64,000 bases of DNA from Cylindrospermum sp. FACHB-282 (GTDB lineage Bacteria; Cyanobacteriota; Cyanobacteriia; Cyanobacteriales; Nostocaceae): contig NZ_JACJRJ010000001.1 of NCBI RefSeq assembly GCF_014697195.1, positions 124,001 to 188,000 on the forward strand, written 5' to 3'. The notes under the pieces were generated by a model. It did not search any database, had not been told where the DNA came from, and saw nothing but the letters and a program-made list of their open reading frames with translations. Every line of letters starts with the position of its first letter. Positions within the stretch are counted from its first letter, which is position 1. The position numbers were made by a program, and so were the translations under genes. Below, one piece after another: positions 1 to 64,000 of this stretch.

Positions 1-596
1 AATAGACTAATTATTTATAGTCTGGAGTCTGGCACTTATACCAGAATGTTAAGAGCAACAAGTCCAAAAAACTCGGTCAATATACAAGACTATACGCATT
101 TAAAAAAATGATGGCTACTTAGTATAATACTTAATGCCTGGTTTATCAGATAACTGAAAATTGAGTAACCAATAGATTTTGGCTCAAGAACCGCCAATTT
201 TGTCCAGGTTTTTCCCAAGGGTCAGTTGATTGGTGGCAACAGAGTATGAGTATCAAAGGAATGGTAAGGTAAGTTAGTTAGATGAGTATTCTATAAATAT
301 CTAGCTTTGACAGCAGATTGCTTGATATTAAATGCTCAATTTAACGGAGATCATGGTTTTGAGTATTTCTATGAGTATTGCCTGAAGACTGAAAACTAAA
401 AGCGTTGAAAAATCGACGTTTTTGTAATTTACGGCTAATCACTCTAGTCATGGACATCTATCGTCTAAATGCTTGACAAGTAAGAAAAAAGCAAGTTAGG
501 CAAACTGTAGCCCTGATTGTTGGCTTTTCTGGCCAATAAATTTTTAAACTAAAAATTTGTGGCTTTCTGGAAATTGTATTTTAGAGTCGGGAATCT
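1..596. other. Intergenic region upstream of hemF
   Basis: I see no gene here. The stretch is AT-rich and has stops in all frames. It must hold the hemF promoter, but I cannot point to a convincing -10/-35 pair. It contains one copy (188-219, minus orientation) of a 32-nt sequence that recurs upstream of purA. Confidence 0.6.
188..219 (-). repeat. Dispersed 32-nt repeat, copy 1
   Basis: Read on the minus strand, this segment matches 56593-56624 on the plus strand at 29 of 32 positions. The shared part begins CTTGGGAAAAACCTG and ends TGGCGGTTC. Both copies are intergenic, one upstream of hemF and one upstream of purA. It is not an obvious hairpin. Confidence 0.65.
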
Positions 597-1643
597 ATGT
601 TGACCAAATCACAAACCCCAACTGTAGCAGCAGAATCATCCACGTCTTTACCGCCAAGTGACGCTAAGGCTAGGGTTCGTCAGTTTATGCAACAGCTGCA
701 AGACGAAATTAGTCAAGGTTTAACAGATGTGGATGGTGTCGGTAAGTTTAAAGAAGATAGTTGGGAACGACCAGAAGGTGGCGGGGGGCGATCGCGCATA
801 TTACGCGATGGAGCTATCTTTGAACAAGCAGGTGTAGGTTTTTCTGAGGTTTGGGGAGATCATCTGCCGCCTTCAATTTTAGCCCAACGTCCAGATGCAG
901 CAGGACATAGCTTTTATGTGACGGGCACTTCAATGGTGTTACACCCCCGTAATCCCTATGTACCCACAGTTCATCTGAATTATCGCTATTTTGAAGCGGG
1001 GCCAGTATGGTGGTTTGGCGGCGGTGTGGACTTGACACCCTATTATCCCTTTGCCGAAGATGCAACACATTTACATAAAACACTGAAGCAGGCTTGCGAT
1101 CAACATCACCCAGAGTATTACCCAGTGTTTAAGCGTTGGTGTGATGAATATTTCTATCTTAAGCATCGAAACGAGACACGGGGTGTCGGTGGCCTGTTTT
1201 TTGATTATCAACATAGTCAAAGTGCTTTATATGGTGGCCCCGATCCTCATGGGGTAGCGGCTGCTTACAGTAACGAGGTGGGATCACCAACACCACGCAG
1301 TTGGGAAGAATTATTTGCTTTTGTGCAAGATTGTGGTAGGTCTTTTTTACCAGCATACATACCAATTGTAGAACGGCGACATGGCATGGAATATGGCGAT
1401 CGCCAACGGAACTTTCAACTGTACCGTCGGGGCAGGTATGTAGAATTTAACTTGGTTTATGACCGAGGCACGATTTTTGGATTGCAAACCAACGGACGCA
1501 CAGAATCAATCCTCATGTCTCTCCCACCCTTGGTGCGTTGGGAATACGGCTATCAGCCAGAACCAAATTCCCCCGAAGCTGAGTTGTATGAAACCTTCCT
1601 CAAGCCTCAAGATTGGATAAACTGGGCCCCAGCAGATAAATAG
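597..1643 (+). CDS. hemF: Oxygen-dependent coproporphyrinogen III oxidase
   Basis: Aerobic coproporphyrinogen III oxidase converts coproporphyrinogen III to protoporphyrinogen IX by two oxidative decarboxylations, in the shared heme/chlorophyll/phycobilin pathway; the enzyme is cytosolic. The 348-residue protein has the normal family length and its signature blocks: VHLNYRYFE near residue 125, the glycine-rich [12 protein letters not shown] near 140, GVGGLFFDY near 195, and [15 protein letters not shown] near the C-terminus. The ATG at 597 gives about 20 extra N-terminal residues rich in Ser/Thr, common in cyanobacterial versions. It is monocistronic. Together with heme oxygenase and cpcT in the same window it supports phycobilin supply. 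Confidence 0.96.
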
Positions 1644-2033
1644 TCAATAGTGTTGAGTAACACTCCAGGAATCAATCTGGAGGAAGTAAGGAAGTTTTAT
1701 CTTAGCTACTTTGCAGATCGATACATGATTTTTCCGGTTGTTTTACTCAGAACTCGCATCTGTAAAATCTGGACTATTTGGGTAAATTGGACTACTAAAG
1801 TAAACACTTAGTTTACAAAGTGACAATTATCGGTTTATCTTGTTCAGTTCAAGCGTCAGCTGAAAAAAATCCTGTTGCTGGTGGTGAGCCAACTAATTTA
1901 CTAATTTACTGGAATGTTTTCCAGTGACGGTAGAATTTAAGAGTGCTATACTAGTGATTATTTTGGCTCACCAATCTAAGTCTATATACAGGGGTAGTTT
2001 ATTTTGAGAGGCATGCCAGGGGGGAGGGCTTCA
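1644..2033. other. Intergenic region between hemF and the STAS gene
   Basis: About 390 bases with no supportable gene or clear hairpin. It presumably carries the promoter of the STAS-domain gene. Confidence 0.5.
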
Positions 2034-2402
2034 GTGATTCATATAGACCAAAAAACCTATACAACCCAAGACGGCAATACTGTAATTGTCTTGACACCAG
2101 CAGGGCGCTTAGACATCACCACTGCTTGGCAATTTCGCCTAAAGTTACAGGAGTGCATATCCAAACTCAGTCGCCATATAGTTGTGAATCTAGGTCAGGT
2201 AAATTTTATTGATAGTTCTGGCCTGACTTCTTTAGTGGCTGGGATGCGTGATGCTGATAAAGTCAAGGGCAGTTTCCGCATCTGCAATGTCCATCCAGAG
2301 GCCAAACTTGTGTTTGAAGTCACGATGATGGACACAGTCTTTGAAATCTTTGAAACAGAGGAAGAAGCTTTAGAAGGTGTGCCTCGCAGTATTGCCAGCT
2401 AA
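2034..2402 (+). CDS. STAS-domain anti-sigma factor antagonist
   Basis: A single STAS domain, as in SpoIIAA/RsbV anti-anti-sigma factors, which bind and sequester anti-sigma kinases when unphosphorylated. The block VNFIDSSGLTSLVAG is the canonical phosphorylation segment, with the D-S-S-G serine present. I chose the GTG at 2034 because a strong Shine-Dalgarno sequence, GGGGAGGG, lies at 2021-2028 with good spacing. In-frame TTG (2004) and ATG (2013) starts would add 7-10 low-complexity residues (RGMPGGRAS). From GTG the protein is about 122 residues, normal for the family. No cognate kinase or PP2C is adjacent; a PP2C-type phosphatase lies far away at the window end. The 3' end overlaps the convergent cpcT by 4 nt. 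Confidence 0.88.
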   Translation: MIHIDQKTYTTQDGNTVIVLTPAGRLDITTAWQFRLKLQECISKLSRHIVVNLGQVNFIDSSGLTSLVAGMRDADKVKGSFRICNVHPEAKLVFEVTMMDTVFEIFETEEEALEGVPRSIAS

Positions 2403-3013
2403 ATTTTGGATGATTGAAAGTACTGTTCTCGCTTAGTGTAGCGATAAGGTCCAATAATCGCCCCCCATGTCGCCTTTCCAGTCGCTGAGTCAATACCTTT
2501 GTCGTAACTGTGAAATGTTGCCTCAGTAGCTTCAAACCCCAATGAGACTTGTATGGTATTACCAAGGTAGGTAAAGCTACAACGAGTTTCTGGTGGTGGG
2601 AAAGCAGTAAACTGATAGCGGCTGGGGGCTATTTTTTCTTGGGCAACTGTAAGAATGCAGCCTGGCAATAAATCTAATTGATCTAGTGTTAGCCTATCGA
2701 GTAAGGCGGGATTACTGCCAGCCCCTTTTAAGGCGGTTGGATCTTTAGGCATATAATATTGCACCTCCAAGGGTGCCTCACAGTCGCGCCCTTGTCTGAG
2801 CCGGATGATTCGCTGACGGTAAGGTTGATCTAGCTTGACAATATTTGCTTGTTCAGCAAAGATGGTCAAACTGTCTTCTGAGAATAAATCAACAGGGCGC
2901 TGCCACAAGCGTAGATGAACGTACCAAACAGGTTCCGCTATAGCCTGTTCCCGATTGTCGAATTCACCAGCCAGGTAGTTACCTAGGGCTATTAACTGTG
3001 GCGAGAAGCTCAT
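2399..3013 (-). CDS. cpcT: CpcT/CpeT-family phycobiliprotein lyase
   Basis: Members of this lyase family attach phycocyanobilin to the beta-subunit Cys-153/155 site of phycocyanin (CpcT), or act on phycoerythrin (CpeT). The 204-residue protein has the normal length and family features: LIALGNYLAGEFDNREQA at the N-terminus, PVWYVHLRLWQRPV, YRQRIIRLR, and a C-terminal GIDSATGKATWGAIIGPY segment. The fold is a ten-stranded lipocalin-like barrel. I use cpcT rather than cpeT because no phycoerythrin genes are in view, so the subtype is an inference. It is convergent with, and overlaps by 4 nt, the STAS gene. It acts in the cytosol before phycobilisome assembly. Confidence 0.88.
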   Translation of the reverse strand: MSFSPQLIALGNYLAGEFDNREQAIAEPVWYVHLRLWQRPVDLFSEDSLTIFAEQANIVKLDQPYRQRIIRLRQGRDCEAPLEVQYYMPKDPTALKGAGSNPALLDRLTLDQLDLLPGCILTVAQEKIAPSRYQFTAFPPPETRCSFTYLGNTIQVSLGFEATEATFHSYDKGIDSATGKATWGAIIGPYRYTKREQYFQSSKI

Positions 3014-3186
3014 AAAATTTTATTGATAGGCAAAAAAAGTATAAATCTGATTAGCTCTGCAAGCAAGAGTTTTTTGCCCTGTATATAATAGGTGAGATTA
3101 AAAATCAACCGTTAGCTAAAACCGGAACTTGGCAAAGTAGCCTTTAAGCGACAAAATAAGAATACGTCGCCCTTAACATTTTCTTT

Positions 3187-3894
3187 GTGAATAACGTCCG
3201 AACTGTCTCTGATACAAAGCGAACTTTCTACACTCTTCATACCCGTCCGATCAATACGATTTACCGTCGGGTAGTGGAAGAATTGATGGTGGAAATGCAT
3301 CTGCTGTCAGTAAATATCGATTTTAGCTACAATCCAATTTATGCCTTGGGCGTCGTCACAACCTTTGACCGCTTTATGCAAGGCTACCAGCCAGAACGGG
3401 ATCAAGAATCAATTTTTAATGCCATAATTCAGGCTGTAGAACAAGAACCGCAACGCTACCGCCGGGATGCTGAAAGGTTGCAAGCTGTAGCTCAAGGTGT
3501 GCCAGATCAGGATTTAATCGCCTGGTTGAGCCAAACAACTCACTTAGATCGAGATGCTGACTTACAAGCACAACTACAAGCGATCGCCAATAACTCTAAC
3601 TTTAAATACAGTCGCTTATTTGCGATTGGTTTATTTTCGTTATTGGAGTTCTCAAGTCCCGAACTAGTCAAGGATGAAAAGCAACGCAATCAGGCACTAA
3701 AAGCGATCGCTACTGGTTTGCATCTATCTGATGACAAACTGAGCAAAGATTTAGATCTATATCGCTCCAACCTAGACAAGATGGCGCAAGCACTGATAGT
3801 CATGGCAGATATGGTTTCAGCCGATCGCAAAAAACGGGAACAGCGTAAACTACAATCAAGTACCCCAGTAGCTCCCCCCAGTGCTAACGAATAG
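3187..3894 (+). CDS. thf1: Photosystem II biogenesis protein Thf1 (Psb29)
   Basis: Thf1/Psb29 is a thylakoid-associated protein needed for photosystem II biogenesis and repair; in cyanobacteria it interacts with FtsH proteases. The N-terminal block VSDTKRTFYTLHTRPINTIYRRVVEELMVE is a family hallmark and ALGVVTTFDRFMQGY follows. The C-terminal third is helical and highly charged, ending in a flexible SSTPVAPPSANE tail. The start is GTG at 3187, the only start that keeps the conserved N-terminus; no longer version is possible. At 235 residues it has the usual length. The gene stands alone and is followed by a likely hairpin terminator. Confidence 0.95.
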   Translation: MNNVRTVSDTKRTFYTLHTRPINTIYRRVVEELMVEMHLLSVNIDFSYNPIYALGVVTTFDRFMQGYQPERDQESIFNAIIQAVEQEPQRYRRDAERLQAVAQGVPDQDLIAWLSQTTHLDRDADLQAQLQAIANNSNFKYSRLFAIGLFSLLEFSSPELVKDEKQRNQALKAIATGLHLSDDKLSKDLDLYRSNLDKMAQALIVMADMVSADRKKREQRKLQSSTPVAPPSANE

Positions 3895-3901
3895 CTAAAA
3901 G

Positions 3902-3966
3902 CAGTCAATAGTCAAGAGTCAAAAACCCTTGTACTATTGACTTGTGAGTGTAGACTCTTGATTTTT
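3902..3966 (+). terminator. Probable hairpin terminator downstream of thf1
   Basis: TCAAGAGTC at 3912-3920 pairs with GACTCTTGA at 3953-3961 and is followed directly by TTTTTGGG. A second inverted pair (CAGTCAATAGT with ACTATTGACT) overlaps it and could form an alternative structure. The loop is long, about 32 nt, so confidence is moderate. Confidence 0.45.
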
Positions 3967-4012
3967 GGGCAATAAATATTTTATTGGCGCCTGGTTATTT
4001 AAATTATTAACT

Positions 4013-4384
4013 TCAGACACCCAATAATTTGTAGAGCAGATTGTTAATAATAGTGAGCGTAAACGCTCCTAAAACAGCACTCCAAATCCCATAACGCAAG
4101 CGGAAACCCTCAACTAGCCAGGCGGCAATACTAAAACAAACAACAGCAATCACGAATGTGAAAAAGCCGGATAACAAGTCAAATGTGAGAAGAGTTGGTA
4201 CTGCAAATACAAGGCGTAAAATCGGTCTAATTACTGCCGTCACTATCCCCAGAACTGCTGCGGACAAGAAGGCTTTCCCAGGAGTGTCAATTTCAACTCC
4301 CAAAGGCAATTTACTAATAATCAACAAGCTGATAGACGTTACTATCCAAACAATTAAAAACGTCACAATGTCATTCATTGCCAT
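4013..4384 (-). CDS. Small four-TM membrane protein, phage-holin-family IV type
   Basis: A 123-residue, very hydrophobic protein with about four predicted membrane segments: roughly residues 5-25 (IVTFLIVWIVTSISLLII), 35-60, 62-90 and 95-120. The spacing and the loop pattern GKAFLSAAVLGIVTAVIRPILR fit the family annotated as phage holin family/4-TMS membrane proteins, common in cyanobacteria and not phage-linked. I start at the ATG at 4384 (MAMNDIV), preceded by a GGGG stretch; the reading frame runs 24 codons further upstream without conserved character. The function is unknown. It lies downstream of exbB-exbD on the same strand but is separated by a terminator, so it is probably an independent gene. 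Confidence 0.75.
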   Translation of the reverse strand: MAMNDIVTFLIVWIVTSISLLIISKLPLGVEIDTPGKAFLSAAVLGIVTAVIRPILRLVFAVPTLLTFDLLSGFFTFVIAVVCFSIAAWLVEGFRLRYGIWSAVLGAFTLTIINNLLYKLLGV

Positions 4385-4523
4385 AACCCCTGAAACGTGA
4401 ATGGTGATTGGCGATAAATTACTTGGTCTATTGATAGAAAAATCTTTGTAGCCCAACCAATTATTTGTAAATTATCAGCTTTTTGTCTCTGGCTGTAATT
4501 TATTCTCTATATCTTTAGGTTTA

Positions 4524-4563
4524 GAAAAAAACTGGCAGGGACAAGGATAAACCTCCTCGTCCC
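4524..4563 (-). terminator. Rho-independent terminator after exbD
   Basis: On the minus strand, GGGAC-G-AGGA pairs with TCCT-T-GTCCC around a short GGTTTA loop, and the stem is followed within seven bases by TTTTTT. It lies immediately downstream of the exbD stop and ends the exbB-exbD operon. Confidence 0.8.
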
Positions 4564-4571
4564 AAGGGATA

Positions 4572-5267
4572 TCACCTTTGAGGTGCAGGATTAGTGTTTC
4601 CGGGTGCTACAGGAACTTGCGGCGCTCTTTCGTTGGGAACTACCGGAGAAATTCCAGGATTAACAGGACTGATGCCTTCCTGTGGTGCCGTGGGAAAAGG
4701 AACTTGATTGGGGGCAGAGGGCAGATAGGGGTTAAAAGGGTTAGGATTATCTTGTGGATTAGTGCCGGGAACTGGTGCGGTATTAGGACTAATCGGCAAA
4801 GAAGGGTCAGTAGACTGGTTCGTTGAGTTTGTCGGTGCTTGAGAAGAACCAGGTATAATTCCCAAAGACACGCGATTGCCCCCCACTTGTCGCAGCAAGT
4901 CTAATGTCTGAATGACATCGTTGTAAGTTGCTGTGCGCGACGCATTCAGCACCAAAACACCATCGGGATTTGCCTGGACATACTGCTTTAATCTTGCCGC
5001 CAAATCTTCCCGTTTTACAGCCTCTTTTTCTATATAAGTTTGGCCAACAGCATCGATTGTGACAGGTAAAATATTACTACCGCTCTGTGAATTTGCCGCA
5101 GATGCTGTACCTGTATTGGCTTTGGGTAAATCAACATTAATTGCCTGTTGGCGAGTAAATTGCAAAGCTGCCAATAGAAAAAATGTCAGGATACAAAAAA
5201 CGACATCAATTAAGGGAATGATTTGAATTTGGACTTCTTCAATTGGAGTATGCAGGTTAACCTTCAT
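4572..5267 (-). CDS. exbD: ExbD/TolR-family biopolymer transport protein
   Basis: ExbD/TolR couples the proton-driven ExbB/TolQ motor to TonB/TolA-type partners across the periplasm. The protein has a short cytoplasmic N-terminus, one membrane helix at about residues 16-36 with the essential proton-path aspartate in PLIDVVFCILTFFLLAA, then a periplasmic domain ending near residue 140. It is about 90 residues longer than typical ExbD: the C-terminus is a proline/asparagine-rich, low-complexity tail (PNPFNPYLPSAPNQVPFP and similar). The tail may span peptidoglycan or bind a partner; that is inference. It is co-transcribed with exbB, 39 nt upstream. No tonB or TonB-dependent receptor is visible nearby. 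Confidence 0.92.
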   Translation of the reverse strand: MKVNLHTPIEEVQIQIIPLIDVVFCILTFFLLAALQFTRQQAINVDLPKANTGTASAANSQSGSNILPVTIDAVGQTYIEKEAVKREDLAARLKQYVQANPDGVLVLNASRTATYNDVIQTLDLLRQVGGNRVSLGIIPGSSQAPTNSTNQSTDPSLPISPNTAPVPGTNPQDNPNPFNPYLPSAPNQVPFPTAPQEGISPVNPGISPVVPNERAPQVPVAPGNTNPAPQR

Positions 5268-5306
5268 CGTCTCACTCTTACGCCGAATTAGGGGTGGAAT
5301 TATTGA

Positions 5307-6065
5307 CTATTGCTCAGGTTTTAATGGCTCAGATTCTCCTGGGGTTTCTGGAGGTTGAGCAAACTTGGTTTTACCTCGCTTGCGGGGGGGATCAAAACTT
5401 TCCCGTGAAGATTCCCGTTCAATGACCGAAGTAATTTTGCTAAAGTCAGGTGGGGACTGGCGGTAGAGCAATTCTAAGTCATTCCCAGCCTTACGAAAAA
5501 CTTTAACTTGGTTAACGACAAAACTTTGAAATAGGCGGTAGAATACCAAACTAACGATCGCAACTATTAACCCCGTTGCCGTACTAATTAGAGATTCTCC
5601 AATACCAGTAGTTACCCCAGCTGTAGATTCGGTTCCCAAATCGCCAATGCGAATTGCTCGCAAAGACTGAATCAAACCCAAAACTGTACCCAACAATCCT
5701 AACAACGGCGAGAGAGCAATCACAACTTCTAAAAGTTTTTCACCCCGTCGCATTCCTGCCAACTCGTCTTCTGCTGTAGACTCCAGTGCCAAGCGAAATG
5801 TTTCTGCATCGCTTTTCCGTAAACGTAAAGGCGCATAAAGAAACCGCCCAATAGGCTGATCTGTTGATTTTTGAGCGATTTCCACAGCCATTTCCCAGCT
5901 ATCATGGGCAGCATCTAAGACGCGCTCAACTATTTCTTTTTCCTGGGTTAAGATCCGCAACCAGAACCACAGACGCTCGAAAATTACACTTAAAGACAGA
6001 ACCGACAGCACAAGCAAAGGCCACATCGCTGGCCCGCCCTTATAAAACAGATCTAAAATATCCAC
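5307..6065 (-). CDS. exbB: ExbB/TolQ/MotA-family proton channel
   Basis: Proton-channel subunit of the ExbB-ExbD (TolQ-TolR) motor in the inner membrane. Helix 1 is near residues 14-37 ([22 protein letters not shown]). A cytoplasmic region follows, and two further helices lie in the conserved block [22 protein letters not shown] and in [26 protein letters not shown], which holds the pore-lining Thr residues. The length, 252 residues, is normal, with a charged, Pro-rich C-terminal tail. The start is GTG at 6065, about 9 nt after a GGAGGAAG ribosome-binding site. First gene of the exbB-exbD operon. The energised uptake substrate cannot be told from context. Confidence 0.93.
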
Positions 6066-6281
6066 TGTGTAGGCTTCCTCCCTCCATCACTAGAACAACT
6101 ATCCCAAAGCATTTTAATTTTAGAGATTAATGCACAACTACCATAATGACTTACTGGATTGCCTCTTAGGTAGTTAGCCAATCCTGATAAGTAGCATTTT
6201 CCATAGAAACTAGGGCGGTTATTCCCACCGGGAGTTTAAAGCATAATTTGTCAAAATAAAAGATAACTTGAGGGTAAAAAT

Positions 6282-6596
6282 ATGAACTTCTCAATCCAAT
6301 CGCTTTACAACTGGTATCGTAATTTGCTGCGTAATCCAAAATACCGTTGGTGGGTAATTATCGGAACCCTAGCTTATCTTATCAGCCCAATTGATATTGC
6401 TCCAGATTTTATCCCTGTTGTCGGACAAATAGATGATGTTTTAATTTTGAGCTTGTTAGTTTCTGAGGTTTCTGCACTGGTGATTGATGGCTGGAGAGCT
6501 AGTAAAGGTAATGTGGATACAGAAACTAATAATACTCCTGAAGATTCTACCTCCAGCGCCAACACCATCGATGTTGATGCTGTTTCCGTGAAGTAG
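6282..6596 (+). CDS. DUF1232 (YkvA-like) small membrane protein
   Basis: A 104-residue protein with the DUF1232 signature: WWVIIGTLAYLISPIDIAPDFIPVVGQIDDV near residues 24-54. The S-P-x-D-x-x-P-D-F-x-P-x-x-G-x-x-D-D pattern is diagnostic. One or two short hydrophobic segments flank it, and the C-terminus is a Thr/Ser/Asn-rich acidic tail. The molecular function of the family is not established. The gene is isolated, with a repeat element directly after it. Confidence 0.85.
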   Translation: MNFSIQSLYNWYRNLLRNPKYRWWVIIGTLAYLISPIDIAPDFIPVVGQIDDVLILSLLVSEVSALVIDGWRASKGNVDTETNNTPEDSTSSANTIDVDAVSVK

Positions 6597-6608
6597 GGGG
6601 ATATTTTT

Positions 6609-6656
6609 TTAACGCAAAGGGGCGCGGAGGGAACCGCAGAGGGCCGCTGAGGAAGA
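6609..6656 (+). repeat. CGCAGAGG-type dispersed repeat, plus-oriented copy
   Basis: A GC-rich run of AACGCAAAGGGG, CGCGGAGGGAACCGCAGAGG and CGCTGAGG units. Related copies lie at 7036-7080 (inverted), 15153-15172 (short) and 51303-51350. This copy and the one at 7036-7080 face each other across the GxxExxY pseudogene. Confidence 0.7.
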
Positions 6657-6657
6657 G

Positions 6658-7035
6658 TTAGAGGTTGTTGGCTACGCGTTTGATACCTTCCTTAAGGTGG
6701 AGGACGTTGAAGTTGAGGAGTAAACCGAGTTTGCAGTTGGCTAGTTTGAGGTAGGTGAGGAGTTGAACGGAGTGAATTGGTTTTAAGGACTCTACAGATT
6801 TAATCTCGACAATTACTTTGTTTTCGACTATCAAGTCTAACCGATAAACGCATTCTAATTCGACATTCTGGTACACCAAAGGTAAGGGTATTTGCTTACC
6901 CACACTCAAGCCGGCTTTCCTTAATTCGTAGTCTAAACACTCCTGGTAAGCTGACTCCTATAAACCTGGCCCCAAAATTGTATGTACCCTCATCGCACAA
7001 CCGATAATTAGCTCACTTAACTCATTCTCTCTCAT
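6658..7035 (-). pseudogene. GxxExxY-family gene interrupted by an amber stop
   Basis: The frame reads from ATG at 7035 through MRENELSELIIGCAMRVH, then TILGPGL, a TAG stop at 6960-6958, and resumes as ESAYQECLDYELRKAGLSVG to the end at 6658. The family consensus at this point is GPGLLESAYEECL, so the stop replaces a single conserved Leu codon; TTG or TTA to TAG is a one-base change. After the stop the frame is intact for 99 codons, with the conserved YRLDLIVENKVIVEIKS core of a PD-(D/E)XK-like fold. GxxExxY proteins have no settled function. Either this is a recent pseudogene, or only the C-terminal piece from a GTG/ATG near 6909 is made. It is flanked by inverted copies of a GC-rich repeat. 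Confidence 0.82.
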
Positions 7036-7080
7036 ACTCAGCGTACCTTTGCGCTTACCTTAGCGAAACTCTGCGTTTAA
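7036..7080 (-). repeat. CGCAGAGG-type dispersed repeat, inverted copy
   Basis: Read on the minus strand it runs AAACGCAGAGTTTCGC, then AAGCGCAAAGGTACGCTGAG, close to the plus-strand copy at 51303-51350. It also contains the last codon and stop of the large glucoamylase-like gene. Confidence 0.7.
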
Positions 7081-10000
7081 AAATCTTTCACAAACTCAGT
7101 CAAGAATCTAACCGCTTTCAGGATATAAGTAGCGCAATCTCTAGGAGATGTGTTGTAAAACGATCGCCAAGCTGAAGCTTTATCTTCATCATAGCGATCG
7201 CCTCCTTGGGGATGGTTTTCTAGCCACGCTAACCGGACTGCATGACCGATTAATACATCCAACACGATATATTCTTCAATTTGTAAGTTGGGGTTGTTGG
7301 CGGCGATGGCGGCTAATTCCATTAATGCTTCAATATTAACTTGGCGATATTCTGGAGCTTCGATTTTGTTGAGTAAATGCTCAACTAGCAGGGCAAAATT
7401 TCTTTCCCCTGCTGTCATTGCTGAAAGCATTAACTCACTCTCTAAACGATTGCGGCGCTCTAATTTATCCCCAATCACTAAGCCCTTGCAATGTTGCATC
7501 AATACCCACACTTGCTTAAAAAAGTTTTTGGGTACGCGGCCAGTTGCTCCCTCTGCTTGGCGAAACCGGCGCCAACCACCTGGTGGAACTTCGATTTCTT
7601 CACTAATTGAGGGTAGCACTACCCAAGCAATATCACTTTCTTTTTGCTTGATGTGGAGTGACTCTTGCTGACGCAACAAACTACTCATGCCAGAATATCC
7701 AGTTAATACCTGATGCAAGCGTGTTTTCACCTCAAAGGGCGAAAGTTGCATTAAGTGATCATAAGCTTCATCTTGAGTAACTTGCAATTCTTGCGCTACT
7801 TCGCTGGTAATTAACAAGATGAGATAGCCAACTCTCAGGGTGATAAGTCCTTGAAATAGTTCAGGTTCTGATCTGATTAATATACCAAGATAGATGAGGA
7901 TTTCTTGCGTCAAAACGCGATCGCGGATATCCTCACGACAGAAATGATTTATTTTTTCGGCAATTTCATTGTGGGACATGGGAACCGCTATCAGGGAAGC
8001 TTCGCTGTAAGCCCTACCAACGGCAATTTGCTTACCTTGTATCAAAATGCTTGTTACCGCATCAGACAAGCCGATATCAACCATTTTCCGCAACCCAGCA
8101 GCACGGCGTACTACCGCCCAAATGCCTAAATCCCCGGCTTTAGTGTAAACTTCATCGAGTAAATCGCCTACGGTAACGGGATGTTTGGGGCCACCATACC
8201 CCGTATCAAATGTTAATCCCTCCAAACGCGTCAAAGTTTGCAACAACTCAATTTGCTCGTAGATGTTCTCTGATGAACGCAAATGAGACAGCAATAAACC
8301 AAAGTTTGTTTCACACTCCATTTGGAATTCTTGAGTATGTCCTAAGCTCCAGTTTTTATCGGGATGATAAGCTAGGTAATAGCAACGTGGACTAGCATTT
8401 TTCATCGGTGACTGGGTAAATTCTTCATCTTGAAGAAAATCAATTCTTTGAATTCCTGCTGTCAGCATCAACTGATTTAGCCGCCCTAATTTTACCCGCA
8501 CACCATTACAAACACCATCTTTCAATTCTTGCATTAGTTCTAATAATGCCTCAGAGCCAATCTCTAACATAGTGTGAGTCAACATTAAAGTTAGGGTAGG
8601 ACGCCCCAAATCACTCCAATATTTTTGAATGTAAGCTAATTCACTTCTGAATTGATCTATCAGAAAATGGTAATCAAGGGTTAAATAAAACTGCTGGGAG
8701 TCTAAAAACGAAGGCAAAAATACAATTGTCTTGCCATGAATGCGAAAAAATCTTGATGTTGTCAAACTCCGCAAACGTCGCACCGGACGCCCAGTTAAAC
8801 CGAGTTTATCATTGCGACCAATTTGGGTATAAATAGCGGAAAATTCCCCTGCTTTTCTCACCTGAATCGGTTCTACTTGGGTCGGTGTTTGGGTTTCGAT
8901 GCCGTGAACTGCTAGATTTGCTTGTAAAACTTCATCTTCAGCTAACAAGGCAATTTGTACCAACGCCTCGCGTTTTTTGCCGACACACAAATGTCTACCT
9001 AATGGATCAATATCTCCTACCGCTATTAATTCCTCGCTTAACATTTGACCGAGAAGATATAAACTTTGCGCCCAAATTAAAGGCACATTTTCGTTAGGTA
9101 AACGCGGCTGACTTTGGGGTGCTAATTTTTCGGCTTCTACGTTTTCGGCGGGAACATAGTAAAGTTCTGGTAATAAGTACAAGCCACCACGCTCAATGAG
9201 TATTGCTTCTAAAAGCTTTTGGTATTTTTGAACTTGATTTTGATCACCGCGAAATAAACCATCGAGAACTATATAAGCAAAAAATAACGGCCATTCACAT
9301 TCGATATGCTCAAATTGCTTGAGTTCCGCCGGTTCGTAGTGCAAACGCTGGCCATCTTCTAAGACGGTTTGGTGTCCATCACGAAGGAAGCGTTTACAGC
9401 CATATTTACCTGCAAGTTTGGTGACAATTTCGTTAAATGTGCGATCGCGCAATTGCTCATCTTCCACTGCAAAGGCAGGAAAACTAATGATACTCATCAG
9501 CGCCCCATCAATTTCTTTAGAGCCAGATTCTCTTGGTAATAGAGATTCTAACGTAATTCGAGCGCGGGCTATTTCATCTGGTAACACATGAATCACCGAT
9601 GTTTGACTCCCATGCACACCAAACAAATTTAGTCCGTTGATGGCTTCTAAAGCTGCTTTAGCCATACCTACAGAACTGGCGTTTAACTCTGCACTGCCAT
9701 GATTCATTTTATTACCCCGTTCCCAAATTCCGTAATCTGGTGTGCGGTAAGCTCGTCCAATGTAATAAACCAAATTTTGGACGAAATTAACTTCATCAAT
9801 TGTGTAAACTATTGGCAATCCCGCCGCGGTCATTTGCGCCAACATGAGCAAAAATATAGATGTGGCATCTAATTGTAAATGCCCCCATTCATCATCACCA
9901 ACTACAATGTCGCCGGTTGAAGTGTTGTATTTAGCGTGCAGTCCATCTAGTAGAGATTGAGTATGTTTAAATGTCTCTACTTTCTGTGCTTGTCGCATCA

Positions 10001-10283
10001 TCGCGAACAGTAAACCACGCATCAGTTTGATGACGCTGTATTCTAGTTCATAAGTGCGTCCTTTGTCTTCATCTACCTTGCGGTACGCAAGTCCTAAACC
10101 CCAAACTGCCATAATGCTGTAAACATTGTCTCGCACCCAAGCATCTGTATAATCACCGTGGGCACTAACTGCTGTACTCGCAGGTAGCAAACCAGTAATG
10201 GGATTTTGACGCGCCAGGATGATGGTTTTGATTTGCTGGTAGTAATATTCTAGGCGAGTTAGAGATTCGGTAGTTGTTTTCAT
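7077..10283 (-). CDS. Large GH15/phosphorylase-kinase-alpha-like protein
   Basis: A protein of about 1068 residues with the N-terminal (alpha/alpha)6 domain shared by glucoamylases (GH15) and the alpha/beta subunits of eukaryotic phosphorylase kinase. Visible blocks: NPITGLLPASTAVSAHGDYTDAWVRDNVYSIMAVWGLGLAYRK near residues 25-70, DDEWGHLQLDATSIFLLML, and the long C-terminal region with WRRFRQAEGATGRVPKNFFKQVW. Cyanobacterial homologues of this size are conserved. Whether it hydrolyses alpha-glucans or only binds them is unknown; a glycogen-related role is inference. I start at ATG 10283 (MKTTTESL), because the 40 residues encoded upstream are not family-like. It is monocistronic, and its stop falls inside a dispersed repeat. 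Confidence 0.82.
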   Translation of the reverse strand: MKTTTESLTRLEYYYQQIKTIILARQNPITGLLPASTAVSAHGDYTDAWVRDNVYSIMAVWGLGLAYRKVDEDKGRTYELEYSVIKLMRGLLFAMMRQAQKVETFKHTQSLLDGLHAKYNTSTGDIVVGDDEWGHLQLDATSIFLLMLAQMTAAGLPIVYTIDEVNFVQNLVYYIGRAYRTPDYGIWERGNKMNHGSAELNASSVGMAKAALEAINGLNLFGVHGSQTSVIHVLPDEIARARITLESLLPRESGSKEIDGALMSIISFPAFAVEDEQLRDRTFNEIVTKLAGKYGCKRFLRDGHQTVLEDGQRLHYEPAELKQFEHIECEWPLFFAYIVLDGLFRGDQNQVQKYQKLLEAILIERGGLYLLPELYYVPAENVEAEKLAPQSQPRLPNENVPLIWAQSLYLLGQMLSEELIAVGDIDPLGRHLCVGKKREALVQIALLAEDEVLQANLAVHGIETQTPTQVEPIQVRKAGEFSAIYTQIGRNDKLGLTGRPVRRLRSLTTSRFFRIHGKTIVFLPSFLDSQQFYLTLDYHFLIDQFRSELAYIQKYWSDLGRPTLTLMLTHTMLEIGSEALLELMQELKDGVCNGVRVKLGRLNQLMLTAGIQRIDFLQDEEFTQSPMKNASPRCYYLAYHPDKNWSLGHTQEFQMECETNFGLLLSHLRSSENIYEQIELLQTLTRLEGLTFDTGYGGPKHPVTVGDLLDEVYTKAGDLGIWAVVRRAAGLRKMVDIGLSDAVTSILIQGKQIAVGRAYSEASLIAVPMSHNEIAEKINHFCREDIRDRVLTQEILIYLGILIRSEPELFQGLITLRVGYLILLITSEVAQELQVTQDEAYDHLMQLSPFEVKTRLHQVLTGYSGMSSLLRQQESLHIKQKESDIAWVVLPSISEEIEVPPGGWRRFRQAEGATGRVPKNFFKQVWVLMQHCKGLVIGDKLERRNRLESELMLSAMTAGERNFALLVEHLLNKIEAPEYRQVNIEALMELAAIAANNPNLQIEEYIVLDVLIGHAVRLAWLENHPQGGDRYDEDKASAWRSFYNTSPRDCATYILKAVRFLTEFVKDF

Positions 10284-10483
10284 AAATTCGTTAATATTGG
10301 CAAGACAAAATTTGATGGATGCAACTTTTAAGGATAATCCTTTTCTTTCTGTGAATTTGTGGTTATTTGAGTTTGCTTGAACGATGAATATTTTATTTAA
10401 CAATTTTATATCATAAAGTGTTTGTAATTAAAAATCGCCTGTTTTACAATAATTCTATAACTTCTATACTGTTAGGTTTAACC

Positions 10484-11068
10484 ATGCAGACACAAGCAGC
10501 ACCTTTCACTCTGCGGCTGTTGACTGTTGCGGAATACCACAAGATTGCAGAAGCGGGTATTTTTCACCCAGAGGAAAGAGTTGAGTTAATTGGTGGACAG
10601 ATTATCAAGATGATTGCAAAGGGAACTGCTCATACTTCAGCCGTTAGACGAACGGCGAAAATTTTAAGTCGCTTGCTGGCAACTCAGGCCGATATCATAA
10701 CTCAAGATCCTGTCCAATTAAGTAATTTTTCGGAACCTGAGCCGGATATCGCTGTAGTCAAAGTTAACCCCCTTGACTATGCAGACCACCATCCTACCAC
10801 GGCGGAGGTGTATCTGATTATTGAAGTGGCAGATATTAGCTTTAAATATGATTGTGACATCAAGGGTAAAATTTATGCCCAATCTGGAATTAGAGATTAT
10901 TGGTTGTTAGATGTGAATGAACGCCAACTTCATGTATTTCGAGAACCGACTCAGCAGGGATATCAGAGTAAAGTAATTTTTGCTGAAGATGGGACTGTTT
11001 CACCTTTGCAGTTTCCTAACATAAGCATAGCTATCACACAGATGTTACAGCCTTTGATTAACCAATAG
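10484..11068 (+). CDS. Uma2-family (DUF820) nuclease-fold protein
   Basis: A 194-residue Uma2-family protein with a PD-(D/E)XK restriction-endonuclease fold. It has the conserved N-terminal FTLRLLTVAEYHKIAEAG...RVELIGGQIIKM, then SEPEPDIAVV with the metal-site aspartate, LIIEVADIS with the glutamate, and the lysine in CDIKGKIYAQSGIRDYWLLDV. The family is hugely expanded in filamentous cyanobacteria and has no proven role; nuclease activity is inferred from fold only. I start at ATG 10484; the upstream in-frame extension (22 codons) is low-complexity. A second paralogue follows about 155 bp downstream. Confidence 0.88.
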   Translation: MQTQAAPFTLRLLTVAEYHKIAEAGIFHPEERVELIGGQIIKMIAKGTAHTSAVRRTAKILSRLLATQADIITQDPVQLSNFSEPEPDIAVVKVNPLDYADHHPTTAEVYLIIEVADISFKYDCDIKGKIYAQSGIRDYWLLDVNERQLHVFREPTQQGYQSKVIFAEDGTVSPLQFPNISIAITQMLQPLINQ

Positions 11069-11223
11069 GCGTAATAAAAGTAAACTATCCTAAAATAGGA
11101 ATTATTTTTATCAATAAAAATATTTTCATAACTACTAACTTAATATAAATTCGCTCGAAAAAGGTCAATTTTATCGATTTAGGTGATAATCGTTTCAGGT
11201 CTAATTATTCAGGAGGTGCGATC

Positions 11224-11835
11224 GTGGTTCTTGCTCAAACCAACCCGCCAACCCTTGCCCCAGACGCGACAACAACTCACTTCACCCCAGATGAGTATCG
11301 GGCAATTGAGGAAACTGCCGAAGAACGCCACGAATACTGCAACGGAGAGATCATCACCATGCCTGGAGGTTCCCCCGTCCACAGCCGCATTACCGTAGAC
11401 ATCACGGCTTTTCTTAACCTAGCTCTCCGAGGCACCAACTTTCAAACCTACAATGGCGACTTGCGAATCTGGATTCCTAACTTCAATCATGGAACATATC
11501 CCGATATTATGGTGATCGATGGTGAACCAGAATTTAATGGCAATCGCACAGACGAAATTCTCAATCCTCTACTCATTGTCGAAGTCCTTTCGCCCTCCAC
11601 TGAAGCTTACGATAGAGGTGAAAAATTCAGAAAATATCGCTCCCTGCCTAGCTTTTGTGAATATCTGCTCGTCAGCCAAACTGAACCCTACGTTGAGCAG
11701 TATTATAACCGCGACCAAAAAAGTAGCGATCGCTGGGAATGGCAAGTTTATGATCACATTGATCGGTCAATTGTTCTGCACAGTTTAAACGTAGAACTTC
11801 CCATGTCTGAAATTTATCGCCGCATTAAATTTTAA
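11224..11835 (+). CDS. Uma2-family (DUF820) nuclease-fold protein, second paralogue
   Basis: A 203-residue Uma2 paralogue: FTPDEYRAIEETAEERHEYCNGEIITMPGGSPVHSRI at the N-terminus, then YPDIMVIDG with the metal-site Asp, LLIVEVLSPSTEAYDRGEKFRKYRSLPS with Glu and Lys, and a YLLVSQTEPYVEQYYN strand. The start is GTG at 11224, set by an excellent AGGAGGTG ribosome-binding site at 11211-11218. It is from a different Uma2 subgroup than the gene upstream (E-x-R-H-E-Y versus E-R-V-E-L-I), so the pair is unlikely to be a recent tandem duplication. Function unproven. Confidence 0.9.
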   Translation: MVLAQTNPPTLAPDATTTHFTPDEYRAIEETAEERHEYCNGEIITMPGGSPVHSRITVDITAFLNLALRGTNFQTYNGDLRIWIPNFNHGTYPDIMVIDGEPEFNGNRTDEILNPLLIVEVLSPSTEAYDRGEKFRKYRSLPSFCEYLLVSQTEPYVEQYYNRDQKSSDRWEWQVYDHIDRSIVLHSLNVELPMSEIYRRIKF

Positions 11836-11952
11836 CTAATTGTTAGTTTTTTAGACAAGGGGAAATCAATTATGTGGATTAGTACATTTATACTATACAC
11901 TAGGTAAGTACTGTGAATTAATTATCGTTACTGTTCAATTGAGGAAAATCGA

Positions 11953-12288
11953 ATGCGAATCACTAACCTGACTTTCTTGGCGTTCTACATCAATAGTGCC
12001 TTGGATACTGGTAAATATGGCGATATTAGCTTCAAACAAGTCGCAGACCATATTGAGGCAGGTACAATCTTTGACTTCCTGAGAACGCAACTAGTAGACG
12101 ATATTGATCTCAGCACTTTCGACGATCCAAAACAAAAGGAATTAGTTGCTGAGTGGCAGGATATGGTCTCGGCTGTCAGTGCTCACCGGAAGTTTGGTAT
12201 CGAGAATAACGGCCTTTGCCTATTAATGGCGTATCTGCTTGAGGGTATTCAGCGTCGTCAAGACAACAACCCGAAGAAGCTAACCTAA
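11953..12288 (+). CDS. Hypothetical protein, 111 residues
   Basis: I do not recognise this protein. It is 111 residues, mildly acidic and apparently soluble and mainly helical, with no signal peptide or membrane segment. It starts with ATG at 11953, preceded by TTGAGGAAAATCG, which offers an AGGA ribosome-binding site. It lies between a Uma2 gene and an Rpn-type nuclease gene in a repeat-rich stretch; a dispersed repeat starts 3 nt after its stop. Base composition and codon usage look like the neighbours. Confidence 0.6.
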   Translation: MRITNLTFLAFYINSALDTGKYGDISFKQVADHIEAGTIFDFLRTQLVDDIDLSTFDDPKQKELVAEWQDMVSAVSAHRKFGIENNGLCLLMAYLLEGIQRRQDNNPKKLT

Positions 12289-12290
12289 TC

Positions 12291-12348
12291 TTGTAGGGTG
12301 CGTTAAACACTGTCAACGCACCACCCATATCATTTTTATAAACTGGCG
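12291..12348 (+). repeat. Dispersed 58-bp repeat, copy 1
   Basis: It starts TTGTAGGGTGCGTTAAAC and continues to ATCATTTTTATAAACTGGCG. It matches 13464-13521 at roughly 50 of 58 positions in the same orientation. Its core is an inverted repeat (TGCGTTAA with TCAACGCA). The two copies bracket the Rpn-type gene and a MITE. Confidence 0.8.
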
Positions 12349-12428
12349 CTCTTTGATGCGAAAAATCCAATTATAGAGGGATGTGTGATTAAATGTATGC
12401 AGGTTTAATATAATAAATAGAATGTTTT

Positions 12429-13307
12429 ATGCGTCGAGATTCAATTTTTTACAAATTATTTCAACAATATCCGTCTCTGTTATTTGAACTATTGACAAAT
12501 CCCCCGACAAATGCAGATGCTTACCGATTTGATTCGGTAGCTGTCAAAGAACCAAAATTTGAAATTGACGGGGTATTTTTACCACCAGAAACCGAGGGTG
12601 CGGGAGTCGTATATTTCTGCGAAGCGCAGTTTCAAAAAGATGAACTGCTTTATGAAAGGGTATTTGCTGAATCATTACTATATTTCTACCGCAACCGTGC
12701 CAGATTTAGCGATTGGCAAGCAGTAACAATTTATCCATCTCGCAATACCGAACAAAGTGATATTTATCCCCATCGTGGCTTGTTGAATAGTAACCAAGTA
12801 CATCGAGTATATTTGGATGAATTGGGAGATATTCGGCAATTACCTCTATGGGTAGCAGTGATGGTACTAACTACTTTAGAAGAAAGTCAAGCACCAGAAG
12901 CAGCTAGGTATTTGTTAACAAGAACCAGTGAAGAAGTACCATCGCCATCAAGTCGCGCCATAATAGAGATGATCACGACGATAATGGTGTACAAGTTTGA
13001 ACAACTGAGCCGCAGGGAGGTAGAATCTATGTTAGGAATAACGCTCAAAGAAACGAGAGTTTACCGAGAAATTAAAGAAGAAGGACGGGAAGAAGGACGG
13101 GAAGAAGGACGGGAAGAAGGCGTAGAACAAGCAACGGTTAATCTGGTTATCCGACAATTGACTAAGCGGTTTGGAGAACTATCTGGAGAAATACGCGCTG
13201 CAATTTCTGGTTTACCATTGCCTGTTCTGGAAGATTTGAGCGAAGCACTGTTAGATTTTACTAGCTTGGCTGATTTACAGGTTTGGTTAGCAGCCTTTCG
13301 GGATTAA
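12429..13307 (+). CDS. Rpn-family (DUF2887/DUF4351) nuclease-transposase-like protein
   Basis: A 292-residue member of the Rpn (recombination-promoting nuclease) group, often annotated as DUF2887 with a DUF4351 C-terminus. The N-terminal MRRDSIFYKLFQQYPSLLFELL and the PD-(D/E)XK-like core (FEIDGVFLPPE, VVYFCEAQFQKDELLYERVFAE) are typical. A short tandem run of G-R-E-E codons (about 13074-13121) forms a charged helix, followed by the C-terminal module ATVNLVIRQLTKRFGELSGEIRAAISGLPLPVLEDL. E. coli Rpn proteins promote RecA-independent recombination and have DNase activity; here activity is inferred. The gene lies between two copies of a 58-bp repeat and directly precedes a MITE, which suggests mobility. 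Confidence 0.86.
   Translation: MRRDSIFYKLFQQYPSLLFELLTNPPTNADAYRFDSVAVKEPKFEIDGVFLPPETEGAGVVYFCEAQFQKDELLYERVFAESLLYFYRNRARFSDWQAVTIYPSRNTEQSDIYPHRGLLNSNQVHRVYLDELGDIRQLPLWVAVMVLTTLEESQAPEAARYLLTRTSEEVPSPSSRAIIEMITTIMVYKFEQLSRREVESMLGITLKETRVYREIKEEGREEGREEGREEGVEQATVNLVIRQLTKRFGELSGEIRAAISGLPLPVLEDLSEALLDFTSLADLQVWLAAFRD
13074..13121 (+). repeat. Short in-frame tandem repeat in the Rpn-like gene
   Basis: A 12-base unit close to GAAGGACGGGAA is repeated about three to four times and encodes Glu-Gly-Arg-Glu units within a predicted charged helix. Copy number is likely to vary between strains. Confidence 0.7.
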
Positions 13308-13310
13308 AGC

Positions 13311-13434
13311 TAGGACTTACGCACCGTAGAAATTTACCCTCTTTATTAGGCTTTTTTGATGCGTTAGGGAACGCATCCTACCTGTAGGGTGCTGCCCAGC
13401 ATGAATCATGATTTTTTCTGTTTGTTAAGTCCTA
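13311..13434. mobile_element. MITE-like element, 124 bp
   Basis: The ends are perfect 9-bp inverted repeats: TAGGACTTA (extended to TAGGACTTACGCA) at 13311-13323 and TAAGTCCTA at 13426-13434. Inside is a second palindrome, GATGCGTT-agg-gAACGCATC. It has no coding capacity. TAGGACTTACGCA recurs at 62711-62723 and, inverted in part, at 32827-32837, so this end sequence is dispersed. Target-site duplication is not clear. Confidence 0.65.
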
Positions 13435-13463
13435 AAAGTATTGGTGATCAGATCGCATCAATT

Positions 13464-13521
13464 TTGTAGGATGCGTTAAACGCCGTTAACGCACCATCCA
13501 GATCATTTTTATAAAGTAGCG
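13464..13521 (+). repeat. Dispersed 58-bp repeat, copy 2
   Basis: It starts TTGTAGGATGCGTTAAAC and continues to ATCATTTTTATAAAGTAGCG. It is the same-orientation partner of 12291-12348. The inner palindrome is better preserved here (TGCGTTAA with TTAACGCA). The stop codon of the convergent beta-lactamase-like gene lies within it. Confidence 0.8.
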
Positions 13522-14447
13522 ATCGCATCAGCCACTTTTTTAGAAATAAAAGGCAATATCTCTCGGCTCTTAGCCTGTGCTTTACCTTCTGTAAATACTA
13601 TCAACAGATATGGGCGCTGATCTGGTATTTCAATATAAGCCGCATCATGGCGCACTTGGCTTGTCCAACCGGCTTTTGACCAGATTTGACTATTTTCAGG
13701 TAATCCACCCCCTAGAAAGCCTGCAACCTGGTCTTCTTCTACATCTTTGGGTAATTCATCAAGGTTGACACTACGTTTGAGTAAAGCCATCATGGATTGC
13801 GATCGCACGCTAGATACTGCTACACCACCGACAATGCTATGTAATAATCTAGCAGTTGCGTTGGTACTCAACATATTGCGATTGTCCAGCATCTCCCCAT
13901 AAAAGGCTCGTTCCCTTCCATAGGGGCCATCACCCCAAGTTTTTTGACAGACGTTAATCGTCTCCATTTCTTCCCACCCCAAAGACTGGTAATAGCGGTT
14001 AACAATCTGACGCTGATATTTCCAAGTTTCAAAGGGGCCTGCTGGTAACTCTGGGCCGGAAGTAGTACCGCTGAGGATATCCACAACCAAGCTGGTAGCA
14101 TCATTGCTAGAATCGATCATCATATCTCCCAAGGCACGCTCCAATTCCTTGGAAGTCTGCAACATACCTTTGTCTAGCCATTCGTTAACCGCCACCAAAT
14201 AAAACAACTTGACTATACTTGCGGGGTAAATACGCTCCAAACCACGATAACTAAAACCACGAACGGGATGATTCCAAAAAGCATTGGGAGTAAGTGCGCC
14301 GCCAGTATTTACTAGTACTGGGGGATCGTAAACAATCCAAGTCAGAGCAATTTGGTTTCGGGCTAATGTGCCATAAGCTGACCAAGTTGCTTCTAAAATG
14401 CCATTACCGAGATTTTCGAGTTGTTCGTTCTTGCTGAAGAAAGCCAT
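13509..14447 (-). CDS. Class A beta-lactamase-fold serine hydrolase
   Basis: A 312-residue serine hydrolase with the class A beta-lactamase/penicillin-recognising fold. The S-x-x-K active site is SIVK at residues 77-80 (YPASIVKLFYL), an S-D-N-like element is SSN at about 113-115, and the third motif is degenerate: WSKAG in place of K-T/S-G. The N-terminus (MAFFSKNEQLE) is not a signal peptide, so the protein is probably cytoplasmic or lacks classical export; that, and the altered third motif, make true antibiotic resistance doubtful. It starts only 11 bp from the divergent start of the NlpC/P60 peptidase, so the promoters must overlap, which suggests joint control of two wall-related enzymes. 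Confidence 0.85.
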   Translation of the reverse strand: MAFFSKNEQLENLGNGILEATWSAYGTLARNQIALTWIVYDPPVLVNTGGALTPNAFWNHPVRGFSYRGLERIYPASIVKLFYLVAVNEWLDKGMLQTSKELERALGDMMIDSSNDATSLVVDILSGTTSGPELPAGPFETWKYQRQIVNRYYQSLGWEEMETINVCQKTWGDGPYGRERAFYGEMLDNRNMLSTNATARLLHSIVGGVAVSSVRSQSMMALLKRSVNLDELPKDVEEDQVAGFLGGGLPENSQIWSKAGWTSQVRHDAAYIEIPDQRPYLLIVFTEGKAQAKSREILPFISKKVADAIATL

Positions 14448-14458
14448 TCTCTTTCGTT

Positions 14459-15163
14459 ATGTCCTTTAATCTAAAATCTAAAATCCCAAATTCCGAATCG
14501 GGTGAGTACCAGTGTCTTACTGACCTAAACTTATATGATTCTCCTGAATGTATACCTTTGGCAACTCAAGCTGCTACTGGGCGACATTTACGGCTAACAT
14601 CAAATCATCAGGATTCAGCGGTTGAGGTGTATTTGTGTGAGGATGACTATCCAGGGTGGGTATCTGTTAACGATTTAGGTTTATTACAACCTGCTACTGT
14701 ACCTTACGCAGCTCCCATTTGGTCTGAATCGGAAATTAAAAAACTGCTACCTAGGGCGATCGCATTTACTCAACAAGCGAGCCAACTATCAAATTATTAC
14801 CTTTGGGGTGGGACTGTCGGGCCAAATTACGACTGTTCTGGGTTAATGCAAGCGGCTTTTGCCTCGATGGGTATTTGGTTACCGAGAGATGCCTATCAGC
14901 AAGAAAGCTTCACCCAACCAATTACCATAGGCGAATTACAACCAGGGGATCTAGTATTTTTTGGAACTCCCCAAAAAGCCACCCATGTAGGATTGTATTT
15001 GGCTGATGGTCACTATATCCATAGTTCTGGGAAAGATTACGGTCGCAATGGTATTGGGATTGATGTGCTTTCGGAACAGGGAGATAAGGTGAGTCAGTCA
15101 TACTATCAGCAGCTGCGAGGTGCTGGCAGAGTTGTTAAGAGTTACGAACCACAGAGACGCTGA
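14459..15163 (+). CDS. SH3b-NlpC/P60 gamma-D-glutamyl-L-diamino acid endopeptidase
   Basis: A cell-wall peptidase that cleaves the gamma-D-Glu-L-diamino acid bond of peptide stems, in peptidoglycan recycling or remodelling. The 234-residue protein has an N-terminal bacterial SH3 domain (about 15-80) and a C-terminal NlpC/P60 domain (about 90-230). The catalytic triad sits at Cys126 (NYDCSGLM), His176 (THVGLYL) and His188 (YIHSSG); the positions agree with the crystallised Anabaena variabilis and Nostoc punctiforme enzymes as I recall them, which supports the ATG at 14459. There is no signal peptide, consistent with a cytosolic recycling role. The next gene, a GT2, starts 12 nt after its stop. 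Confidence 0.93.
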   Translation: MSFNLKSKIPNSESGEYQCLTDLNLYDSPECIPLATQAATGRHLRLTSNHQDSAVEVYLCEDDYPGWVSVNDLGLLQPATVPYAAPIWSESEIKKLLPRAIAFTQQASQLSNYYLWGGTVGPNYDCSGLMQAAFASMGIWLPRDAYQQESFTQPITIGELQPGDLVFFGTPQKATHVGLYLADGHYIHSSGKDYGRNGIGIDVLSEQGDKVSQSYYQQLRGAGRVVKSYEPQRR

Positions 15164-15175
15164 GGACGCAGAGGA

Positions 15176-16192
15176 ATGATGAGGAGTGGGTTGATTTCTG
15201 AAAATGTGGCTGGGGAAAATGGAGCAATTTTTGTCAAGATCCCTGATGTTTCCGTGGTAGTGCCGGTGCGTGATGAGGTGGAAAGTTTGCCATTGTTGCT
15301 GGAGGCGATCGCTAATAGTGTCAATACCAGTGGGTTGAGTTATGAAATTATCTGTGTAGATGATGGTTCTACAGATGGTTCTGCCCAATTGCTCAAGGAA
15401 CTAGCCCAAAGCCGTAATGATCTAAAAGCGGTGATCTTACGGAGAAATTACGGTCAAACGGCCGCTATGGCTGCGGGGTTTAATTATGCAACAGGGAAAG
15501 CGATCGTCACTTTAGATGCTGACCTCCAAAATGACCCCGCTGATATCCCCATGTTATTAGCCAAGTTAGAAGAAGGCTATGATTTGGTTAGTGGTTGGCG
15601 GCAAAATCGCCAAGATGGGGCTGTTAATCGCTTACTTCCTTCAAAAATTGCTAATTGGTTAATTCGCCGCACCACTAGCGTGCATATTCATGATTATGGC
15701 TGTTCCCTGAAAGCCTATCGTGCCGAACTGGTAGCAGATATGAATCTCTACGGGGAACTACATCGATTTTTACCCGCCTTAGCTTACATTGAAGGGGCGA
15801 GAATTACAGAAGTCCCCGTGCGCCATCACGCCCGCCGTTTCGGTCGTAGTAAGTATGGCATTTCCCGCACGTTCCGGGTGTTGATGGATTTGTTAACTAT
15901 TTTGTTTATGAAAAAGTTCCTCACCCGCCCAATGCATGTTTTTGGACTGTTGGGCTTAATTTCAATGATTTCTGGGGTGGGAATAGGAATTTACTTGACT
16001 TTCCTCAAATTGGCTTTTGGTGCGATGATTGGCAATCGCCCTTTGCTAATTTTGGCGGTGCTGCTGCTGGTAACTGGAGTGCAGCTGTTTAGCTTCGGTC
16101 TTTTGGCAGAATTACTAATGCGTACTTACCATGAATCCCAAGGAAGACCTATCTATCGCGTGCGGGAGGTAATAGCACAAAACGTTAAGTAG
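15176..16192 (+). CDS. GT2 family glycosyltransferase (GtrB/DPM1-like)
   Basis: A 338-residue membrane-anchored glycosyltransferase of the polyprenyl-phosphate sugar synthase type. An N-terminal GT-A domain has VSVVVPVRDEVESLPLLLEAI, ICVDDGSTDGSAQ, the acceptor helix RRNYGQTAAMAAGFNYATG, and the DxD motif in TLDADLQNDP. Two C-terminal membrane helices follow, at about residues 255-285 and 290-325. Such enzymes transfer a sugar from a nucleotide donor to undecaprenyl phosphate for later modification of surface glycans; the specific sugar is unknown. ATG at 15176 is used; the conserved domain begins about residue 23. It probably shares a transcript with the NlpC/P60 gene, although a fragment of the CGCAGAGG-type repeat (15153-15172) sits at the junction. 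Confidence 0.9.
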   Translation: MMRSGLISENVAGENGAIFVKIPDVSVVVPVRDEVESLPLLLEAIANSVNTSGLSYEIICVDDGSTDGSAQLLKELAQSRNDLKAVILRRNYGQTAAMAAGFNYATGKAIVTLDADLQNDPADIPMLLAKLEEGYDLVSGWRQNRQDGAVNRLLPSKIANWLIRRTTSVHIHDYGCSLKAYRAELVADMNLYGELHRFLPALAYIEGARITEVPVRHHARRFGRSKYGISRTFRVLMDLLTILFMKKFLTRPMHVFGLLGLISMISGVGIGIYLTFLKLAFGAMIGNRPLLILAVLLLVTGVQLFSFGLLAELLMRTYHESQGRPIYRVREVIAQNVK

Positions 16193-16238
16193 GGTAACAA
16201 GATGGATCAAACACATCTAGCATTAAGTTGCATCTGTT

Positions 16239-17468
16239 GTGAAAGTTTTTCAAACTTTTGATCACCATCTGCGGCAGAATCTGCTGATTTTATTTACAGC
16301 AGCTTTATTATTCTGGTCTAGTATGGCCGCGTTGTTACCTACCTTACCCCTCTACATTGAGTCCGTGGGGGGGAGCAAACAAGAAATTGGCATGGTCATG
16401 GGCGGTTTCGCCATCGGACTCTTGCTGTTTCGCCCCATGTTGGGACGGTTAGCAGATCAACGTGGGCGCAAAATTATTTTGTTGATTGGTGCTATTGTGG
16501 CGACGATCGCACCCTTTGGCTATATGGCATTCAAATCAATTTCTCTCTTGATTTTAGTGCGGATCTTTCATGGTATTAGCGTCGCGGCTTTTACCACTGG
16601 CTACAGCGCTTTGGTAGCAGATTTAGCTCCTGGCAAAAGTCGTGGTGAAATCATTGGTTATATGAGTCTAGCGACTCCCATTGGTTTAGCAATTGGCCCT
16701 GCCTTGGGAGGTTATTTACTAGCTGCGGCTGGTGATAAACTCTTATTTTTGTTAGCCGCTGAATTGGCTTTTGTAGCCCTGTTGGGTATAGTCCAAATGA
16801 CCAATACACCAGTACAGATAGAGATGAAAGCTGAAGGCAAGGATAGCCAATTTTGGCAACTTCTGATCAGCCCACGGGTAAGAGTGCCATCTGTGGTGAT
16901 GTTGCTAGTTGGTTTTTCCGTGGGGACTGTGCATATTTTTGTATCTTTATTTATCAAATCAACTGGGGTGGATTTGAATGTTGGGTTATTTTTCACAGCT
17001 GCGGCCATCTCTAGTTTTGCGATCAGGGTGTTTGTTGGTCGGGTAAGCGATCGCCTTGGTCGTGGTTTGTTTATCACTTGCAGCATCATTGCTTACACTT
17101 TGGCATCATTAATACTATGGCAGGCAAACAGTCCGATCACTTTTTTGCTTGCGGCGATCGCTGAAGGGTCTGGAGGTGGGACGCTGATTTCCATGATTAC
17201 AACGATGATGGCAGACCGCTCACTCCCCCAAGAACGGGGGCGAATTTTTGCTATCTCCATCGCTGGATTGGATCTTGGTATTGCGATCGCTGCTCCTGTT
17301 TTTGGTTCTGTCGCGGAACTTGTCGGCTACCGCAATATGTTCGGTTACGGTGCTATTTTAACTTTTGTGGCACTGCTGATATTTCTCACCCAGTCCAGCA
17401 AAGGCTTACTCAATTCCCTGCGCTTTTCCCTTGGTCGTGCTGACGATGCCTATGCCTTAAACAAATAA
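16239..17468 (+). CDS. MFS transporter
   Basis: A major facilitator superfamily transporter with about 12 membrane helices over 409 residues. The loop 2-3 signature is clear (GRLADQRGRKIILLIGA, motif A) and a weaker copy lies after helix 8 (GRVSDRLGRGLF). FHGISVAAFTTGYSALVADLAP is the helix 4-5 region and matches drug/H+ antiporter-like members, so it is probably an exporter, but the substrate is not known. The start is GTG at 16239. It lies 46 nt after the GT2 gene on the same strand and may be co-transcribed. Confidence 0.9.
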   Translation: MKVFQTFDHHLRQNLLILFTAALLFWSSMAALLPTLPLYIESVGGSKQEIGMVMGGFAIGLLLFRPMLGRLADQRGRKIILLIGAIVATIAPFGYMAFKSISLLILVRIFHGISVAAFTTGYSALVADLAPGKSRGEIIGYMSLATPIGLAIGPALGGYLLAAAGDKLLFLLAAELAFVALLGIVQMTNTPVQIEMKAEGKDSQFWQLLISPRVRVPSVVMLLVGFSVGTVHIFVSLFIKSTGVDLNVGLFFTAAAISSFAIRVFVGRVSDRLGRGLFITCSIIAYTLASLILWQANSPITFLLAAIAEGSGGGTLISMITTMMADRSLPQERGRIFAISIAGLDLGIAIAAPVFGSVAELVGYRNMFGYGAILTFVALLIFLTQSSKGLLNSLRFSLGRADDAYALNK

Positions 17469-17513
17469 AAAATAGAGACATGATCAATGTGCTTTCACAC
17501 TTATCATGTCTCT
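17462..17513 (-). terminator. Rho-independent terminator of tRNA-Arg
   Basis: AGAGACATGAT (17474-17484) and ATCATGTCTCT (17503-17513) form an 11-bp perfect stem. Read on the minus strand, downstream of tRNA-Arg, it is followed by ATTTTTTATTTG. It can also act weakly on the convergent MFS transcript. Confidence 0.8.
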
Positions 17514-17519
17514 AATTAA

Positions 17520-17593
17520 CGGGCGAGGAGGGATTCGAACCCCCGACACCGTGGTCCGTAGCCACGTGCTCTAGTCCACTGAGCTACACGCCC
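17520..17593 (-). tRNA. tRNA-Arg (anticodon ACG)
   Basis: The minus strand reads GGGCGTGTAGCTCAGTGG, an anticodon arm CGTGG-CTACGGA-CCACG with anticodon ACG (read CGN as inosine), and a T arm with GGTTCGAATCC. Length is 74 nt, counting a discriminator base G at 17520. The acceptor stem has one mismatch (T6-T67). No CCA is encoded. Confidence 0.95.
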
Positions 17594-17627
17594 CTGTCCG
17601 AAACTTATAATAGCACTTCTTACCCAA

Positions 17628-18137
17628 ATGACGCAAGAGAATTTTTCAACTAATTTTGCTGACCTCACTCATCTCGATGGCGAAGGAGAAGCGCAGATGG
17701 TGGATGTGTCTGGTAAAGCGCCCACCGTCCGTCAAGCAGTGGCCACAGCCCAAGTGCGAATGCTGCCAGCCACCTTTGCCGCCATTCAAGCCGGAAATGC
17801 CCCTAAAGGCGATGTATTGGCAACTGCCAGGTTAGCTGGGATTATGGCAGCCAAACAAACATCTAACTTGATTCCCCTGTGTCATCCCTTGCCGTTGCAG
17901 AAAATTACAGTCGAGGTGACAGCCGATCCCCAACTACCTGGTTATCAAATTTATGCCACAGTCAGAACTAAAGCCGAAACAGGGGTAGAGATGGAAGCTT
18001 TAACCGCCGTTTCTATTGCTGCTTTGACTCTGTACGATATGGCAAAAGCCTTAGAAAAGTCGATTCAAATTGAATCAATTCGTTTAGTTAGCAAAACTGG
18101 CGGGAAATCCGGAGATTATACCCCGCCAGAACTATAG
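17628..18137 (+). CDS. moaC: Cyclic pyranopterin monophosphate synthase MoaC
   Basis: MoaC converts the MoaA product (3',8-cyclo-7,8-dihydro-GTP) to cyclic pyranopterin monophosphate in molybdenum cofactor synthesis. The 169-residue protein has the normal length and the conserved blocks [48 protein letters not shown], and [23 protein letters not shown] with the active-site region near the C-terminal [12 protein letters not shown]. It acts in the cytosol as a hexamer. No other moa gene is close. It is tail-to-tail with the DUF2795 gene, with 1 nt between them. Confidence 0.97.
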
Positions 18138-18138
18138 T

Positions 18139-18336
18139 CTACTGTATCTCACCTAGAGCTTTGTTTAGCTCGGTAGGGCTTTCGTATTCTTCATCTTCTG
18201 GCAATTGCTCTAATAGTGAGATAATTTCCTTATCGGCTCCTTGCTTTCTAGCATGATTAATCAATTCTTCCTTATCAGCAGGATAGTCAACACCTTTCAA
18301 GTGTTTTTGGATTTCAACTGGGTTAGTTTTAGCCAT
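18139..18336 (-). CDS. DUF2795 domain small protein
   Basis: A 65-residue protein that is essentially one DUF2795 domain: PVEIQKHLKGVDYPADKEELINHARKQGADKEIISLLEQLPEDEEYESP. The L-x-G-x-x-Y-P-x-x-K-x-E-L pattern and the L-P-x-x-x-Y/E-x-S-P end are diagnostic. The family is widespread and of unknown function. The start at ATG 18336 is preceded by AGAGGTAG, a reasonable ribosome-binding site. It is convergent with moaC. Confidence 0.88.
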   Translation of the reverse strand: MAKTNPVEIQKHLKGVDYPADKEELINHARKQGADKEIISLLEQLPEDEEYESPTELNKALGEIQ

Positions 18337-18811
18337 TTTTATCTACCTCTTAAGGTTATTTATATCTTCACAAGTAGATGTATTTAACTCCTCTATCAAA
18401 AAGATGAAGTATTGTTAATATTTGAGAGCCAAAAGTCGTAAGCAAAAGGTATTCCGCTCGGTTGATGAAGTTTTAAAAACCTCTGATATATCGGATTTAG
18501 TTAATACTAGTTTTAAGAAGCTACTCAATTTAAAAAAAGAATTTTAATTCTCATACTTCTAAAAAATAAAATTTAAAATAGGAGAGATGTTCAACTTGGT
18601 TTGAATTAATAAATTAAAATCAGTTAACTAAAGTTGAGTAATTAGTCAGCAAAGGCAGGATAGCTACAGGTCTTTGGGTTTTTTGGGCAGAAAATTTATT
18701 CTGCTCAAGAGAACTACTAAGGTTGATTTGTACTGTCAACTGCATCTGGTAACAACTGACCCCAAAAACCTTAGAATAAGTAGGGTGTGTTAAAATCTGT
18801 AATGAATATTT
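18337..18811. other. Intergenic region, no gene seen
   Basis: About 475 AT-rich bases between two divergent small genes. I see no gene, tRNA or clear hairpin. It must hold promoters for both the DUF2795 and 2TM genes. Confidence 0.5.
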
Positions 18812-19069
18812 ATGCCTCCTCGTTGGCCTCGCAAACCCGATCGCAAAGATCCCGATTTCCGCAAGTTAGATGACCGGATGAATTTTGCCATTCATGTAGC
18901 GATCGCCGCTACGATTAATTCTGGGTTATGGTTTTTCCATATCTTGAAAGCAACTACCTGGGAGTGGTTGCCGTTGTTGACCCTAAGTTGGGTAGGAGTA
19001 TTGTTAGTGCATCTGATTTATATTAGTGCGATCGCTAATTACTCCGAGACACCAACCAAATCCACCTAA
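18812..19069 (+). CDS. 2TM-domain protein
   Basis: An 85-residue protein with a charged N-terminus (PRWPRKPDRKDPDFRKLDDRMNFAIHVAIAATINSGLWFFHIL) followed by two membrane helices, about residues 27-48 and 55-77. The arrangement, including the F-x-x-H-x-x-x-x-x-x-x-N-x-x-W core, fits the 2TM family (PF13239), which also caps some histidine kinases. No enzymatic domain is attached here, so its role is unknown. Isolated gene. Confidence 0.75.
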   Translation: MPPRWPRKPDRKDPDFRKLDDRMNFAIHVAIAATINSGLWFFHILKATTWEWLPLLTLSWVGVLLVHLIYISAIANYSETPTKST

Positions 19070-19184
19070 AGAAGGACTACTGAGGCTGGGGCAATTGTAA
19101 CCTGTGGGGGTAGTATCAGCCTGGCTAATTGAGCGATAATACTAAATAGCCTGAAAGTTTTTACTCTTTACGTAGGGTTATTTT

Positions 19185-19493
19185 ATGGCCAAAACTAACA
19201 CCACAGAACTACTGGAAGCCCTAGCATCTGAAATTGGCGAAAACGTCTATATAGACATTGCTAAGTGGCATCTTTATTTAGCTGATGCCAAACTGCACAA
19301 TGTTGTTGCTGAACAATTGTATCCCTTAATTACTTCCAAAGCTGTCAATGAAGACCGAGTGCTGGAAATATTGGCATCAATTCCCGTCAAAATTGGCGGT
19401 GGCAGACGGGAACTTTCTTTAATCGATTTATTACCTCTGCAATGCCAAGTCAGCCTTGTAGATATTTTAGAAAAGTATCAGCGCGAAATATAA
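19185..19493 (+). CDS. DUF3181 conserved cyanobacterial protein
   Basis: A 102-residue soluble protein recognised as DUF3181, found almost only in cyanobacteria: TELLEALASEIGENVYIDIAKWHLYLADAKLHNVVAEQLYPLI, then IPVKIGGGRRELSLIDLLPLQCQVSLVDILEKYQ. Function unknown. ATG at 19185 follows GTAGGGTTATTTT. The next gene starts 3 nt after its stop, so the two form an operon. Confidence 0.85.
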   Translation: MAKTNTTELLEALASEIGENVYIDIAKWHLYLADAKLHNVVAEQLYPLITSKAVNEDRVLEILASIPVKIGGGRRELSLIDLLPLQCQVSLVDILEKYQREI

Positions 19494-19496
19494 ATT

Positions 19497-19715
19497 ATGT
19501 TTTTACAACTCAAAGAAACCAACGATTTAGTGAAAATTCTTGATCTTCAGGAATTAATCGATCCAAATAGCGCTATCGTTCATGGACAAGACCAAGAAGG
19601 TGAAGAAGAACAAGACCCCGATTCTTTTAACAAAGAACATCTGGTCTTTCCTTCCGGTGAACGTCTACCTCGCTGTTGGTTAGATGCCAACTATCGAACA
19701 GCTAAAGCTTCTTAA
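19497..19715 (+). CDS. Conserved small cyanobacterial protein, 72 residues
   Basis: A 72-residue acidic protein: MFLQLKETNDLVKILDLQEL, a very acidic middle (GQDQEGEEEQDP) and a C-terminal block FPSGERLPRCWLDANYR. I recall homologues with this C-terminal block in cyanobacteria but no assigned function. It starts 3 nt after the DUF3181 stop, so translation is likely coupled and the two products may work together. Confidence 0.75.
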   Translation: MFLQLKETNDLVKILDLQELIDPNSAIVHGQDQEGEEEQDPDSFNKEHLVFPSGERLPRCWLDANYRTAKAS

Positions 19716-19729
19716 TTTGAAAATTGGGT

Positions 19730-19762
19730 AATGGGTAATCAGATTTCTTTAATTACCCATTG
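19730..19762 (+). terminator. Possible hairpin after the DUF3181 operon
   Basis: ATGGGTAAT (19731-19739) pairs with ATTACCCAT (19752-19760). There is no T-run, and the arms belong to the TTACCCA heptamer family seen also at 60923-60953, so this may be a repeat rather than a terminator. Confidence 0.35.
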
Positions 19763-19948
19763 CCAAAACTTTCTAGGCTAACCCTCTTTCTCTTCAGAAC
19801 TATTACTAAAGCTATTGTTTCAGCCACTATAGCCTCTTAATACTGCTGAAACTGCGGAAACTACCCTTTCCTTTCTGATCAACTAATAACTACCGCCTGA
19901 TGAGAGGGGAAAACTCAGAATCAAGCGGCAATTAGCCATGATTAAAAC

Positions 19949-20428
19949 CTACATTCCAGTTGATGATGCAGTTTTTTCTACTACTGTTGCTACTTCAGTT
20001 TCAGAACGGGGAAAAAATAGTTTAGTTATCCAGTAAGTCAGGATGTGAGAAAGTAATCCTAAAGGCCCAGCAAACAAGCAGAGGGAAAGAGAGTGAAATG
20101 TCCAAATACCTGTTTTTTGTCCTTCCCAATATATCCATCTACCGACAAATAAATCCATAACTAAAAAATGAATCCAGCCTGTAGCAGCGGCTGTTTCATT
20201 GCTAAAAAATCTCGCAATATCTGCTAATTGGGGGTTTGATAAAGCTTCGGCATTTTCTGGTGTAATGCTGCTGACAAACAAATACAGGTATGCTACAGAT
20301 AAGACCACAAAAGGAAAATATGACTCCATTATCCGCCTTGTAACTTTCCAGTTTGGCAGAAAAATCATCAATGCCCAGAAGGGCAAAACGAAAATATTAG
20401 CAATGCTAAATAGTTGTGGGATATTCAT
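19949..20428 (-). CDS. ABA4-like (DUF4281) membrane protein
   Basis: A 159-residue protein with about four membrane helices, matching the ABA4-like family: IPQLFSIANIFVLPFWALMIFLPNW, the loop NPQLADIARFFSNETAAATGWIHFLVMDLFVGRWIYW, and a final helix pair around HILTYWITKLFF. Plant ABA4 is required for neoxanthin synthesis; cyanobacteria lack neoxanthin, so the bacterial role is open, though a carotenoid- or thylakoid-related function is plausible. I start at ATG 20428 (MNIPQLF), 1 nt after the stop of the upstream cobW-like gene, which makes coupled translation likely; a GTG five codons upstream at 20443 is an alternative. Confidence 0.83.
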   Translation of the reverse strand: MNIPQLFSIANIFVLPFWALMIFLPNWKVTRRIMESYFPFVVLSVAYLYLFVSSITPENAEALSNPQLADIARFFSNETAAATGWIHFLVMDLFVGRWIYWEGQKTGIWTFHSLSLCLFAGPLGLLSHILTYWITKLFFPRSETEVATVVEKTASSTGM

Positions 20429-20429
20429 A

Positions 20430-21464
20430 TTACAAAGCCACAAGTTGTGATTCTATTTCTGAATATTTTAAATCACGACCGATGAAAACTAAGCGGGTTT
20501 GCCTTAATTCTTCTGGTTGCCAGGGGCGATCATAAAATTTATCAAATCGAGTCCCTACACCTTGCATAACTAGACGCATGGGTTTATTAGGAACGGCAAC
20601 AAAGCCTTTGATTCTGTAAATCTCTTGTTGTTGTGCCAGTGTTTGCAGTTGCAGTTGCAGCTTTTCTGGGTCAAAGGTACGGTCTAAAATTAGGTGAGTT
20701 GAGGTAATCTCTTCGTCGTGATCATGATCTTCTTCGCTATCGTGATGACTGGGACGGCTATCTAAATTATCTTCAACTGCGGCTTCAAATCCTAATAATA
20801 TTGATGCGTCTAATTTACCGCCATCACTGGCCACTATTTTTACAACTCTGGGTAGTTCTTGTTTAATAAATTCTTCAACTCGCCCTTGTGTCTCCCGATC
20901 TACTAAATCAGTTTTATTCAAAACTACTAAGTCTGCACAAGCAAGTTGGTCTTCAAACAATTCTTGTAATGGTGTTTCGTGTTCTAGACTATCATCTGCT
21001 TGCCGTTGGGCGGCTATTGCTTCTAAATCACTGGCAAAAGTTCCCGCAGCAACTGCGGCACAATCTACCACTGTAATCACTGCATCTACTGTAGCAGCAT
21101 TGCGAATTTCCTGCCAGCGAAAAGCTTTAACTAGGGGTTTTGGTAAAGCTAAACCAGAGGTTTCAATGATAATACAGTCGATGCTGTCTCGTCGCTTAAT
21201 TAATTCTAGCATCGTCGGGAAAAATTCTTCCTGTACGGTGCAGCATAAGCAGCCGTTAGTTAATTCAAATATATTACTCTCACCATCTTCGGGGCAAATT
21301 TGACAGGATTTTAACAATTCGCCATCAATACCGAGTTCACCAAATTCGTTGACTAAAACAGCAATGCGGCGTCCTTGGTTGTTTTGTAGTAAATGGCGAA
21401 TTAGGCTAGTTTTACCACTGCCTAAGAAGCCTGTGATGACTGTAACGGGGATTTTTGTTGCCAT
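20430..21464 (-). CDS. CobW/COG0523 family GTP-binding metallochaperone
   Basis: A 344-residue G3E-family P-loop GTPase of the COG0523 group. P-loop GFLGSGKT at residues 12-19; the metal-binding C-x-C-C motif is in NGCLCC; NKTD is the G4 motif. A flexible His/Asp-rich stretch (HHDSEEDHDHDEE) precedes the C-terminal CobW_C domain. Such proteins deliver or insert Zn, Co, Ni or Fe. Annotation as CobW (cobalamin synthesis) is common, but the subgroup cannot be decided without a tree, and no cobalamin genes or riboswitch are in view. First gene of a two-gene operon with the ABA4-like gene, an unusual partner. Confidence 0.9.
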   Translation of the reverse strand: MATKIPVTVITGFLGSGKTSLIRHLLQNNQGRRIAVLVNEFGELGIDGELLKSCQICPEDGESNIFELTNGCLCCTVQEEFFPTMLELIKRRDSIDCIIIETSGLALPKPLVKAFRWQEIRNAATVDAVITVVDCAAVAAGTFASDLEAIAAQRQADDSLEHETPLQELFEDQLACADLVVLNKTDLVDRETQGRVEEFIKQELPRVVKIVASDGGKLDASILLGFEAAVEDNLDSRPSHHDSEEDHDHDEEITSTHLILDRTFDPEKLQLQLQTLAQQQEIYRIKGFVAVPNKPMRLVMQGVGTRFDKFYDRPWQPEELRQTRLVFIGRDLKYSEIESQLVAL

Positions 21465-21600
21465 GTTTTTGCCTGATTTTCTCAGTATATGAAGTTTTAC
21501 TGGTTATAAACTTACCATACTGGAATTTAAGCTCGATTTTATCCCTTTTTCTGAATAGGGATGGCACCACGGACGCCGCAGGTATCAGCTTACCTAATTC

Positions 21601-22461
21601 TTAACTTGACATTTTAGGGTTTTGAAGCTGTTTGAAAATTGATTTAATGGCGGATAAAACTTTTTTCAGGCTATTAGGCATTTCTGCTCTATAATTTGAC
21701 CATGGAGATTTTTTCAAATATGACCAATAAATTTCTTTGTCATTACTAATACACCAGCTATGCCAGGGTTTTAATGAGCCAATAAAGTGAATGATAACCG
21801 ATTGCTCATTAACATTGGATGTACTCGTATATAGTTCAACTAATGAATTCCATTTTTTATCTAAATGCAGAACCTGTCCATCAATCACTTTGTTTAAAGC
21901 ATCTTGATCCAAGAGTATTGCCATCTCAGGATAGTTGCGAAGAAAGTCAATACATTTTTTACCGACATTAATATTCCGCCAAGCTTCTAAGTTGATCAAA
22001 ATTACACCAGCATTGAAATAGTAATCTCCATTAAGTCCGAGTCTTTGTTTTGAGCTTACAGCCTTGCCTTGACCACAATAGGCAGCAACTACATAATTTG
22101 ATATGTCATAATTATATAATTCCCAAATTGAACCATTTACAACTAAGTCTGAGTCAAGATAGAGTACTTTATTGAGATAGTCTGGAAGAATATCAGGAGC
22201 TAACAATCTATAATATGAAGCAGTAGATACATGGTAGGATAGTTTTAAATCTTTAATTTGTTGATCATCTATTTCATAAATTAAAAATTCAACATTAGCT
22301 TTTTCCTTGAGTTGATCAATTTTTTGATTAAAGCTATGACTGTTCTTTTTTATGACTATATGAACTTTGCTGAGATGGTCAATGTTGTTTAATATCAGAG
22401 AGGTTACAGCTACACCAAAGTGTGGTTCGTATTTTTCATCAAAACAAAACAAAACTTCCAC
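21601..22461 (-). CDS. GT8 family glycosyltransferase
   Basis: A 286-residue glycosyltransferase family 8 (LgtC-like) enzyme. It has the N-terminal VLFCFDEKYEPHFGVAVTSLILNN, the donor/metal DxD motif in KVLYLDSDLVVNGSIWEL, the conserved YFNAGVILINLEAWR, LLDQDALN, and the HFIGSLKPW motif that closes the active site. GT8 enzymes transfer Glc or Gal from UDP-sugars with retention. The substrate is unknown; it may build lipopolysaccharide or exopolysaccharide. It is AT-richer than the genes around it, which may indicate transfer. A MITE lies about 180 bp upstream of its start. Confidence 0.9.
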   Translation of the reverse strand: MEVLFCFDEKYEPHFGVAVTSLILNNIDHLSKVHIVIKKNSHSFNQKIDQLKEKANVEFLIYEIDDQQIKDLKLSYHVSTASYYRLLAPDILPDYLNKVLYLDSDLVVNGSIWELYNYDISNYVVAAYCGQGKAVSSKQRLGLNGDYYFNAGVILINLEAWRNINVGKKCIDFLRNYPEMAILLDQDALNKVIDGQVLHLDKKWNSLVELYTSTSNVNEQSVIIHFIGSLKPWHSWCISNDKEIYWSYLKKSPWSNYRAEMPNSLKKVLSAIKSIFKQLQNPKMSS

Positions 22462-22639
22462 TGGTTTTTCCTTAATTTTTATATCTGATTTATATCTGAG
22501 TCTTTTGTACTAAGAATTTACTGCTAATCCAAGTACTATTATAACGGTAATCTAAGTGTCATTAATTATAGATAATCTGGATATGGAGTTGATTTTTTAC
22601 GAATGGTCTCAAGTGATATTTTCCAAGAAAATGAGTGTA

Positions 22640-22825
22640 ACTCAGGGCCTATCCAAAAATTAACCAAAAACGTTCTTTGACAATCTGTTAGATGACGAAC
22701 TCAGCAATAATTTAAAGTTCCGACTATCAGATGGATGAAAGTTAGATAACTACTTAGCTATGTTACGTATTGCTAACGCTTGGATTGGTTCTAGACTGAT
22801 CTTGGTTTTTGGATAGGCTCTGAGT
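22640..22825. mobile_element. MITE-like element, 186 bp, 19-bp terminal inverted repeats
   Basis: The left end ACTCAGGGCCTATCCAAAA (22640-22658) and the inverse complement of the right end (22807-22825) differ at a single base. The interior has no intact open frame; a stretch reading DDELSNNLKFRLSDG and ANAWIGSRLILVFG could be transposase debris, but I cannot place it. No target-site duplication is obvious. It sits between the GT8 gene and heme oxygenase. Confidence 0.75.
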
Positions 22826-22878
22826 CTGTTTACTTTGAGTGTTTTGAATAACCCTCTTAATTCTTGACTCAGGTTTTT

Positions 22879-23595
22879 TTACTCAGCAGTAGCCAGTTCT
22901 GTACTGCCGCGTGTGCGTCGTCGTGTTAGGGTGTTGAACAGCATCACACCAATGGCTTTGATTAAATTGCCTTCTAATTCCTGGAACATCTTCATGTTCA
23001 CACCAAAGGCGGCATTTGCTTCTTCTACGATGCGATCGCCTGTAGCATCATCAATAGGCATTTCATCCAAGTTTTGCCGATATTGGGCTTTGAATGCCTT
23101 CTCATCGGTAATATCTGCAAACTCATAAAAGGCTGTACCTTCCCCATCGCCAAGTTTCATCGCTGTTTGGGCAATACCTTTGAGAATTTGTCCCCCAGAT
23201 AAATCACCTAGATAACGAGTATAGGAATGGGCAATTAGTAATTCTGGGGCTGTATCGGATATTTCCCGGATGCGTTTTACATAAGCTTCCCCTGCGGCGG
23301 ATAATTTGATTTGCTCCCGCCAGTTGTGTCCAAAGTAGTAATGTAAGTCTTGCTCTAAGGTATGCTTGCGGTTGAGTTCGGGAAAGTAAATTTTGCCAAC
23401 AATCGGATGATTGCAGTGCTTTTCCATTTCTTCCTCCATCGCTGAGTAGATGAAATAGAAGTTAGCAACCAGTTTCCGGTAGGAGTTTTTCTCTACTACT
23501 CCTTTTAAAAAGCACTTGACAAAACCCACATTTTCTGCCATTGTGTGGGCTTTTTTGGTGCCTACACGTAATTTGGCGGCTAAATTGCTGCTCAT
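22879..23595 (-). CDS. ho1: Heme oxygenase (biliverdin-producing)
   Basis: Ferredoxin-dependent heme oxygenase opens heme to biliverdin IX-alpha, CO and Fe2+, the first step of phycobilin synthesis. The 238-residue all-helical protein has the proximal heme ligand His17 (KKAHTMAE), the conserved FYFIYSAMEEEMEKH, and the distal helix SYTRYLGDLSGGQILKGIA with the G-x-x-x-G kink. The length matches cyanobacterial HO1. It starts at ATG 23595. A perfect GTA-N8-TAC motif lies 133 bp upstream, suggesting nitrogen control by NtcA. The upstream gene ends 164 bp away, so it has its own promoter. Confidence 0.96.
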   Translation of the reverse strand: MSSNLAAKLRVGTKKAHTMAENVGFVKCFLKGVVEKNSYRKLVANFYFIYSAMEEEMEKHCNHPIVGKIYFPELNRKHTLEQDLHYYFGHNWREQIKLSAAGEAYVKRIREISDTAPELLIAHSYTRYLGDLSGGQILKGIAQTAMKLGDGEGTAFYEFADITDEKAFKAQYRQNLDEMPIDDATGDRIVEEANAAFGVNMKMFQELEGNLIKAIGVMLFNTLTRRRTRGSTELATAE

Positions 23596-23727
23596 ACTAA
23601 ATTTCTCAACTTTAAAATGTTAACTTCCAGAGCTTTGATTTACGAATGACTAAAAAAGCCATTAAAACGTTACATTAAAACTATTTGATGAGAATTAATA
23701 TTAAAATTTCTTAAGTTTGCCTTCTTT

Positions 23728-23741
23728 GTACGGCTTTATAC
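23728..23741 (-). promoter_or_regulatory. Candidate NtcA-binding site upstream of heme oxygenase
   Basis: The sequence GTATAAAGCCGTAC, read on the minus strand, fits the NtcA consensus GTAN8TAC exactly. Twenty-four bases further downstream is TAATAT, which fits the TAN3T -10 box of NtcA-activated promoters (usual spacing about 22). The start codon follows at about 133 bp. It is the only perfect site I found in a credible promoter position in this window. Confidence 0.5.
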
Positions 23742-23759
23742 AGAAGCAATACAGTAATG

Positions 23760-24641
23760 CTAACCGTCATAACCCATACGCCCTAGCATAGCGGATCTAA
23801 AAAGAGAATATGAGGTTGCACGTCTGGGAATCTTTACATTAACAGTCTGAGGCTCAAGCAAATTTAATTTTTCCGAGTCTGGTTCTTTAACTTGACTTAT
23901 TAATTTTCTGTGTAAAGAGACAAAATGTATTGCGGTCGTTTGTTCAAAGCGGTGAAGGGTGCCTGGGTTGGAAATGATGAACTCCAGAGGGTCATATATC
24001 TTACAACGGAGTTTAGATGCTGCTACTGCCCAACAAGTTTGTTCAATCCAAGCGTGGTGCTTGACAAATGCATCTTCATCTCTATATTTTTTGAGAAAAT
24101 AATTGATGCGATCAAGGTCAAATTTTGAGGTATCAAAACAAATCAAACCTGCATTAATTTTGGCAGGAAGTTTTTCTGGCCCAATCGGCCACAAATGCCA
24201 CGGACGCAAGGCGTAAGCCTCACGGCAATCTTCCATAAAAACAGCATCTGCTGCAAAATGTGAAATATTAAATAACCCACTAAAAGGTTTTAAAAAGAGA
24301 ATGTCCGTATCGCAGTATGCCAATATGTCAGTCTCTAATAAAGTAATATCAAAAAGTTTTAGACCAAAAACGTGCTTTTGGCGATATTCCAAACATGCTT
24401 GATAATTGGCTAATTGAGGAATAATCAAAGAATCGGCTTCTTCTCTGGATATGACAGAGCAAGGCAAACTGGACTGAAGAGTTAAAATGTCTTCGGGGCG
24501 AAGAGAACCATCCTCATGGATAATAATGTGAATTTTTTCCCTACTCATTCTCACTAATGATCCTAGGCATTGAATGGCGAGATTGACTTGCCGACGGCCG
24601 AGAAGAGTTCGCACGTTAACTGTCGAGTTTGGTATGTCCAA
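23760..24641 (-). CDS. Putative GT8-like glycosyltransferase
   Basis: A 293-residue protein with a GT-A-like glycosyltransferase fold: N-terminal NVRTLLGRRQVNLAIQCLGSLVRMS, then the metal-binding motif in ILAYCDTDILFLKPF, KINAGLICFDTSKFD, and IEQTCWAVAASKLRCKIYDPLEF. The pattern (nucleotide-sugar strand, D-x-D, INAG, EQ) resembles family 8, although the enzyme is more divergent than the one at 21601-22461. The acceptor is unknown. There is no signal peptide or membrane anchor. Confidence 0.75.
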   Translation of the reverse strand: MDIPNSTVNVRTLLGRRQVNLAIQCLGSLVRMSREKIHIIIHEDGSLRPEDILTLQSSLPCSVISREEADSLIIPQLANYQACLEYRQKHVFGLKLFDITLLETDILAYCDTDILFLKPFSGLFNISHFAADAVFMEDCREAYALRPWHLWPIGPEKLPAKINAGLICFDTSKFDLDRINYFLKKYRDEDAFVKHHAWIEQTCWAVAASKLRCKIYDPLEFIISNPGTLHRFEQTTAIHFVSLHRKLISQVKEPDSEKLNLLEPQTVNVKIPRRATSYSLFRSAMLGRMGYDG

Positions 24642-24779
24642 ATTGCACTCCCGTAATTTTTTAAGTAATTGACTGATAAACCTACTGAAACTGTTTGAGC
24701 CTGATGAATAAGTTCAGTAATGAACTTTATTAGTAGCTACCACAAATATTGAAATCGGACTGCTTATTGAGAATTTTTC

Positions 24780-24942
24780 AAGATGACTGAGAAGATGTTT
24801 AAAAAGTTATTAGTGATGTATGCAATACTTCTGCAATGGGGACTTAAAGAAATTCATTACCCCTTGGAAATCGGGGTTAAGTGGGATACTGCTACAACTT
24901 AGGTTCTATTGTACCCCTTATGTAAGGGTACAACTTTTTTTA
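24780..24942 (+). ncRNA. Candidate small RNA with its own terminator
   Basis: A hairpin ACCCC...GGGGT (24859-24877) is followed by a strong stem TTGTACCC(C)TTA-TG-TAAGGGTACAA (24909-24933) and then CTTTTTTTATAGG. This is an intrinsic terminator on the plus strand, but the only gene upstream (23760-24641) is on the minus strand. It therefore ends either a small RNA or an attenuated leader of glmM, whose start is 340 nt downstream. The 5' end is a guess. The sequence does not fit the Yfr1 motif I know. Confidence 0.35.
24909..24942 (+). terminator. Orphan rho-independent terminator
   Basis: An 11-bp stem with one bulged C, a 2-nt TG loop, and a run of seven T. Very strong by inspection, and orphan with respect to protein genes. 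Confidence 0.8.
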
Positions 24943-25282
24943 TAGGATGGGTTGAGGAAAGAAAGCCAACACTAGTAAATAGTTAATGGGTTTCGCTGCT
25001 GCTCTACCCATGCTACAGAAAATTAAATCTATGTTCCTGAGCATAAGGGGATTCAGTAGAACCAAAATATTGTCTTAACTAAGTATTTTTCCTTAAAAAT
25101 TATTACACAAAAATTTTGCGTAGATAATTCTTATACAGAATCAATATCGAAAATTTATCTAAATTACATATTTACGTAAATTAGGTCTTTGAGTGCTTTA
25201 TTCAAGAAAGCCCAGTTTCGGAATTGTTGAACAACTTGTAAAGTGTTATTCTCCAGTTTGATTGTGTGGAGTGTTTAAACCT

Positions 25283-26755
25283 ATGGTCTTATCAATATCT
25301 CGGAATCAAGGTGGCATTGCTGGGGGTTCTGTGTCTGAATCTGAAGGAGTGGGAATAGGAATTGAGAGGAGTTTTGCCCTTAACTTAATATCCCTACCTA
25401 AAACTCCCTTATTTGGGACAGATGGCATTCGCGGACGAGTGGGAGAATTGCTGAGTGCGCCTTTAGTATTGCAAGTTGGTTTTTGGGCGGGGATGGTTTT
25501 GCGTTCCCATGCTGATCAAGTTGGGCCTGTCATCCTCGGACAAGATTCGAGAAATTCTGGCGATATGCTGGCGATGGCCTTGAGTGCAGGGTTAACTGCT
25601 GCGGGGTTAGAGGTTTGGTATTTGGGGTTATGTCCTACTCCCTGTGTTGCCTATCTCGCTAGCGTGACTAATGCTATCGGCGGGGTAATGATTTCAGCTT
25701 CTCACAACCCGCCAGAAGATAACGGCATTAAAATTTTTGGGGCGGATGGTGGGAAGTTACCTCAACTATTGCAGGCAGAAATTGAGGCGGGACTGCGTGG
25801 TAAGAGATCACCGACGGAGATCGTCAGTCATTGTGGGCGGCATTATTCGCGCCAAGAGTTAATTGGGCATTATAGGGAGGCGCTGCAAAAACCTTTACAA
25901 GGGGGCATCAATCTTCAGGGGATGAAGATTGTTTTAGATTTAGCTTGGGGGGCAGCAGTCGGGTTAGCACCTACAGTATTTACAGAAATGGGTGCAGAGG
26001 TGATTTGCTTGCATAACGAAGCGGATGGCGATCGCATTAATGTTAACTGCGGTTCTACTCACCTAGATATTCTGCAAACAACAGTTAAGCAACACAACGC
26101 TGATTTGGGGTTTGCCTTTGATGGCGATGCCGATCGCGTTTTAGCTGTGGATAATACTGGCAGGCAAGTCAACGGTGATTACATTCTTTACCTCTGGGGC
26201 TGCCATTTACAACAAAAGCAACAACTACCAGACAAGCTGATTGTTTCCACCGTCATGGCTAACTTAGGCTTTGAGAGGGCTTGGCAAAAGCTAGGGGGTA
26301 AATTAATTCGTACAGCAGTAGGGGATCAGTACGTACAGACAGAAATGTCTAGAACAGGGGCAATGTTAGGTGGCGAACAATCAGGTCACATCCTCTGCCC
26401 TCATTATGGAATTACCGGAGATGGGTTGTTAACAGCCTTGCATTTAGCCGCTTTGGTGAAAGAGGCTGGGGTTTCTCTAGGGCAGATGGTGGATCAAAGC
26501 TTTCAGACCTATCCGCAACTATTACACAATGTGCGAGTAGTAGATCGCGATCGCCGTTTAGGGTGGAAAGATTGCCAACCCTTAGTAATGGCGATCGCCA
26601 ACGCCGAAGCCGCAATGGGTGATACTGGTAGAATTTTAGTCCGCGCCTCTGGCACAGAACCAGTAATCAGAGTTATGGTAGAAGCTGCCAATGCTGAACT
26701 TGCCAACCACTGGACAAATGAATTGGTGTCACAAGTCCAACAATATTTAGCCTAA
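25283..26755 (+). CDS. glmM: Phosphoglucosamine mutase
   Basis: GlmM interconverts glucosamine-6-phosphate and glucosamine-1-phosphate on the way to UDP-GlcNAc, the precursor of peptidoglycan and lipopolysaccharide. Motifs: substrate-binding [10 protein letters not shown], the phosphoserine loop [15 protein letters not shown], the Mg-binding [20 protein letters not shown], and the C-terminal phosphate-binding [14 protein letters not shown]. From ATG 25283 the protein has 490 residues, about 40 more than typical because of a Gly/Ser-rich N-terminal extension before the conserved core ([10 protein letters not shown]). An in-frame TTG at 25262 is an alternative start. Monocistronic. Confidence 0.95.
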
Positions 26756-26758
26756 AAG

Positions 26759-27090
26759 AGTCCTTCCTTCCTGAGTCAAGAGTGCTGAGTCAAGAGTAAT
26801 CAGCGAGCATATTTTCTTCAGCCTTGGGAAAAATAGGTTAAACAATTTTGGATTTTAGATTTGCGATTTTGGATTGACTACACCCACTCTTGGGATGCAG
26901 CTTGAGGATTTTGGATTGACGATTTTAGATTTGTTCCGTCCAAAAGGGGCGGGGCTTGAACCGAAAAATAATCCAAAATCCAAAATCCAAAATCCAAAAT
27001 CTAAAATTGGCACAGTCAATCCTTCTCTACCCATCCATTCAAACTAAATAGTTATCAGCTGACTTAAGACTCAAGAAGGAAGGTAGGACT
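26759..27090. repeat. Inverted-repeat-bounded segment with heptamer repeats
   Basis: AGTCCTTCCTTCCTGAGTC (26759-26777) is mirrored, with a few gaps, by GACTCAAGAAGGAAGG-TAGGACT at 27068-27090. Within lie matching arms of TTTTGGATTTTAGATTT (about 26848-26935) and TCCAAAATCC repeats (26971-27007), so the whole intergenic region between glmM and the next gene can fold into one long hairpin. Confidence 0.5.
26971..27007 (+). repeat. Tandem TCCAAAA heptamer repeat (STRR)
   Basis: About five copies of the heptamer TCCAAAA (last ones degenerate to TCTAAAA). Shorter runs occur at 52877-52900, 58716-58728 and 60346-60382. Such short tandem heptamers are typical of heterocystous cyanobacteria. Confidence 0.85.
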
Positions 27091-27100
27091 GATTACACTT

Positions 27101-28732
27101 ATGGCAAAAACCAAAAAATCCCCGCGCACAAAAAAGCAGACGCCAGCAACAATACCCACCCTTAGCCTCAAAGAACAGTTAGCCCAAAAGCGCAAAGCAA
27201 CTCAAGCCCGTAAAGAACTCACTAGCTTACTCACCACCGCCTCCGCTGGCGGTTTCTTCTTGGGCATTCTACTTTTCTTCGCAGGTGGAATTAAACTGGC
27301 AATTCCCGGCGTAGTGGGAATCTTCGTTTTGTCTTTTTCCTACAAATACCCCCGCCAAGCCTTATTTGCTTTCATCATTTATGTGCCTATGGGGGGTACT
27401 ATCATCTACTACTTGGGTAATAGTCCTATACTCCAATTGGCTAAAGATGCTTTTTATGTGCCAGCGATGATTGGCATTTGGCAAACTTGTCGCAAGCAGG
27501 GATTACCCTTTATTATTCCCCCAGCTATTAAAACTCCACTGTTGATTGTCTTCGGTTGCTGTCTCCTAACTTTAGTCTTTATTAATGGTGGACAGCAGTT
27601 CAACCCCCCTAACGCGGGACTCATGACAAAAGTAGCCAAAGAAGTCCCCCTAGGCATGGGAATTCTGGGATTAAAAGTATTTTTAGGCTACGTACCCCTG
27701 ATTAGTTGTGCTTACTATCTCATTCGTAATAAGCAGGATTTTCTATTTTTATCGCGCCTCCAAGTTGTCCTGACGCTTCTCTGCTGTGTACTTGGATTTA
27801 TCCAATATATGTTACTACTAACTGGTATATGTCAAGGCACGAGAGGTTTAGAAGGCAACGCCCTATTTGTCACATCACTAGAAGCTCGGTGTTATTTTGG
27901 GGGAGCGCTTTTATATAGTCCCGAAGAGGGAGTAATACGCCTACCAGGAACTTTTGTGGCTCCCTGGCAGTGGTCATGGTTTTTGATTTCTAGCACCTTT
28001 TTCACCTTTGCTACTGGCTTCTCAGATCCCTCGATAATTTGGCGGCTGGTCAGTTTAGCTTCGTTGGCATCAGTCTTTATCAATGCTGTTATCTCTGGAC
28101 AGAGAATTGCCCTAGCATTAGTACCAACTTGCTTTGTACTTTTGCTACTGCTCACTGGTCAGATTGGTAACCTCAAACGGTTTATCCCCATCGGTGTGGG
28201 ACTGGCGATAATTTTGGGAATTGCAATGGTGACTAATCCTACTGTTGTCCAAGAGAGGACAGATAGTTTTATCGGTCGTTGGGAAGCTTCACCACCGCAG
28301 GAGTTTATAGTCCAACAATTTAAGGAAAATTGGAAAAATGTAGATGGGCCCCTAGGAAGTGGCTTAGGTCGAGCAACTAACTCTGCCAGGGCGATGGGTT
28401 CAACCAAGCTCGTCGAAACTTACTACCCAAAAGTACTGTTTGAAGTGGGAATTGTGGGATTACTAACCTTTTTGGGGTTGGTCACCACCTTAACAGTTGT
28501 TGCTTTTAAGACATATCGCCAGATAAAAAACCGTAATTACCGCACTTACGGCGCGGCTGTGTGGGTGTTTATATTGTTTATTAGCTACAACACCTACTAC
28601 TACCCCCTAGATGTAGATCCAGTGGCTGTCTATTATTGGTTTTTTGCTGGAGTTCTGTTCAAATTGCCATTACTGGATAAACAAGATCAAAAAGATGCAG
28701 TTTCTCAGCCACAAGCATCAAAAAAACGCTGA
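27101..28732 (+). CDS. hpsL: O-antigen-polymerase-like protein, HpsL type
   Basis: A 543-residue polytopic protein with a basic N-terminal tail (AKTKKSPRTKKQ) and about ten to twelve membrane helices from residue 45 on. A large non-membrane loop carries RLPGTFVAPWQWSWFLI and later GPLGSGLGRATNSARAMGS, placed like the periplasmic loop of Wzy/O-antigen-ligase family proteins. From memory the N-terminus and the FVAPWQW block match the protein named HpsL in the hormogonium polysaccharide system; the symbol is moderately sure. It would polymerise or ligate polysaccharide in the inner membrane. Three glycosyltransferases follow on the same strand. A decayed transposon lies between it and the first of these. 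Confidence 0.75.
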   Translation: MAKTKKSPRTKKQTPATIPTLSLKEQLAQKRKATQARKELTSLLTTASAGGFFLGILLFFAGGIKLAIPGVVGIFVLSFSYKYPRQALFAFIIYVPMGGTIIYYLGNSPILQLAKDAFYVPAMIGIWQTCRKQGLPFIIPPAIKTPLLIVFGCCLLTLVFINGGQQFNPPNAGLMTKVAKEVPLGMGILGLKVFLGYVPLISCAYYLIRNKQDFLFLSRLQVVLTLLCCVLGFIQYMLLLTGICQGTRGLEGNALFVTSLEARCYFGGALLYSPEEGVIRLPGTFVAPWQWSWFLISSTFFTFATGFSDPSIIWRLVSLASLASVFINAVISGQRIALALVPTCFVLLLLLTGQIGNLKRFIPIGVGLAIILGIAMVTNPTVVQERTDSFIGRWEASPPQEFIVQQFKENWKNVDGPLGSGLGRATNSARAMGSTKLVETYYPKVLFEVGIVGLLTFLGLVTTLTVVAFKTYRQIKNRNYRTYGAAVWVFILFISYNTYYYPLDVDPVAVYYWFFAGVLFKLPLLDKQDQKDAVSQPQASKKR

Positions 28733-28781
28733 TAATTAAAATTTTAAGACAGATAAAAGCGGCAGGGGTATACTGAAGTTG

Positions 28782-29023
28782 TTGACTACTCTCAGCGCTG
28801 AAGCGACTGAGATTCCAAGAATCACTTCTTAGAGTTTCTGTTTCATAGCACCAGCCTGAATAGATTTACTCTGTTCAAGTCTTACAGTCGCTCCACAGAC
28901 ATTCACCGCAAGCCCTGCGGCAAGAATATTTTTAGCAGCATTCACATCTCTATCGTGATGTGTACCGCACTTAGGGCAATCCCACTCTCTGATATTTAAA
29001 GGCAACTTATCAACGTTAATAAG
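28782..29023 (-). mobile_element. Decayed IS605-type element (tnpB tail plus right end)
   Basis: The segment holds the last about 64 codons of a TnpB on the minus strand and, after its stop, a hairpin CTCAGCGC-TGAA-GCGACTGAG (28791-28811) followed on the minus strand by GAGTAGTCAA. The hairpin with a TCAA end is what I expect of an IS200/IS605 right end, which is also the omega-RNA scaffold region. No left end, no tnpA and no N-terminal tnpB were found. Confidence 0.7.
28829..29020 (-). pseudogene. TnpB (IS605 OrfB) C-terminal fragment
   Basis: Translated on the minus strand, about 60 residues read [26 protein letters not shown] and onward to AGAMKQKL and a TAA at 28831-28829. This is the second CxxC half of the TnpB zinc finger plus the RuvC-III aspartate (HDRDVNAA). 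The first CxxC, RuvC-I/II and the rest are missing; the frame closes at 29024-29026. TnpB is an RNA-guided nuclease of IS605 elements, so this is a dead relic. Confidence 0.88.
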
Positions 29024-29052
29024 TTATGGTTTAACCTAAAATAAAAATAATT

Positions 29053-30033
29053 ATGAGTGATTATCCTTTAATTTCGGTGGTTATCCCGACTTATGAACGG
29101 GAGAAAGTATTGCGGGATAGCCTGATAGATGTGTTGAAGCAAGACTATCCAAATTTTGAAGTTTTGGTGGTAGATCAAACCCCAAAACACGAACCAGAAA
29201 CTCAAGCTTATTTAAATGAGTTAGCAGCAGCCGGGAAAATTAAATTATTCCACTTAGATTGGGCTAGTTTGCCAGGGGCGCGGAATTATGCTGTGCGGCG
29301 GTCATCAGGTGAAGTTATATTGTTTATTGATGATGATGTGGAGCTAACCCCTAACTTTTTAGCAGCCCACGGGAAAAATTATGTACAAAACCCAGAGGTG
29401 GGGGCTGTTGCTGGTCGGGTATTTGACAGAATGAAGTTGGGTGATTCTGGTGGAGAATTGCAGATTGAATATCTACCTCCCCAGGCAATGGATCCAGGAA
29501 TTGCTTGGTATCATATTGATTTGGTACATACGATTAAACCCCAGCAAGTGCTGACAGCAAGGGGCTGCAATATGTCTTTTCGCCGCGAAATTTTTACCAA
29601 GTATGGACTGAGATTTGATGAGAGGTTTGGCGGTAGTGCAGTGCGGGAAGAATCAGATTTTTGTTTGCGGCTGCGGCAGACGGGATATAAGATTTGGTAT
29701 GACCCAGAGGCTTATTTGGTGCATTTAGGGGAAGAAATAGGAGGTTGTCATGATATTAGTATGCGATCGCTTCAATATCAACTCACTTTCTACCATAACC
29801 ATTTCTTAATGGGGCTGAAAAACCTCACCGCTACCCAAGCTTTACGCCTATACGCCCGTTTATTTGATTGTCACGTCCTAGGGCATCCCCCTTGTAATAA
29901 AAGCGGTTCGCCGATCAAAATTCTCACTCGCGGCATTTTCTACACTTTAGGCTTTTTAAAAGCCTTGGGTACTGTCATCCAATCAATATGGAATGATGGA
30001 CAAATTTACAGTAAATTGGATCAAAAAGCTTAA
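29053..30033 (+). CDS. hpsN: GT2 glycosyltransferase of the polysaccharide cluster
   Basis: A 326-residue family 2 glycosyltransferase: PLISVVIPTYEREKVLRDSLIDVLKQDYPNFEVLVVDQTP at the N-terminus, the metal motif in VILFIDDDVEL, GCNMSFRREIFTKYG in the acceptor region, and the catalytic E-D/E-x-D-F-like EESDFCLRLRQTGYKI. A short hydrophobic C-terminus may associate with the membrane. Position after an hpsL-like gene and before two GT4 genes fits the order I recall for hpsN-hpsO-hpsP; the family call is firm and the symbol is tentative. Sugar specificity unknown. Confidence 0.85.
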   Translation: MSDYPLISVVIPTYEREKVLRDSLIDVLKQDYPNFEVLVVDQTPKHEPETQAYLNELAAAGKIKLFHLDWASLPGARNYAVRRSSGEVILFIDDDVELTPNFLAAHGKNYVQNPEVGAVAGRVFDRMKLGDSGGELQIEYLPPQAMDPGIAWYHIDLVHTIKPQQVLTARGCNMSFRREIFTKYGLRFDERFGGSAVREESDFCLRLRQTGYKIWYDPEAYLVHLGEEIGGCHDISMRSLQYQLTFYHNHFLMGLKNLTATQALRLYARLFDCHVLGHPPCNKSGSPIKILTRGIFYTLGFLKALGTVIQSIWNDGQIYSKLDQKA

Positions 30034-30121
30034 ATTTTTGTCACCGCAGATCAACATATATTACTTATTAATTTCTGTTTATCTGTAGTCGAAGCGGGGA
30101 ATTTTATAATTAGAAATAGCT

Positions 30122-31297
30122 ATGAAAATTTTAGTTGCCAGTCACACATATATTGTAGACCTTAATTGTGAGAAATTACGCGCTTTATCTCAACTAGAAT
30201 CTGGAATTGAGGTGACAGTCGTCGTGCCAAAGCGCTGGAGACCAGGCGGTGTACAAAACAAAATTATTGAAACTGAATACTGCGATGAAGGCAAATTTAA
30301 AATAGTTCCAGTTTCTAATTTTAGTCAAAATCATCAAGCCCTCCTCACATTTGGCGCTGATTTAATCTCTTTAATGCGACAGTTTCGCCCCCAAATCATT
30401 TATGTAGAGCAAGGATCTAGGGGTTTAGCTTATTCTCAGATGATTCTCTTAAATCAGCTATTAGGACTTAAAGCCAAAAATGTATTTTTTACTTGGTGGA
30501 ATCTACCCTACAAACTAAAATTACCAGTTGCTCTCTTAGAAAAATATAACCTCAACCATAGCCACGGAATTATTAGCGGCAATCAGGATGGGGCTGAAAT
30601 ATTACAACAAAGAGGATATCAAGGGCCAATTAAAGTCATACCACAACTGGGCGTAGATGAAAGGCGATTTCTTCCTCAACCACAACCAGAATTAGCTGCT
30701 AAATTGGGCATTAACATAGGGGATTTTGTTGTCGGTTTTGTTGGGCGTTTTGTCCCAGAGAAGGGTTTGTTAACGCTTCTACAAGCTTTAGTAACTTTGC
30801 CTGATAAACCTTGGAAATTACTGCTGGTAGGACGGGGAGAGTTACGAGAGGAATTAATGAGAATAGCAGCAGAAAACAAGATTCAAGACAGGCTGATTTT
30901 TGTAGAAAGTGTTCCCCACGATCAAGTCGCTAACTATATTAATTTAATGAGTACTTTGGTATTGCCTTCAGAAACTACTTACAAGTTTAAAACCTTAACT
31001 GCTGTAGGGTGGAAAGAACAATTTGGCCATGTGTTAATTGAAGCAATGGCTTGCCAAGTGCCGGTGATTGGTTCCGACTCTGGTGAAATTCCCTATGTAA
31101 TTGGTGAGGCTGGTTTAATCTTTCCTGAAGGTGACGCTAAAGCCTTAGCTAATTGTTTATTACAATTAATAAAACAACCAAATTTAGCCCAAACTATTGG
31201 TGCAATGGGTTATCAAAGAGCAATGGTTAAATATACAAATAAAGCTTTAGCAAAGCAGCAATTAGAGTTTTATCAAGAACTGGTTAGTAGTCATTAG
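30122..31297 (+). CDS. hpsO: GT4 glycosyltransferase of the polysaccharide cluster
   Basis: A 391-residue GT-B glycosyltransferase of family 4. The N-terminal acceptor domain begins MKILVASHTYIVD; the C-terminal donor domain has GFVGRFVPEKGLLTLLQAL, LLLVGRGELREEL, and the E-x7-E motif in FGHVLIEAMACQVPVIGSDSGEIPYVIGEAG. No membrane segment. It lies between two other glycosyltransferases on one strand, with an 88-nt gap before and 28 nt after, so co-transcription is likely. The family assignment is secure; the name HpsO rests on gene order and memory only. Confidence 0.85.
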   Translation: MKILVASHTYIVDLNCEKLRALSQLESGIEVTVVVPKRWRPGGVQNKIIETEYCDEGKFKIVPVSNFSQNHQALLTFGADLISLMRQFRPQIIYVEQGSRGLAYSQMILLNQLLGLKAKNVFFTWWNLPYKLKLPVALLEKYNLNHSHGIISGNQDGAEILQQRGYQGPIKVIPQLGVDERRFLPQPQPELAAKLGINIGDFVVGFVGRFVPEKGLLTLLQALVTLPDKPWKLLLVGRGELREELMRIAAENKIQDRLIFVESVPHDQVANYINLMSTLVLPSETTYKFKTLTAVGWKEQFGHVLIEAMACQVPVIGSDSGEIPYVIGEAGLIFPEGDAKALANCLLQLIKQPNLAQTIGAMGYQRAMVKYTNKALAKQQLEFYQELVSSH

Positions 31298-31325
31298 TCA
31301 GTGGTAAATAATAACTGACAAAAAA

Positions 31326-32501
31326 ATGAAAATCCTCCAAATTATTCCCTCGATTTCTTTGATTTATGGTGGGCCTAGTCAAATGGTACTAGGACTAGCT
31401 CCGGCGTTAGTAAGAGAGGGTGTAGAAGTTACAATTATCACAACTGATAGTAATGGTGATTCAGGACAGAAACCCTTGGATGTACCTTTAAATCATCCAG
31501 TAAAACAAAATGGCTATGAGATAATTTATTTCCGTTGTGCGCCATTTCGGCGTTATAAATTTTCCCTGGGTTTGCTACAGTGGTTAAAACTTCATGCTCA
31601 TGAGTACGACATCGCGCATATTCATGCTCTATTCTCTCCGGTAAGTAGTGCCGCAGCGGCTGTATGCCGTCAACAAAAGCTACCTTACATTTTGCGTCCT
31701 TTGGGAACTCTTGATCCTGCTGATTTACGCAAAAAAAAGCTATTTAAGCAGCTTTATGTTGCTATTTTAGAACGTAGTAATTTAGCAGGTGCGGCAGCTA
31801 TTCATTTTACTAGCGAACAAGAAGCCAAAGTTTCAGCACGGTTTGGAGTGTCTACGCGGGATTTGGTGATTCCTTTGGGTGTGATTCCCCCAGTTGAAGA
31901 AAGGGGGGAGGTGCGGAGTCAATTAGGTATTCCCGGTGATATACCTTTGGTGCTGTTTATGTCGCGAATCGACCCAAAAAAGGGGTTAAATTTGTTGATT
32001 CCGGCATTAGAGAGACTATTAGCGACAGGCTACAATTTTCACTTTGTTTTAGCTGGGACAAATCCCCAAGACCCAATTTATGAACAAAAAATTAAATCCC
32101 TAATAGAGAATTCACTGTTGCGATCGCACACTACAATTACTGGCTTTGTCAGGGGTGAACTCAAAGCTAGTTTAACCCAAGCTGCTGATTTATTTGTTTT
32201 GCCTTCATACTATGAAAACTTTGGAATTGCTGTCGCTGAAGCGATGGTAGCCGGAGTACCTGTGGTAATTTCTGACCAAGTGCATATTTGCCAGCAGGTG
32301 CTAGATAGTGAGTCTGGTTGGGTGGGGACAACGGATGTGCAATCACTTGTAGGGTTGCTGCAAAAAGCTTTAGAAAATCCTGATGAATGCCAGCGACGGG
32401 GATTAAATGCCCAAAAATATGCCTTGCAGCATTTTAGTTGGAGTGCGATCGCTCATCAAACAATCCAAGCCTACAATCAAATTATCGCTGGCGAAAAATA
32501 A
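31326..32501 (+). CDS. hpsP: GT4 glycosyltransferase, last gene of the polysaccharide cluster
   Basis: A 391-residue family 4 glycosyltransferase: MKILQIIPSISLIYGGPSQMVLGLAPALVREG, then HIHALFSPVSSAAA, the donor-site LVLFMSRIDPKKGLNLLIPAL, and the E-x7-E motif in YYENFGIAVAEAMVAGVPVVISD. Retaining GT-B enzyme, cytosolic face of the membrane. Same length as the GT4 upstream but clearly a different subfamily. Named by order as for the previous two. No terminator is evident directly after the gene. Confidence 0.85.
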   Translation: MKILQIIPSISLIYGGPSQMVLGLAPALVREGVEVTIITTDSNGDSGQKPLDVPLNHPVKQNGYEIIYFRCAPFRRYKFSLGLLQWLKLHAHEYDIAHIHALFSPVSSAAAAVCRQQKLPYILRPLGTLDPADLRKKKLFKQLYVAILERSNLAGAAAIHFTSEQEAKVSARFGVSTRDLVIPLGVIPPVEERGEVRSQLGIPGDIPLVLFMSRIDPKKGLNLLIPALERLLATGYNFHFVLAGTNPQDPIYEQKIKSLIENSLLRSHTTITGFVRGELKASLTQAADLFVLPSYYENFGIAVAEAMVAGVPVVISDQVHICQQVLDSESGWVGTTDVQSLVGLLQKALENPDECQRRGLNAQKYALQHFSWSAIAHQTIQAYNQIIAGEK

Positions 32502-32912
32502 TTGGTGTCGAATTCCTAAATAACCCCCTAGTGGGAAGCAAGGTCTGGGATTATATATTTTCTTTCTGCCTAAATATTGTTCTCCAGATGAATAGAATTG
32601 AACGCTTTGTGGCAATAACTTAAAAAATATGCAATTTCTGGACAGATGTTTGATGATGAATTAGACCTAGCTTATGCAGTTATTGATGGGATAGATGACA
32701 GAGGAGAACGAAATAATTACCGTACAGAATTTTTCAAATTTAAGAATCATTCCTCTTCTTAAGATTGCTTTACACATTTTGGCTTTCCTCCGTCCACCGA
32801 TGAAAATTTAAAATTTTGTTGCAAACTGCGTAAGTCCGATGGGGTAATAGGTGTTTTGTGTCATCATGGCAGAATAGAACACAGATGCTTTTCTAACTAC
32901 AGGGAATCTTGC
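32502..32912. other. Intergenic region between the polysaccharide cluster and prx
   Basis: About 410 bases. A short frame at 32646-32762 reads MFDDELDLAYAVIDGIDDRG and could be a gene remnant but is not supported as a gene. TGCGTAAGTCC at 32827-32837 is the inverse of the MITE end at 13311. The peroxiredoxin promoter must lie in the last part. Confidence 0.5.
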
Positions 32913-33551
32913 ATGACTCTCCGTCTTGGTGATACAGTACCCAACTTTACGCAAGCCTCAACACACGGCAACATAAATTTTTACGAATGGGCAGGTGACA
33001 GCTGGGTAGTGCTGTTTTCTCACCCTGCTGACTTTACACCTGTTTGCACGACTGAATTAGGCACAGTTGCCAAACTGAAACCAGAATTTGACAAGCGCAA
33101 CGTTAAAGCGATCGCACTCAGCGTTGATGATGTAGAATCCCACAAAGGATGGGTGGGAGATATCGAAGAAACCCAAAGCACCACTCTTAACTACCCAATT
33201 TTGGCAGATCCAGATCGCCTGGTTTCTGACCTTTACGACATGGTTCACCCCAACGCCAGCAACACTGTAACAGTGCGTTCGGTCTTCATCATTGACCCCA
33301 ATAAAAAACTCCGACTCTCTTTCACCTACCCCCCCAGTACCGGACGCAACTTTGATGAAATTTTGCGGGTAATTGATTCACTGCAACTAACTGATAATTA
33401 CAGTGTGGCTACACCAGCTGACTGGAAGGACGGGGAAGATTGCGTGATTGTCCCATCCCTCAAAGATCCTGAAGTACTGAAAGAAAAATTCCCCAAAGGT
33501 TATCAGGAAATCAAACCCTATCTGCGTATGACTCCTCAACCTAACAAGTAA
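32913..33551 (+). CDS. 1-Cys peroxiredoxin (Prx6 type)
   Basis: A thiol peroxidase that reduces hydrogen peroxide and organic hydroperoxides. The 212-residue protein has the peroxidatic Cys45 in SHPADFTPVCTTELG, the catalytic Thr and Arg (SVFIIDPNKKLRLSFTYPPSTGRNFDEILR), and the long C-terminal domain typical of the Prx6 group (HPNASNTVTVRS). A second Cys near residue 177 (GEDCVIVPS) is not in a resolving position known to me. ATG at 32913 is chosen because the 19 codons upstream (CHHGRIEHRCF and so on) are unlike the family. A strong terminator follows. Confidence 0.93.
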   Translation: MTLRLGDTVPNFTQASTHGNINFYEWAGDSWVVLFSHPADFTPVCTTELGTVAKLKPEFDKRNVKAIALSVDDVESHKGWVGDIEETQSTTLNYPILADPDRLVSDLYDMVHPNASNTVTVRSVFIIDPNKKLRLSFTYPPSTGRNFDEILRVIDSLQLTDNYSVATPADWKDGEDCVIVPSLKDPEVLKEKFPKGYQEIKPYLRMTPQPNK

Positions 33552-33576
33552 ATTCTGAAGATTATTCAGCACATCA

Positions 33577-33619
33577 GACGCAAAGACGCAAGGTTATATC
33601 TTGGTGTCTTTGCGTTTTT
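33577..33619 (+). terminator. Terminator of the peroxiredoxin gene
   Basis: ACGCAAAGAC (33578-33587) pairs with GTCTTTGCGT (33606-33615); an inner CAAG/CTTG pair extends the stem, and TTTTT follows. The stem also belongs to the ACGCAAAG dispersed repeat family. Confidence 0.65.
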
Positions 33620-33767
33620 CCGTGAGATTGAAAAATGTAGTTCATATACCTAAAATTGGTTGTAAAAGCAAGCTGGTAGTCAGGACTTTAGTCCTTAAAT
33701 TACTTCTTCAAATCCATAAATCGTTCAATACCAACAAAATTTTTATTTTACATTTAATTATGTCTAC

Positions 33768-36119
33768 TTACTTAGCAGACAAAATTGTGTAAGCTTCATT
33801 CACTAACCGGATCTTCTCTTGCACTTGCTTTTGCAGTTGTGGCTGATTTACAAACAAATCTGGATGCCATTTTTTCACTAAAGTTCGATAAGCCTGTTTC
33901 ACTTCAGCAAAAGAAGCACTCGGTTGTAATCCTAAAATGCTATAGGCGCGAGTAATTTTATCTTTTTCTACTTGGGTTTTAGGTTGGTTAGGCGGTTTAT
34001 TGCTTTGATTTGGCTGCTGCTGCTTACCTGTTTGTGAACCTGGGGAACGCATTTCGGCTTTCATTCGCGCTATTTCCTGATCTAGTTCCCAATTGCGAAA
34101 TTTCGCCTCTACCTCTTCAGGACGCGTTGAGGGAGGCGCTTTTGCTGGCGGTGGTGGTGGGGAAACTTGTTGACGCTGAGGTTCTACCTTTTTTTCGGTG
34201 TTTCTAGGAGTATTTTCCTGGGGTGGTGGGGAAACTTGTTGACGCGGAGGTTCTACCTTTTTTTCGGTGTTTCTAGGAGCATTTTCCTGGGGTGGTGGTG
34301 GGGGAACTTGTTGACGCTGAGGTTCTACCTTTTTATCAGAATGGGGAGCCGTATTTTCCTCTCTTTGCTTGTTTGGAGTATTATTTGTTGGGGAAGATGC
34401 AGTATTGGTGTTGCTAGATTTTGGTATTTCTCTATAAGGTTGATATTTTGCAGGTATATTTGCTTTTGCTAACTCTTGCAGCAATTGATTAAAACAATTT
34501 TGCAATTGTTGCACTTCTTCTCGCTTTTTGGCAATTTCTAGCAGTTCTTGACTTACTTTAAACTCAACTACTTTTGCCGCTTTCTGCTCATATTCAGCCA
34601 AGATAGATAATGCTTGAATGCTCAAGCGCGATAAATAATTTTCAGCCGCTGCTATACAAATTTTGGCAACCTGTTGATGATAAGATTCCTTGGCTGATTG
34701 TTCGTCTTGTTTTTGAATATTCTTATTTAACAAATAGGAAATACTACCAACGACAGCGGCTCCCACAGGCCCACCCAATAACCAACCAATACCACCACCT
34801 ACTGCGATCGCACCTGGTTCGTTTAACTCATCAGTCGTGTTTGGCTTCGGGGGTAGGGTTAATTGTGGTTCATTGGGAAAAGGAATTAATAAGTCTTCCG
34901 GTCTTTCTTCCTGAAAAAATTCATAAGCTTGATATAGCCATTTAACCACAGCTAACTGCAACTGTGTCAGGTCTTTTTTTAAAGTGCCTATTTGCCAAGC
35001 TTTAAAATTATTTTCTGCCATCGCTACAGCCGCATCAGCTTGATATTTTGCTAGCAAATGGGGTAAAGATAGCCAATCTCGTAACTCGAAAATACTAGTA
35101 TTAAAGCCTTGTTTTATGAGGTTAGCAGCTTTATGTTTAATTTCAATTTTAGCATTTTCTTTATCATCATAGGCTTTAATTTCAATAGAAGAATTGTAAA
35201 TTTTAGCGATTAATGATGGTAGAATTTGCGATGCGATCGCCTGTACTCTTGGCAAGCGCACACCGCCAAGATTTTGTTGTAAACTCCCCACAAGATTCTG
35301 TAAAGCTGTTTCAAAAACTGCTAAACCGCTACTATTCGCCGCTGCAACATCACCTTTTAATCTTGCTCGTAAAGCAGGTAAAGCATCAACCCGATATAAA
35401 TTACTAAAACCTGGAGGTAATTGTGCTCGAAAACTTTCTGCTACAAATAGCAGACGATTTTGGACTTGTTTTTGATCCTCTGGTTCAAGTAAATTAATAA
35501 AATTAGCCACAAAGATAACTGTTTTAATACCGCGATCTAATAGCCAATCTCGCAAGTTTTCCCGCTCCCCCAAAGTCATTAACTTGCGTGCATCTAGTAA
35601 TTGCACAACTATATCTACACTTAAAAGGCGATCGCGCACTAATTGATCTTGTGCTTCCCTATCATTTGTCCCTGGTAAATCAACAAATTCTACACCCCTT
35701 TCTAAGAAAGGATGGGGACAAAAAACTTCCACAGATGTCACATCTTTTCGCATCTGCCTATTGCCATCAAGAATTGCAAATTTCTGTAAAATTTCTGTAC
35801 CACTGCGGTAAATTTCTGTCCCATCTACTAACATGATGCGAGTGCGCAAATCTGTGCCATACTTAACAGTAATAGCTGCGCCTGTTGTCGGAATCAAATC
35901 TATTGGTAAAGTCCGATTTCCTAGCATGGCATTTAGCAAAGTTGACTTGCCATGATTAAAAGGGCCAAATACCGCAATCCGTAAGCTAGGACTAGTCAGA
36001 TAATTGCAGATAGTCTTGATATCCTGATGCAGTTGCGATTTAGGCTCTAAATCTAGTAATACAGCCGCAGATTTCAGAGAATCTGCAAGCTCCTTGTAAA
36101 CCTCATACTGTTGTGGCAT
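33768..36119 (-). CDS. Dynamin-like GTPase fused to a C-terminal J domain
   Basis: A 783-residue protein. The N-terminal dynamin-family GTPase has the P-loop GPFNHGKST (52-60), the G2 threonine region LIPTTGA (76-82) and G3 DLPG (147-150); the G4 site is degenerate (VANFIN for T-K-x-D). A hydrophobic hairpin (AIAVGGGIGWLLGGPVGAAVVGSISYLL, about 440-470) may be the membrane paddle. Then follow a heptad-rich helix, a Pro/Gln-rich linker of about 120 residues with three near-repeats (PRNTEKKVEP, QRQQVSPPP), and a J domain (about 720-783) with the intact HPD motif (KKWHPDLF). J domains activate Hsp70, so the protein may recruit DnaK to a membrane-remodelling GTPase; that is inference. It is the third gene of the dynamin locus, 263 bp after the BDLP gene. 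Confidence 0.88.
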   Translation of the reverse strand: MPQQYEVYKELADSLKSAAVLLDLEPKSQLHQDIKTICNYLTSPSLRIAVFGPFNHGKSTLLNAMLGNRTLPIDLIPTTGAAITVKYGTDLRTRIMLVDGTEIYRSGTEILQKFAILDGNRQMRKDVTSVEVFCPHPFLERGVEFVDLPGTNDREAQDQLVRDRLLSVDIVVQLLDARKLMTLGERENLRDWLLDRGIKTVIFVANFINLLEPEDQKQVQNRLLFVAESFRAQLPPGFSNLYRVDALPALRARLKGDVAAANSSGLAVFETALQNLVGSLQQNLGGVRLPRVQAIASQILPSLIAKIYNSSIEIKAYDDKENAKIEIKHKAANLIKQGFNTSIFELRDWLSLPHLLAKYQADAAVAMAENNFKAWQIGTLKKDLTQLQLAVVKWLYQAYEFFQEERPEDLLIPFPNEPQLTLPPKPNTTDELNEPGAIAVGGGIGWLLGGPVGAAVVGSISYLLNKNIQKQDEQSAKESYHQQVAKICIAAAENYLSRLSIQALSILAEYEQKAAKVVEFKVSQELLEIAKKREEVQQLQNCFNQLLQELAKANIPAKYQPYREIPKSSNTNTASSPTNNTPNKQREENTAPHSDKKVEPQRQQVPPPPPQENAPRNTEKKVEPPRQQVSPPPQENTPRNTEKKVEPQRQQVSPPPPPAKAPPSTRPEEVEAKFRNWELDQEIARMKAEMRSPGSQTGKQQQPNQSNKPPNQPKTQVEKDKITRAYSILGLQPSASFAEVKQAYRTLVKKWHPDLFVNQPQLQKQVQEKIRLVNEAYTILSAK
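34160..34340 (-). repeat. In-frame tandem repeats in the proline-rich linker
   Basis: Three copies of a unit of 69-72 bp (23-24 codons) encode Pro/Gln-rich segments around NTEKKVEPQRQQVSPPPQ. Anchors of the unit (AACTTGTTGACGC on the plus strand) start at 34164, 34233 and 34305. Copies are nearly identical, which suggests recent slippage or conversion. Confidence 0.85.
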
Positions 36120-36382
36120 AATTCCCTGTTTTATAGATTCCCATCACTCCTTCCCGCAAGAGAGAGCTACGGTTTACCCAAAAGTCCTCTAAAACCTCAA
36201 AGAGTCCTGACGCACATCCCTCTTCTGATGAAGGAGAGAACCAGGGTGAGGTTTTGTTTCCTCCGTTCGATAAACCATAAATTGCATTGAGAGAGACTTG
36301 TGTGTACACCCTAGGCAAGGGAGAGTCAAAGTAAGTTTCCCCCTCTCTGGAAGCGAAAGGGGGATAGAAGTGAGGTTGTTTA

Positions 36383-38461
36383 TCAGCTATAGTAAGCTAA
36401 TAAATTGCTATATGCTGCTTCAATTTTTTGCAATTGTTCAATTACATTTTCCTGCAAAGTTTTCAACCTTTTTAACTCACTCTCACGATTGATTTCCCGT
36501 GTGGCTTTCTGCTGAAGCAGATTATCTAATTCAGCTTTGCGAGAAGCAATATCATCATTAATTCGCTGACTCACTTCTTTTTCATAAGCGTCAAAACACT
36601 CTTTTACCGCCTTGTATACAATTGGAGATTGCTCATTTGCAACTTGCGGTAGATACTTTACTAATTCTTTTTTCGCAGTTTTCACTAACTCTTTACGCGC
36701 TTGATCTGCTTGCAAAAATCCCACTCCCAAGCCTAGCAGCGCCAATCCAATTGGCCCAAGAAAAACCCCTGTAACTGCCGTAATCATCCCACCAATACCA
36801 ATTACAGTAAAATAGTTTAACAAGATATTTTTCCAATCAAATCCTGCACCTGCTAGCGCGACACCAGCCAAGTTACCACTAGACAAAGAAAACAATCCCA
36901 TTGCCCATTTTGCCCATCCGGGAGAGTTATCATCTTCTATGGTGGTAGTATTGACTGTAACTTTTTGCCCAGTAAGCTTTTCGGTGATTTTGTCTGTTAC
37001 TTGACTGTAAGATGCACCATATTTTGCCGCACTGCGAGATAGTTCCCGAAAAGCTACATCAATATCTTTTTCGGCGGTTAAAGTCCAGGCAGAAAGCTTA
37101 TCAGTAATGTATTGCTCAAAGGCTTTTTGTAATGCAGCGTTAAATGCTTCTCGTTTGCCATTACTGAGAAAGTCAAACAAATTTAATTGTGGTTGATAGC
37201 GCAAAAAATCGCTTTCAAAGGTATCACCTAAGCTTAAAACATAGCGGCGGAATGATTCAGAAGTACTTCGTGCTTGGGTATCTCTAGTATTAATAATTTC
37301 TTTTTGGAATCCATCCCGGATAGTATTGAGTTTATTAAACTCTGGTTCTACAGAATCAATCCGTTTTTTTAACTCGTCAATATCTTGATCAAGTAATGGT
37401 AAGCGTCTGTCAATTGCTTCGCGGGTATGATTGCAGGCAAGTCTTGCCAAGGTTCTGACTTGACGCAGTTCGGCAATAGCTCTTTCTCTAGTAAGAAAAG
37501 TATTTAGCGCCCCCATGAACTGAGGAAAGCCAGTTCCCCCTAAGTCAGATTGGGGATTTTTTAACCGTCGCCTGAGCGCTTGAATTGACGAAAGCTCAAA
37601 CACACGCTCATCATAAACATTCTGACCATCTACAGTACAATATTCTGCCAAATTCGCTTTAAATACTTGTCTTAATCTGTCTTCAGCCGCTGCTAATTCC
37701 TCTGAATCATCAGGATCAATTAACGATTCTCGCACCTGATCCCAAGCGTTGATTAAGAAGAAAACCGTCAAGCCTCGACCTTTGATATAATTTTCTAAAT
37801 AACGACGCTCACCCAAGGTGCAAGGTTGGGAGGCTCGCATCACAAACAGAATTGCATGGCAATTATTTACATAACCTAAAGATAATTGGTTCCGCGCTTC
37901 TGTATCATTCAATCCTGGACTATCGACAATTTCAATTCCCTTTTCTAGCAGTGTTAATGGATACTGAACCACTGCATAATCAACATCGGGAAATGCTTGC
38001 TTTTGCTCTTGCTCTAGTTTTTTAGCTTCAGATGGGTCAATGGTATATTTATATTTAAAGCTTTGAAAATCTAGCTGTTGTGGATTTTTGCCATCATTAA
38101 AATGAATAGTGACCTTTTTTTCTGGGCCATAGCGTAAAACTGTCAATACTGCCGTACAGGGGTTAACATCACTTGGCAGCAAATTTTCTCCAATTAGGGC
38201 ATTGAGAAACGTGCTTTTTCCTCGTTTCATATCGCCCAAAACTAAAAGGCGAAATACACCTTGGCTGAGGTTTTTACTAGCTACTGTAATATCTTCTACA
38301 TCTCGTGATAAACTAAGTTTTCCCGATGAACTATCGCCAGCTAACTCAGCTTGATTAATTGTATTAGCAATTTTTGTCAAACAGATAGCAATCTCTGATT
38401 TGACTTGAGCAACACGCTCTAAATCATTGATAAATTTGTCAGTTCCGACTTGATAACTCAT
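36383..38461 (-). CDS. Bacterial dynamin-like protein, BDLP1 type
   Basis: A 692-residue orthologue of Nostoc punctiforme BDLP1, the first bacterial dynamin with a solved structure; the N-terminal 250 residues match my memory of that protein almost throughout. GTPase motifs: P-loop GDMKRGKST (76-84; Lys82 equivalent), the G2 threonine in SDVNPCTAVLTVL, G3 DSPG in VDSPGLND, and G4 NAWD. The membrane-binding paddle is the hydrophobic block around residues 530-605 (LLNYFTVIGIGGMITAVTGVFLGPIGLALLGLGVGFLQ). The last 90 residues form the trunk helix that returns to the GTPase. It tubulates membranes in vitro. It starts 16 nt after the end of the upstream 2-TM gene. Confidence 0.97.
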   Translation of the reverse strand: MSYQVGTDKFINDLERVAQVKSEIAICLTKIANTINQAELAGDSSSGKLSLSRDVEDITVASKNLSQGVFRLLVLGDMKRGKSTFLNALIGENLLPSDVNPCTAVLTVLRYGPEKKVTIHFNDGKNPQQLDFQSFKYKYTIDPSEAKKLEQEQKQAFPDVDYAVVQYPLTLLEKGIEIVDSPGLNDTEARNQLSLGYVNNCHAILFVMRASQPCTLGERRYLENYIKGRGLTVFFLINAWDQVRESLIDPDDSEELAAAEDRLRQVFKANLAEYCTVDGQNVYDERVFELSSIQALRRRLKNPQSDLGGTGFPQFMGALNTFLTRERAIAELRQVRTLARLACNHTREAIDRRLPLLDQDIDELKKRIDSVEPEFNKLNTIRDGFQKEIINTRDTQARSTSESFRRYVLSLGDTFESDFLRYQPQLNLFDFLSNGKREAFNAALQKAFEQYITDKLSAWTLTAEKDIDVAFRELSRSAAKYGASYSQVTDKITEKLTGQKVTVNTTTIEDDNSPGWAKWAMGLFSLSSGNLAGVALAGAGFDWKNILLNYFTVIGIGGMITAVTGVFLGPIGLALLGLGVGFLQADQARKELVKTAKKELVKYLPQVANEQSPIVYKAVKECFDAYEKEVSQRINDDIASRKAELDNLLQQKATREINRESELKRLKTLQENVIEQLQKIEAAYSNLLAYYS

Positions 38462-38477
38462 AGTGGTGATACTTTAA

Positions 38478-38786
38478 TTAACGTTTATTTGCTTGGGATT
38501 GAAAAAATAGTTTGTAGGCTAACCAAACCAGAGCCGCGAACATCACAACTCCCACCACCTTTGAGGCTATTTGCACTGCAACTAATGTGGCAACAGCAAG
38601 ACCAAAAAGTTTTGCACCGAGAATTGCTTTTTTCATCCACGGTTTTTGCAAATCTATCGGCTGATCCTTCACAGTTTTATGGAAAGGTGCAGTAGTATCT
38701 ACATCATTGATATGAGTTTCTAGTTCCCGCAGTCGGTTTTCAACCCGGCGTTGAAGTTCTTGATTGTGTTCATCTTGAGATGTCAT
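38478..38786 (-). CDS. Small 2-TM protein, first gene of the dynamin locus
   Basis: A 102-residue protein with a charged, helical N-terminal half (MTSQDEHNQELQRRVENRLRELETHINDVD) and two hydrophobic segments (about 55-73 and 76-96). The N-terminal half has heptad character and may be a coiled coil. I do not recognise a family. It ends 16 nt before the BDLP1 start on the same strand, so the two are probably co-transcribed and it may be a membrane partner or adaptor for the dynamin. Confidence 0.75.
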   Translation of the reverse strand: MTSQDEHNQELQRRVENRLRELETHINDVDTTAPFHKTVKDQPIDLQKPWMKKAILGAKLFGLAVATLVAVQIASKVVGVVMFAALVWLAYKLFFQSQANKR

Positions 38787-39174
38787 CGGTGTCCACCCTC
38801 TCTAGGACAGTGAAATAATATCAGCCTTCACTAGTCAATTATGCTGTATCTTAACTGACGAAAATATTTGCTAACCATAGTAATATCACGGTTTCATGGT
38901 GAATAATCTAATTCCTATGAACAGGGAAAGAGCAATATTGGTTAAGGGTGCTTATTTTGCCAAAATAAGGGGCTATAAAAGACCATTATCGGTATTTTAC
39001 TTGAGTTTCAGCTAGAAATTTTAGCGAGCGTTCCGATGTAAAATATTCTCATGGTGAGCTAGGGATTGACTACAAGTATTGCCGAGTCTAAATCCTGGAT
39101 GAAAGCGATTGGCTGAGAACCTAGTACCTTTATAAGTGGAAATTTTTATAGTCCAGAACCTAGGAACATTCAAA

Positions 39175-40149
39175 ATGAATATCAAAAATGGATTTGTCGG
39201 TACGATTGGTAACACTCCGCTGATTCGCTTAAACAGCTTTAGCGAAGAAACAGGATGCGAAATTCTCGCAAAAGCTGAATTTCTCAATCCCGGTGGTTCC
39301 GTCAAAGACCGCGCAGCACTTTACATCATCGAAGACGCAGAAAAAAAAGGTTTACTCAAACCCGGTGGTACAGTCGTCGAAGGTACTGCTGGTAATACGG
39401 GCATTGGACTGGCGCATATTTGCAACGCCAAAGGCTATAAATGCCTGATTATTATCCCTGATACCCAGTCACAAGAAAAGATAGATGCACTGACGACTTT
39501 AGGGGCAGAAGTCCGTCCTGTACCTGCTGTACCCTACAAAGACCCCAACAACTACGTTAAGCTATCGGGCAGAATAGCAGCTGAGTTGGACAATGCCATT
39601 TGGGCAAATCAGTTTGATAATTTAGCCAATCGTCTCGCCCACTTTGAAACCACAGGCCCAGAAATTTGGGCACAGACCAAGGGTAAAATTGACGCTTGGG
39701 TGGCGTCCACTGGCACGGGTGGTACTTATGCTGGTGTGGCTTTGTACTTGAAAACGCAAAATCCGGGGGTTAAATGCGTTGTTGCTGATCCCTTGGGTAG
39801 TGGTCTATATAGCTATATCAAAACTGGTGAAATCAATATAGAAGGCAGTTCTATCACCGAAGGTATCGGTAATAGTCGCGTCACAGCCAATATGGAAGGC
39901 GCACCTGCTGATGATGCTATTCAAGTTGATGACAAAGAAGCTTTGCGGGTTGTGTACCAGCTACTGCGGCAAGATGGGCTGTTGATGGGCGGTTCGACGG
40001 GTATTAATGTGGGTGCTGCTGTTGCTTTAGCGAAGCAGTTGGGCCCAGGACACACTATCGTTACCATATTGTGTGATAGTGGTTCCCGGTATCAGTCACG
40101 GATATTTAACCGCGAATGGCTAGCCTCAAAGGGACTATCAGTAGATTAG
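39175..40149 (+). CDS. cysK: Cysteine synthase A
   Basis: O-acetylserine sulfhydrylase, a PLP enzyme that makes cysteine from O-acetylserine and sulfide. The 324-residue protein has the PLP lysine Lys44 in [11 protein letters not shown], the substrate loop [11 protein letters not shown], the phosphate-binding [10 protein letters not shown] and a C-terminal [12 protein letters not shown] 39175 ([20 protein letters not shown]) is the standard start. An in-frame start 13 codons upstream gives residues that are not family-like. The variant [11 protein letters not shown] in place of GNTSGNTGIALA marks a diverged subgroup. No serine acetyltransferase is close. Confidence 0.94.
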
Positions 40150-40232
40150 TCAGTCACGGGGTTCCAATTCAAGGTTCAAAAATTGGATTTTGAATTTTGA
40201 CTTGATTTGCGTCCTGTGTGGTTTGTGAAAAA

Positions 40233-40565
40233 ATGTCAGACACAACTCAACCATCCAATTCGCCAACAACAGATCAAATTAGTTCTTCTAGATGCTTGCG
40301 GGTGTGCCAATATCGCGCCTGTAAAAGCCAAGGTGCAGCATCCGTATTAGCAGCTTTTCAGGCTTTACCAGTTCCTGATGTGACAGTCATATCTAGTGGC
40401 TGTTTGGCTCAATGTGGCAATGGGCCAATGGTGTTAGTGTTACCAGATAAGGTTTGGTATAGCAGTGTTAAGCCTGAAGAAGTACCACTATTGGTAGAAC
40501 AACATTTATTAGGTGGACAAAGAGTCAAACAGATGCTTTATTATCGGTTTCATCCCCAGGGATAA
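40233..40565 (+). CDS. Thioredoxin-like 2Fe-2S ferredoxin
   Basis: A 110-residue protein of the (2Fe-2S) ferredoxin, NuoE-like fold. It has four conserved cysteines: C-x-Y-R-A-C in VCQYRACKSQG, and C-x3-C in SSGCLAQCGNGP. The Ser/Thr-rich N-terminus is disordered. The redox partner is unknown. Start at ATG 40233; a GTG upstream is possible. It lies on the same strand after cysK and before the DUF5331 gene, 54-83 nt from each. Confidence 0.88.
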   Translation: MSDTTQPSNSPTTDQISSSRCLRVCQYRACKSQGAASVLAAFQALPVPDVTVISSGCLAQCGNGPMVLVLPDKVWYSSVKPEEVPLLVEQHLLGGQRVKQMLYYRFHPQG

Positions 40566-40619
40566 AGCCGATTGAAAATATATAAAGTCTGAATTTTGTT
40601 GACTGAAGTGAGGAAACCG

Positions 40620-41501
40620 ATGGACATTCAGCAGCTACGTCAATCATTGAAAATGAAGTGGCTGATTTACTACGAGCAAAATCGTTCCTGGTTGGTCAAA
40701 ATGCAAGTTTGGGGCACCTATGATGGTCTGCGGCGTCCTCTGTCTGGTTATATTTTGGCGACTCTGTCGGTTTTGGAACCACAGTTTGAGCAGATACTTT
40801 CTTTTATCCTGGATTTGAATAACAATCCTGATCAGATAGTCGCTGCTTTAGGTCTTAACTTTAATCCTGATGAAGAGTTACATTTACTAACCTCAGAGCC
40901 TTCTGTGGCTACGAACCAGATTGAAAGTGAGTCTCCTGCTAAGGTGCTTCTTGAAGATCAAGCAGTATCACAGGTTAATCTTCAGTCTCCAGTAAAAAAG
41001 CCATTGACTGGGCTATCACGGGGACAAAAATCATTTTCATTCAAAATCACTACCGGGGTCGAACATCAGCGTCAACCCGGATCATCGGTTGCGGTCGCGA
41101 CCCTGGTTAATCGCGAATCTCCAGCAAAGACGTTAGTTTCTCAGAAGCTACCTTCTAGGAGTTTACGGGAGCCTCCACCTGTGCGATCGCTAATCATAGC
41201 CACAGAATTTCCTAGTAAAACTAAAACTCTGCCAAGTCTGGCAATATCCACCGATACTCCTCGTAAAAGCAAAACTCTGCCAACTCTAGCAATGGTCACG
41301 GAGGTTCCTAGTAAAACTAAAACTCTGCCAACTCTAGTATTTACCGAATTTACTAGCAATGAGAAATTTGTGAAGATGCCAGTTAAAGATATTCTCAGCA
41401 AAGAGTATATATCAGTTAGTACTAATGCCCGGAGTCTGGCTTCTTGGGTAGATGAGTGTTGTCAGGGTAGGGGATGGGATCGAGAGTTAGTCCTAAGCTG
41501 A
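40620..41501 (+). CDS. DUF5331 domain protein with C-terminal repeats
   Basis: A 293-residue protein. The N-terminal 90 residues (MDIQQLRQSLKMKWLIYYEQNRSW, GTYDGLRRPLSGYILATLSVLEPQFEQIL, NNPDQIVAALGLNFNPDEEL) are the DUF5331 domain, typical of cyanobacteria and of unknown function. The rest is a long, basic, Lys/Ser/Thr-rich and probably disordered tail with three 16-residue repeats around PSKTKTLPTLA (DNA period 48 bp from 41211). ATG 40620 is chosen on the AGGAAACC ribosome-binding site just upstream. The last 35 residues (SLASWVDECCQGRGWDREL) are ordered-looking. Confidence 0.8.
   Translation: MDIQQLRQSLKMKWLIYYEQNRSWLVKMQVWGTYDGLRRPLSGYILATLSVLEPQFEQILSFILDLNNNPDQIVAALGLNFNPDEELHLLTSEPSVATNQIESESPAKVLLEDQAVSQVNLQSPVKKPLTGLSRGQKSFSFKITTGVEHQRQPGSSVAVATLVNRESPAKTLVSQKLPSRSLREPPPVRSLIIATEFPSKTKTLPSLAISTDTPRKSKTLPTLAMVTEVPSKTKTLPTLVFTEFTSNEKFVKMPVKDILSKEYISVSTNARSLASWVDECCQGRGWDRELVLS
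41211..41339 (+). repeat. Three in-frame 48-bp tandem repeats
   Basis: CCTAGTAAAACTAAAACTCTGCC at 41211 recurs, slightly changed, at 41259 and 41307. It encodes the repeats P-S/R-K-T/S-K-T-L-P of the DUF5331 protein. Confidence 0.9.
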
Positions 41502-41820
41502 CAATTTTCTAGACAAAGCTATAGATATGTTGACTTCTGTCAATATATTTTAGTTGAAAAAATCAAATACTCGATATATAATTCCCATGTCCCAAATATT
41601 GAATAAGACTGTTGCTGACGCGAAAACCAAGCAACGATAGTGATAGTCTTTTTGAGAATCTAAAAAAAAGAAAGATGGCGTTGGGCTACAGCGTGTAAGT
41701 CTACTGAGGGATAACCGCTCCCATGCTCCCGTTGAAGTAGAAAGTAAAGTCTAGCTTTGTCTAGGTTTTATATAGCAGGAAGCTATGGCGAGGAAATTTT
41801 GAGCTAAAGGTAAGGTAAAT
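41502..41820. other. Intergenic region after the DUF5331 gene
   Basis: About 320 AT-rich bases with no gene. A weak GTTGCT...AGCAAC hairpin near 41612-41635 with TTTTTG some 15 nt later could end the DUF5331 transcript. Confidence 0.4.
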
Positions 41821-41850
41821 TGTAGAGGCGTTGTCTGTAACGTCTCTACA
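41821..41850. repeat. 30-bp palindromic repeat next to the ygfZ-like gene
   Basis: TGTAGAGGCGTT and AACGTCTCTACA form a 12-bp stem with one G:T pair around GTCTGT. It lies 20 bp after the end of the minus-strand YgfZ-like gene and looks like a dispersed cyanobacterial palindrome; it could double as a terminator in either direction. Confidence 0.65.
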
Positions 41851-41869
41851 TTACTAGTGTTGGGGCTAA

Positions 41870-42853
41870 CTAGGGATATTCGTGGGAAACAAACGGGACT
41901 GCTACTATTTCCCCCTCGGTTTCTCCGACTTGGACTTTTAAGCCAATACCACCTGCTTTGCTGCGGATGTAACCTAACCCAAAGTAACCCTCGGCGGTTT
42001 CTGTGTAACTGGTGAGTTTACCAATTTTTTCATCCCCGATGGTAATCACGCTTCCTACTTCAACGGAACCACGGAGATGGATACCCCAAAGATATTGTTT
42101 TACACCTTTATATGTGTTTAACCGAGCGATGGTTTCTTGTCCGATATAGCAACCTTTATTAAAAGAGATTGTCTGCCATAAACCAGCTTCTAGGGGATTG
42201 TAATCATCTGTCAGTTCTAAATCTGGGGCTGGGCGTCCTTGTATGATTCGTAGTACATCCCAAGCGCGATCGCTCAATTCTACCGCCCCTAATTCTAAAA
42301 TTTGACTCCACACCTTGTCTTTCACAGCAGCGGGAAGAATTAGCGTATATCCAGGGGAAGCCAAGCCGCTACCGACAGCAACTAGAACTCCCTGATCAAC
42401 TAGCAAATGATTACCGTAGGATTGTCCGATAATTGCCCCAGCACCCAGCTTTTCGATCAGAGCATCACTTCCTGGCCCAATTAGGCTGAAGGTTGCAGTT
42501 TCATTGGTGACATCGGTCAATTGCACCTTATCGGCAAAGAAGATATAACGATCTAGCCATTCCAAGAGAATCTCACGGCGGTTAGGTGAAACCAGCAACA
42601 ACACCCCATCATCTAGAACATAGGCACTCGCCAAGTCAATCGTGCGGGCGGTGGATGTCACCATCACAGTATCACAGCCTTCCCCTGGTTTGAGACGTTG
42701 GAAATCGTTAGTAGTTTGGTTGTGTAAAAAACGAAGACGATCATCATCAGAAACACGGATGCGCCCCCAATGGGAGCGATCGCACACAGCAACCCTTTCT
42801 TTCGCTGCTTGGATAGCGGCTAGGTCTTTACCGTTAATTGCAGATGTTGGCAT
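41870..42853 (-). CDS. ygfZ: Folate-binding YgfZ/GcvT-like protein
   Basis: A 327-residue protein of the YgfZ/IBA57 family, folate-dependent helpers of Fe-S cluster enzymes, with the GcvT fold. The diagnostic motif K-G-C-Y-x-G-Q-E is present (NKGCYIGQETIARLNTYK). The N-terminus (CDRSHWGRIRVSDDDRLRFLHNQTTNDFQRLKPGEG) matches the family. ATG 42853 (MPTSAINGK) is favoured; an in-frame start 8 codons upstream at 42877 is an alternative. Some cyanobacterial versions are annotated as glycine cleavage T proteins, but no glycine cleavage genes are in view and the protein is shorter than GcvT. Confidence 0.88.
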   Translation of the reverse strand: MPTSAINGKDLAAIQAAKERVAVCDRSHWGRIRVSDDDRLRFLHNQTTNDFQRLKPGEGCDTVMVTSTARTIDLASAYVLDDGVLLLVSPNRREILLEWLDRYIFFADKVQLTDVTNETATFSLIGPGSDALIEKLGAGAIIGQSYGNHLLVDQGVLVAVGSGLASPGYTLILPAAVKDKVWSQILELGAVELSDRAWDVLRIIQGRPAPDLELTDDYNPLEAGLWQTISFNKGCYIGQETIARLNTYKGVKQYLWGIHLRGSVEVGSVITIGDEKIGKLTSYTETAEGYFGLGYIRSKAGGIGLKVQVGETEGEIVAVPFVSHEYP

Positions 42854-43137
42854 AGTGATAACCTTGGAAATCTTCACAAATAAGGGTTTACAGCTTCAAC
42901 ATTTTTCTTTACTAGGGGTACAGAAGACTATAATTTTTTGCATCTGTCAAACTCAGGATATATGATTAACTATTTGATTTTGCCGTCAACTTCTAACTGC
43001 ATACGTCAAAGTAAAGATGTAAAAATCAATTATTTGGTGTTAAATGTTGAATAAAGCCCAGATTTGTTGACTAGAATCAGCAAAATCCTTTATTTATCCA
43101 TTGTGGCCCAATTCTTGTTGGAGTGAATGTGAATACT

Positions 43138-43941
43138 ATGTTTCTTCGTAAAAATCTTTTTTGGTTGCCAAGTTTAGCTGCGATCGCAGTACTAGGTAGC
43201 GGTTTATCCGCAGATGCCCAAACGGTAGACAAGGTGAGCAATCAGCCATTAACTGAGCCGACTAGCCAGTTGACTGCGGAACCAGAAACTCAAAACCCAA
43301 ATCCGCCCACAGTATCTACTGTGGCTGGAGTCCAGCAGTTTCCTGATATAGCTACAAAAACAACTCCCAGTCTCATAGCCACACCAGTTCCGGGCACAGT
43401 AGCAACCTCATCAGCAGCACTAACTTCTGGGTATACAAACCCTACTTCTCAGTCATCTGCACCCCAAGTAGCGCAACCGCAAAAAGTGGCCCAATCGGAT
43501 ATTGATGTAGGTAGAGCTACCCGTGGAGGCAGAAGCTATATCGGTGTTGCTGGCAACATTGGTTTGAGTGGCGGTGACTCAGCCTTGGGTGATGGTAACT
43601 TCACAGTCATCAGCAAGGTTGGTCTGACCAATGCTATATCGGTGCGGCCATCGGCAATATTGGCGGACAATACTACAATACTCATTCCCATCACCTATGA
43701 CCTTTCCTTGCGGCAGGGAGGAGATGTATTTAATGAACCGCTACCTATTGCTCCTTACGTAGGAGTAGGTGCAGCCATTAAAACTGGCGACAATTCCCAA
43801 GTTGCCTTCTTAGTAAGTGGTGGTATCGATGTACCTCTAAATGCACAATTTACGGCAACTGCTGCTGTGAATGCCGGATTTTTTGATAAAACCGATGTCG
43901 GTTTATTGTTAGGAGTCGGTTATAACTTCACCGGCTTTTAG
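43138..43941 (+). CDS. Exported protein with a C-terminal barrel-like domain
   Basis: A 267-residue protein with a signal peptide (MFLRKNLFWLPSLAAIAVLGSGLSADA, cleavage likely after SADA). A disordered Thr/Pro/Gln-rich segment of about 100 residues follows. From about residue 125 on come Gly-rich amphipathic strands (RSYIGVAGNIGLSG, VSGGIDVPLNAQFTATAAVNAGF, VGLLLGVGYNFTGF) that end in a Phe, as in outer-membrane barrels. I cannot name the family. It probably lies in the outer membrane or periplasm. The GTG at 43123 upstream is an alternative start. Confidence 0.7.
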   Translation: MFLRKNLFWLPSLAAIAVLGSGLSADAQTVDKVSNQPLTEPTSQLTAEPETQNPNPPTVSTVAGVQQFPDIATKTTPSLIATPVPGTVATSSAALTSGYTNPTSQSSAPQVAQPQKVAQSDIDVGRATRGGRSYIGVAGNIGLSGGDSALGDGNFTVISKVGLTNAISVRPSAILADNTTILIPITYDLSLRQGGDVFNEPLPIAPYVGVGAAIKTGDNSQVAFLVSGGIDVPLNAQFTATAAVNAGFFDKTDVGLLLGVGYNFTGF

Positions 43942-43947
43942 AATTTT

Positions 43948-43997
43948 TAAGTTTTGAGTTTTGGGTTAGCAATTTCTAACTCAGAACTCAGAACTTA
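43948..43997 (+). terminator. 22-bp hairpin after the exported protein gene
   Basis: TAAGTTTTGAGTTTTGGG plus TTAG pairs fully, with three G:U pairs, with CTAACTCAGAACTCAGAAC plus TTA around a CAATTT loop. The arms resemble the AGTTCTGAGTT repeats dispersed in Nostoc genomes. There is no T-run, so it may be a repeat that also blocks transcript decay. Confidence 0.55.
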
Positions 43998-44148
43998 GGA
44001 GAAATTATATTGTATGGACAATATAAATCAAACCTGTATAAAAAATAGCGAATTGCAATTAATGTGTCGGAGGGGTGAGAGACCTGTTCTACACTTGAAT
44101 TTAATTTCAATTCGCTACGAATTTGAGAAATACTCTATTTAAAACTTT

Positions 44149-45474
44149 CTATTTAGGGCTAACTTTATCAATCACCTTAATTTTGCCATCGTCTCCTACT
44201 GTCCAAACATCATAGACACCGACGACGTCACCATTAGCATCAACATCTACGTTGCCGCTAGCACCTTGGTAGTTAATCTTTTTGCCTTCTTTGAGCAATT
44301 TTAGTCCTTCACAAACATCAGTCACTTCTGTGCCAGGGCCATCGGCTACTTCACGAATTTTGTTAGCTATGCCAACCCCTGTATTTTCTTTAGCGGCTTG
44401 GGCTGCCAATGTCAATAAAGCGGCAGCATCCCAAGCTTGAGGAGCATATTCTCCTGGTACACCGCCTTTTTTCTCTTGCCATAGCTTGTTGAAAGCTGCT
44501 AATGCTTTACCATCAGAACCTGGTACTGTCCCAATCGCACCAGATAAAATATATTTGCCATCACTACCTTTGCCTACTTGGTCAGGGAAAGTTGGCGCCT
44601 TCACCCCATCTGTGAGCAAAATTTGTACTCCTTTAGTCACACCTTGCTGGTAGGCAGCTTTGAGGAATAGACTACCAGTTTCGGCATACATCACAGCTAG
44701 CACTGCTTCCGGTTTACCTGCAAAAGCAGCAGTGGCTTCGGTGTCAAATGTCTGGGCTTTGGGATCGTACCGAATAGGCTTGTCTTTATTAACTACGGTT
44801 CCCCCCAATTTTTCAAAAGTTTGCACAAATGCTTTTTCAAAGCCGACACCATAGTCGTTGTTAATCACAACTGTGGAAACTCGCTTAAAACCTTTTTTCT
44901 TCGCAAGTTGGGCTAAGGCTAGGGCTTGGTAGGTATCTGGGGGAGCAGTACGCGCCCAAAAGCCTTTAAAGTCACCTTTTTGTGCTTTTTCGGTAAATAC
45001 GGGACTGGTGCTACCAGGAGAAACCAGCATGACTTTATTCGGGGTGGCAACTGAGACTGCGGCTGTAGAAACGCTGCTGGCAAAGGAACCAACTACACCA
45101 GCGACTTTATCCAAGGTTGCCAGTTTAGTCATACCAGCTGCACCGGCTTTGGGGTCGGTTTGGTCGTCTACTTGTACTAAGGTGACTGGTTGACCATTCA
45201 CTCCACCGCAAGCGTTGACGGTATCGACGAGCAAGGGGACAGAACCTGACATCTGCTGTCCGATGGAAGCTAAGTCGCCTGTTGTTGGTAACAAACTGCC
45301 AATTTTCAGCCCTTTGGCACTGCTGGCTGTGGTCGTTGAGTTGGCTGCTGGGGTGGCGGTACTGCTGTTGTTGGCGGCGCTATCAGGTGGGTTGGGACTT
45401 GGGCAACCTGCTAATAGAAAACCACTGGCGATGGTACTTACACTCAGTGCTAAGGCAATATTAACTCTTGGCAT
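44149..45474 (-). CDS. ABC transporter substrate-binding lipoprotein, amino-acid type
   Basis: A 441-residue periplasmic-binding protein of the Leu/Ile/Val-binding (type I fold) family. A lipobox LLAGC at residues 20-24 gives lipid attachment at Cys24; a Ser/Thr/Ala/Pro-rich linker to about residue 52 follows, then GLKIGSLLPTTGDLASIGQQMSGSVPLLVDTVNACGGVNGQPV. It resembles NatB of the cyanobacterial neutral amino acid uptake system N-I, but I cannot be sure. No permease or ATPase genes flank it, so it works with components encoded elsewhere. A single minus-strand gene between two unrelated regions. Confidence 0.9.
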   Translation of the reverse strand: MPRVNIALALSVSTIASGFLLAGCPSPNPPDSAANNSSTATPAANSTTTASSAKGLKIGSLLPTTGDLASIGQQMSGSVPLLVDTVNACGGVNGQPVTLVQVDDQTDPKAGAAGMTKLATLDKVAGVVGSFASSVSTAAVSVATPNKVMLVSPGSTSPVFTEKAQKGDFKGFWARTAPPDTYQALALAQLAKKKGFKRVSTVVINNDYGVGFEKAFVQTFEKLGGTVVNKDKPIRYDPKAQTFDTEATAAFAGKPEAVLAVMYAETGSLFLKAAYQQGVTKGVQILLTDGVKAPTFPDQVGKGSDGKYILSGAIGTVPGSDGKALAAFNKLWQEKKGGVPGEYAPQAWDAAALLTLAAQAAKENTGVGIANKIREVADGPGTEVTDVCEGLKLLKEGKKINYQGASGNVDVDANGDVVGVYDVWTVGDDGKIKVIDKVSPK

Positions 45475-45670
45475 AGATTACTTTCACTCTTCTGAATATT
45501 CAGGAGCTTGAAAATCAAGATTAAAAGCTAAACTTTCGATTTAGCTTGAATCCTATCCAGGCTCCAAAGCATAAATGATATCATCCCTCTCAGGGAGTAT
45601 AATTCTTTAGCTGAATATTCATATTTATTTACACACACAGGGAAGATTATGTGTCTCAATAAATGGAAAA

Positions 45671-45762
45671 CGGAGAGGGAGGGATTCGAACCCTCGGTAC
45701 GGAGTTGCCTGCCGTACAACAGATTAGCAATCTGCCGCTTTCGACCACTCAGCCACCTCTCC
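45671..45762 (-). tRNA. tRNA-Ser (anticodon GCT)
   Basis: The minus strand reads GGAGAGGTGGCTGAGTGG, an anticodon arm CAGAT-TGCTAAT-CTG with anticodon GCT, a long variable arm (TGTACGGCAGGCAACTCCGTAC in two pieces) and a T arm GGTTCGAATCC. The 7-bp acceptor stem GGAGAGG/CCTCTCC is perfect, with discriminator G at 45671. 92 nt, as expected for a class II tRNA. Confidence 0.97.
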
Positions 45763-45845
45763 AGGTCATGAAAAATAACTTTAGCAGATTTTTTTGGGGT
45801 AGTCAATAGTCGTTTGTCAGTTGTTTTTCCGATTTACCACTAACT

Positions 45846-45874
45846 ACTGACCACTGACCACTGACCACTGACCA
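45846..45874 (+). repeat. Tandem TGACCAC heptamer repeat
   Basis: Four copies of the heptamer CTGACCA, directly downstream of the crtB stop. This is another member of the short heptamer repeat class seen across the window. Confidence 0.85.
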
Positions 45875-45876
45875 AA

Positions 45877-48232
<2,356 letters not shown>

Positions 48233-48882
48233 TTAAACTTACTGCCCTTTAATATTTCTTTGTCGTTTTGTCGTTCTCATTATACGTTGCAATCCGTTAC
48301 ATTTGACGGTGATTGTGCGCTCGCTTCGCTCCATCGCTTCTGTAGCTATTGCCAAAATTGACTCCTAACCTAGCCTAGCCTAGTCTCCAGCTACGGCTTC
48401 TGCTATGCAGGTTTCAGCCCAATATGGTAGGACTGATTTTTGTTTGAGCTAAAAAATATTTATTACCACCGCCAACAGCACAACCTCAGTACTATGAGTG
48501 TGTTTAATTTTCAGGAAATGCCTACAGTCTTTCTCAAGAGGGATGTTAATTCCCATATTTATCTTTAATATTGCGTATTTACACGGTGCCGATTTGGCGC
48601 TAATTGCGTGGGTGATTGCGAAAATTTAGCACCACCTAAAAAAAAATCAATTCTCAAGTAAGCAATGATTAATAACTACCTCCGAAAGATTTATTTACTT
48701 ATTTACTGATAACAAGTTATGATGATCCCTGCTGGGTTTATCAGCATTTATATCCAAAAATCATAGTGGTTTCCTGTGGCATCAAGAAAATCATTCGGAT
48801 TTTGTTTTTAGACAACCTTCTTTACCAAAGATAGATTCACATTTTTTAGAAAGTGTGCGTTTACGATAAAATTAACCAGACT
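48233..48882. other. Intergenic region upstream of crtP and the rlpA-like gene
   Basis: About 650 bases between divergent genes. No gene is seen. A short run of CCTAG units (about 48366-48387) and CGCTCGCTTCGCT-type sequence near 48319 are repeat-like. It must hold both promoters. Confidence 0.5.
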
Positions 48883-50109
48883 ATGTTATTGATTGGACTT
48901 CTTTGGATTACATCCTGGATTGGTGCTATGTTGTCCTTTGGGCAAAACTTACCACCAAGTTTGACAACAAAAGTCTTGCTGACAAAAGGCTCGGCCAGTT
49001 TAGGTAAATTGGTAAATCAGCATCGTCCATTTTTCGTACTGCCGAACCACCAAGTAGATACTTGGCAGACAACGTTACTACCCACTAGGTTTTGGAGAAA
49101 AGATTGGGGGAGTGAGGAGTCACAAAGGAACCCGATAAACCTACAAAATTCTACTGTGACCAAGGTAAAAGATAGTAAACAACAATTTTGCTCTGTTGTG
49201 CCAGAAATTGTAGTAGAACAACCCAGCTTTAACACAGCTAGCAATTTGCTAGCGCCGACATTGATTCAATCTAGTTCTACTCAGGAACATTTTTTCCCCC
49301 AAAAAATTCTGCGATCGCTACAATTTTTCTTCCGCTTCACCAATCCTGTTGAGCAAAGTTTTACCTCTGCTTCCTTACCAGTAGCCGTTGTTAACCGAGA
49401 TGAACAGAACTTTGAAGTTTGGGTAAATAACCGCAAAATTGCGAATTTACCTAACGAAATTGCCGCCCAGTCGATAAAACAACGCTTAACCCAACTAGTA
49501 AATTCGCCCAATTTAGATGCTACGCAATTACGACCTGCCTTAGTTAACCGGATACCTGCCTTAATGCTGGGTAATCGCTTTTTGTTTAGCATTGATCAAC
49601 AAATCTCTCGCAAAATCGAACGGAGTAGCGATTTGTTAGCGATTGAATGGGTTAATAATTTGCGTGTGGCTTTAAATGTACCAGCCCTCACACTTTTGCA
49701 AGGGCAGATAGCAATGTATGGCTTGCACCCTTCACAAACAAAATTTTCTGGTGTTGCTTCTTGGTATGGTGACTATTTTCATGGTCGCTTAACAGCGAAC
49801 GGTGAGACATATAACCAAAATGAACTCACAGTAGCCCATCGTTCCCTACCTTTTAACACTTACTTACAGGTGACGAATTTGCAAACAGGCAAAGCTGTAA
49901 TTGTGCGCGTCAATGATCGCGGCCCCTACATTCCACTTAGAAGCATCGATTTGTCACGGGAAGCAGCTCGCTGTCTCGGTAGCGAAATTACTGGAGTCGT
50001 ACCCTATGAAGCGGTGATTTTGCAACCTAATGCCCCCAAAACGATCTTGGATTCTTCTAGCCTGGCCAATAAACCAGCTAAGGAACTGAGATTAGTTTCA
50101 GACTTTTGA
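48883..50109 (+). CDS. rlpA: RlpA-like double-psi beta-barrel protein
   Basis: A 408-residue exported protein. The C-terminal 95 residues form the RlpA double-psi beta-barrel domain: [60 protein letters not shown], with the catalytic-type Asp and conserved DRGPY. The N-terminus has a signal-like segment [22 protein letters not shown] 280-residue middle with low complexity follows. RlpA proteins are lytic transglycosylases or septal ring proteins that cut denuded glycan strands. In-frame GTG at 48853 (10 codons upstream) is the alternative start. Monocistronic, just before nagZ on the same strand. Confidence 0.88.
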
Positions 50110-50123
50110 GTCATTTGTGATCG

Positions 50124-50156
50124 CTCATGGCTAAATAATGTCAATATTGCCATGAG
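50124..50156. terminator. 8-bp hairpin between rlpA and nagZ
   Basis: CTCATGGC (50124-50131) pairs with GCCATGAG (50149-50156) around a 17-nt loop; no T-run follows. It could be a weak terminator or a protein-binding palindrome upstream of nagZ. Confidence 0.35.
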
Positions 50157-50179
50157 TTGACAACCGCAGGTAAGACATT

Positions 50180-51268
50180 ATGCCAGCATTGCAGCAGTTA
50201 CAGCGCTTTGGGAATCACCTGATTCTCGGTATTTCCGGTACTACCTTAAGTGATGACGATAAACGGGCCCTTAGTGAACTAAAGCCGATTGGGGTGATAT
50301 TCTTCGCTAAAAACTTTCTAGATGGCACCCCATATCAGGTATGGCTGGAAAGCTTTAAGCAGTTAATCGACCAAATCCGCCAATATGCCGAACGTGACTC
50401 CATGTTCATCACGTTAGATCATGAAGGTGGCAGGGTTGTGCGGACACCGTTACCGATTACCCGCTTCCCCTATGCTTATTTGTTGGGAACTTACGCGCGG
50501 GAGGTAGCAAAAGCCACGGCTGTAGAACTTAAGTCATTGGGTATCAACCTATCCTGGGCACCTGTCGCCGATATTTTTTCCCATCCCCAAAACCCCATCA
50601 TTGGGCCTCGCGCCTTTGGTACTACCCCGGAAACTGCTAGCCAAGGTGCCCGTGAGTACTTCCTCGGACTTCAGGAATCGGGAATATTGGGGTGCGCCAA
50701 GCACTTTCCTGGACATGGAGACACTACCAAGGATTCTCACATTGAGTTACCAACACTCAATCTAACTTTAGAAGACTTGCGAAATCGGGAACTTATCCCC
50801 TTCAAAGCGCTAATTGAGGCGAAAGTACCTTTGATTATGACAGCCCATATCTTGTTTCCCAAGATAGATGCTGATGTGCCGGCGACACTCTCCCAGCCTA
50901 TTTTGCATAATATTCTCCGGCAGGAACTGGGGTTTGAGGGTGTGGTGGTGTCTGACGACTTGGATATGAAAGCTGTTTCTGAGATGTTTATCCAACCTGG
51001 GACTGTGGCGCGGGCATTTCGTGCAGGTTGTGATTTATTTATAGTATCTCGCAATATCAATTCATCATCGATTGAGCGTACCTATCAGATAGCTGAAGAT
51101 TTCGCTGATTCTCTCAAGTTAGGTAGTCTTGATGAATCGGTGGTGGAAGCAGCTAAGGGGAGAATTGAGAAATTACTGGCGGTAACTCCGCAGTATCCAG
51201 TGTATCAGCTTGACAAGGAGACTTTAGCGCGAAATGCACAATTAGCGATCGCTTCGGGCGGGGCGTAG
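50180..51268 (+). CDS. nagZ: Beta-N-acetylhexosaminidase (GH3)
   Basis: A family 3 glycoside hydrolase that removes N-acetylglucosamine from anhydro-muropeptides during peptidoglycan recycling. The 362-residue protein has the NagZ hallmark K-H-F-P-G-H-G-x-T-x-x-D-S-H (KHFPGHGDTTKDSH), with the histidine/aspartate acid-base pair, and the nucleophile aspartate in VVVSDDLDMKAV. LDHEGGRVVR contributes substrate binding. No signal peptide, so it is cytosolic. It follows the rlpA-like gene by 70 nt; both act on peptidoglycan. Confidence 0.94.
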   Translation: MPALQQLQRFGNHLILGISGTTLSDDDKRALSELKPIGVIFFAKNFLDGTPYQVWLESFKQLIDQIRQYAERDSMFITLDHEGGRVVRTPLPITRFPYAYLLGTYAREVAKATAVELKSLGINLSWAPVADIFSHPQNPIIGPRAFGTTPETASQGAREYFLGLQESGILGCAKHFPGHGDTTKDSHIELPTLNLTLEDLRNRELIPFKALIEAKVPLIMTAHILFPKIDADVPATLSQPILHNILRQELGFEGVVVSDDLDMKAVSEMFIQPGTVARAFRAGCDLFIVSRNINSSSIERTYQIAEDFADSLKLGSLDESVVEAAKGRIEKLLAVTPQYPVYQLDKETLARNAQLAIASGGA

Positions 51269-51302
51269 CTGTTCCCTTGTTGTTTTGAAGGTAGTTGAAG
51301 AT

Positions 51303-51350
51303 TTTAACGCAGAGGGGCGCTGAGGGAAGCGCAAAGGTACGCGGAGTTTT
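51303..51350 (+). repeat. CGCAGAGG-type dispersed repeat
   Basis: AACGCAGAGGGGCGCTGAGG, then AAGCGCAAAGGTACGCGGAG. It closely matches the inverted copy at 7036-7080. Here it stands between nagZ and a minus-strand gene with no GxxExxY gene attached. Confidence 0.75.
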
Positions 51351-51365
51351 TGCTTCAAAATCGAG

Positions 51366-52607
51366 TTACAAATTACCAGAATCTTGAATGTGTCCACAAT
51401 GCTTACAGTACAGCAACCCTTTGTATGTCAGTTCGTGACAGTTTTGGCATTCAAGGTATTGATCATAACCGCAGTGTGGACAGTAAACATCATTTGGCTG
51501 AATTTTTTTGGCACACCTGATACAGCGTGATTTTTGTACTCTACTAACTGCCTGGAGTTTAGCATTAAAGACAATTTTTTGAAAAAAGGTGATTATTCCA
51601 AAGCCAATCAGGGGAATCAGCAAAATATAAATATAGCTGACTAGGAAAAGTAAACCGCCAAAAAGAGCGCTAATAATATCAAAGAAGAATTTAAATATTA
51701 CGCCGATTTGCAGAAATTCAAAGATTTTGAGAATTAGCGGGATAAAAAAGATAACTAGCAAATGCCAGCTAATTAGCGCGATGAGTCCATATCTTCTTCT
51801 TTGAGCAAAGTTGTGAATTAATAAAGCTATCAAAATCAACGGTAGAAGAAAGATAGACTGAAAGCCAAGTTGGATACTTGGATACCAAAATGACGCTTGC
51901 TTATAGCCTTTTTCTAGTTCACTAAATTTATTATCATCCTTAATAAAGGTTATAAAAGCACCACTTTCTGGTTTGGCAAGGAGTTTATTTTTAAGATTAG
52001 TATTTTCCTGTTTTAGGGTAGAAATTTGGCGGTTATTTTGTGCTAATTCCTGTTTGGCGTTCTCAGCACTGACTTGATTAATCGATTGTTCACGAGGCTG
52101 TCCGGCAATTTTTTCTAAGAGTGTTGAGTCATATTTGGCTTGAATATTACGATTGGTTTGTTCAAGAGTACTGATTTTGTCTTGTTTTTGGGCAATAGTT
52201 TTGATGATTTGCTGATTTTCAGGATTGTTAATCTTATCTTTGTATTCGGCATATTTTAAGCATATTTCAGAAACCTTACCCAGATTTATTTCTTCATATT
52301 GTTGATAGGTTTGCTGAAGACTGGTTTGATTGTTTGTTTGATATTCTAATGAAAAATTGACAATTTCATAGTCTTTATCTTTAGTGGTTTTCGTCCGGTA
52401 ATTTTCCCAATCGGAATAACAGGGATAAGCTTGAGTCGGGCTGATATGCCATTGGCTAATATCATCAAGTCCTATAAAAACATGGTACAAGATAAAAATA
52501 TCAATCACAATAATGACAATCAAACTCACTTTATTTAGTGGTTCATTGTTGATTTTATTGGATTTACTAAATAATTGACTCAAGGATCTGCGTATTTTGG
52601 CAAACAT
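51366..52607 (-). CDS. Membrane protein with coiled coil and C-terminal double zinc ribbon
   Basis: A 413-residue protein with no family I can name. One membrane helix near residues 25-45 (VSLIVIIVIDIFILYHVFIGL), then a long charged helical stretch (about 100-225) with coiled-coil heptads, several further membrane helices between about 240 and 345, and at the C-terminus two zinc ribbons (RCIRCAKKIQPNDVYCPHCGYD and CQNCHELTYKGLLYCKHCGH) with eight cysteines in CxxC pairs. AT-rich relative to its neighbours. Such zinc-ribbon/TM proteins are often of unknown function. Confidence 0.7.
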   Translation of the reverse strand: MFAKIRRSLSQLFSKSNKINNEPLNKVSLIVIIVIDIFILYHVFIGLDDISQWHISPTQAYPCYSDWENYRTKTTKDKDYEIVNFSLEYQTNNQTSLQQTYQQYEEINLGKVSEICLKYAEYKDKINNPENQQIIKTIAQKQDKISTLEQTNRNIQAKYDSTLLEKIAGQPREQSINQVSAENAKQELAQNNRQISTLKQENTNLKNKLLAKPESGAFITFIKDDNKFSELEKGYKQASFWYPSIQLGFQSIFLLPLILIALLIHNFAQRRRYGLIALISWHLLVIFFIPLILKIFEFLQIGVIFKFFFDIISALFGGLLFLVSYIYILLIPLIGFGIITFFQKIVFNAKLQAVSRVQKSRCIRCAKKIQPNDVYCPHCGYDQYLECQNCHELTYKGLLYCKHCGHIQDSGNL

Positions 52608-53043
52608 CTTTTTTTAAATACGGAGCAATTTAATCTGAATTGATTTTAGATCAATATGGTTTCATCAATGCAAAAAAGCAAAGGCTTTTCTAGGCAATTT
52701 AACAAATCTTTAGTCTAGGGTTATTTTGTTTATATTGATGATATTTTTATATCCTTAGTCAGCGCAGGTGGACTTCCTGGAGGGAAGCCGCTACGCATCA
52801 TCTTTGTAATACCAAGAAAGAAAAATCATGGCGACAGATGGACAGAGAAAACCCAGATACACCAAGCGGTGTCCAATCTAAAATCCAAAATCCAAAATGG
52901 TATAAGCTGTCGCGCTTTGAAGAAAGCACATCAAGGGCGGGCTTTTCGTCCCAACCCACAAGAATCACATTAAATGATGGTATTTAAGTAATCGGATTTT
53001 CAGCTTATAACTAAAACTTCTAGTTGTTAGGGTTATGAGTAAT
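52608..53043. other. Intergenic region between the zinc-ribbon gene and mutL
   Basis: About 436 bases without a gene. It carries a short TCCAAAA heptamer run (about 52877-52900). I see nothing else of note. Confidence 0.5.
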
Positions 53044-54699
53044 TCAAATTCCATGACTTTTACCAATTACCCAATTACGCCGGAAAAACCGTGCTAAAGC
53101 AGGTTCTTCTAATGATAAATAAATCGGGCGTCCGTGGGGACAGGTGCGGGGGTTGCGGGTGCGTTGCCAATCATCTAATAGCTTTTGCATTTCAGGCAGT
53201 TGCATCGGTGTACCATTGCGAATAGCACTGCGACAAGCAACAGCAACTTGGGCTGTTTGTAAGTCTCCGCCCCAACTAAGTTCTAAAATTGCTTCAGCAG
53301 AATCTTCACGCTGCTGCAACATTCCAGGTAAGTTGCGAATTGCCCAAAGTTGTTCGCCAAAGGGTTCAATATCTAAACCGATGCGTTGCAGTTGAGAAAC
53401 TTGTCCTGGGGATAATTGATAAAGAATGATTGGCGGTTCAACGGGGACGAGTTGCCAATTATCACACAATTGCTCATATAAAACTCGCTCATGGGCAATG
53501 TGCTGTTCTACTAACCAGATGCCTCCAGAATGTTCTGCCACAATATAGGTGTTGCTAACTTGAGCGACAGCTTTTAAATAGTACTGAGTATCGCAATTTG
53601 CATTTTTAGAATTCAGGTTGTAACTGCCTTTTTCTTCTGCGGCTTTGAGTAATTTACTAACCCGTGTTGTGTGGACTGATTCTTTGATATTGGATTCAGA
53701 GATGCGGAGGGCTTGGTTAATGGCTTGGGTGATTTGCTCTTGCCAATAACTGATTTCGTTGAGATAAATTTCTGTTTTTGCGGGGTTGCGGTTCCAGTTG
53801 ATTTGGTCGGGAGAGATGGCAAGATGTAAAAAACAAACTGGATAGCGATCGCGTGGTAATGTTCTATGAAAGGCTGAAAGAATCGTTTGCTCTAGTTCTG
53901 GCGACTTTACCATCCTGCCGTTAATCGCTACCCGTACCCAATCTGGACGGTGGCGATGGCACCTATCTGGTAAACCAATTACTAACATGAGTGCTGAGTT
54001 TTGTCTCTGGGGTAATTCTAATTTCACCTCTTGTAAGTCAGCCTGACGCACTTGTGGTAAAAGTTGCGGTAGCAGTTGCCCAACTGTGGCAGCGGGACAA
54101 ATGGTAAACCATTCCCGGTCATTTTGCCAAATTTGGTAGGTAACATGGGGATGACAAAGGGCGATTTGCTGAATTATCCCTTGTACGGCTTTCATTTGCT
54201 GCGCTGTGGGGGGTAAACCCTGACGCCGTGCTGGGCAATTAGCAAATAAGTTAGCGACTGTGATGACTGTACCGGGAGCAATGGCGGTTGCTTCTACTTG
54301 TACTACTTCCCCTCCATTGCCATAGACAACCTGCCAGCCAGCCTTTTCACCCCCTTGACGGCTGAAAATTTCTAAATCTGCCAGAGTCGTCAAACTGTGC
54401 AACGCCTCACCGCGAAACCCCAAACTGGTAATTTTCCACAAATCTGCACTAGAGTGAATTTTACTGGTACTGTGGGCTGCTGCTGCTTGTTGCAAATCAT
54501 CGAGGTTCATTCCGCAACCGTTATCTGCTACACGGACTCGCCATAGCTGGGGCCAGATGGAAACCACAATGCGCGTTGCACCAGCATCTAGGGAATTTTC
54601 TACCAATTCCCGCACCACAGAAGCTAAAGAGTCGATTACCTCTCCAGCTGTAATGAGATATACGACTTCTGTTGGTAAAGCTTGAATAGTAGATGCCAT
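53044..54699 (-). CDS. mutL: DNA mismatch repair protein MutL
   Basis: MutL is the ATP-driven matchmaker of mismatch repair, linking MutS to strand incision. The 551-residue protein has the GHKL ATPase blocks: AGEVIDSLASVVRELVENSLDAGA, VRVADNGCGM, TSLGFRGEALHSL. The C-terminal dimerisation domain has a variant of the endonuclease metal motif, EQHIAHERVLYE, where DQHA-x2-E-x4-E is standard, plus CPHGRP near the end. It is therefore the nicking type with Glu in place of the first Asp. I start at ATG 54699 (MASTIQALPTEV); ten extra codons upstream are unlikely. No mutS is close. Confidence 0.94.
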   Translation of the reverse strand: MASTIQALPTEVVYLITAGEVIDSLASVVRELVENSLDAGATRIVVSIWPQLWRVRVADNGCGMNLDDLQQAAAAHSTSKIHSSADLWKITSLGFRGEALHSLTTLADLEIFSRQGGEKAGWQVVYGNGGEVVQVEATAIAPGTVITVANLFANCPARRQGLPPTAQQMKAVQGIIQQIALCHPHVTYQIWQNDREWFTICPAATVGQLLPQLLPQVRQADLQEVKLELPQRQNSALMLVIGLPDRCHRHRPDWVRVAINGRMVKSPELEQTILSAFHRTLPRDRYPVCFLHLAISPDQINWNRNPAKTEIYLNEISYWQEQITQAINQALRISESNIKESVHTTRVSKLLKAAEEKGSYNLNSKNANCDTQYYLKAVAQVSNTYIVAEHSGGIWLVEQHIAHERVLYEQLCDNWQLVPVEPPIILYQLSPGQVSQLQRIGLDIEPFGEQLWAIRNLPGMLQQREDSAEAILELSWGGDLQTAQVAVACRSAIRNGTPMQLPEMQKLLDDWQRTRNPRTCPHGRPIYLSLEEPALARFFRRNWVIGKSHGI

Positions 54700-54848
54700 A
54701 AATTCTAGTGTAGGCCAGTAGCCAACCACTGAATAGGATAAGCAATTTTATTTATCCGGCAATAGAAATTTTGATTAATTGTAAAGAAAGCCCAATTATC
54801 AGGGGATCTTTGATAGATTGCTTGTGAGGTTATCAGCGAGCAAAGCTT

Positions 54849-55184
54849 ATGAGTACTAGTTTATTAGCTGATGTTCATGATCTAAAGTCTCGTCTGGAAT
54901 GGGGTCAACCAGCTTTTACGATTATAGATGTGCGCGATCGCCACGTCTACAATCACAGTCACATCACTGGTGCCATCCCTATCCCCTTAGATGACTTAGT
55001 ATCACGGGCAAAGTCTGCCCTGCATAAAGAACGCCACATCTACGTTTATGGCGAACATGATGCACATACAGCCCATGCAGCCCAAGTATTGCGAACCGCT
55101 GGGTTTACTGATGTATCGGAAATTAAAGGTGGTCTTAACGCCTGGACAACAGTTGGTGGTGCCACAGAAGGTGTTGGTGCTTGA
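54849..55184 (+). CDS. Rhodanese-domain protein lacking the active-site cysteine
   Basis: A 111-residue single rhodanese domain: FTIIDVRDRHVYNHSHITGAIPIPLDDL, then the active-site loop region VYGEHDAHTAHAAQVLRTAGFTDVSEIKGGLNAW. The catalytic loop that normally reads Y-C-x-x-G-x-R-S here reads YGEHDAHT and has no Cys; there is no cysteine in the whole protein. It cannot be a sulfurtransferase of the usual type and may be a binding or sensing domain. ATG 54849. Divergent from mutL. Confidence 0.88.
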   Translation: MSTSLLADVHDLKSRLEWGQPAFTIIDVRDRHVYNHSHITGAIPIPLDDLVSRAKSALHKERHIYVYGEHDAHTAHAAQVLRTAGFTDVSEIKGGLNAWTTVGGATEGVGA

Positions 55185-55222
55185 ACTTGTTGATTAATTC
55201 GATTAATATTTTTTAATTTTTT

Positions 55223-55243
55223 GTACTGCACATTGTGCAGTAC
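55223..55243. terminator. 21-nt perfect palindrome between convergent genes
   Basis: GTACTGCACA-T-TGTGCAGTAC. It lies between the convergent rhodanese and adenosine deaminase-like genes, 38 nt after one and 50 nt before the end of the other, so a shared terminator is the simplest reading. It is preceded by TTTTTAATTTTTT on the plus strand; no long T-run follows. Confidence 0.5.
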
Positions 55244-55293
55244 ATTCTTTATCTCCAAAAATTAGCAAAATTCCCAGACTTCAAGATTTAAAA

Positions 55294-56337
55294 TTATTCT
55301 CTCATCGCTAAAGTTTTAGGAGGTTCTGGTTGTAGCAAACCGTTCAGCAAAGACGCGGGACGTTGCTTGTAGGGCCAAGCAAATGCATGGCGGAAAGCTG
55401 CATCCTGACAAGCCTGTAGCTGTTCAAAATTAATAATGTCGTAAGTTAAGAGATTTTCGTACTCAAAGGGCAAACGCATATTATGCAACCCAGCGTTATC
55501 AGTACAAATGGCGATATCTACTCCTGCCTCAAAACAACTGTCAAAAACTAACTTGAGTTGACGAATATCCTGCAAAGTCCCGGTTTTTAGGTAGGTTGTG
55601 GGGCAAACTTCCAAACATTGTCCCCGTTTAGCTACATCTTTAAGTAACTCTGGATATAGCAGGGGGATTTGGATACCGTGACCAATCCGCATTAGATAGG
55701 GTAAGAGTTCTGGATAACAACCAGCCTTGGTTTCGTAAAGGTGTCCGGTGGTGTTAACGCCCAAAGAGCGGGCATATTCATAGAGGCTAACCCATTCTTG
55801 GAGGCGATCGCTATAATAGCTATCTCCCCCAGCCACGTCTACAGCACAGACATATTTTCTATTTTGCGCTGCCAAATCAACAATCGCCCTATTTACCTGA
55901 TATGGTAGGCGCGTGTGCATACAGAGAATTTGGCTAGTAACAATTGGATATTCTGGCAAGTGGCTAGCTTTTCCCACAACCTCAACAATTTCTGCCATCT
56001 TGTCAATTCTCTCAGCTTGACTCAGATGTTCAGGTGTCCGTAAATATGGTGTGTAGCGCAGTTCCAGATAAGCCAAATTTTCAAAAATATAAGCACCACG
56101 CAACAAGCGGTAGATAAAGTACGGCAAAGTCTCTACAGTTTGCACACTTTCCACTAGAGTGTGTAATTCCAGATACTCATCTAGGGTGTTGCGGGGGCGG
56201 GTGTAAAATTCTTCAAATTCTGGATATTCAGCAAAGCGAGAAATTAATTCAGCAGAATGTCGCTCAAAATATCGCCACAAAACTCTGGGCACAACCGAAC
56301 CGCCTAGATGCCTATGTAATTCAGCGTATAAAGCCAT
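55294..56337 (-). CDS. Adenosine deaminase-like metal-dependent hydrolase
   Basis: A 347-residue amidohydrolase of the adenosine/AMP deaminase family. First metal motif H-x-H in AELHRHLGGS; later GHLYETKAGC at the site of HAGE, GHGIQ, and CTDNAGL where T-D-D-P is usual. The purine-recognition and catalytic Glu (H-x-x-E) positions are shifted, so the substrate may differ from adenosine. ATG 56337 (MALYAELHRHLGG) is chosen; the extra 22 codons upstream are hydrophobic and not family-like. It might act in purine salvage; purA follows, but on the other strand and about 500 bp away. Confidence 0.85.
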   Translation of the reverse strand: MALYAELHRHLGGSVVPRVLWRYFERHSAELISRFAEYPEFEEFYTRPRNTLDEYLELHTLVESVQTVETLPYFIYRLLRGAYIFENLAYLELRYTPYLRTPEHLSQAERIDKMAEIVEVVGKASHLPEYPIVTSQILCMHTRLPYQVNRAIVDLAAQNRKYVCAVDVAGGDSYYSDRLQEWVSLYEYARSLGVNTTGHLYETKAGCYPELLPYLMRIGHGIQIPLLYPELLKDVAKRGQCLEVCPTTYLKTGTLQDIRQLKLVFDSCFEAGVDIAICTDNAGLHNMRLPFEYENLLTYDIINFEQLQACQDAAFRHAFAWPYKQRPASLLNGLLQPEPPKTLAMRE

Positions 56338-58202
<1,865 letters not shown>

Positions 58203-58210
58203 CTGATGTA

Positions 58211-58233
58211 GGGGCACAGCAGTGCTGTGCCCC
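58211..58233. repeat. 23-nt palindrome between purA and rplY
   Basis: GGGGCACAGCA-G-TGCTGTGCCCC. A perfect 11-bp stem on a single-base turn. No T-run follows. It is followed by TGACAAC heptamer-like repeats (58239-58263). It resembles palindromic repeats dispersed in Nostoc genomes; a weak terminator is possible. Confidence 0.65.
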
Positions 58234-58273
58234 TACCAATTGACAACTGACAACTAACAACTAAACAACTTGT

Positions 58274-58573
58274 ATGGCTCTTACAGTCGAATCTCAAAAG
58301 CGCCCCGAAGGTAGCAAGCCGAGAGCTTTGCGCCGTTCTGGGCTAATACCTGCCAATTTGTACGGTCACAGCGGTACTGAATCAATTCATCTAGTACTTG
58401 ATGCCAAAACCGTTGAGCGTCTGATGAAAACAGCTACTGTTAACAAGACAGAGATTGATCTCAACATTCCTGAGCTTGAGTGGCGCGGTAAAACTGTAAT
58501 CCGGGAACTTCAAATACATCCGGCAAAGGGTACGCCCTACCACGTCAGTTTCTTTGTCTTTCCCAAAGATTAA
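58274..58573 (+). CDS. rplY: Ribosomal protein bL25
   Basis: 50S ribosomal protein L25, binder of 5S rRNA. The 99-residue protein is the single-domain form, like E. coli L25, rather than the longer TL5/CTC form. Conserved N-terminus [29 protein letters not shown], and [20 protein letters not shown] near the C-terminus. ATG 58274. Follows purA by 71 nt and ends at a strong terminator. Confidence 0.95.
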
Positions 58574-58629
58574 TATCAGGGGGAATTTGTCTTTACTGCT
58601 ACTTGAAATTTGTGATAATTGCTGATAAC

Positions 58630-58656
58630 ACCAGGGTATAAACCCTGGTTTTTTTG
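58630..58656 (+). terminator. Rho-independent terminator of rplY
   Basis: ACCAGGGT-ATAA-ACCCTGGT followed by TTTTTTG: an 8-bp perfect stem with a 4-nt loop and a T-run. Confidence 0.92.
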
Positions 58657-58737
58657 TTAAGCTATCAGCGTCAATATGTCATCTACATTTGATACGCCGA
58701 TTATTCGCAGTTAAAAATCCAAAATCTTGTAACCAGT

Positions 58738-60282
58738 ATGACAGACGGCACTCTTCCAGCTTTAATTCAGCAAATGTTGCAGTCGGGGTTTTATCCCCAT
58801 GCAGTACAAGAACCAATTCAACTGATTCAAACCCATATCTCTTTTGTGCTACTGACTGGTGATTATGCCTATAAACTGAAAAAGCCTGTAAATTTCGGTT
58901 TTTTGGACTTCTCTACCCTAGAGAAGCGGCAGCACTTTTGCCAGGAAGAGTTGCGGTTAAATCAGCGGGGAGCCGGCGAACTTTATTTGGAAGTTTTGAG
59001 AGTGACTTTGGTGGGGGAGGAATATCATCTGGGGGGAACGGAGGAGCCAGTAGAGTATGTGCTGAAAATGCGCCAATTTCCCCAGGAAGCGCTGTTTAGT
59101 TCAATGTTTGACGGGGGTAAGTTAAATGAGACCCAGCTGGAGGAGTTGGGACGGGTGGTGGCTCAGTACCATGGTCAGGCTGAGACTAATGACTATATTC
59201 GCGGTTTTGGTGAAGTACGGCGAGTGCGGGCGGCGTTTGATGAGAATTACGAACAGACTGAAAAGTATATAGGTGGCCCCCAGACTCAGGCACAGTTTAC
59301 CCAAACAAAGCAATATACAGATAACTTTTTTGCCCAACGTCCAGAATTATTTGCCAGCAGAATTCAAAATAACTACATTCGCGAATGTCATGGGGACTTA
59401 CACCTAAGAAATATTGCTCTATGGCATGACAAAATTCTACTGTTTGATTGCATCGAGTTTAATGAGCCGTTTCGCTTTGTCGATGTGATGTACGATGTAG
59501 CGTTTACGGTGATGGATTTGGAAGCGCGAGGGCGCAAAGACTTGGGCAATGGGTTTTTGAATGCATATCTGGAGCAAACTGGAGATTGGGAAGGTTTACA
59601 GGTGCTGCCTTTGTATTTGAGCCGTCAAGCTTATGTCCGGGCTAAGGTGACTTCTTTTTTGTTGGATGATCCTGGTGTGCCTGCGGCGGTTAAACAGGAG
59701 GCGGCAAATACAGCGGCTGGATATTATCAGCAGGCTTGGGAGTACACTAAATCCCAGCAAGGGCAACTGATTTTAATGTCTGGGTTATCGGGTTCTGGGA
59801 AGAGTACGACAGCAAAATACTTAGCCCGGCAACTAGGAGCAATTCACCTCCGATCTGATGCGGTGCGGAAACATTTGGGGGGAATTCCCCTTTGGCAACG
59901 GGGTGGCGATGATTTATATACACCCGAAATGACATATAAGACTTATACAAGGTTGTTGAATTTGGGAATTATACTGGCAAACCTTGGGTGGAAAGTGATT
60001 TTAGATGCCAAATATGACCGCCAGCATTTGCGGCAAGATGCGATCGCTCAAGGGTTGCAACACCAACTACCCCTACAGATTATCCATTGCACGGCACCGC
60101 TAGAAGTTTTACAAGAGCGTCTTGTCAACCGTACTGGTGATATTGCTGATGCTACTGCTGATTTATTGGTGTCACAACTAAAGCAGACTGAACCTTTCAC
60201 AGATCAAGAACAACCCTACATTACAATTTTGGATACAACTCAACCACAACAGCCACAATTAAACAAACTAATTCGCCAATAG
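58738..60282 (+). CDS. Two-domain kinase: aminoglycoside-phosphotransferase-like plus P-loop kinase
   Basis: A 514-residue fusion. The N-terminal half (about 1-330) has the phosphotransferase (APH/choline kinase-like) fold: the catalytic loop ECHGDLHLRNIALW with D, the metal site LLFDCIEFNEPFRFVDVMYDVAF. The C-terminal half has a P-loop (LILMSGLSGSGKSTTAKYLARQLG) and VHLRSD-like strand 2 region, as in gluconate or shikimate kinase-like AAA_33 proteins. Proteins of this architecture are annotated as AAA family ATPases; the substrate is not known. ATG 58738. Isolated gene after the rplY terminator. Confidence 0.87.
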   Translation: MTDGTLPALIQQMLQSGFYPHAVQEPIQLIQTHISFVLLTGDYAYKLKKPVNFGFLDFSTLEKRQHFCQEELRLNQRGAGELYLEVLRVTLVGEEYHLGGTEEPVEYVLKMRQFPQEALFSSMFDGGKLNETQLEELGRVVAQYHGQAETNDYIRGFGEVRRVRAAFDENYEQTEKYIGGPQTQAQFTQTKQYTDNFFAQRPELFASRIQNNYIRECHGDLHLRNIALWHDKILLFDCIEFNEPFRFVDVMYDVAFTVMDLEARGRKDLGNGFLNAYLEQTGDWEGLQVLPLYLSRQAYVRAKVTSFLLDDPGVPAAVKQEAANTAAGYYQQAWEYTKSQQGQLILMSGLSGSGKSTTAKYLARQLGAIHLRSDAVRKHLGGIPLWQRGGDDLYTPEMTYKTYTRLLNLGIILANLGWKVILDAKYDRQHLRQDAIAQGLQHQLPLQIIHCTAPLEVLQERLVNRTGDIADATADLLVSQLKQTEPFTDQEQPYITILDTTQPQQPQLNKLIRQ

Positions 60283-60385
60283 CTTTTTTTATTTGATACC
60301 AAATGGGGATAGAAACTAGGTGAAATAGCCTAAACATCAATATTCCCAATCCAAAATCCTTGCATCCAAAATCTAAAATTGGTAT

Positions 60386-60895
60386 ATGGCACCAAAAAAT
60401 AATCTCTTAGGGGATCTTCTCTCCTCTTCGCCAAACTTCTTTTCTCAACTGCTATTTGGGTTGCTGCTAATCATCATCTCGTCGATGGCAGGGGCTTCAC
60501 CATCCCTGAGTCTTTTTTTGGGCATCATGGGTGGTTTCGCCTTAGGGTGGTTCACCACGGCAACGGAAAATAGCCCTCAACCGCCAACTATAGGCTCCTC
60601 TGATGGCATTGATGCGGGGCTGAAATACTGGTTAATTTTCATCGTCGGCTTTGTATTTTTGGGTTATCCCACAGAAATGAGTATCTTGTTGGGGGGGATA
60701 GCTGGTTTGGGTGGAGGCTGGATGATTGCTTGGTGGAAAAGCAAGGAAGAAACTAGAACTCAGCTACCAGTTGAGACTTTAGAAGAAACGGAAAGCCAAC
60801 AGCAAAATGAGAGGACTACTAGACAATCAAAAAGAAGATCCACCCGTCGTTACCGTCGGACTTCTGGTTTTAATTTCCGGTTTTGGGAAAGGTAA
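60386..60895 (+). CDS. Small membrane protein, unknown
   Basis: A 169-residue protein with about four hydrophobic segments (residues 18-37, 39-57, 74-95 and 97-117), alternating with Gly/Ser-rich turns, followed by a basic, Arg/Ser/Thr-rich C-terminal tail (KRRSTRRYRRTSGFNFRFWER). I do not recognise a family. ATG at 60386; the preceding TCCAAAATC-type repeats lie at 60346-60382. It precedes a YdcF-like gene on the same strand by 68 nt. Confidence 0.7.
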   Translation: MAPKNNLLGDLLSSSPNFFSQLLFGLLLIIISSMAGASPSLSLFLGIMGGFALGWFTTATENSPQPPTIGSSDGIDAGLKYWLIFIVGFVFLGYPTEMSILLGGIAGLGGGWMIAWWKSKEETRTQLPVETLEETESQQQNERTTRQSKRRSTRRYRRTSGFNFRFWER

Positions 60896-60922
60896 TATTG
60901 GGGGGTTGGGAAAAAGGGAAAA

Positions 60923-60953
60923 ACTATTACCCATTACCCATTACCCATTACCC
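60923..60953 (+). repeat. Tandem CCCATTA heptamer repeat
   Basis: About four copies of the heptamer ATTACCC between two plus-strand genes. The same unit occurs inverted at 19730-19760. Confidence 0.85.
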
Positions 60954-60963
60954 TTGACTCAGG

Positions 60964-61755
60964 ATGTTTTTATATCTCTCTAAATTACTGCCACTGTTTT
61001 TTTATCCCTTGGGGCTAGCGAGTATAAGTTTGGTGGTGGCCTTGGTAACTTTGTGGAAACGGCCGCGTATTGCGGGGGTAGCGATCGCCTTTGCACTGAC
61101 TTTATTACTTTCTTGTAGTAATGCTTGGGTGGCTAAATCCCTAGTGCGATCGCTAGAATGGCAAAATCTCCCGCCTGCACCCATGCCGAATGCAGAAGCA
61201 ATTGTGGTTTTAGGTGGTGCAACTAAGTCAGCTTTTCCCCCCAGACCAGCTGTTGATTTAAGTGAACAAGGAGATCGCGTAATTTATGCCGCTCAACTCT
61301 ATCGCCAAAAAAAAGCTCCTATAATCATACTGAGTGGGGGTCGCATCAATTGGCGTGGTAGTGGTTCCCCAGAGTCAGCAGATATGGCAGATGTGCTGAC
61401 TTCTCTGGGTATACCATCTGAGGCAATTGTCCAAGAGCCTAATTCCCTCAACACTTACCAAAATGCCGAAAATGTCCGCAAAATTCTGGAATCTCGTAGC
61501 ATTCGCCGGGTGTTGTTGGTCACTTCGGCCATGCACATGCCGCGATCGCTGAAGATTTTCCAGCGCCAAGGTATAGATGTGATTCCTGCACCAACTGACT
61601 TTCTGGTTAGCCAGGGAGAAATGCAAGAAATCACCAGCACTCCCAAAGCCGCTATCCTCAATTTATTACCTGATACCGAAAATCTACAGCAATTTACTAG
61701 CGCTTTAAAAGAATACGTTGGTAGTTTTGTATATCGCTTGCGCGGTTGGCTTTAA
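60964..61755 (+). CDS. YdcF/ElyC-family (DUF218) membrane protein
   Basis: A 263-residue protein with two N-terminal membrane helices (about 5-25 and 33-50) and a C-terminal DUF218 domain: AEAIVVLGGATKSAFPPRPAVDLSEQGDRVIYAAQLYRQKKAPIIILSGG, then ESADMADVLTSLGIPSEAIVQEPNSLNTYQNAENVRKIL, and VTSAMHMPRSLKIFQRQGI. The domain pattern (GG at strand 1 end, SGG, E-x-x-S-x-x-T-x-x-N, TS-x-x-H-x-x-R) is diagnostic. E. coli ElyC of this family protects envelope integrity and peptidoglycan synthesis. Starts at ATG 60964. Confidence 0.88.
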   Translation: MFLYLSKLLPLFFYPLGLASISLVVALVTLWKRPRIAGVAIAFALTLLLSCSNAWVAKSLVRSLEWQNLPPAPMPNAEAIVVLGGATKSAFPPRPAVDLSEQGDRVIYAAQLYRQKKAPIIILSGGRINWRGSGSPESADMADVLTSLGIPSEAIVQEPNSLNTYQNAENVRKILESRSIRRVLLVTSAMHMPRSLKIFQRQGIDVIPAPTDFLVSQGEMQEITSTPKAAILNLLPDTENLQQFTSALKEYVGSFVYRLRGWL

Positions 61756-61863
61756 ATCAGTACTGAGTAGGACAGGCATCTTGCCTGTTAGCCTATAGCT
61801 TTCTTGCTAATGATTATAATTACAAATAGGGACAAAAATTAGAACTTGGCGCTTTTAAAAAGT

Positions 61864-62085
61864 ATGTCTAAAAATTTACCGTATATTATACTATCTCCTC
61901 AACCAGAAGTTGAGGAAGCTTTTGCTACTCATCAAACAACTCGCCAGTTCTACCATGAAGTTGAGACACGTTCAGAGTTTCACCGTCACTGCGAATGGTA
62001 TCGGGTTACAGCAGCACAAAATCGTCAAGACCTAGAAAAAATGCGCGGCGAATTGAATATTTTCCAGTGGTTTCGCCGCCGATGA
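61864..62085 (+). CDS. Small hypothetical protein, about 73 residues
   Basis: A 73-residue protein (MSKNLPYIILSPQPEVEEAFATHQ ... RSEFHRHCEWYRVTAAQNRQDLEKMRGELNIFQWFRRR). The C-terminal half is helical and basic and has an aromatic-rich end. I do not know a family, but conservation among cyanobacteria is plausible. I start at ATG 61864; a TTG at 61846 would add six residues. Convergent with ftrV, stop codons 5 nt apart. Confidence 0.65.
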   Translation: MSKNLPYIILSPQPEVEEAFATHQTTRQFYHEVETRSEFHRHCEWYRVTAAQNRQDLEKMRGELNIFQWFRRR

Positions 62086-62090
62086 GTTAG

Positions 62091-62312
62091 TTAGATAATT
62101 TCTAATTCATTTTCACGCAAATGGGCTTTAAATTTTTTACTAAACTGAACTAATAATGGTAGGTTAGCGCTGACAGGTCGATCATGCCATTGGGTGACAA
62201 TAGCAACGATTTCCCCTTCTAAACCTTTGATATCAAAAGCCTGACTGCGATGCTCAGGATGATGGTAAACTACCACCGAATCTTTAACGCGGACGCGATC
62301 GCCAACTTTCAT
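62091..62312 (-). CDS. ftrV: Ferredoxin-thioredoxin reductase, variable chain
   Basis: The variable (alpha) subunit of the ferredoxin:thioredoxin reductase, which stabilises the catalytic FtrC; the enzyme passes photosynthetic electrons to thioredoxin. The 73-residue protein (MKVGDRVRVKDSVVVYHHPEHRSQAFDIKGLEGEIVAIV, then HDRPVSANLPLLVQFSKKFKAHLRENELEII) has the SH3-like barrel fold and normal length. I prefer ATG 62312; in-frame starts up to 62405 would add 31 residues not usual for the family. No ftrC nearby. Together with crt, hemF and ho1 it fits a photosynthetic context. Confidence 0.95.
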   Translation of the reverse strand: MKVGDRVRVKDSVVVYHHPEHRSQAFDIKGLEGEIVAIVTQWHDRPVSANLPLLVQFSKKFKAHLRENELEII

Positions 62313-62444
62313 ATCAACATTTACACCTAGCTTTTGTTGTTCCACAACCATCTCCCCAGCCATCCCTAACTGAATTTGCTTACTCCAAAAATAGACTGCT
62401 GGCAACAGTCCCTCTTCATCTCTGAGAGCTGTACAGATTACTAT

Positions 62445-62471
62445 ACAAACAAAGCCTGACTAGAGCAGGCT
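62445..62471 (-). terminator. Terminator-like hairpin
   Basis: AGCCTG/CAGGCT with a 7-nt loop followed on the minus strand by TTTGTTTG. The T-run is broken by G, so it may be weak. Confidence 0.5.
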
Positions 62472-62660
62472 ACGTTGATAATTAGTCAGCGATCTAGAAA
62501 TCCGAGTGGCGATTTTTGCCTCCTCAAGGCACTTATCCACTCTCACGAGTGACTCAGAGGTGCTTTTGTCGAGGATGAGCAGGCTTACGGGCAAGAAAAA
62601 ACCCGCTTGGCTCTTGCTGTGCGCTTTCACTCCAACCTGCATTTTACCACGAATCGCCCA
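62445..62660 (-). ncRNA. Candidate structured RNA on the minus strand
   Basis: On the minus strand this stretch holds several nested stems, including CACTC-GTGA-GAGTG inside GCAC...GTGC, GGC-AAAAAT-CGCC, and CGGG...CCCG, and ends in AGCCTG-CTCTAGT-CAGGCT followed by TTTGTTTG. A 60-codon reading frame over the same bases ends inside that hairpin's loop, so a small RNA is more likely than a protein. It could alternatively be the 3' end of the PP2C transcript. Not matched to a known RNA family. Confidence 0.3.
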
Positions 62661-62710
62661 GAGCGCTCTCCACTATAGCGGTAAGGCAGACGCTTCTAAG
62701 ATGCATAATT

Positions 62711-62805
62711 TAGGACTTACGCAACTGGCATGGCTTTGTAGGGTGGGTCAGACTCGATAATTCCCTAACAATCAACAGATTTTCGATATCTGAAGCACCC
62801 TACAA
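62711..62805. repeat. Repeat-end and inverted pair, MITE-like debris
   Basis: TAGGACTTACGCA (62711-62723) is identical to the left end of the MITE at 13311. TTGTAGGGTG (62736-62745) and CACCCTACAA (62796-62805) form an inverted pair related to the 58-bp repeats near the Rpn gene. The matching right end TAAGTCCTA is not present, so the element is incomplete or different. Confidence 0.5.
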
Positions 62806-62847
62806 TCTTACATTGAGTGCTAATAATTGTATTCACTGTGAGTCGTT

Positions 62848-64000
62848 TCAATCGCGGCGCGAACACAGTGGCTGTAATATTTGGGGATGTTGCCGGCACA
62901 TCTGTTGAAAAGATTGCGGTTTAAATTGCCACCAAGCAAATAATCCTAGACTTGTACCCCCCACTAGCAATACCAACAATCCACCCAGCAACACTAAAGA
63001 CTTACCCAGAATTGGTTTTTTCACTGGACTGGGGGTTGCTTCTTCTTCTTCTTCTTCTTCTTCTGTGAAATCTAAATCCAGCAGTGCTTGGGAACTTTCT
63101 GCTAAGTCGGATTCTGTTACTAGTTCTATTTCTAGTTCTTCAGCTTGAATTTCTATAGAAAGTTGCGATTGAGTAACAGGTACTAAGTGTTCTGAAGAGA
63201 CACGGCAAAGAGTCAGAACTACAGAGGTGTTATCATGACCGTTTTTCTCATTTGCCAAGTTAATCCAGTTACGGGCAGCATCCTCAACAGTTAGCTTCCC
63301 TGTTAGCAAAGGAACTGCGTAGTCTTGCCAAGATTGTTCCACCCAGTTCTTGTCACTTAAACCATCAGAACATAGCAGCAAAATGCCATCTTCTTCTAAA
63401 ATTAATCGCTGAATGGCAAAATGCAGGGATTCGGCCTCTTTGATTCCTAATGCTTGGGTAAGGGAGTTCGCATCTGGTCTTTGAATTGCTTGGCGATACA
63501 GACTTCTATTCAAGCGCACTTCTCGCGTCGCTACATCATCATCTACGGTGAGTAGCTGGCAATAGCTGCGAGTTATCCAGTAAGCACGACTATCGCCAAT
63601 ATTAGCTAAGTAAAGTTCATGGGCATTTTCTGACTGCCACCCAGCGGTTGTTGGCACTCGTTGTGGTACTTGCACAGCCATCACCAGGGTTGTCGCCATG
63701 CGTTCTCTACCTTGGCGATTTTGCTCGTTATTGCAAGTCCAAATTACGTTATTTACTACTCGCAAGCTAGCTTCTATTTGTTGCGGCAACAAGTCTGGTG
63801 GAACAAGTTCAGTCTGTTCTGCTACCTCTGCTAGTAAGGCACGCATTTGTAACTTTACTGACTGCACAGCCAATTGACTGGCAACCTCGCCGCCTTCATG
63901 TCCGCCAATGCCATCGCAAACAATTGACAACCTCGACAGTAAGGGGTCATCTAGGTCACTAGAGGCGGGGTAGCAAGCGTCTTCATTGTGCATCAGTTCT
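62848..64000 (-). CDS. PP2C-type Ser/Thr phosphatase with C-terminal TM helix (5' end outside window)
   Basis: A metal-dependent PPM/PP2C phosphatase, at least 383 residues; the frame stays open to the right edge (…EL-MHNEDACY), so the start lies beyond the window. Motifs: NEDACYPAS, VCDGIGGHEGGEVAS with the metal aspartate, NIGDSRAYWI, LLLCSDGLSDK, and GHDNTSVVLTL. The C-terminal 100 residues hold an acidic stretch with a Glu run (EEEEEEEEAT) and a single membrane helix (SLVLLGGLLVLLVGGTSLGLFAWW), so the phosphatase domain faces the cytosol. It could oppose serine/threonine kinases. The usual N-terminal R-x-x-N-E-D-x motif is present just at the edge. Confidence 0.9.
   Translation of the reverse strand, partial: ELMHNEDACYPASSDLDDPLLSRLSIVCDGIGGHEGGEVASQLAVQSVKLQMRALLAEVAEQTELVPPDLLPQQIEASLRVVNNVIWTCNNEQNRQGRERMATTLVMAVQVPQRVPTTAGWQSENAHELYLANIGDSRAYWITRSYCQLLTVDDDVATREVRLNRSLYRQAIQRPDANSLTQALGIKEAESLHFAIQRLILEEDGILLLCSDGLSDKNWVEQSWQDYAVPLLTGKLTVEDAARNWINLANEKNGHDNTSVVLTLCRVSSEHLVPVTQSQLSIEIQAEELEIELVTESDLAESSQALLDLDFTEEEEEEEEATPSPVKKPILGKSLVLLGGLLVLLVGGTSLGLFAWWQFKPQSFQQMCRQHPQILQPLCSRRD

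Follow-up and report, generated by a model that had tools for sequence, protein, structure and literature searches.

The heme oxygenase gene ho1 of Cylindrospermum sp. FACHB-282 is likely preceded by an NtcA-type operator, as predicted from sequence, and on balance we think it probable, without being confident of it, that this operator is the NtcA site of a two-input promoter through which ho1 would answer to both nitrogen and iron. The features concerned, in coordinates of the window (the whole stretch of 64,000 nucleotides that was analysed), are:

23728..23741, minus strand: predicted NtcA/CRP-type operator, GTATAAAGCCGTAC within TGTATAAAGCCGTACA, from the sequence and a GT-N10-AC at the same position in 40 of 82 ho1 loci
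22879..23595, minus strand: ho1, heme oxygenase, 238 aa (ORF; PF01126, E 2.9e-89)
23760..24641, minus strand: upstream ORF on the same strand as ho1, 293 aa (ORF list; no Pfam family at E 0.001)
23683..23701, minus strand: predicted FurA box, ATATTAATTCTCATCAAAT, one base off the published prediction for ho1 (all1897) of Anabaena PCC 7120
23698..23703, minus strand: TAATAT, the −10 box of the first-pass annotation, overlapping the predicted FurA box
23672..23677, minus strand: TAATGT, the −10 candidate that we prefer (every one of the 82 loci has TAN3T here, with variation in the middle three bases)
23665, minus strand: predicted transcription start, placed 7 nt after the −10 candidate

The probable operator and its surroundings in the window

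The observation from which this analysis started, made in the first-pass annotation, is confirmed: the letters, coordinates and minus-strand orientation of GTATAAAGCCGTAC were correct, its core is a perfect GTAN8TAC, and it lies 133 bases from the ho1 ATG (23595) and 24 nt from TAATAT (23703 to 23698). The PF01126 match bears out the identity of ho1 as a heme oxygenase, and the ORF list holds no frame of at least 60 codons between operator and ATG, in agreement with the claim that no gene intervenes. On the other side, the 293-codon ORF ends 18 nt ahead of the operator; this frame, without a Pfam match, stands between ho1 and glmM, where no ORF of about that size is present in Nostoc calcicola (L013). 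Rfam matches over the whole window were limited to two tRNAs, the promoter region giving none, and a motif scan of the window found no second GTAN8TAC within 3 kb upstream of the operator. Profile searches placed nifH above cut-off in this genome.

One such motif, taken by itself, means little. The window has 14 copies of GTAN8TAC where 9.8 would be expected, and 13 of 100 shuffles reached 14; GTAN8TAC followed by TAN3T at 20–25 nt was found five times, against 2.2 expected, a number reached in 19 of 200 simulations. Because the motif count is within chance, a lone match proves nothing; single-motif significance was rejected as evidence, and the case for the operator rests on conservation.

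Conservation upstream of ho1

The ho1 upstream set comprised 82 loci, that is, 86 less L004–L006 (second heme oxygenase) and less L012 (genome the same as that of L003), and the alignment had 83 rows, with the duplicate L012 still in. Since the relatives sampled were the best 80 of 388, the set leans to near relatives, and since the rows are related, the counts given here are not independent. For presence or absence, L018, L030, L032 and L040, which had a mismatch in the anchor, were set to 'none', in agreement with the motif matches listed.

In 40 of the 82 loci, a GT-N10-AC dyad precedes the TAATAT position by 24 or 25 nt. Seven of these have the perfect GTAN8TAC and the other 33 an imperfect form, mostly GTGN8TAC; at the operator place the dyad is absent from 42 loci, which include two larger clades, and one further variant, GTGN8TAC at 28 nt, was seen in L060. 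The conservation in relatives to which the first-pass annotation had looked is seen in about half of the sample, in 40 loci at 24–25 nt that include the three genomes of the window's genus, and not in the remaining 42. When all dinucleotide pairs with spacers of 4–15 were scanned at distances of 14–49 nt upstream of TAATAT (81 rows, L055 being unanchored; weighted over 46 clusters, with the expectation taken from dinucleotide frequencies), GT..AC with spacer 10 at 25 nt ranked first, at 13.0 observed against 0.18 expected. A second set of 57 stretches, reduced to 33 by removing 24 repeats of earlier rows (L115 is unlike ho1, the other 32 being presumed ho1), had GT-N10-AC in nine rows, every one at 25 nt; GT-N8-AC at 25 nt in five rows is the second GT of GTGT and hence the same element, and GT-N12-AC was found in up to three of the 33 rows at any one distance.

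The Nostoc clade, in which 25 rows were used after L060 with its site at 28 nt had been dropped from 26, gives a view of individual columns. There, each of the four GT/AC columns shows a single change on the tree and the ten spacer columns show 2.0 per column on average, compared with 6.7 changes per column in the 12 upstream flanking columns and 4.7 in the 10 downstream ones, so that a block of ~18 bp is conserved amid fast-changing surroundings; the A-rich spacer is conserved as well. Among the 103 rows with the exact FurA-box core, 44 carry the dyad; a T precedes GT in 37 of these and an A follows AC in 37 as well, position 12 is T in 36, and position 3 is G in 32 and A in 12. As side observations, L068 has ~75–90 extra bases just upstream of the operator relative to other Nostoc loci, the operator by the promoter being intact, and a perfect GTAN8TAC recurs about 271–281 nt before ho1 in 15 of 26 Nostoc-clade loci. 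In L013 (region of about 2545–2736), GTAATAAATATTAC, with a perfect GTAN8TAC, is located between ho1 and the divergent glmM, a position that makes the extra copies not assignable to ho1, and they were set aside. A second heme oxygenase of the window's genome (L005; G000:C1:70617-71327), 59% identical and ~53 kb before the window, has no GTAN8TAC in its 1500-base flanks, the only copy being inside the gene.

Comparison with glnA sites

As a yardstick for NtcA sites in this family, we took the regions upstream of glnA in 30 of the 39 genomes that have glnA above cut-off, starts being set at the first Met of the frame. GTAN8TAC was found in 23 and was absent from seven, and TAN3T follows at 23 nt in 22 of the 23 sites and at 22 nt in the other. 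Sites such as TGTAACAAAAACTACA of glnA are close to TGTGTAAAAAACTACA, which many ho1 loci have. A matrix built from 19 distinct glnA sites and scored over the 230-nt ho1 upstream regions had its best match at 24–25 nt in 41 of the 82 loci (37 of the 40 with the dyad, four of the 42 without), where 100 column-permuted matrices had theirs at the operator place in 0.8 loci on average and in 17 at most; given the conserved A-rich spacer, and as the permuted maximum of 17 indicates, this result is partly due to A-richness. The window's own copy, the middle of which is not A-rich, scores weakly for that reason (5.5, rank 37 in the window).

The genome encodes NtcA, with a profile score of 383.6 bits; it holds seven matches to the NtcA model, this one alone above cut-off. 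One genome of the window's genus (G001) keeps the ho1 dyad and has no NtcA match above the family cut-off, through an assembly gap or a real loss. GTGN8CAC, the CRP pattern, was tried and rejected, as it is absent from the matches at the operator place in the first set. The NtcA ChIP logo, in the accessible text of PMC3898017, is GTN10AC with merely some prevalence of A at position 3. Since NtcA prefers A there, the G in 32 of 44 dyad rows counts against NtcA. Altogether, the reading of the operator as an NtcA site gains from the 40 of 82 loci with a dyad at the same place and from the 41 of 82 matched by the glnA matrix, and loses from a perfect consensus in no more than seven of 82.

A predicted FurA box and a downstream −10 candidate

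TAATAT fits TAN3T at 24 nt from the operator, as had been proposed. Class II NtcA promoters have the site ~22–23 nt before TAN3T, and this spacing is not found at ho1, where it is 24 nt in the window and 24–25 nt in relatives. The hexamer is TAATAT in 77 of the 82 loci and does not fit TAN3T in the other five, of which L065, L069 and L082 keep the dyad. By comparison, a second TAN3T that starts 26 nt downstream of TAATAT is present in all 82 loci, as TAATGT (36), TAAGGT (32), TAATCT (10), TACTGT (3) or TAGTCT (1), and in 32 of the 33 second-set rows, the exception being L115. Its free middle is as expected for a −10 box; it is our preferred candidate.

The predicted FurA box overlaps TAATAT and lies between the operator and this second TAN3T. 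A box was predicted for all1897 (ho1) of Anabaena PCC 7120 in the accessible text of PMC4005646, and the window has 18 of its 19 bases, strongly conserved in the 82 loci. To the published FurA consensus the match is 15 of 19, the same as at four other places in the window. The exact 17-mer of the box core occurs in 58 of the 388 genomes of the order, all in the window's family except G153, and the reversed control pattern was found once; three FUR-family genes were detected in the genome by profile search.

With the downstream TAN3T taken as −10 and a start near 23665, the operator would lie near −69.5 (−70.5 in most dyad relatives) and the FurA box would span about −36 to −18, a geometry that by comparison with CRP class I activator positions would be class I-like. 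In class II NtcA promoters the site is centred near −41.5. Given the spacing of 24–25 rather than 23, the overlap with the predicted FurA box and the better −10 candidate downstream, TAATAT as the −10 box, and with it the promoter model of the first-pass annotation, is doubtful; its operator is probably right and the FurA box was not mentioned, so that its interpretation is partly supported overall.

Distribution of the dyad among relatives

Presence and absence of the dyad require seven changes on the ho1 tree compared with 27.5 for shuffled labels, although such clustering comes easily in a sample of near relatives. All three genomes of the window's genus carry the dyad, the perfect core being confined to that of the window. 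The 42 rows without it fall into one Dolichospermum/Aphanizomenon-type clade (13), one clade with Anabaena, Trichormus, Nostoc parmelioides and others (18), and 11 scattered rows, L060 included. Anabaena PCC 7120 presumably belongs in or near the clade of 18. On a tree of uncertain root, loss of the dyad would be the simplest reading of this distribution. More tentatively, and as a scenario that we hold to be possible but not probable, ho1 would have been under joint control of NtcA (class I-like) and FurA in an ancestor shared by much of the Nostocaceae, and two groups would since have lost the nitrogen input, the bloom-forming Dolichospermum/Aphanizomenon and the clade to which PCC 7120 probably belongs; control of heme breakdown by nitrogen would then have escaped notice because the model organism lacks the dyad. 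If the clade of the model strain is without the operator, studies of that strain may overlook regulation widespread among its relatives.

The favoured reading and its rivals

The reaction of heme oxygenase supplies phycobilisomes with the precursor of their bilins and releases the iron of heme. The demand for iron is high in cells that fix nitrogen, and phycobilisomes are taken apart when nitrogen runs short; a dual-input ho1 promoter would therefore directly link the NtcA and FurA networks. In the reading that we favour, NtcA loaded with 2-oxoglutarate would, when nitrogen is short, occupy the operator at about −70 and activate ho1 from that upstream position in the manner of a class I CRP activator; FurA, bound over the core promoter at the predicted box, would set the response to iron. 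This reading builds on the observed elements with their conservation and spacing and on the presence of ntcA and three fur-family genes. Because HO1 opens heme to biliverdin and iron, such a promoter could match heme breakdown, as iron release and bilin supply, to both nutrients. The binding of NtcA, the −10, the start site and activation as the direction are what we infer from this arrangement. Whether FurA would raise or lower ho1 expression is left unsettled by the literature: high FurA at low iron accompanies more heme oxygenase transcript, as cited in the accessible text of PMC7922959, and the ho genes of Synechocystis fall at low iron according to that of PMC4092027.

An improbable alternative has TAATAT as the −10 box of a class II NtcA promoter, with a start near 23691 and the operator centred near −43.5; there FurA would compete directly with RNA polymerase. 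The agreement of TAATAT with TAN3T at 24 nt and its presence in 77 of 82 loci speak for this arrangement; it sits poorly with the spacing of 23 in 22 of 23 glnA sites of the same family (24–25 at ho1), with the five loci in which the hexamer breaks TAN3T, three of them keeping the dyad, and with the downstream TAN3T of all 82, and the FurA box could itself account for the conservation of TAATAT.

Somewhat less probable again is a real dyad that serves a CRP-family protein of this genome other than NtcA. The seven NtcA-model matches, one of them above cut-off, would offer candidates, and the frequent G at position 3 would suit such a protein; the right half TAC(A) and the A-rich middle resemble same-family glnA sites, though, and GTGN8CAC is missing at the operator place. 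We give still less weight to a chance match in the window's genome, with the regional conservation due to, for example, an A-rich promoter-upstream element. The motif count of the window, the 42 loci without the dyad, the conserved A-tract inside the block and the weak score of the window's copy are compatible with chance, but the dyad ends and their T and A flanks are conserved beyond the A-tract, and the dyad scan singled out spacer 10.

Relation to known NtcA and FurA promoters

A search limited to the main text of open-licence papers gave no link between NtcA and ho1; there, the NtcA ChIP study (PMC3898017) mentions neither ho1 nor all1897, and a study of genes that FUR and NtcA control in common in Anabaena PCC 7120 (PMC12282138) does not mention ho1.

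The two-input promoter that we favour can be set beside three known systems. A 2007 paper in J Mol Biol reportedly treated PCC 7120 genes common to the FUR and NtcA regulons. From ho1 of PCC 7120, the gene described here would differ by its dyad, which is missing from the 18-row clade with Anabaena, Trichormus and Nostoc parmelioides where we take that strain to belong. The two are otherwise the same gene, with FurA 19-mers one base apart (all1897; accessible text of PMC4005646). Class II NtcA promoters (glnA, nirA, urtA and ntcB, in the accessible text of PMC3898017) are alike in the GTAN8TAC core, the TGT...ACA context and a downstream TAN3T; ho1 differs in the distance to the first TAN3T-like box (24–25, compared with 23 in glnA), in the predicted FurA box that covers this box, and in position 3, mostly G in relatives with the dyad. 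In FUR- and NtcA-controlled genes of PCC 7120, as far as the accessible text of PMC12282138 extends, FUR and NtcA boxes share a promoter region, as is predicted at ho1. Overall, ho1 is a plausible new NtcA target of a known kind.
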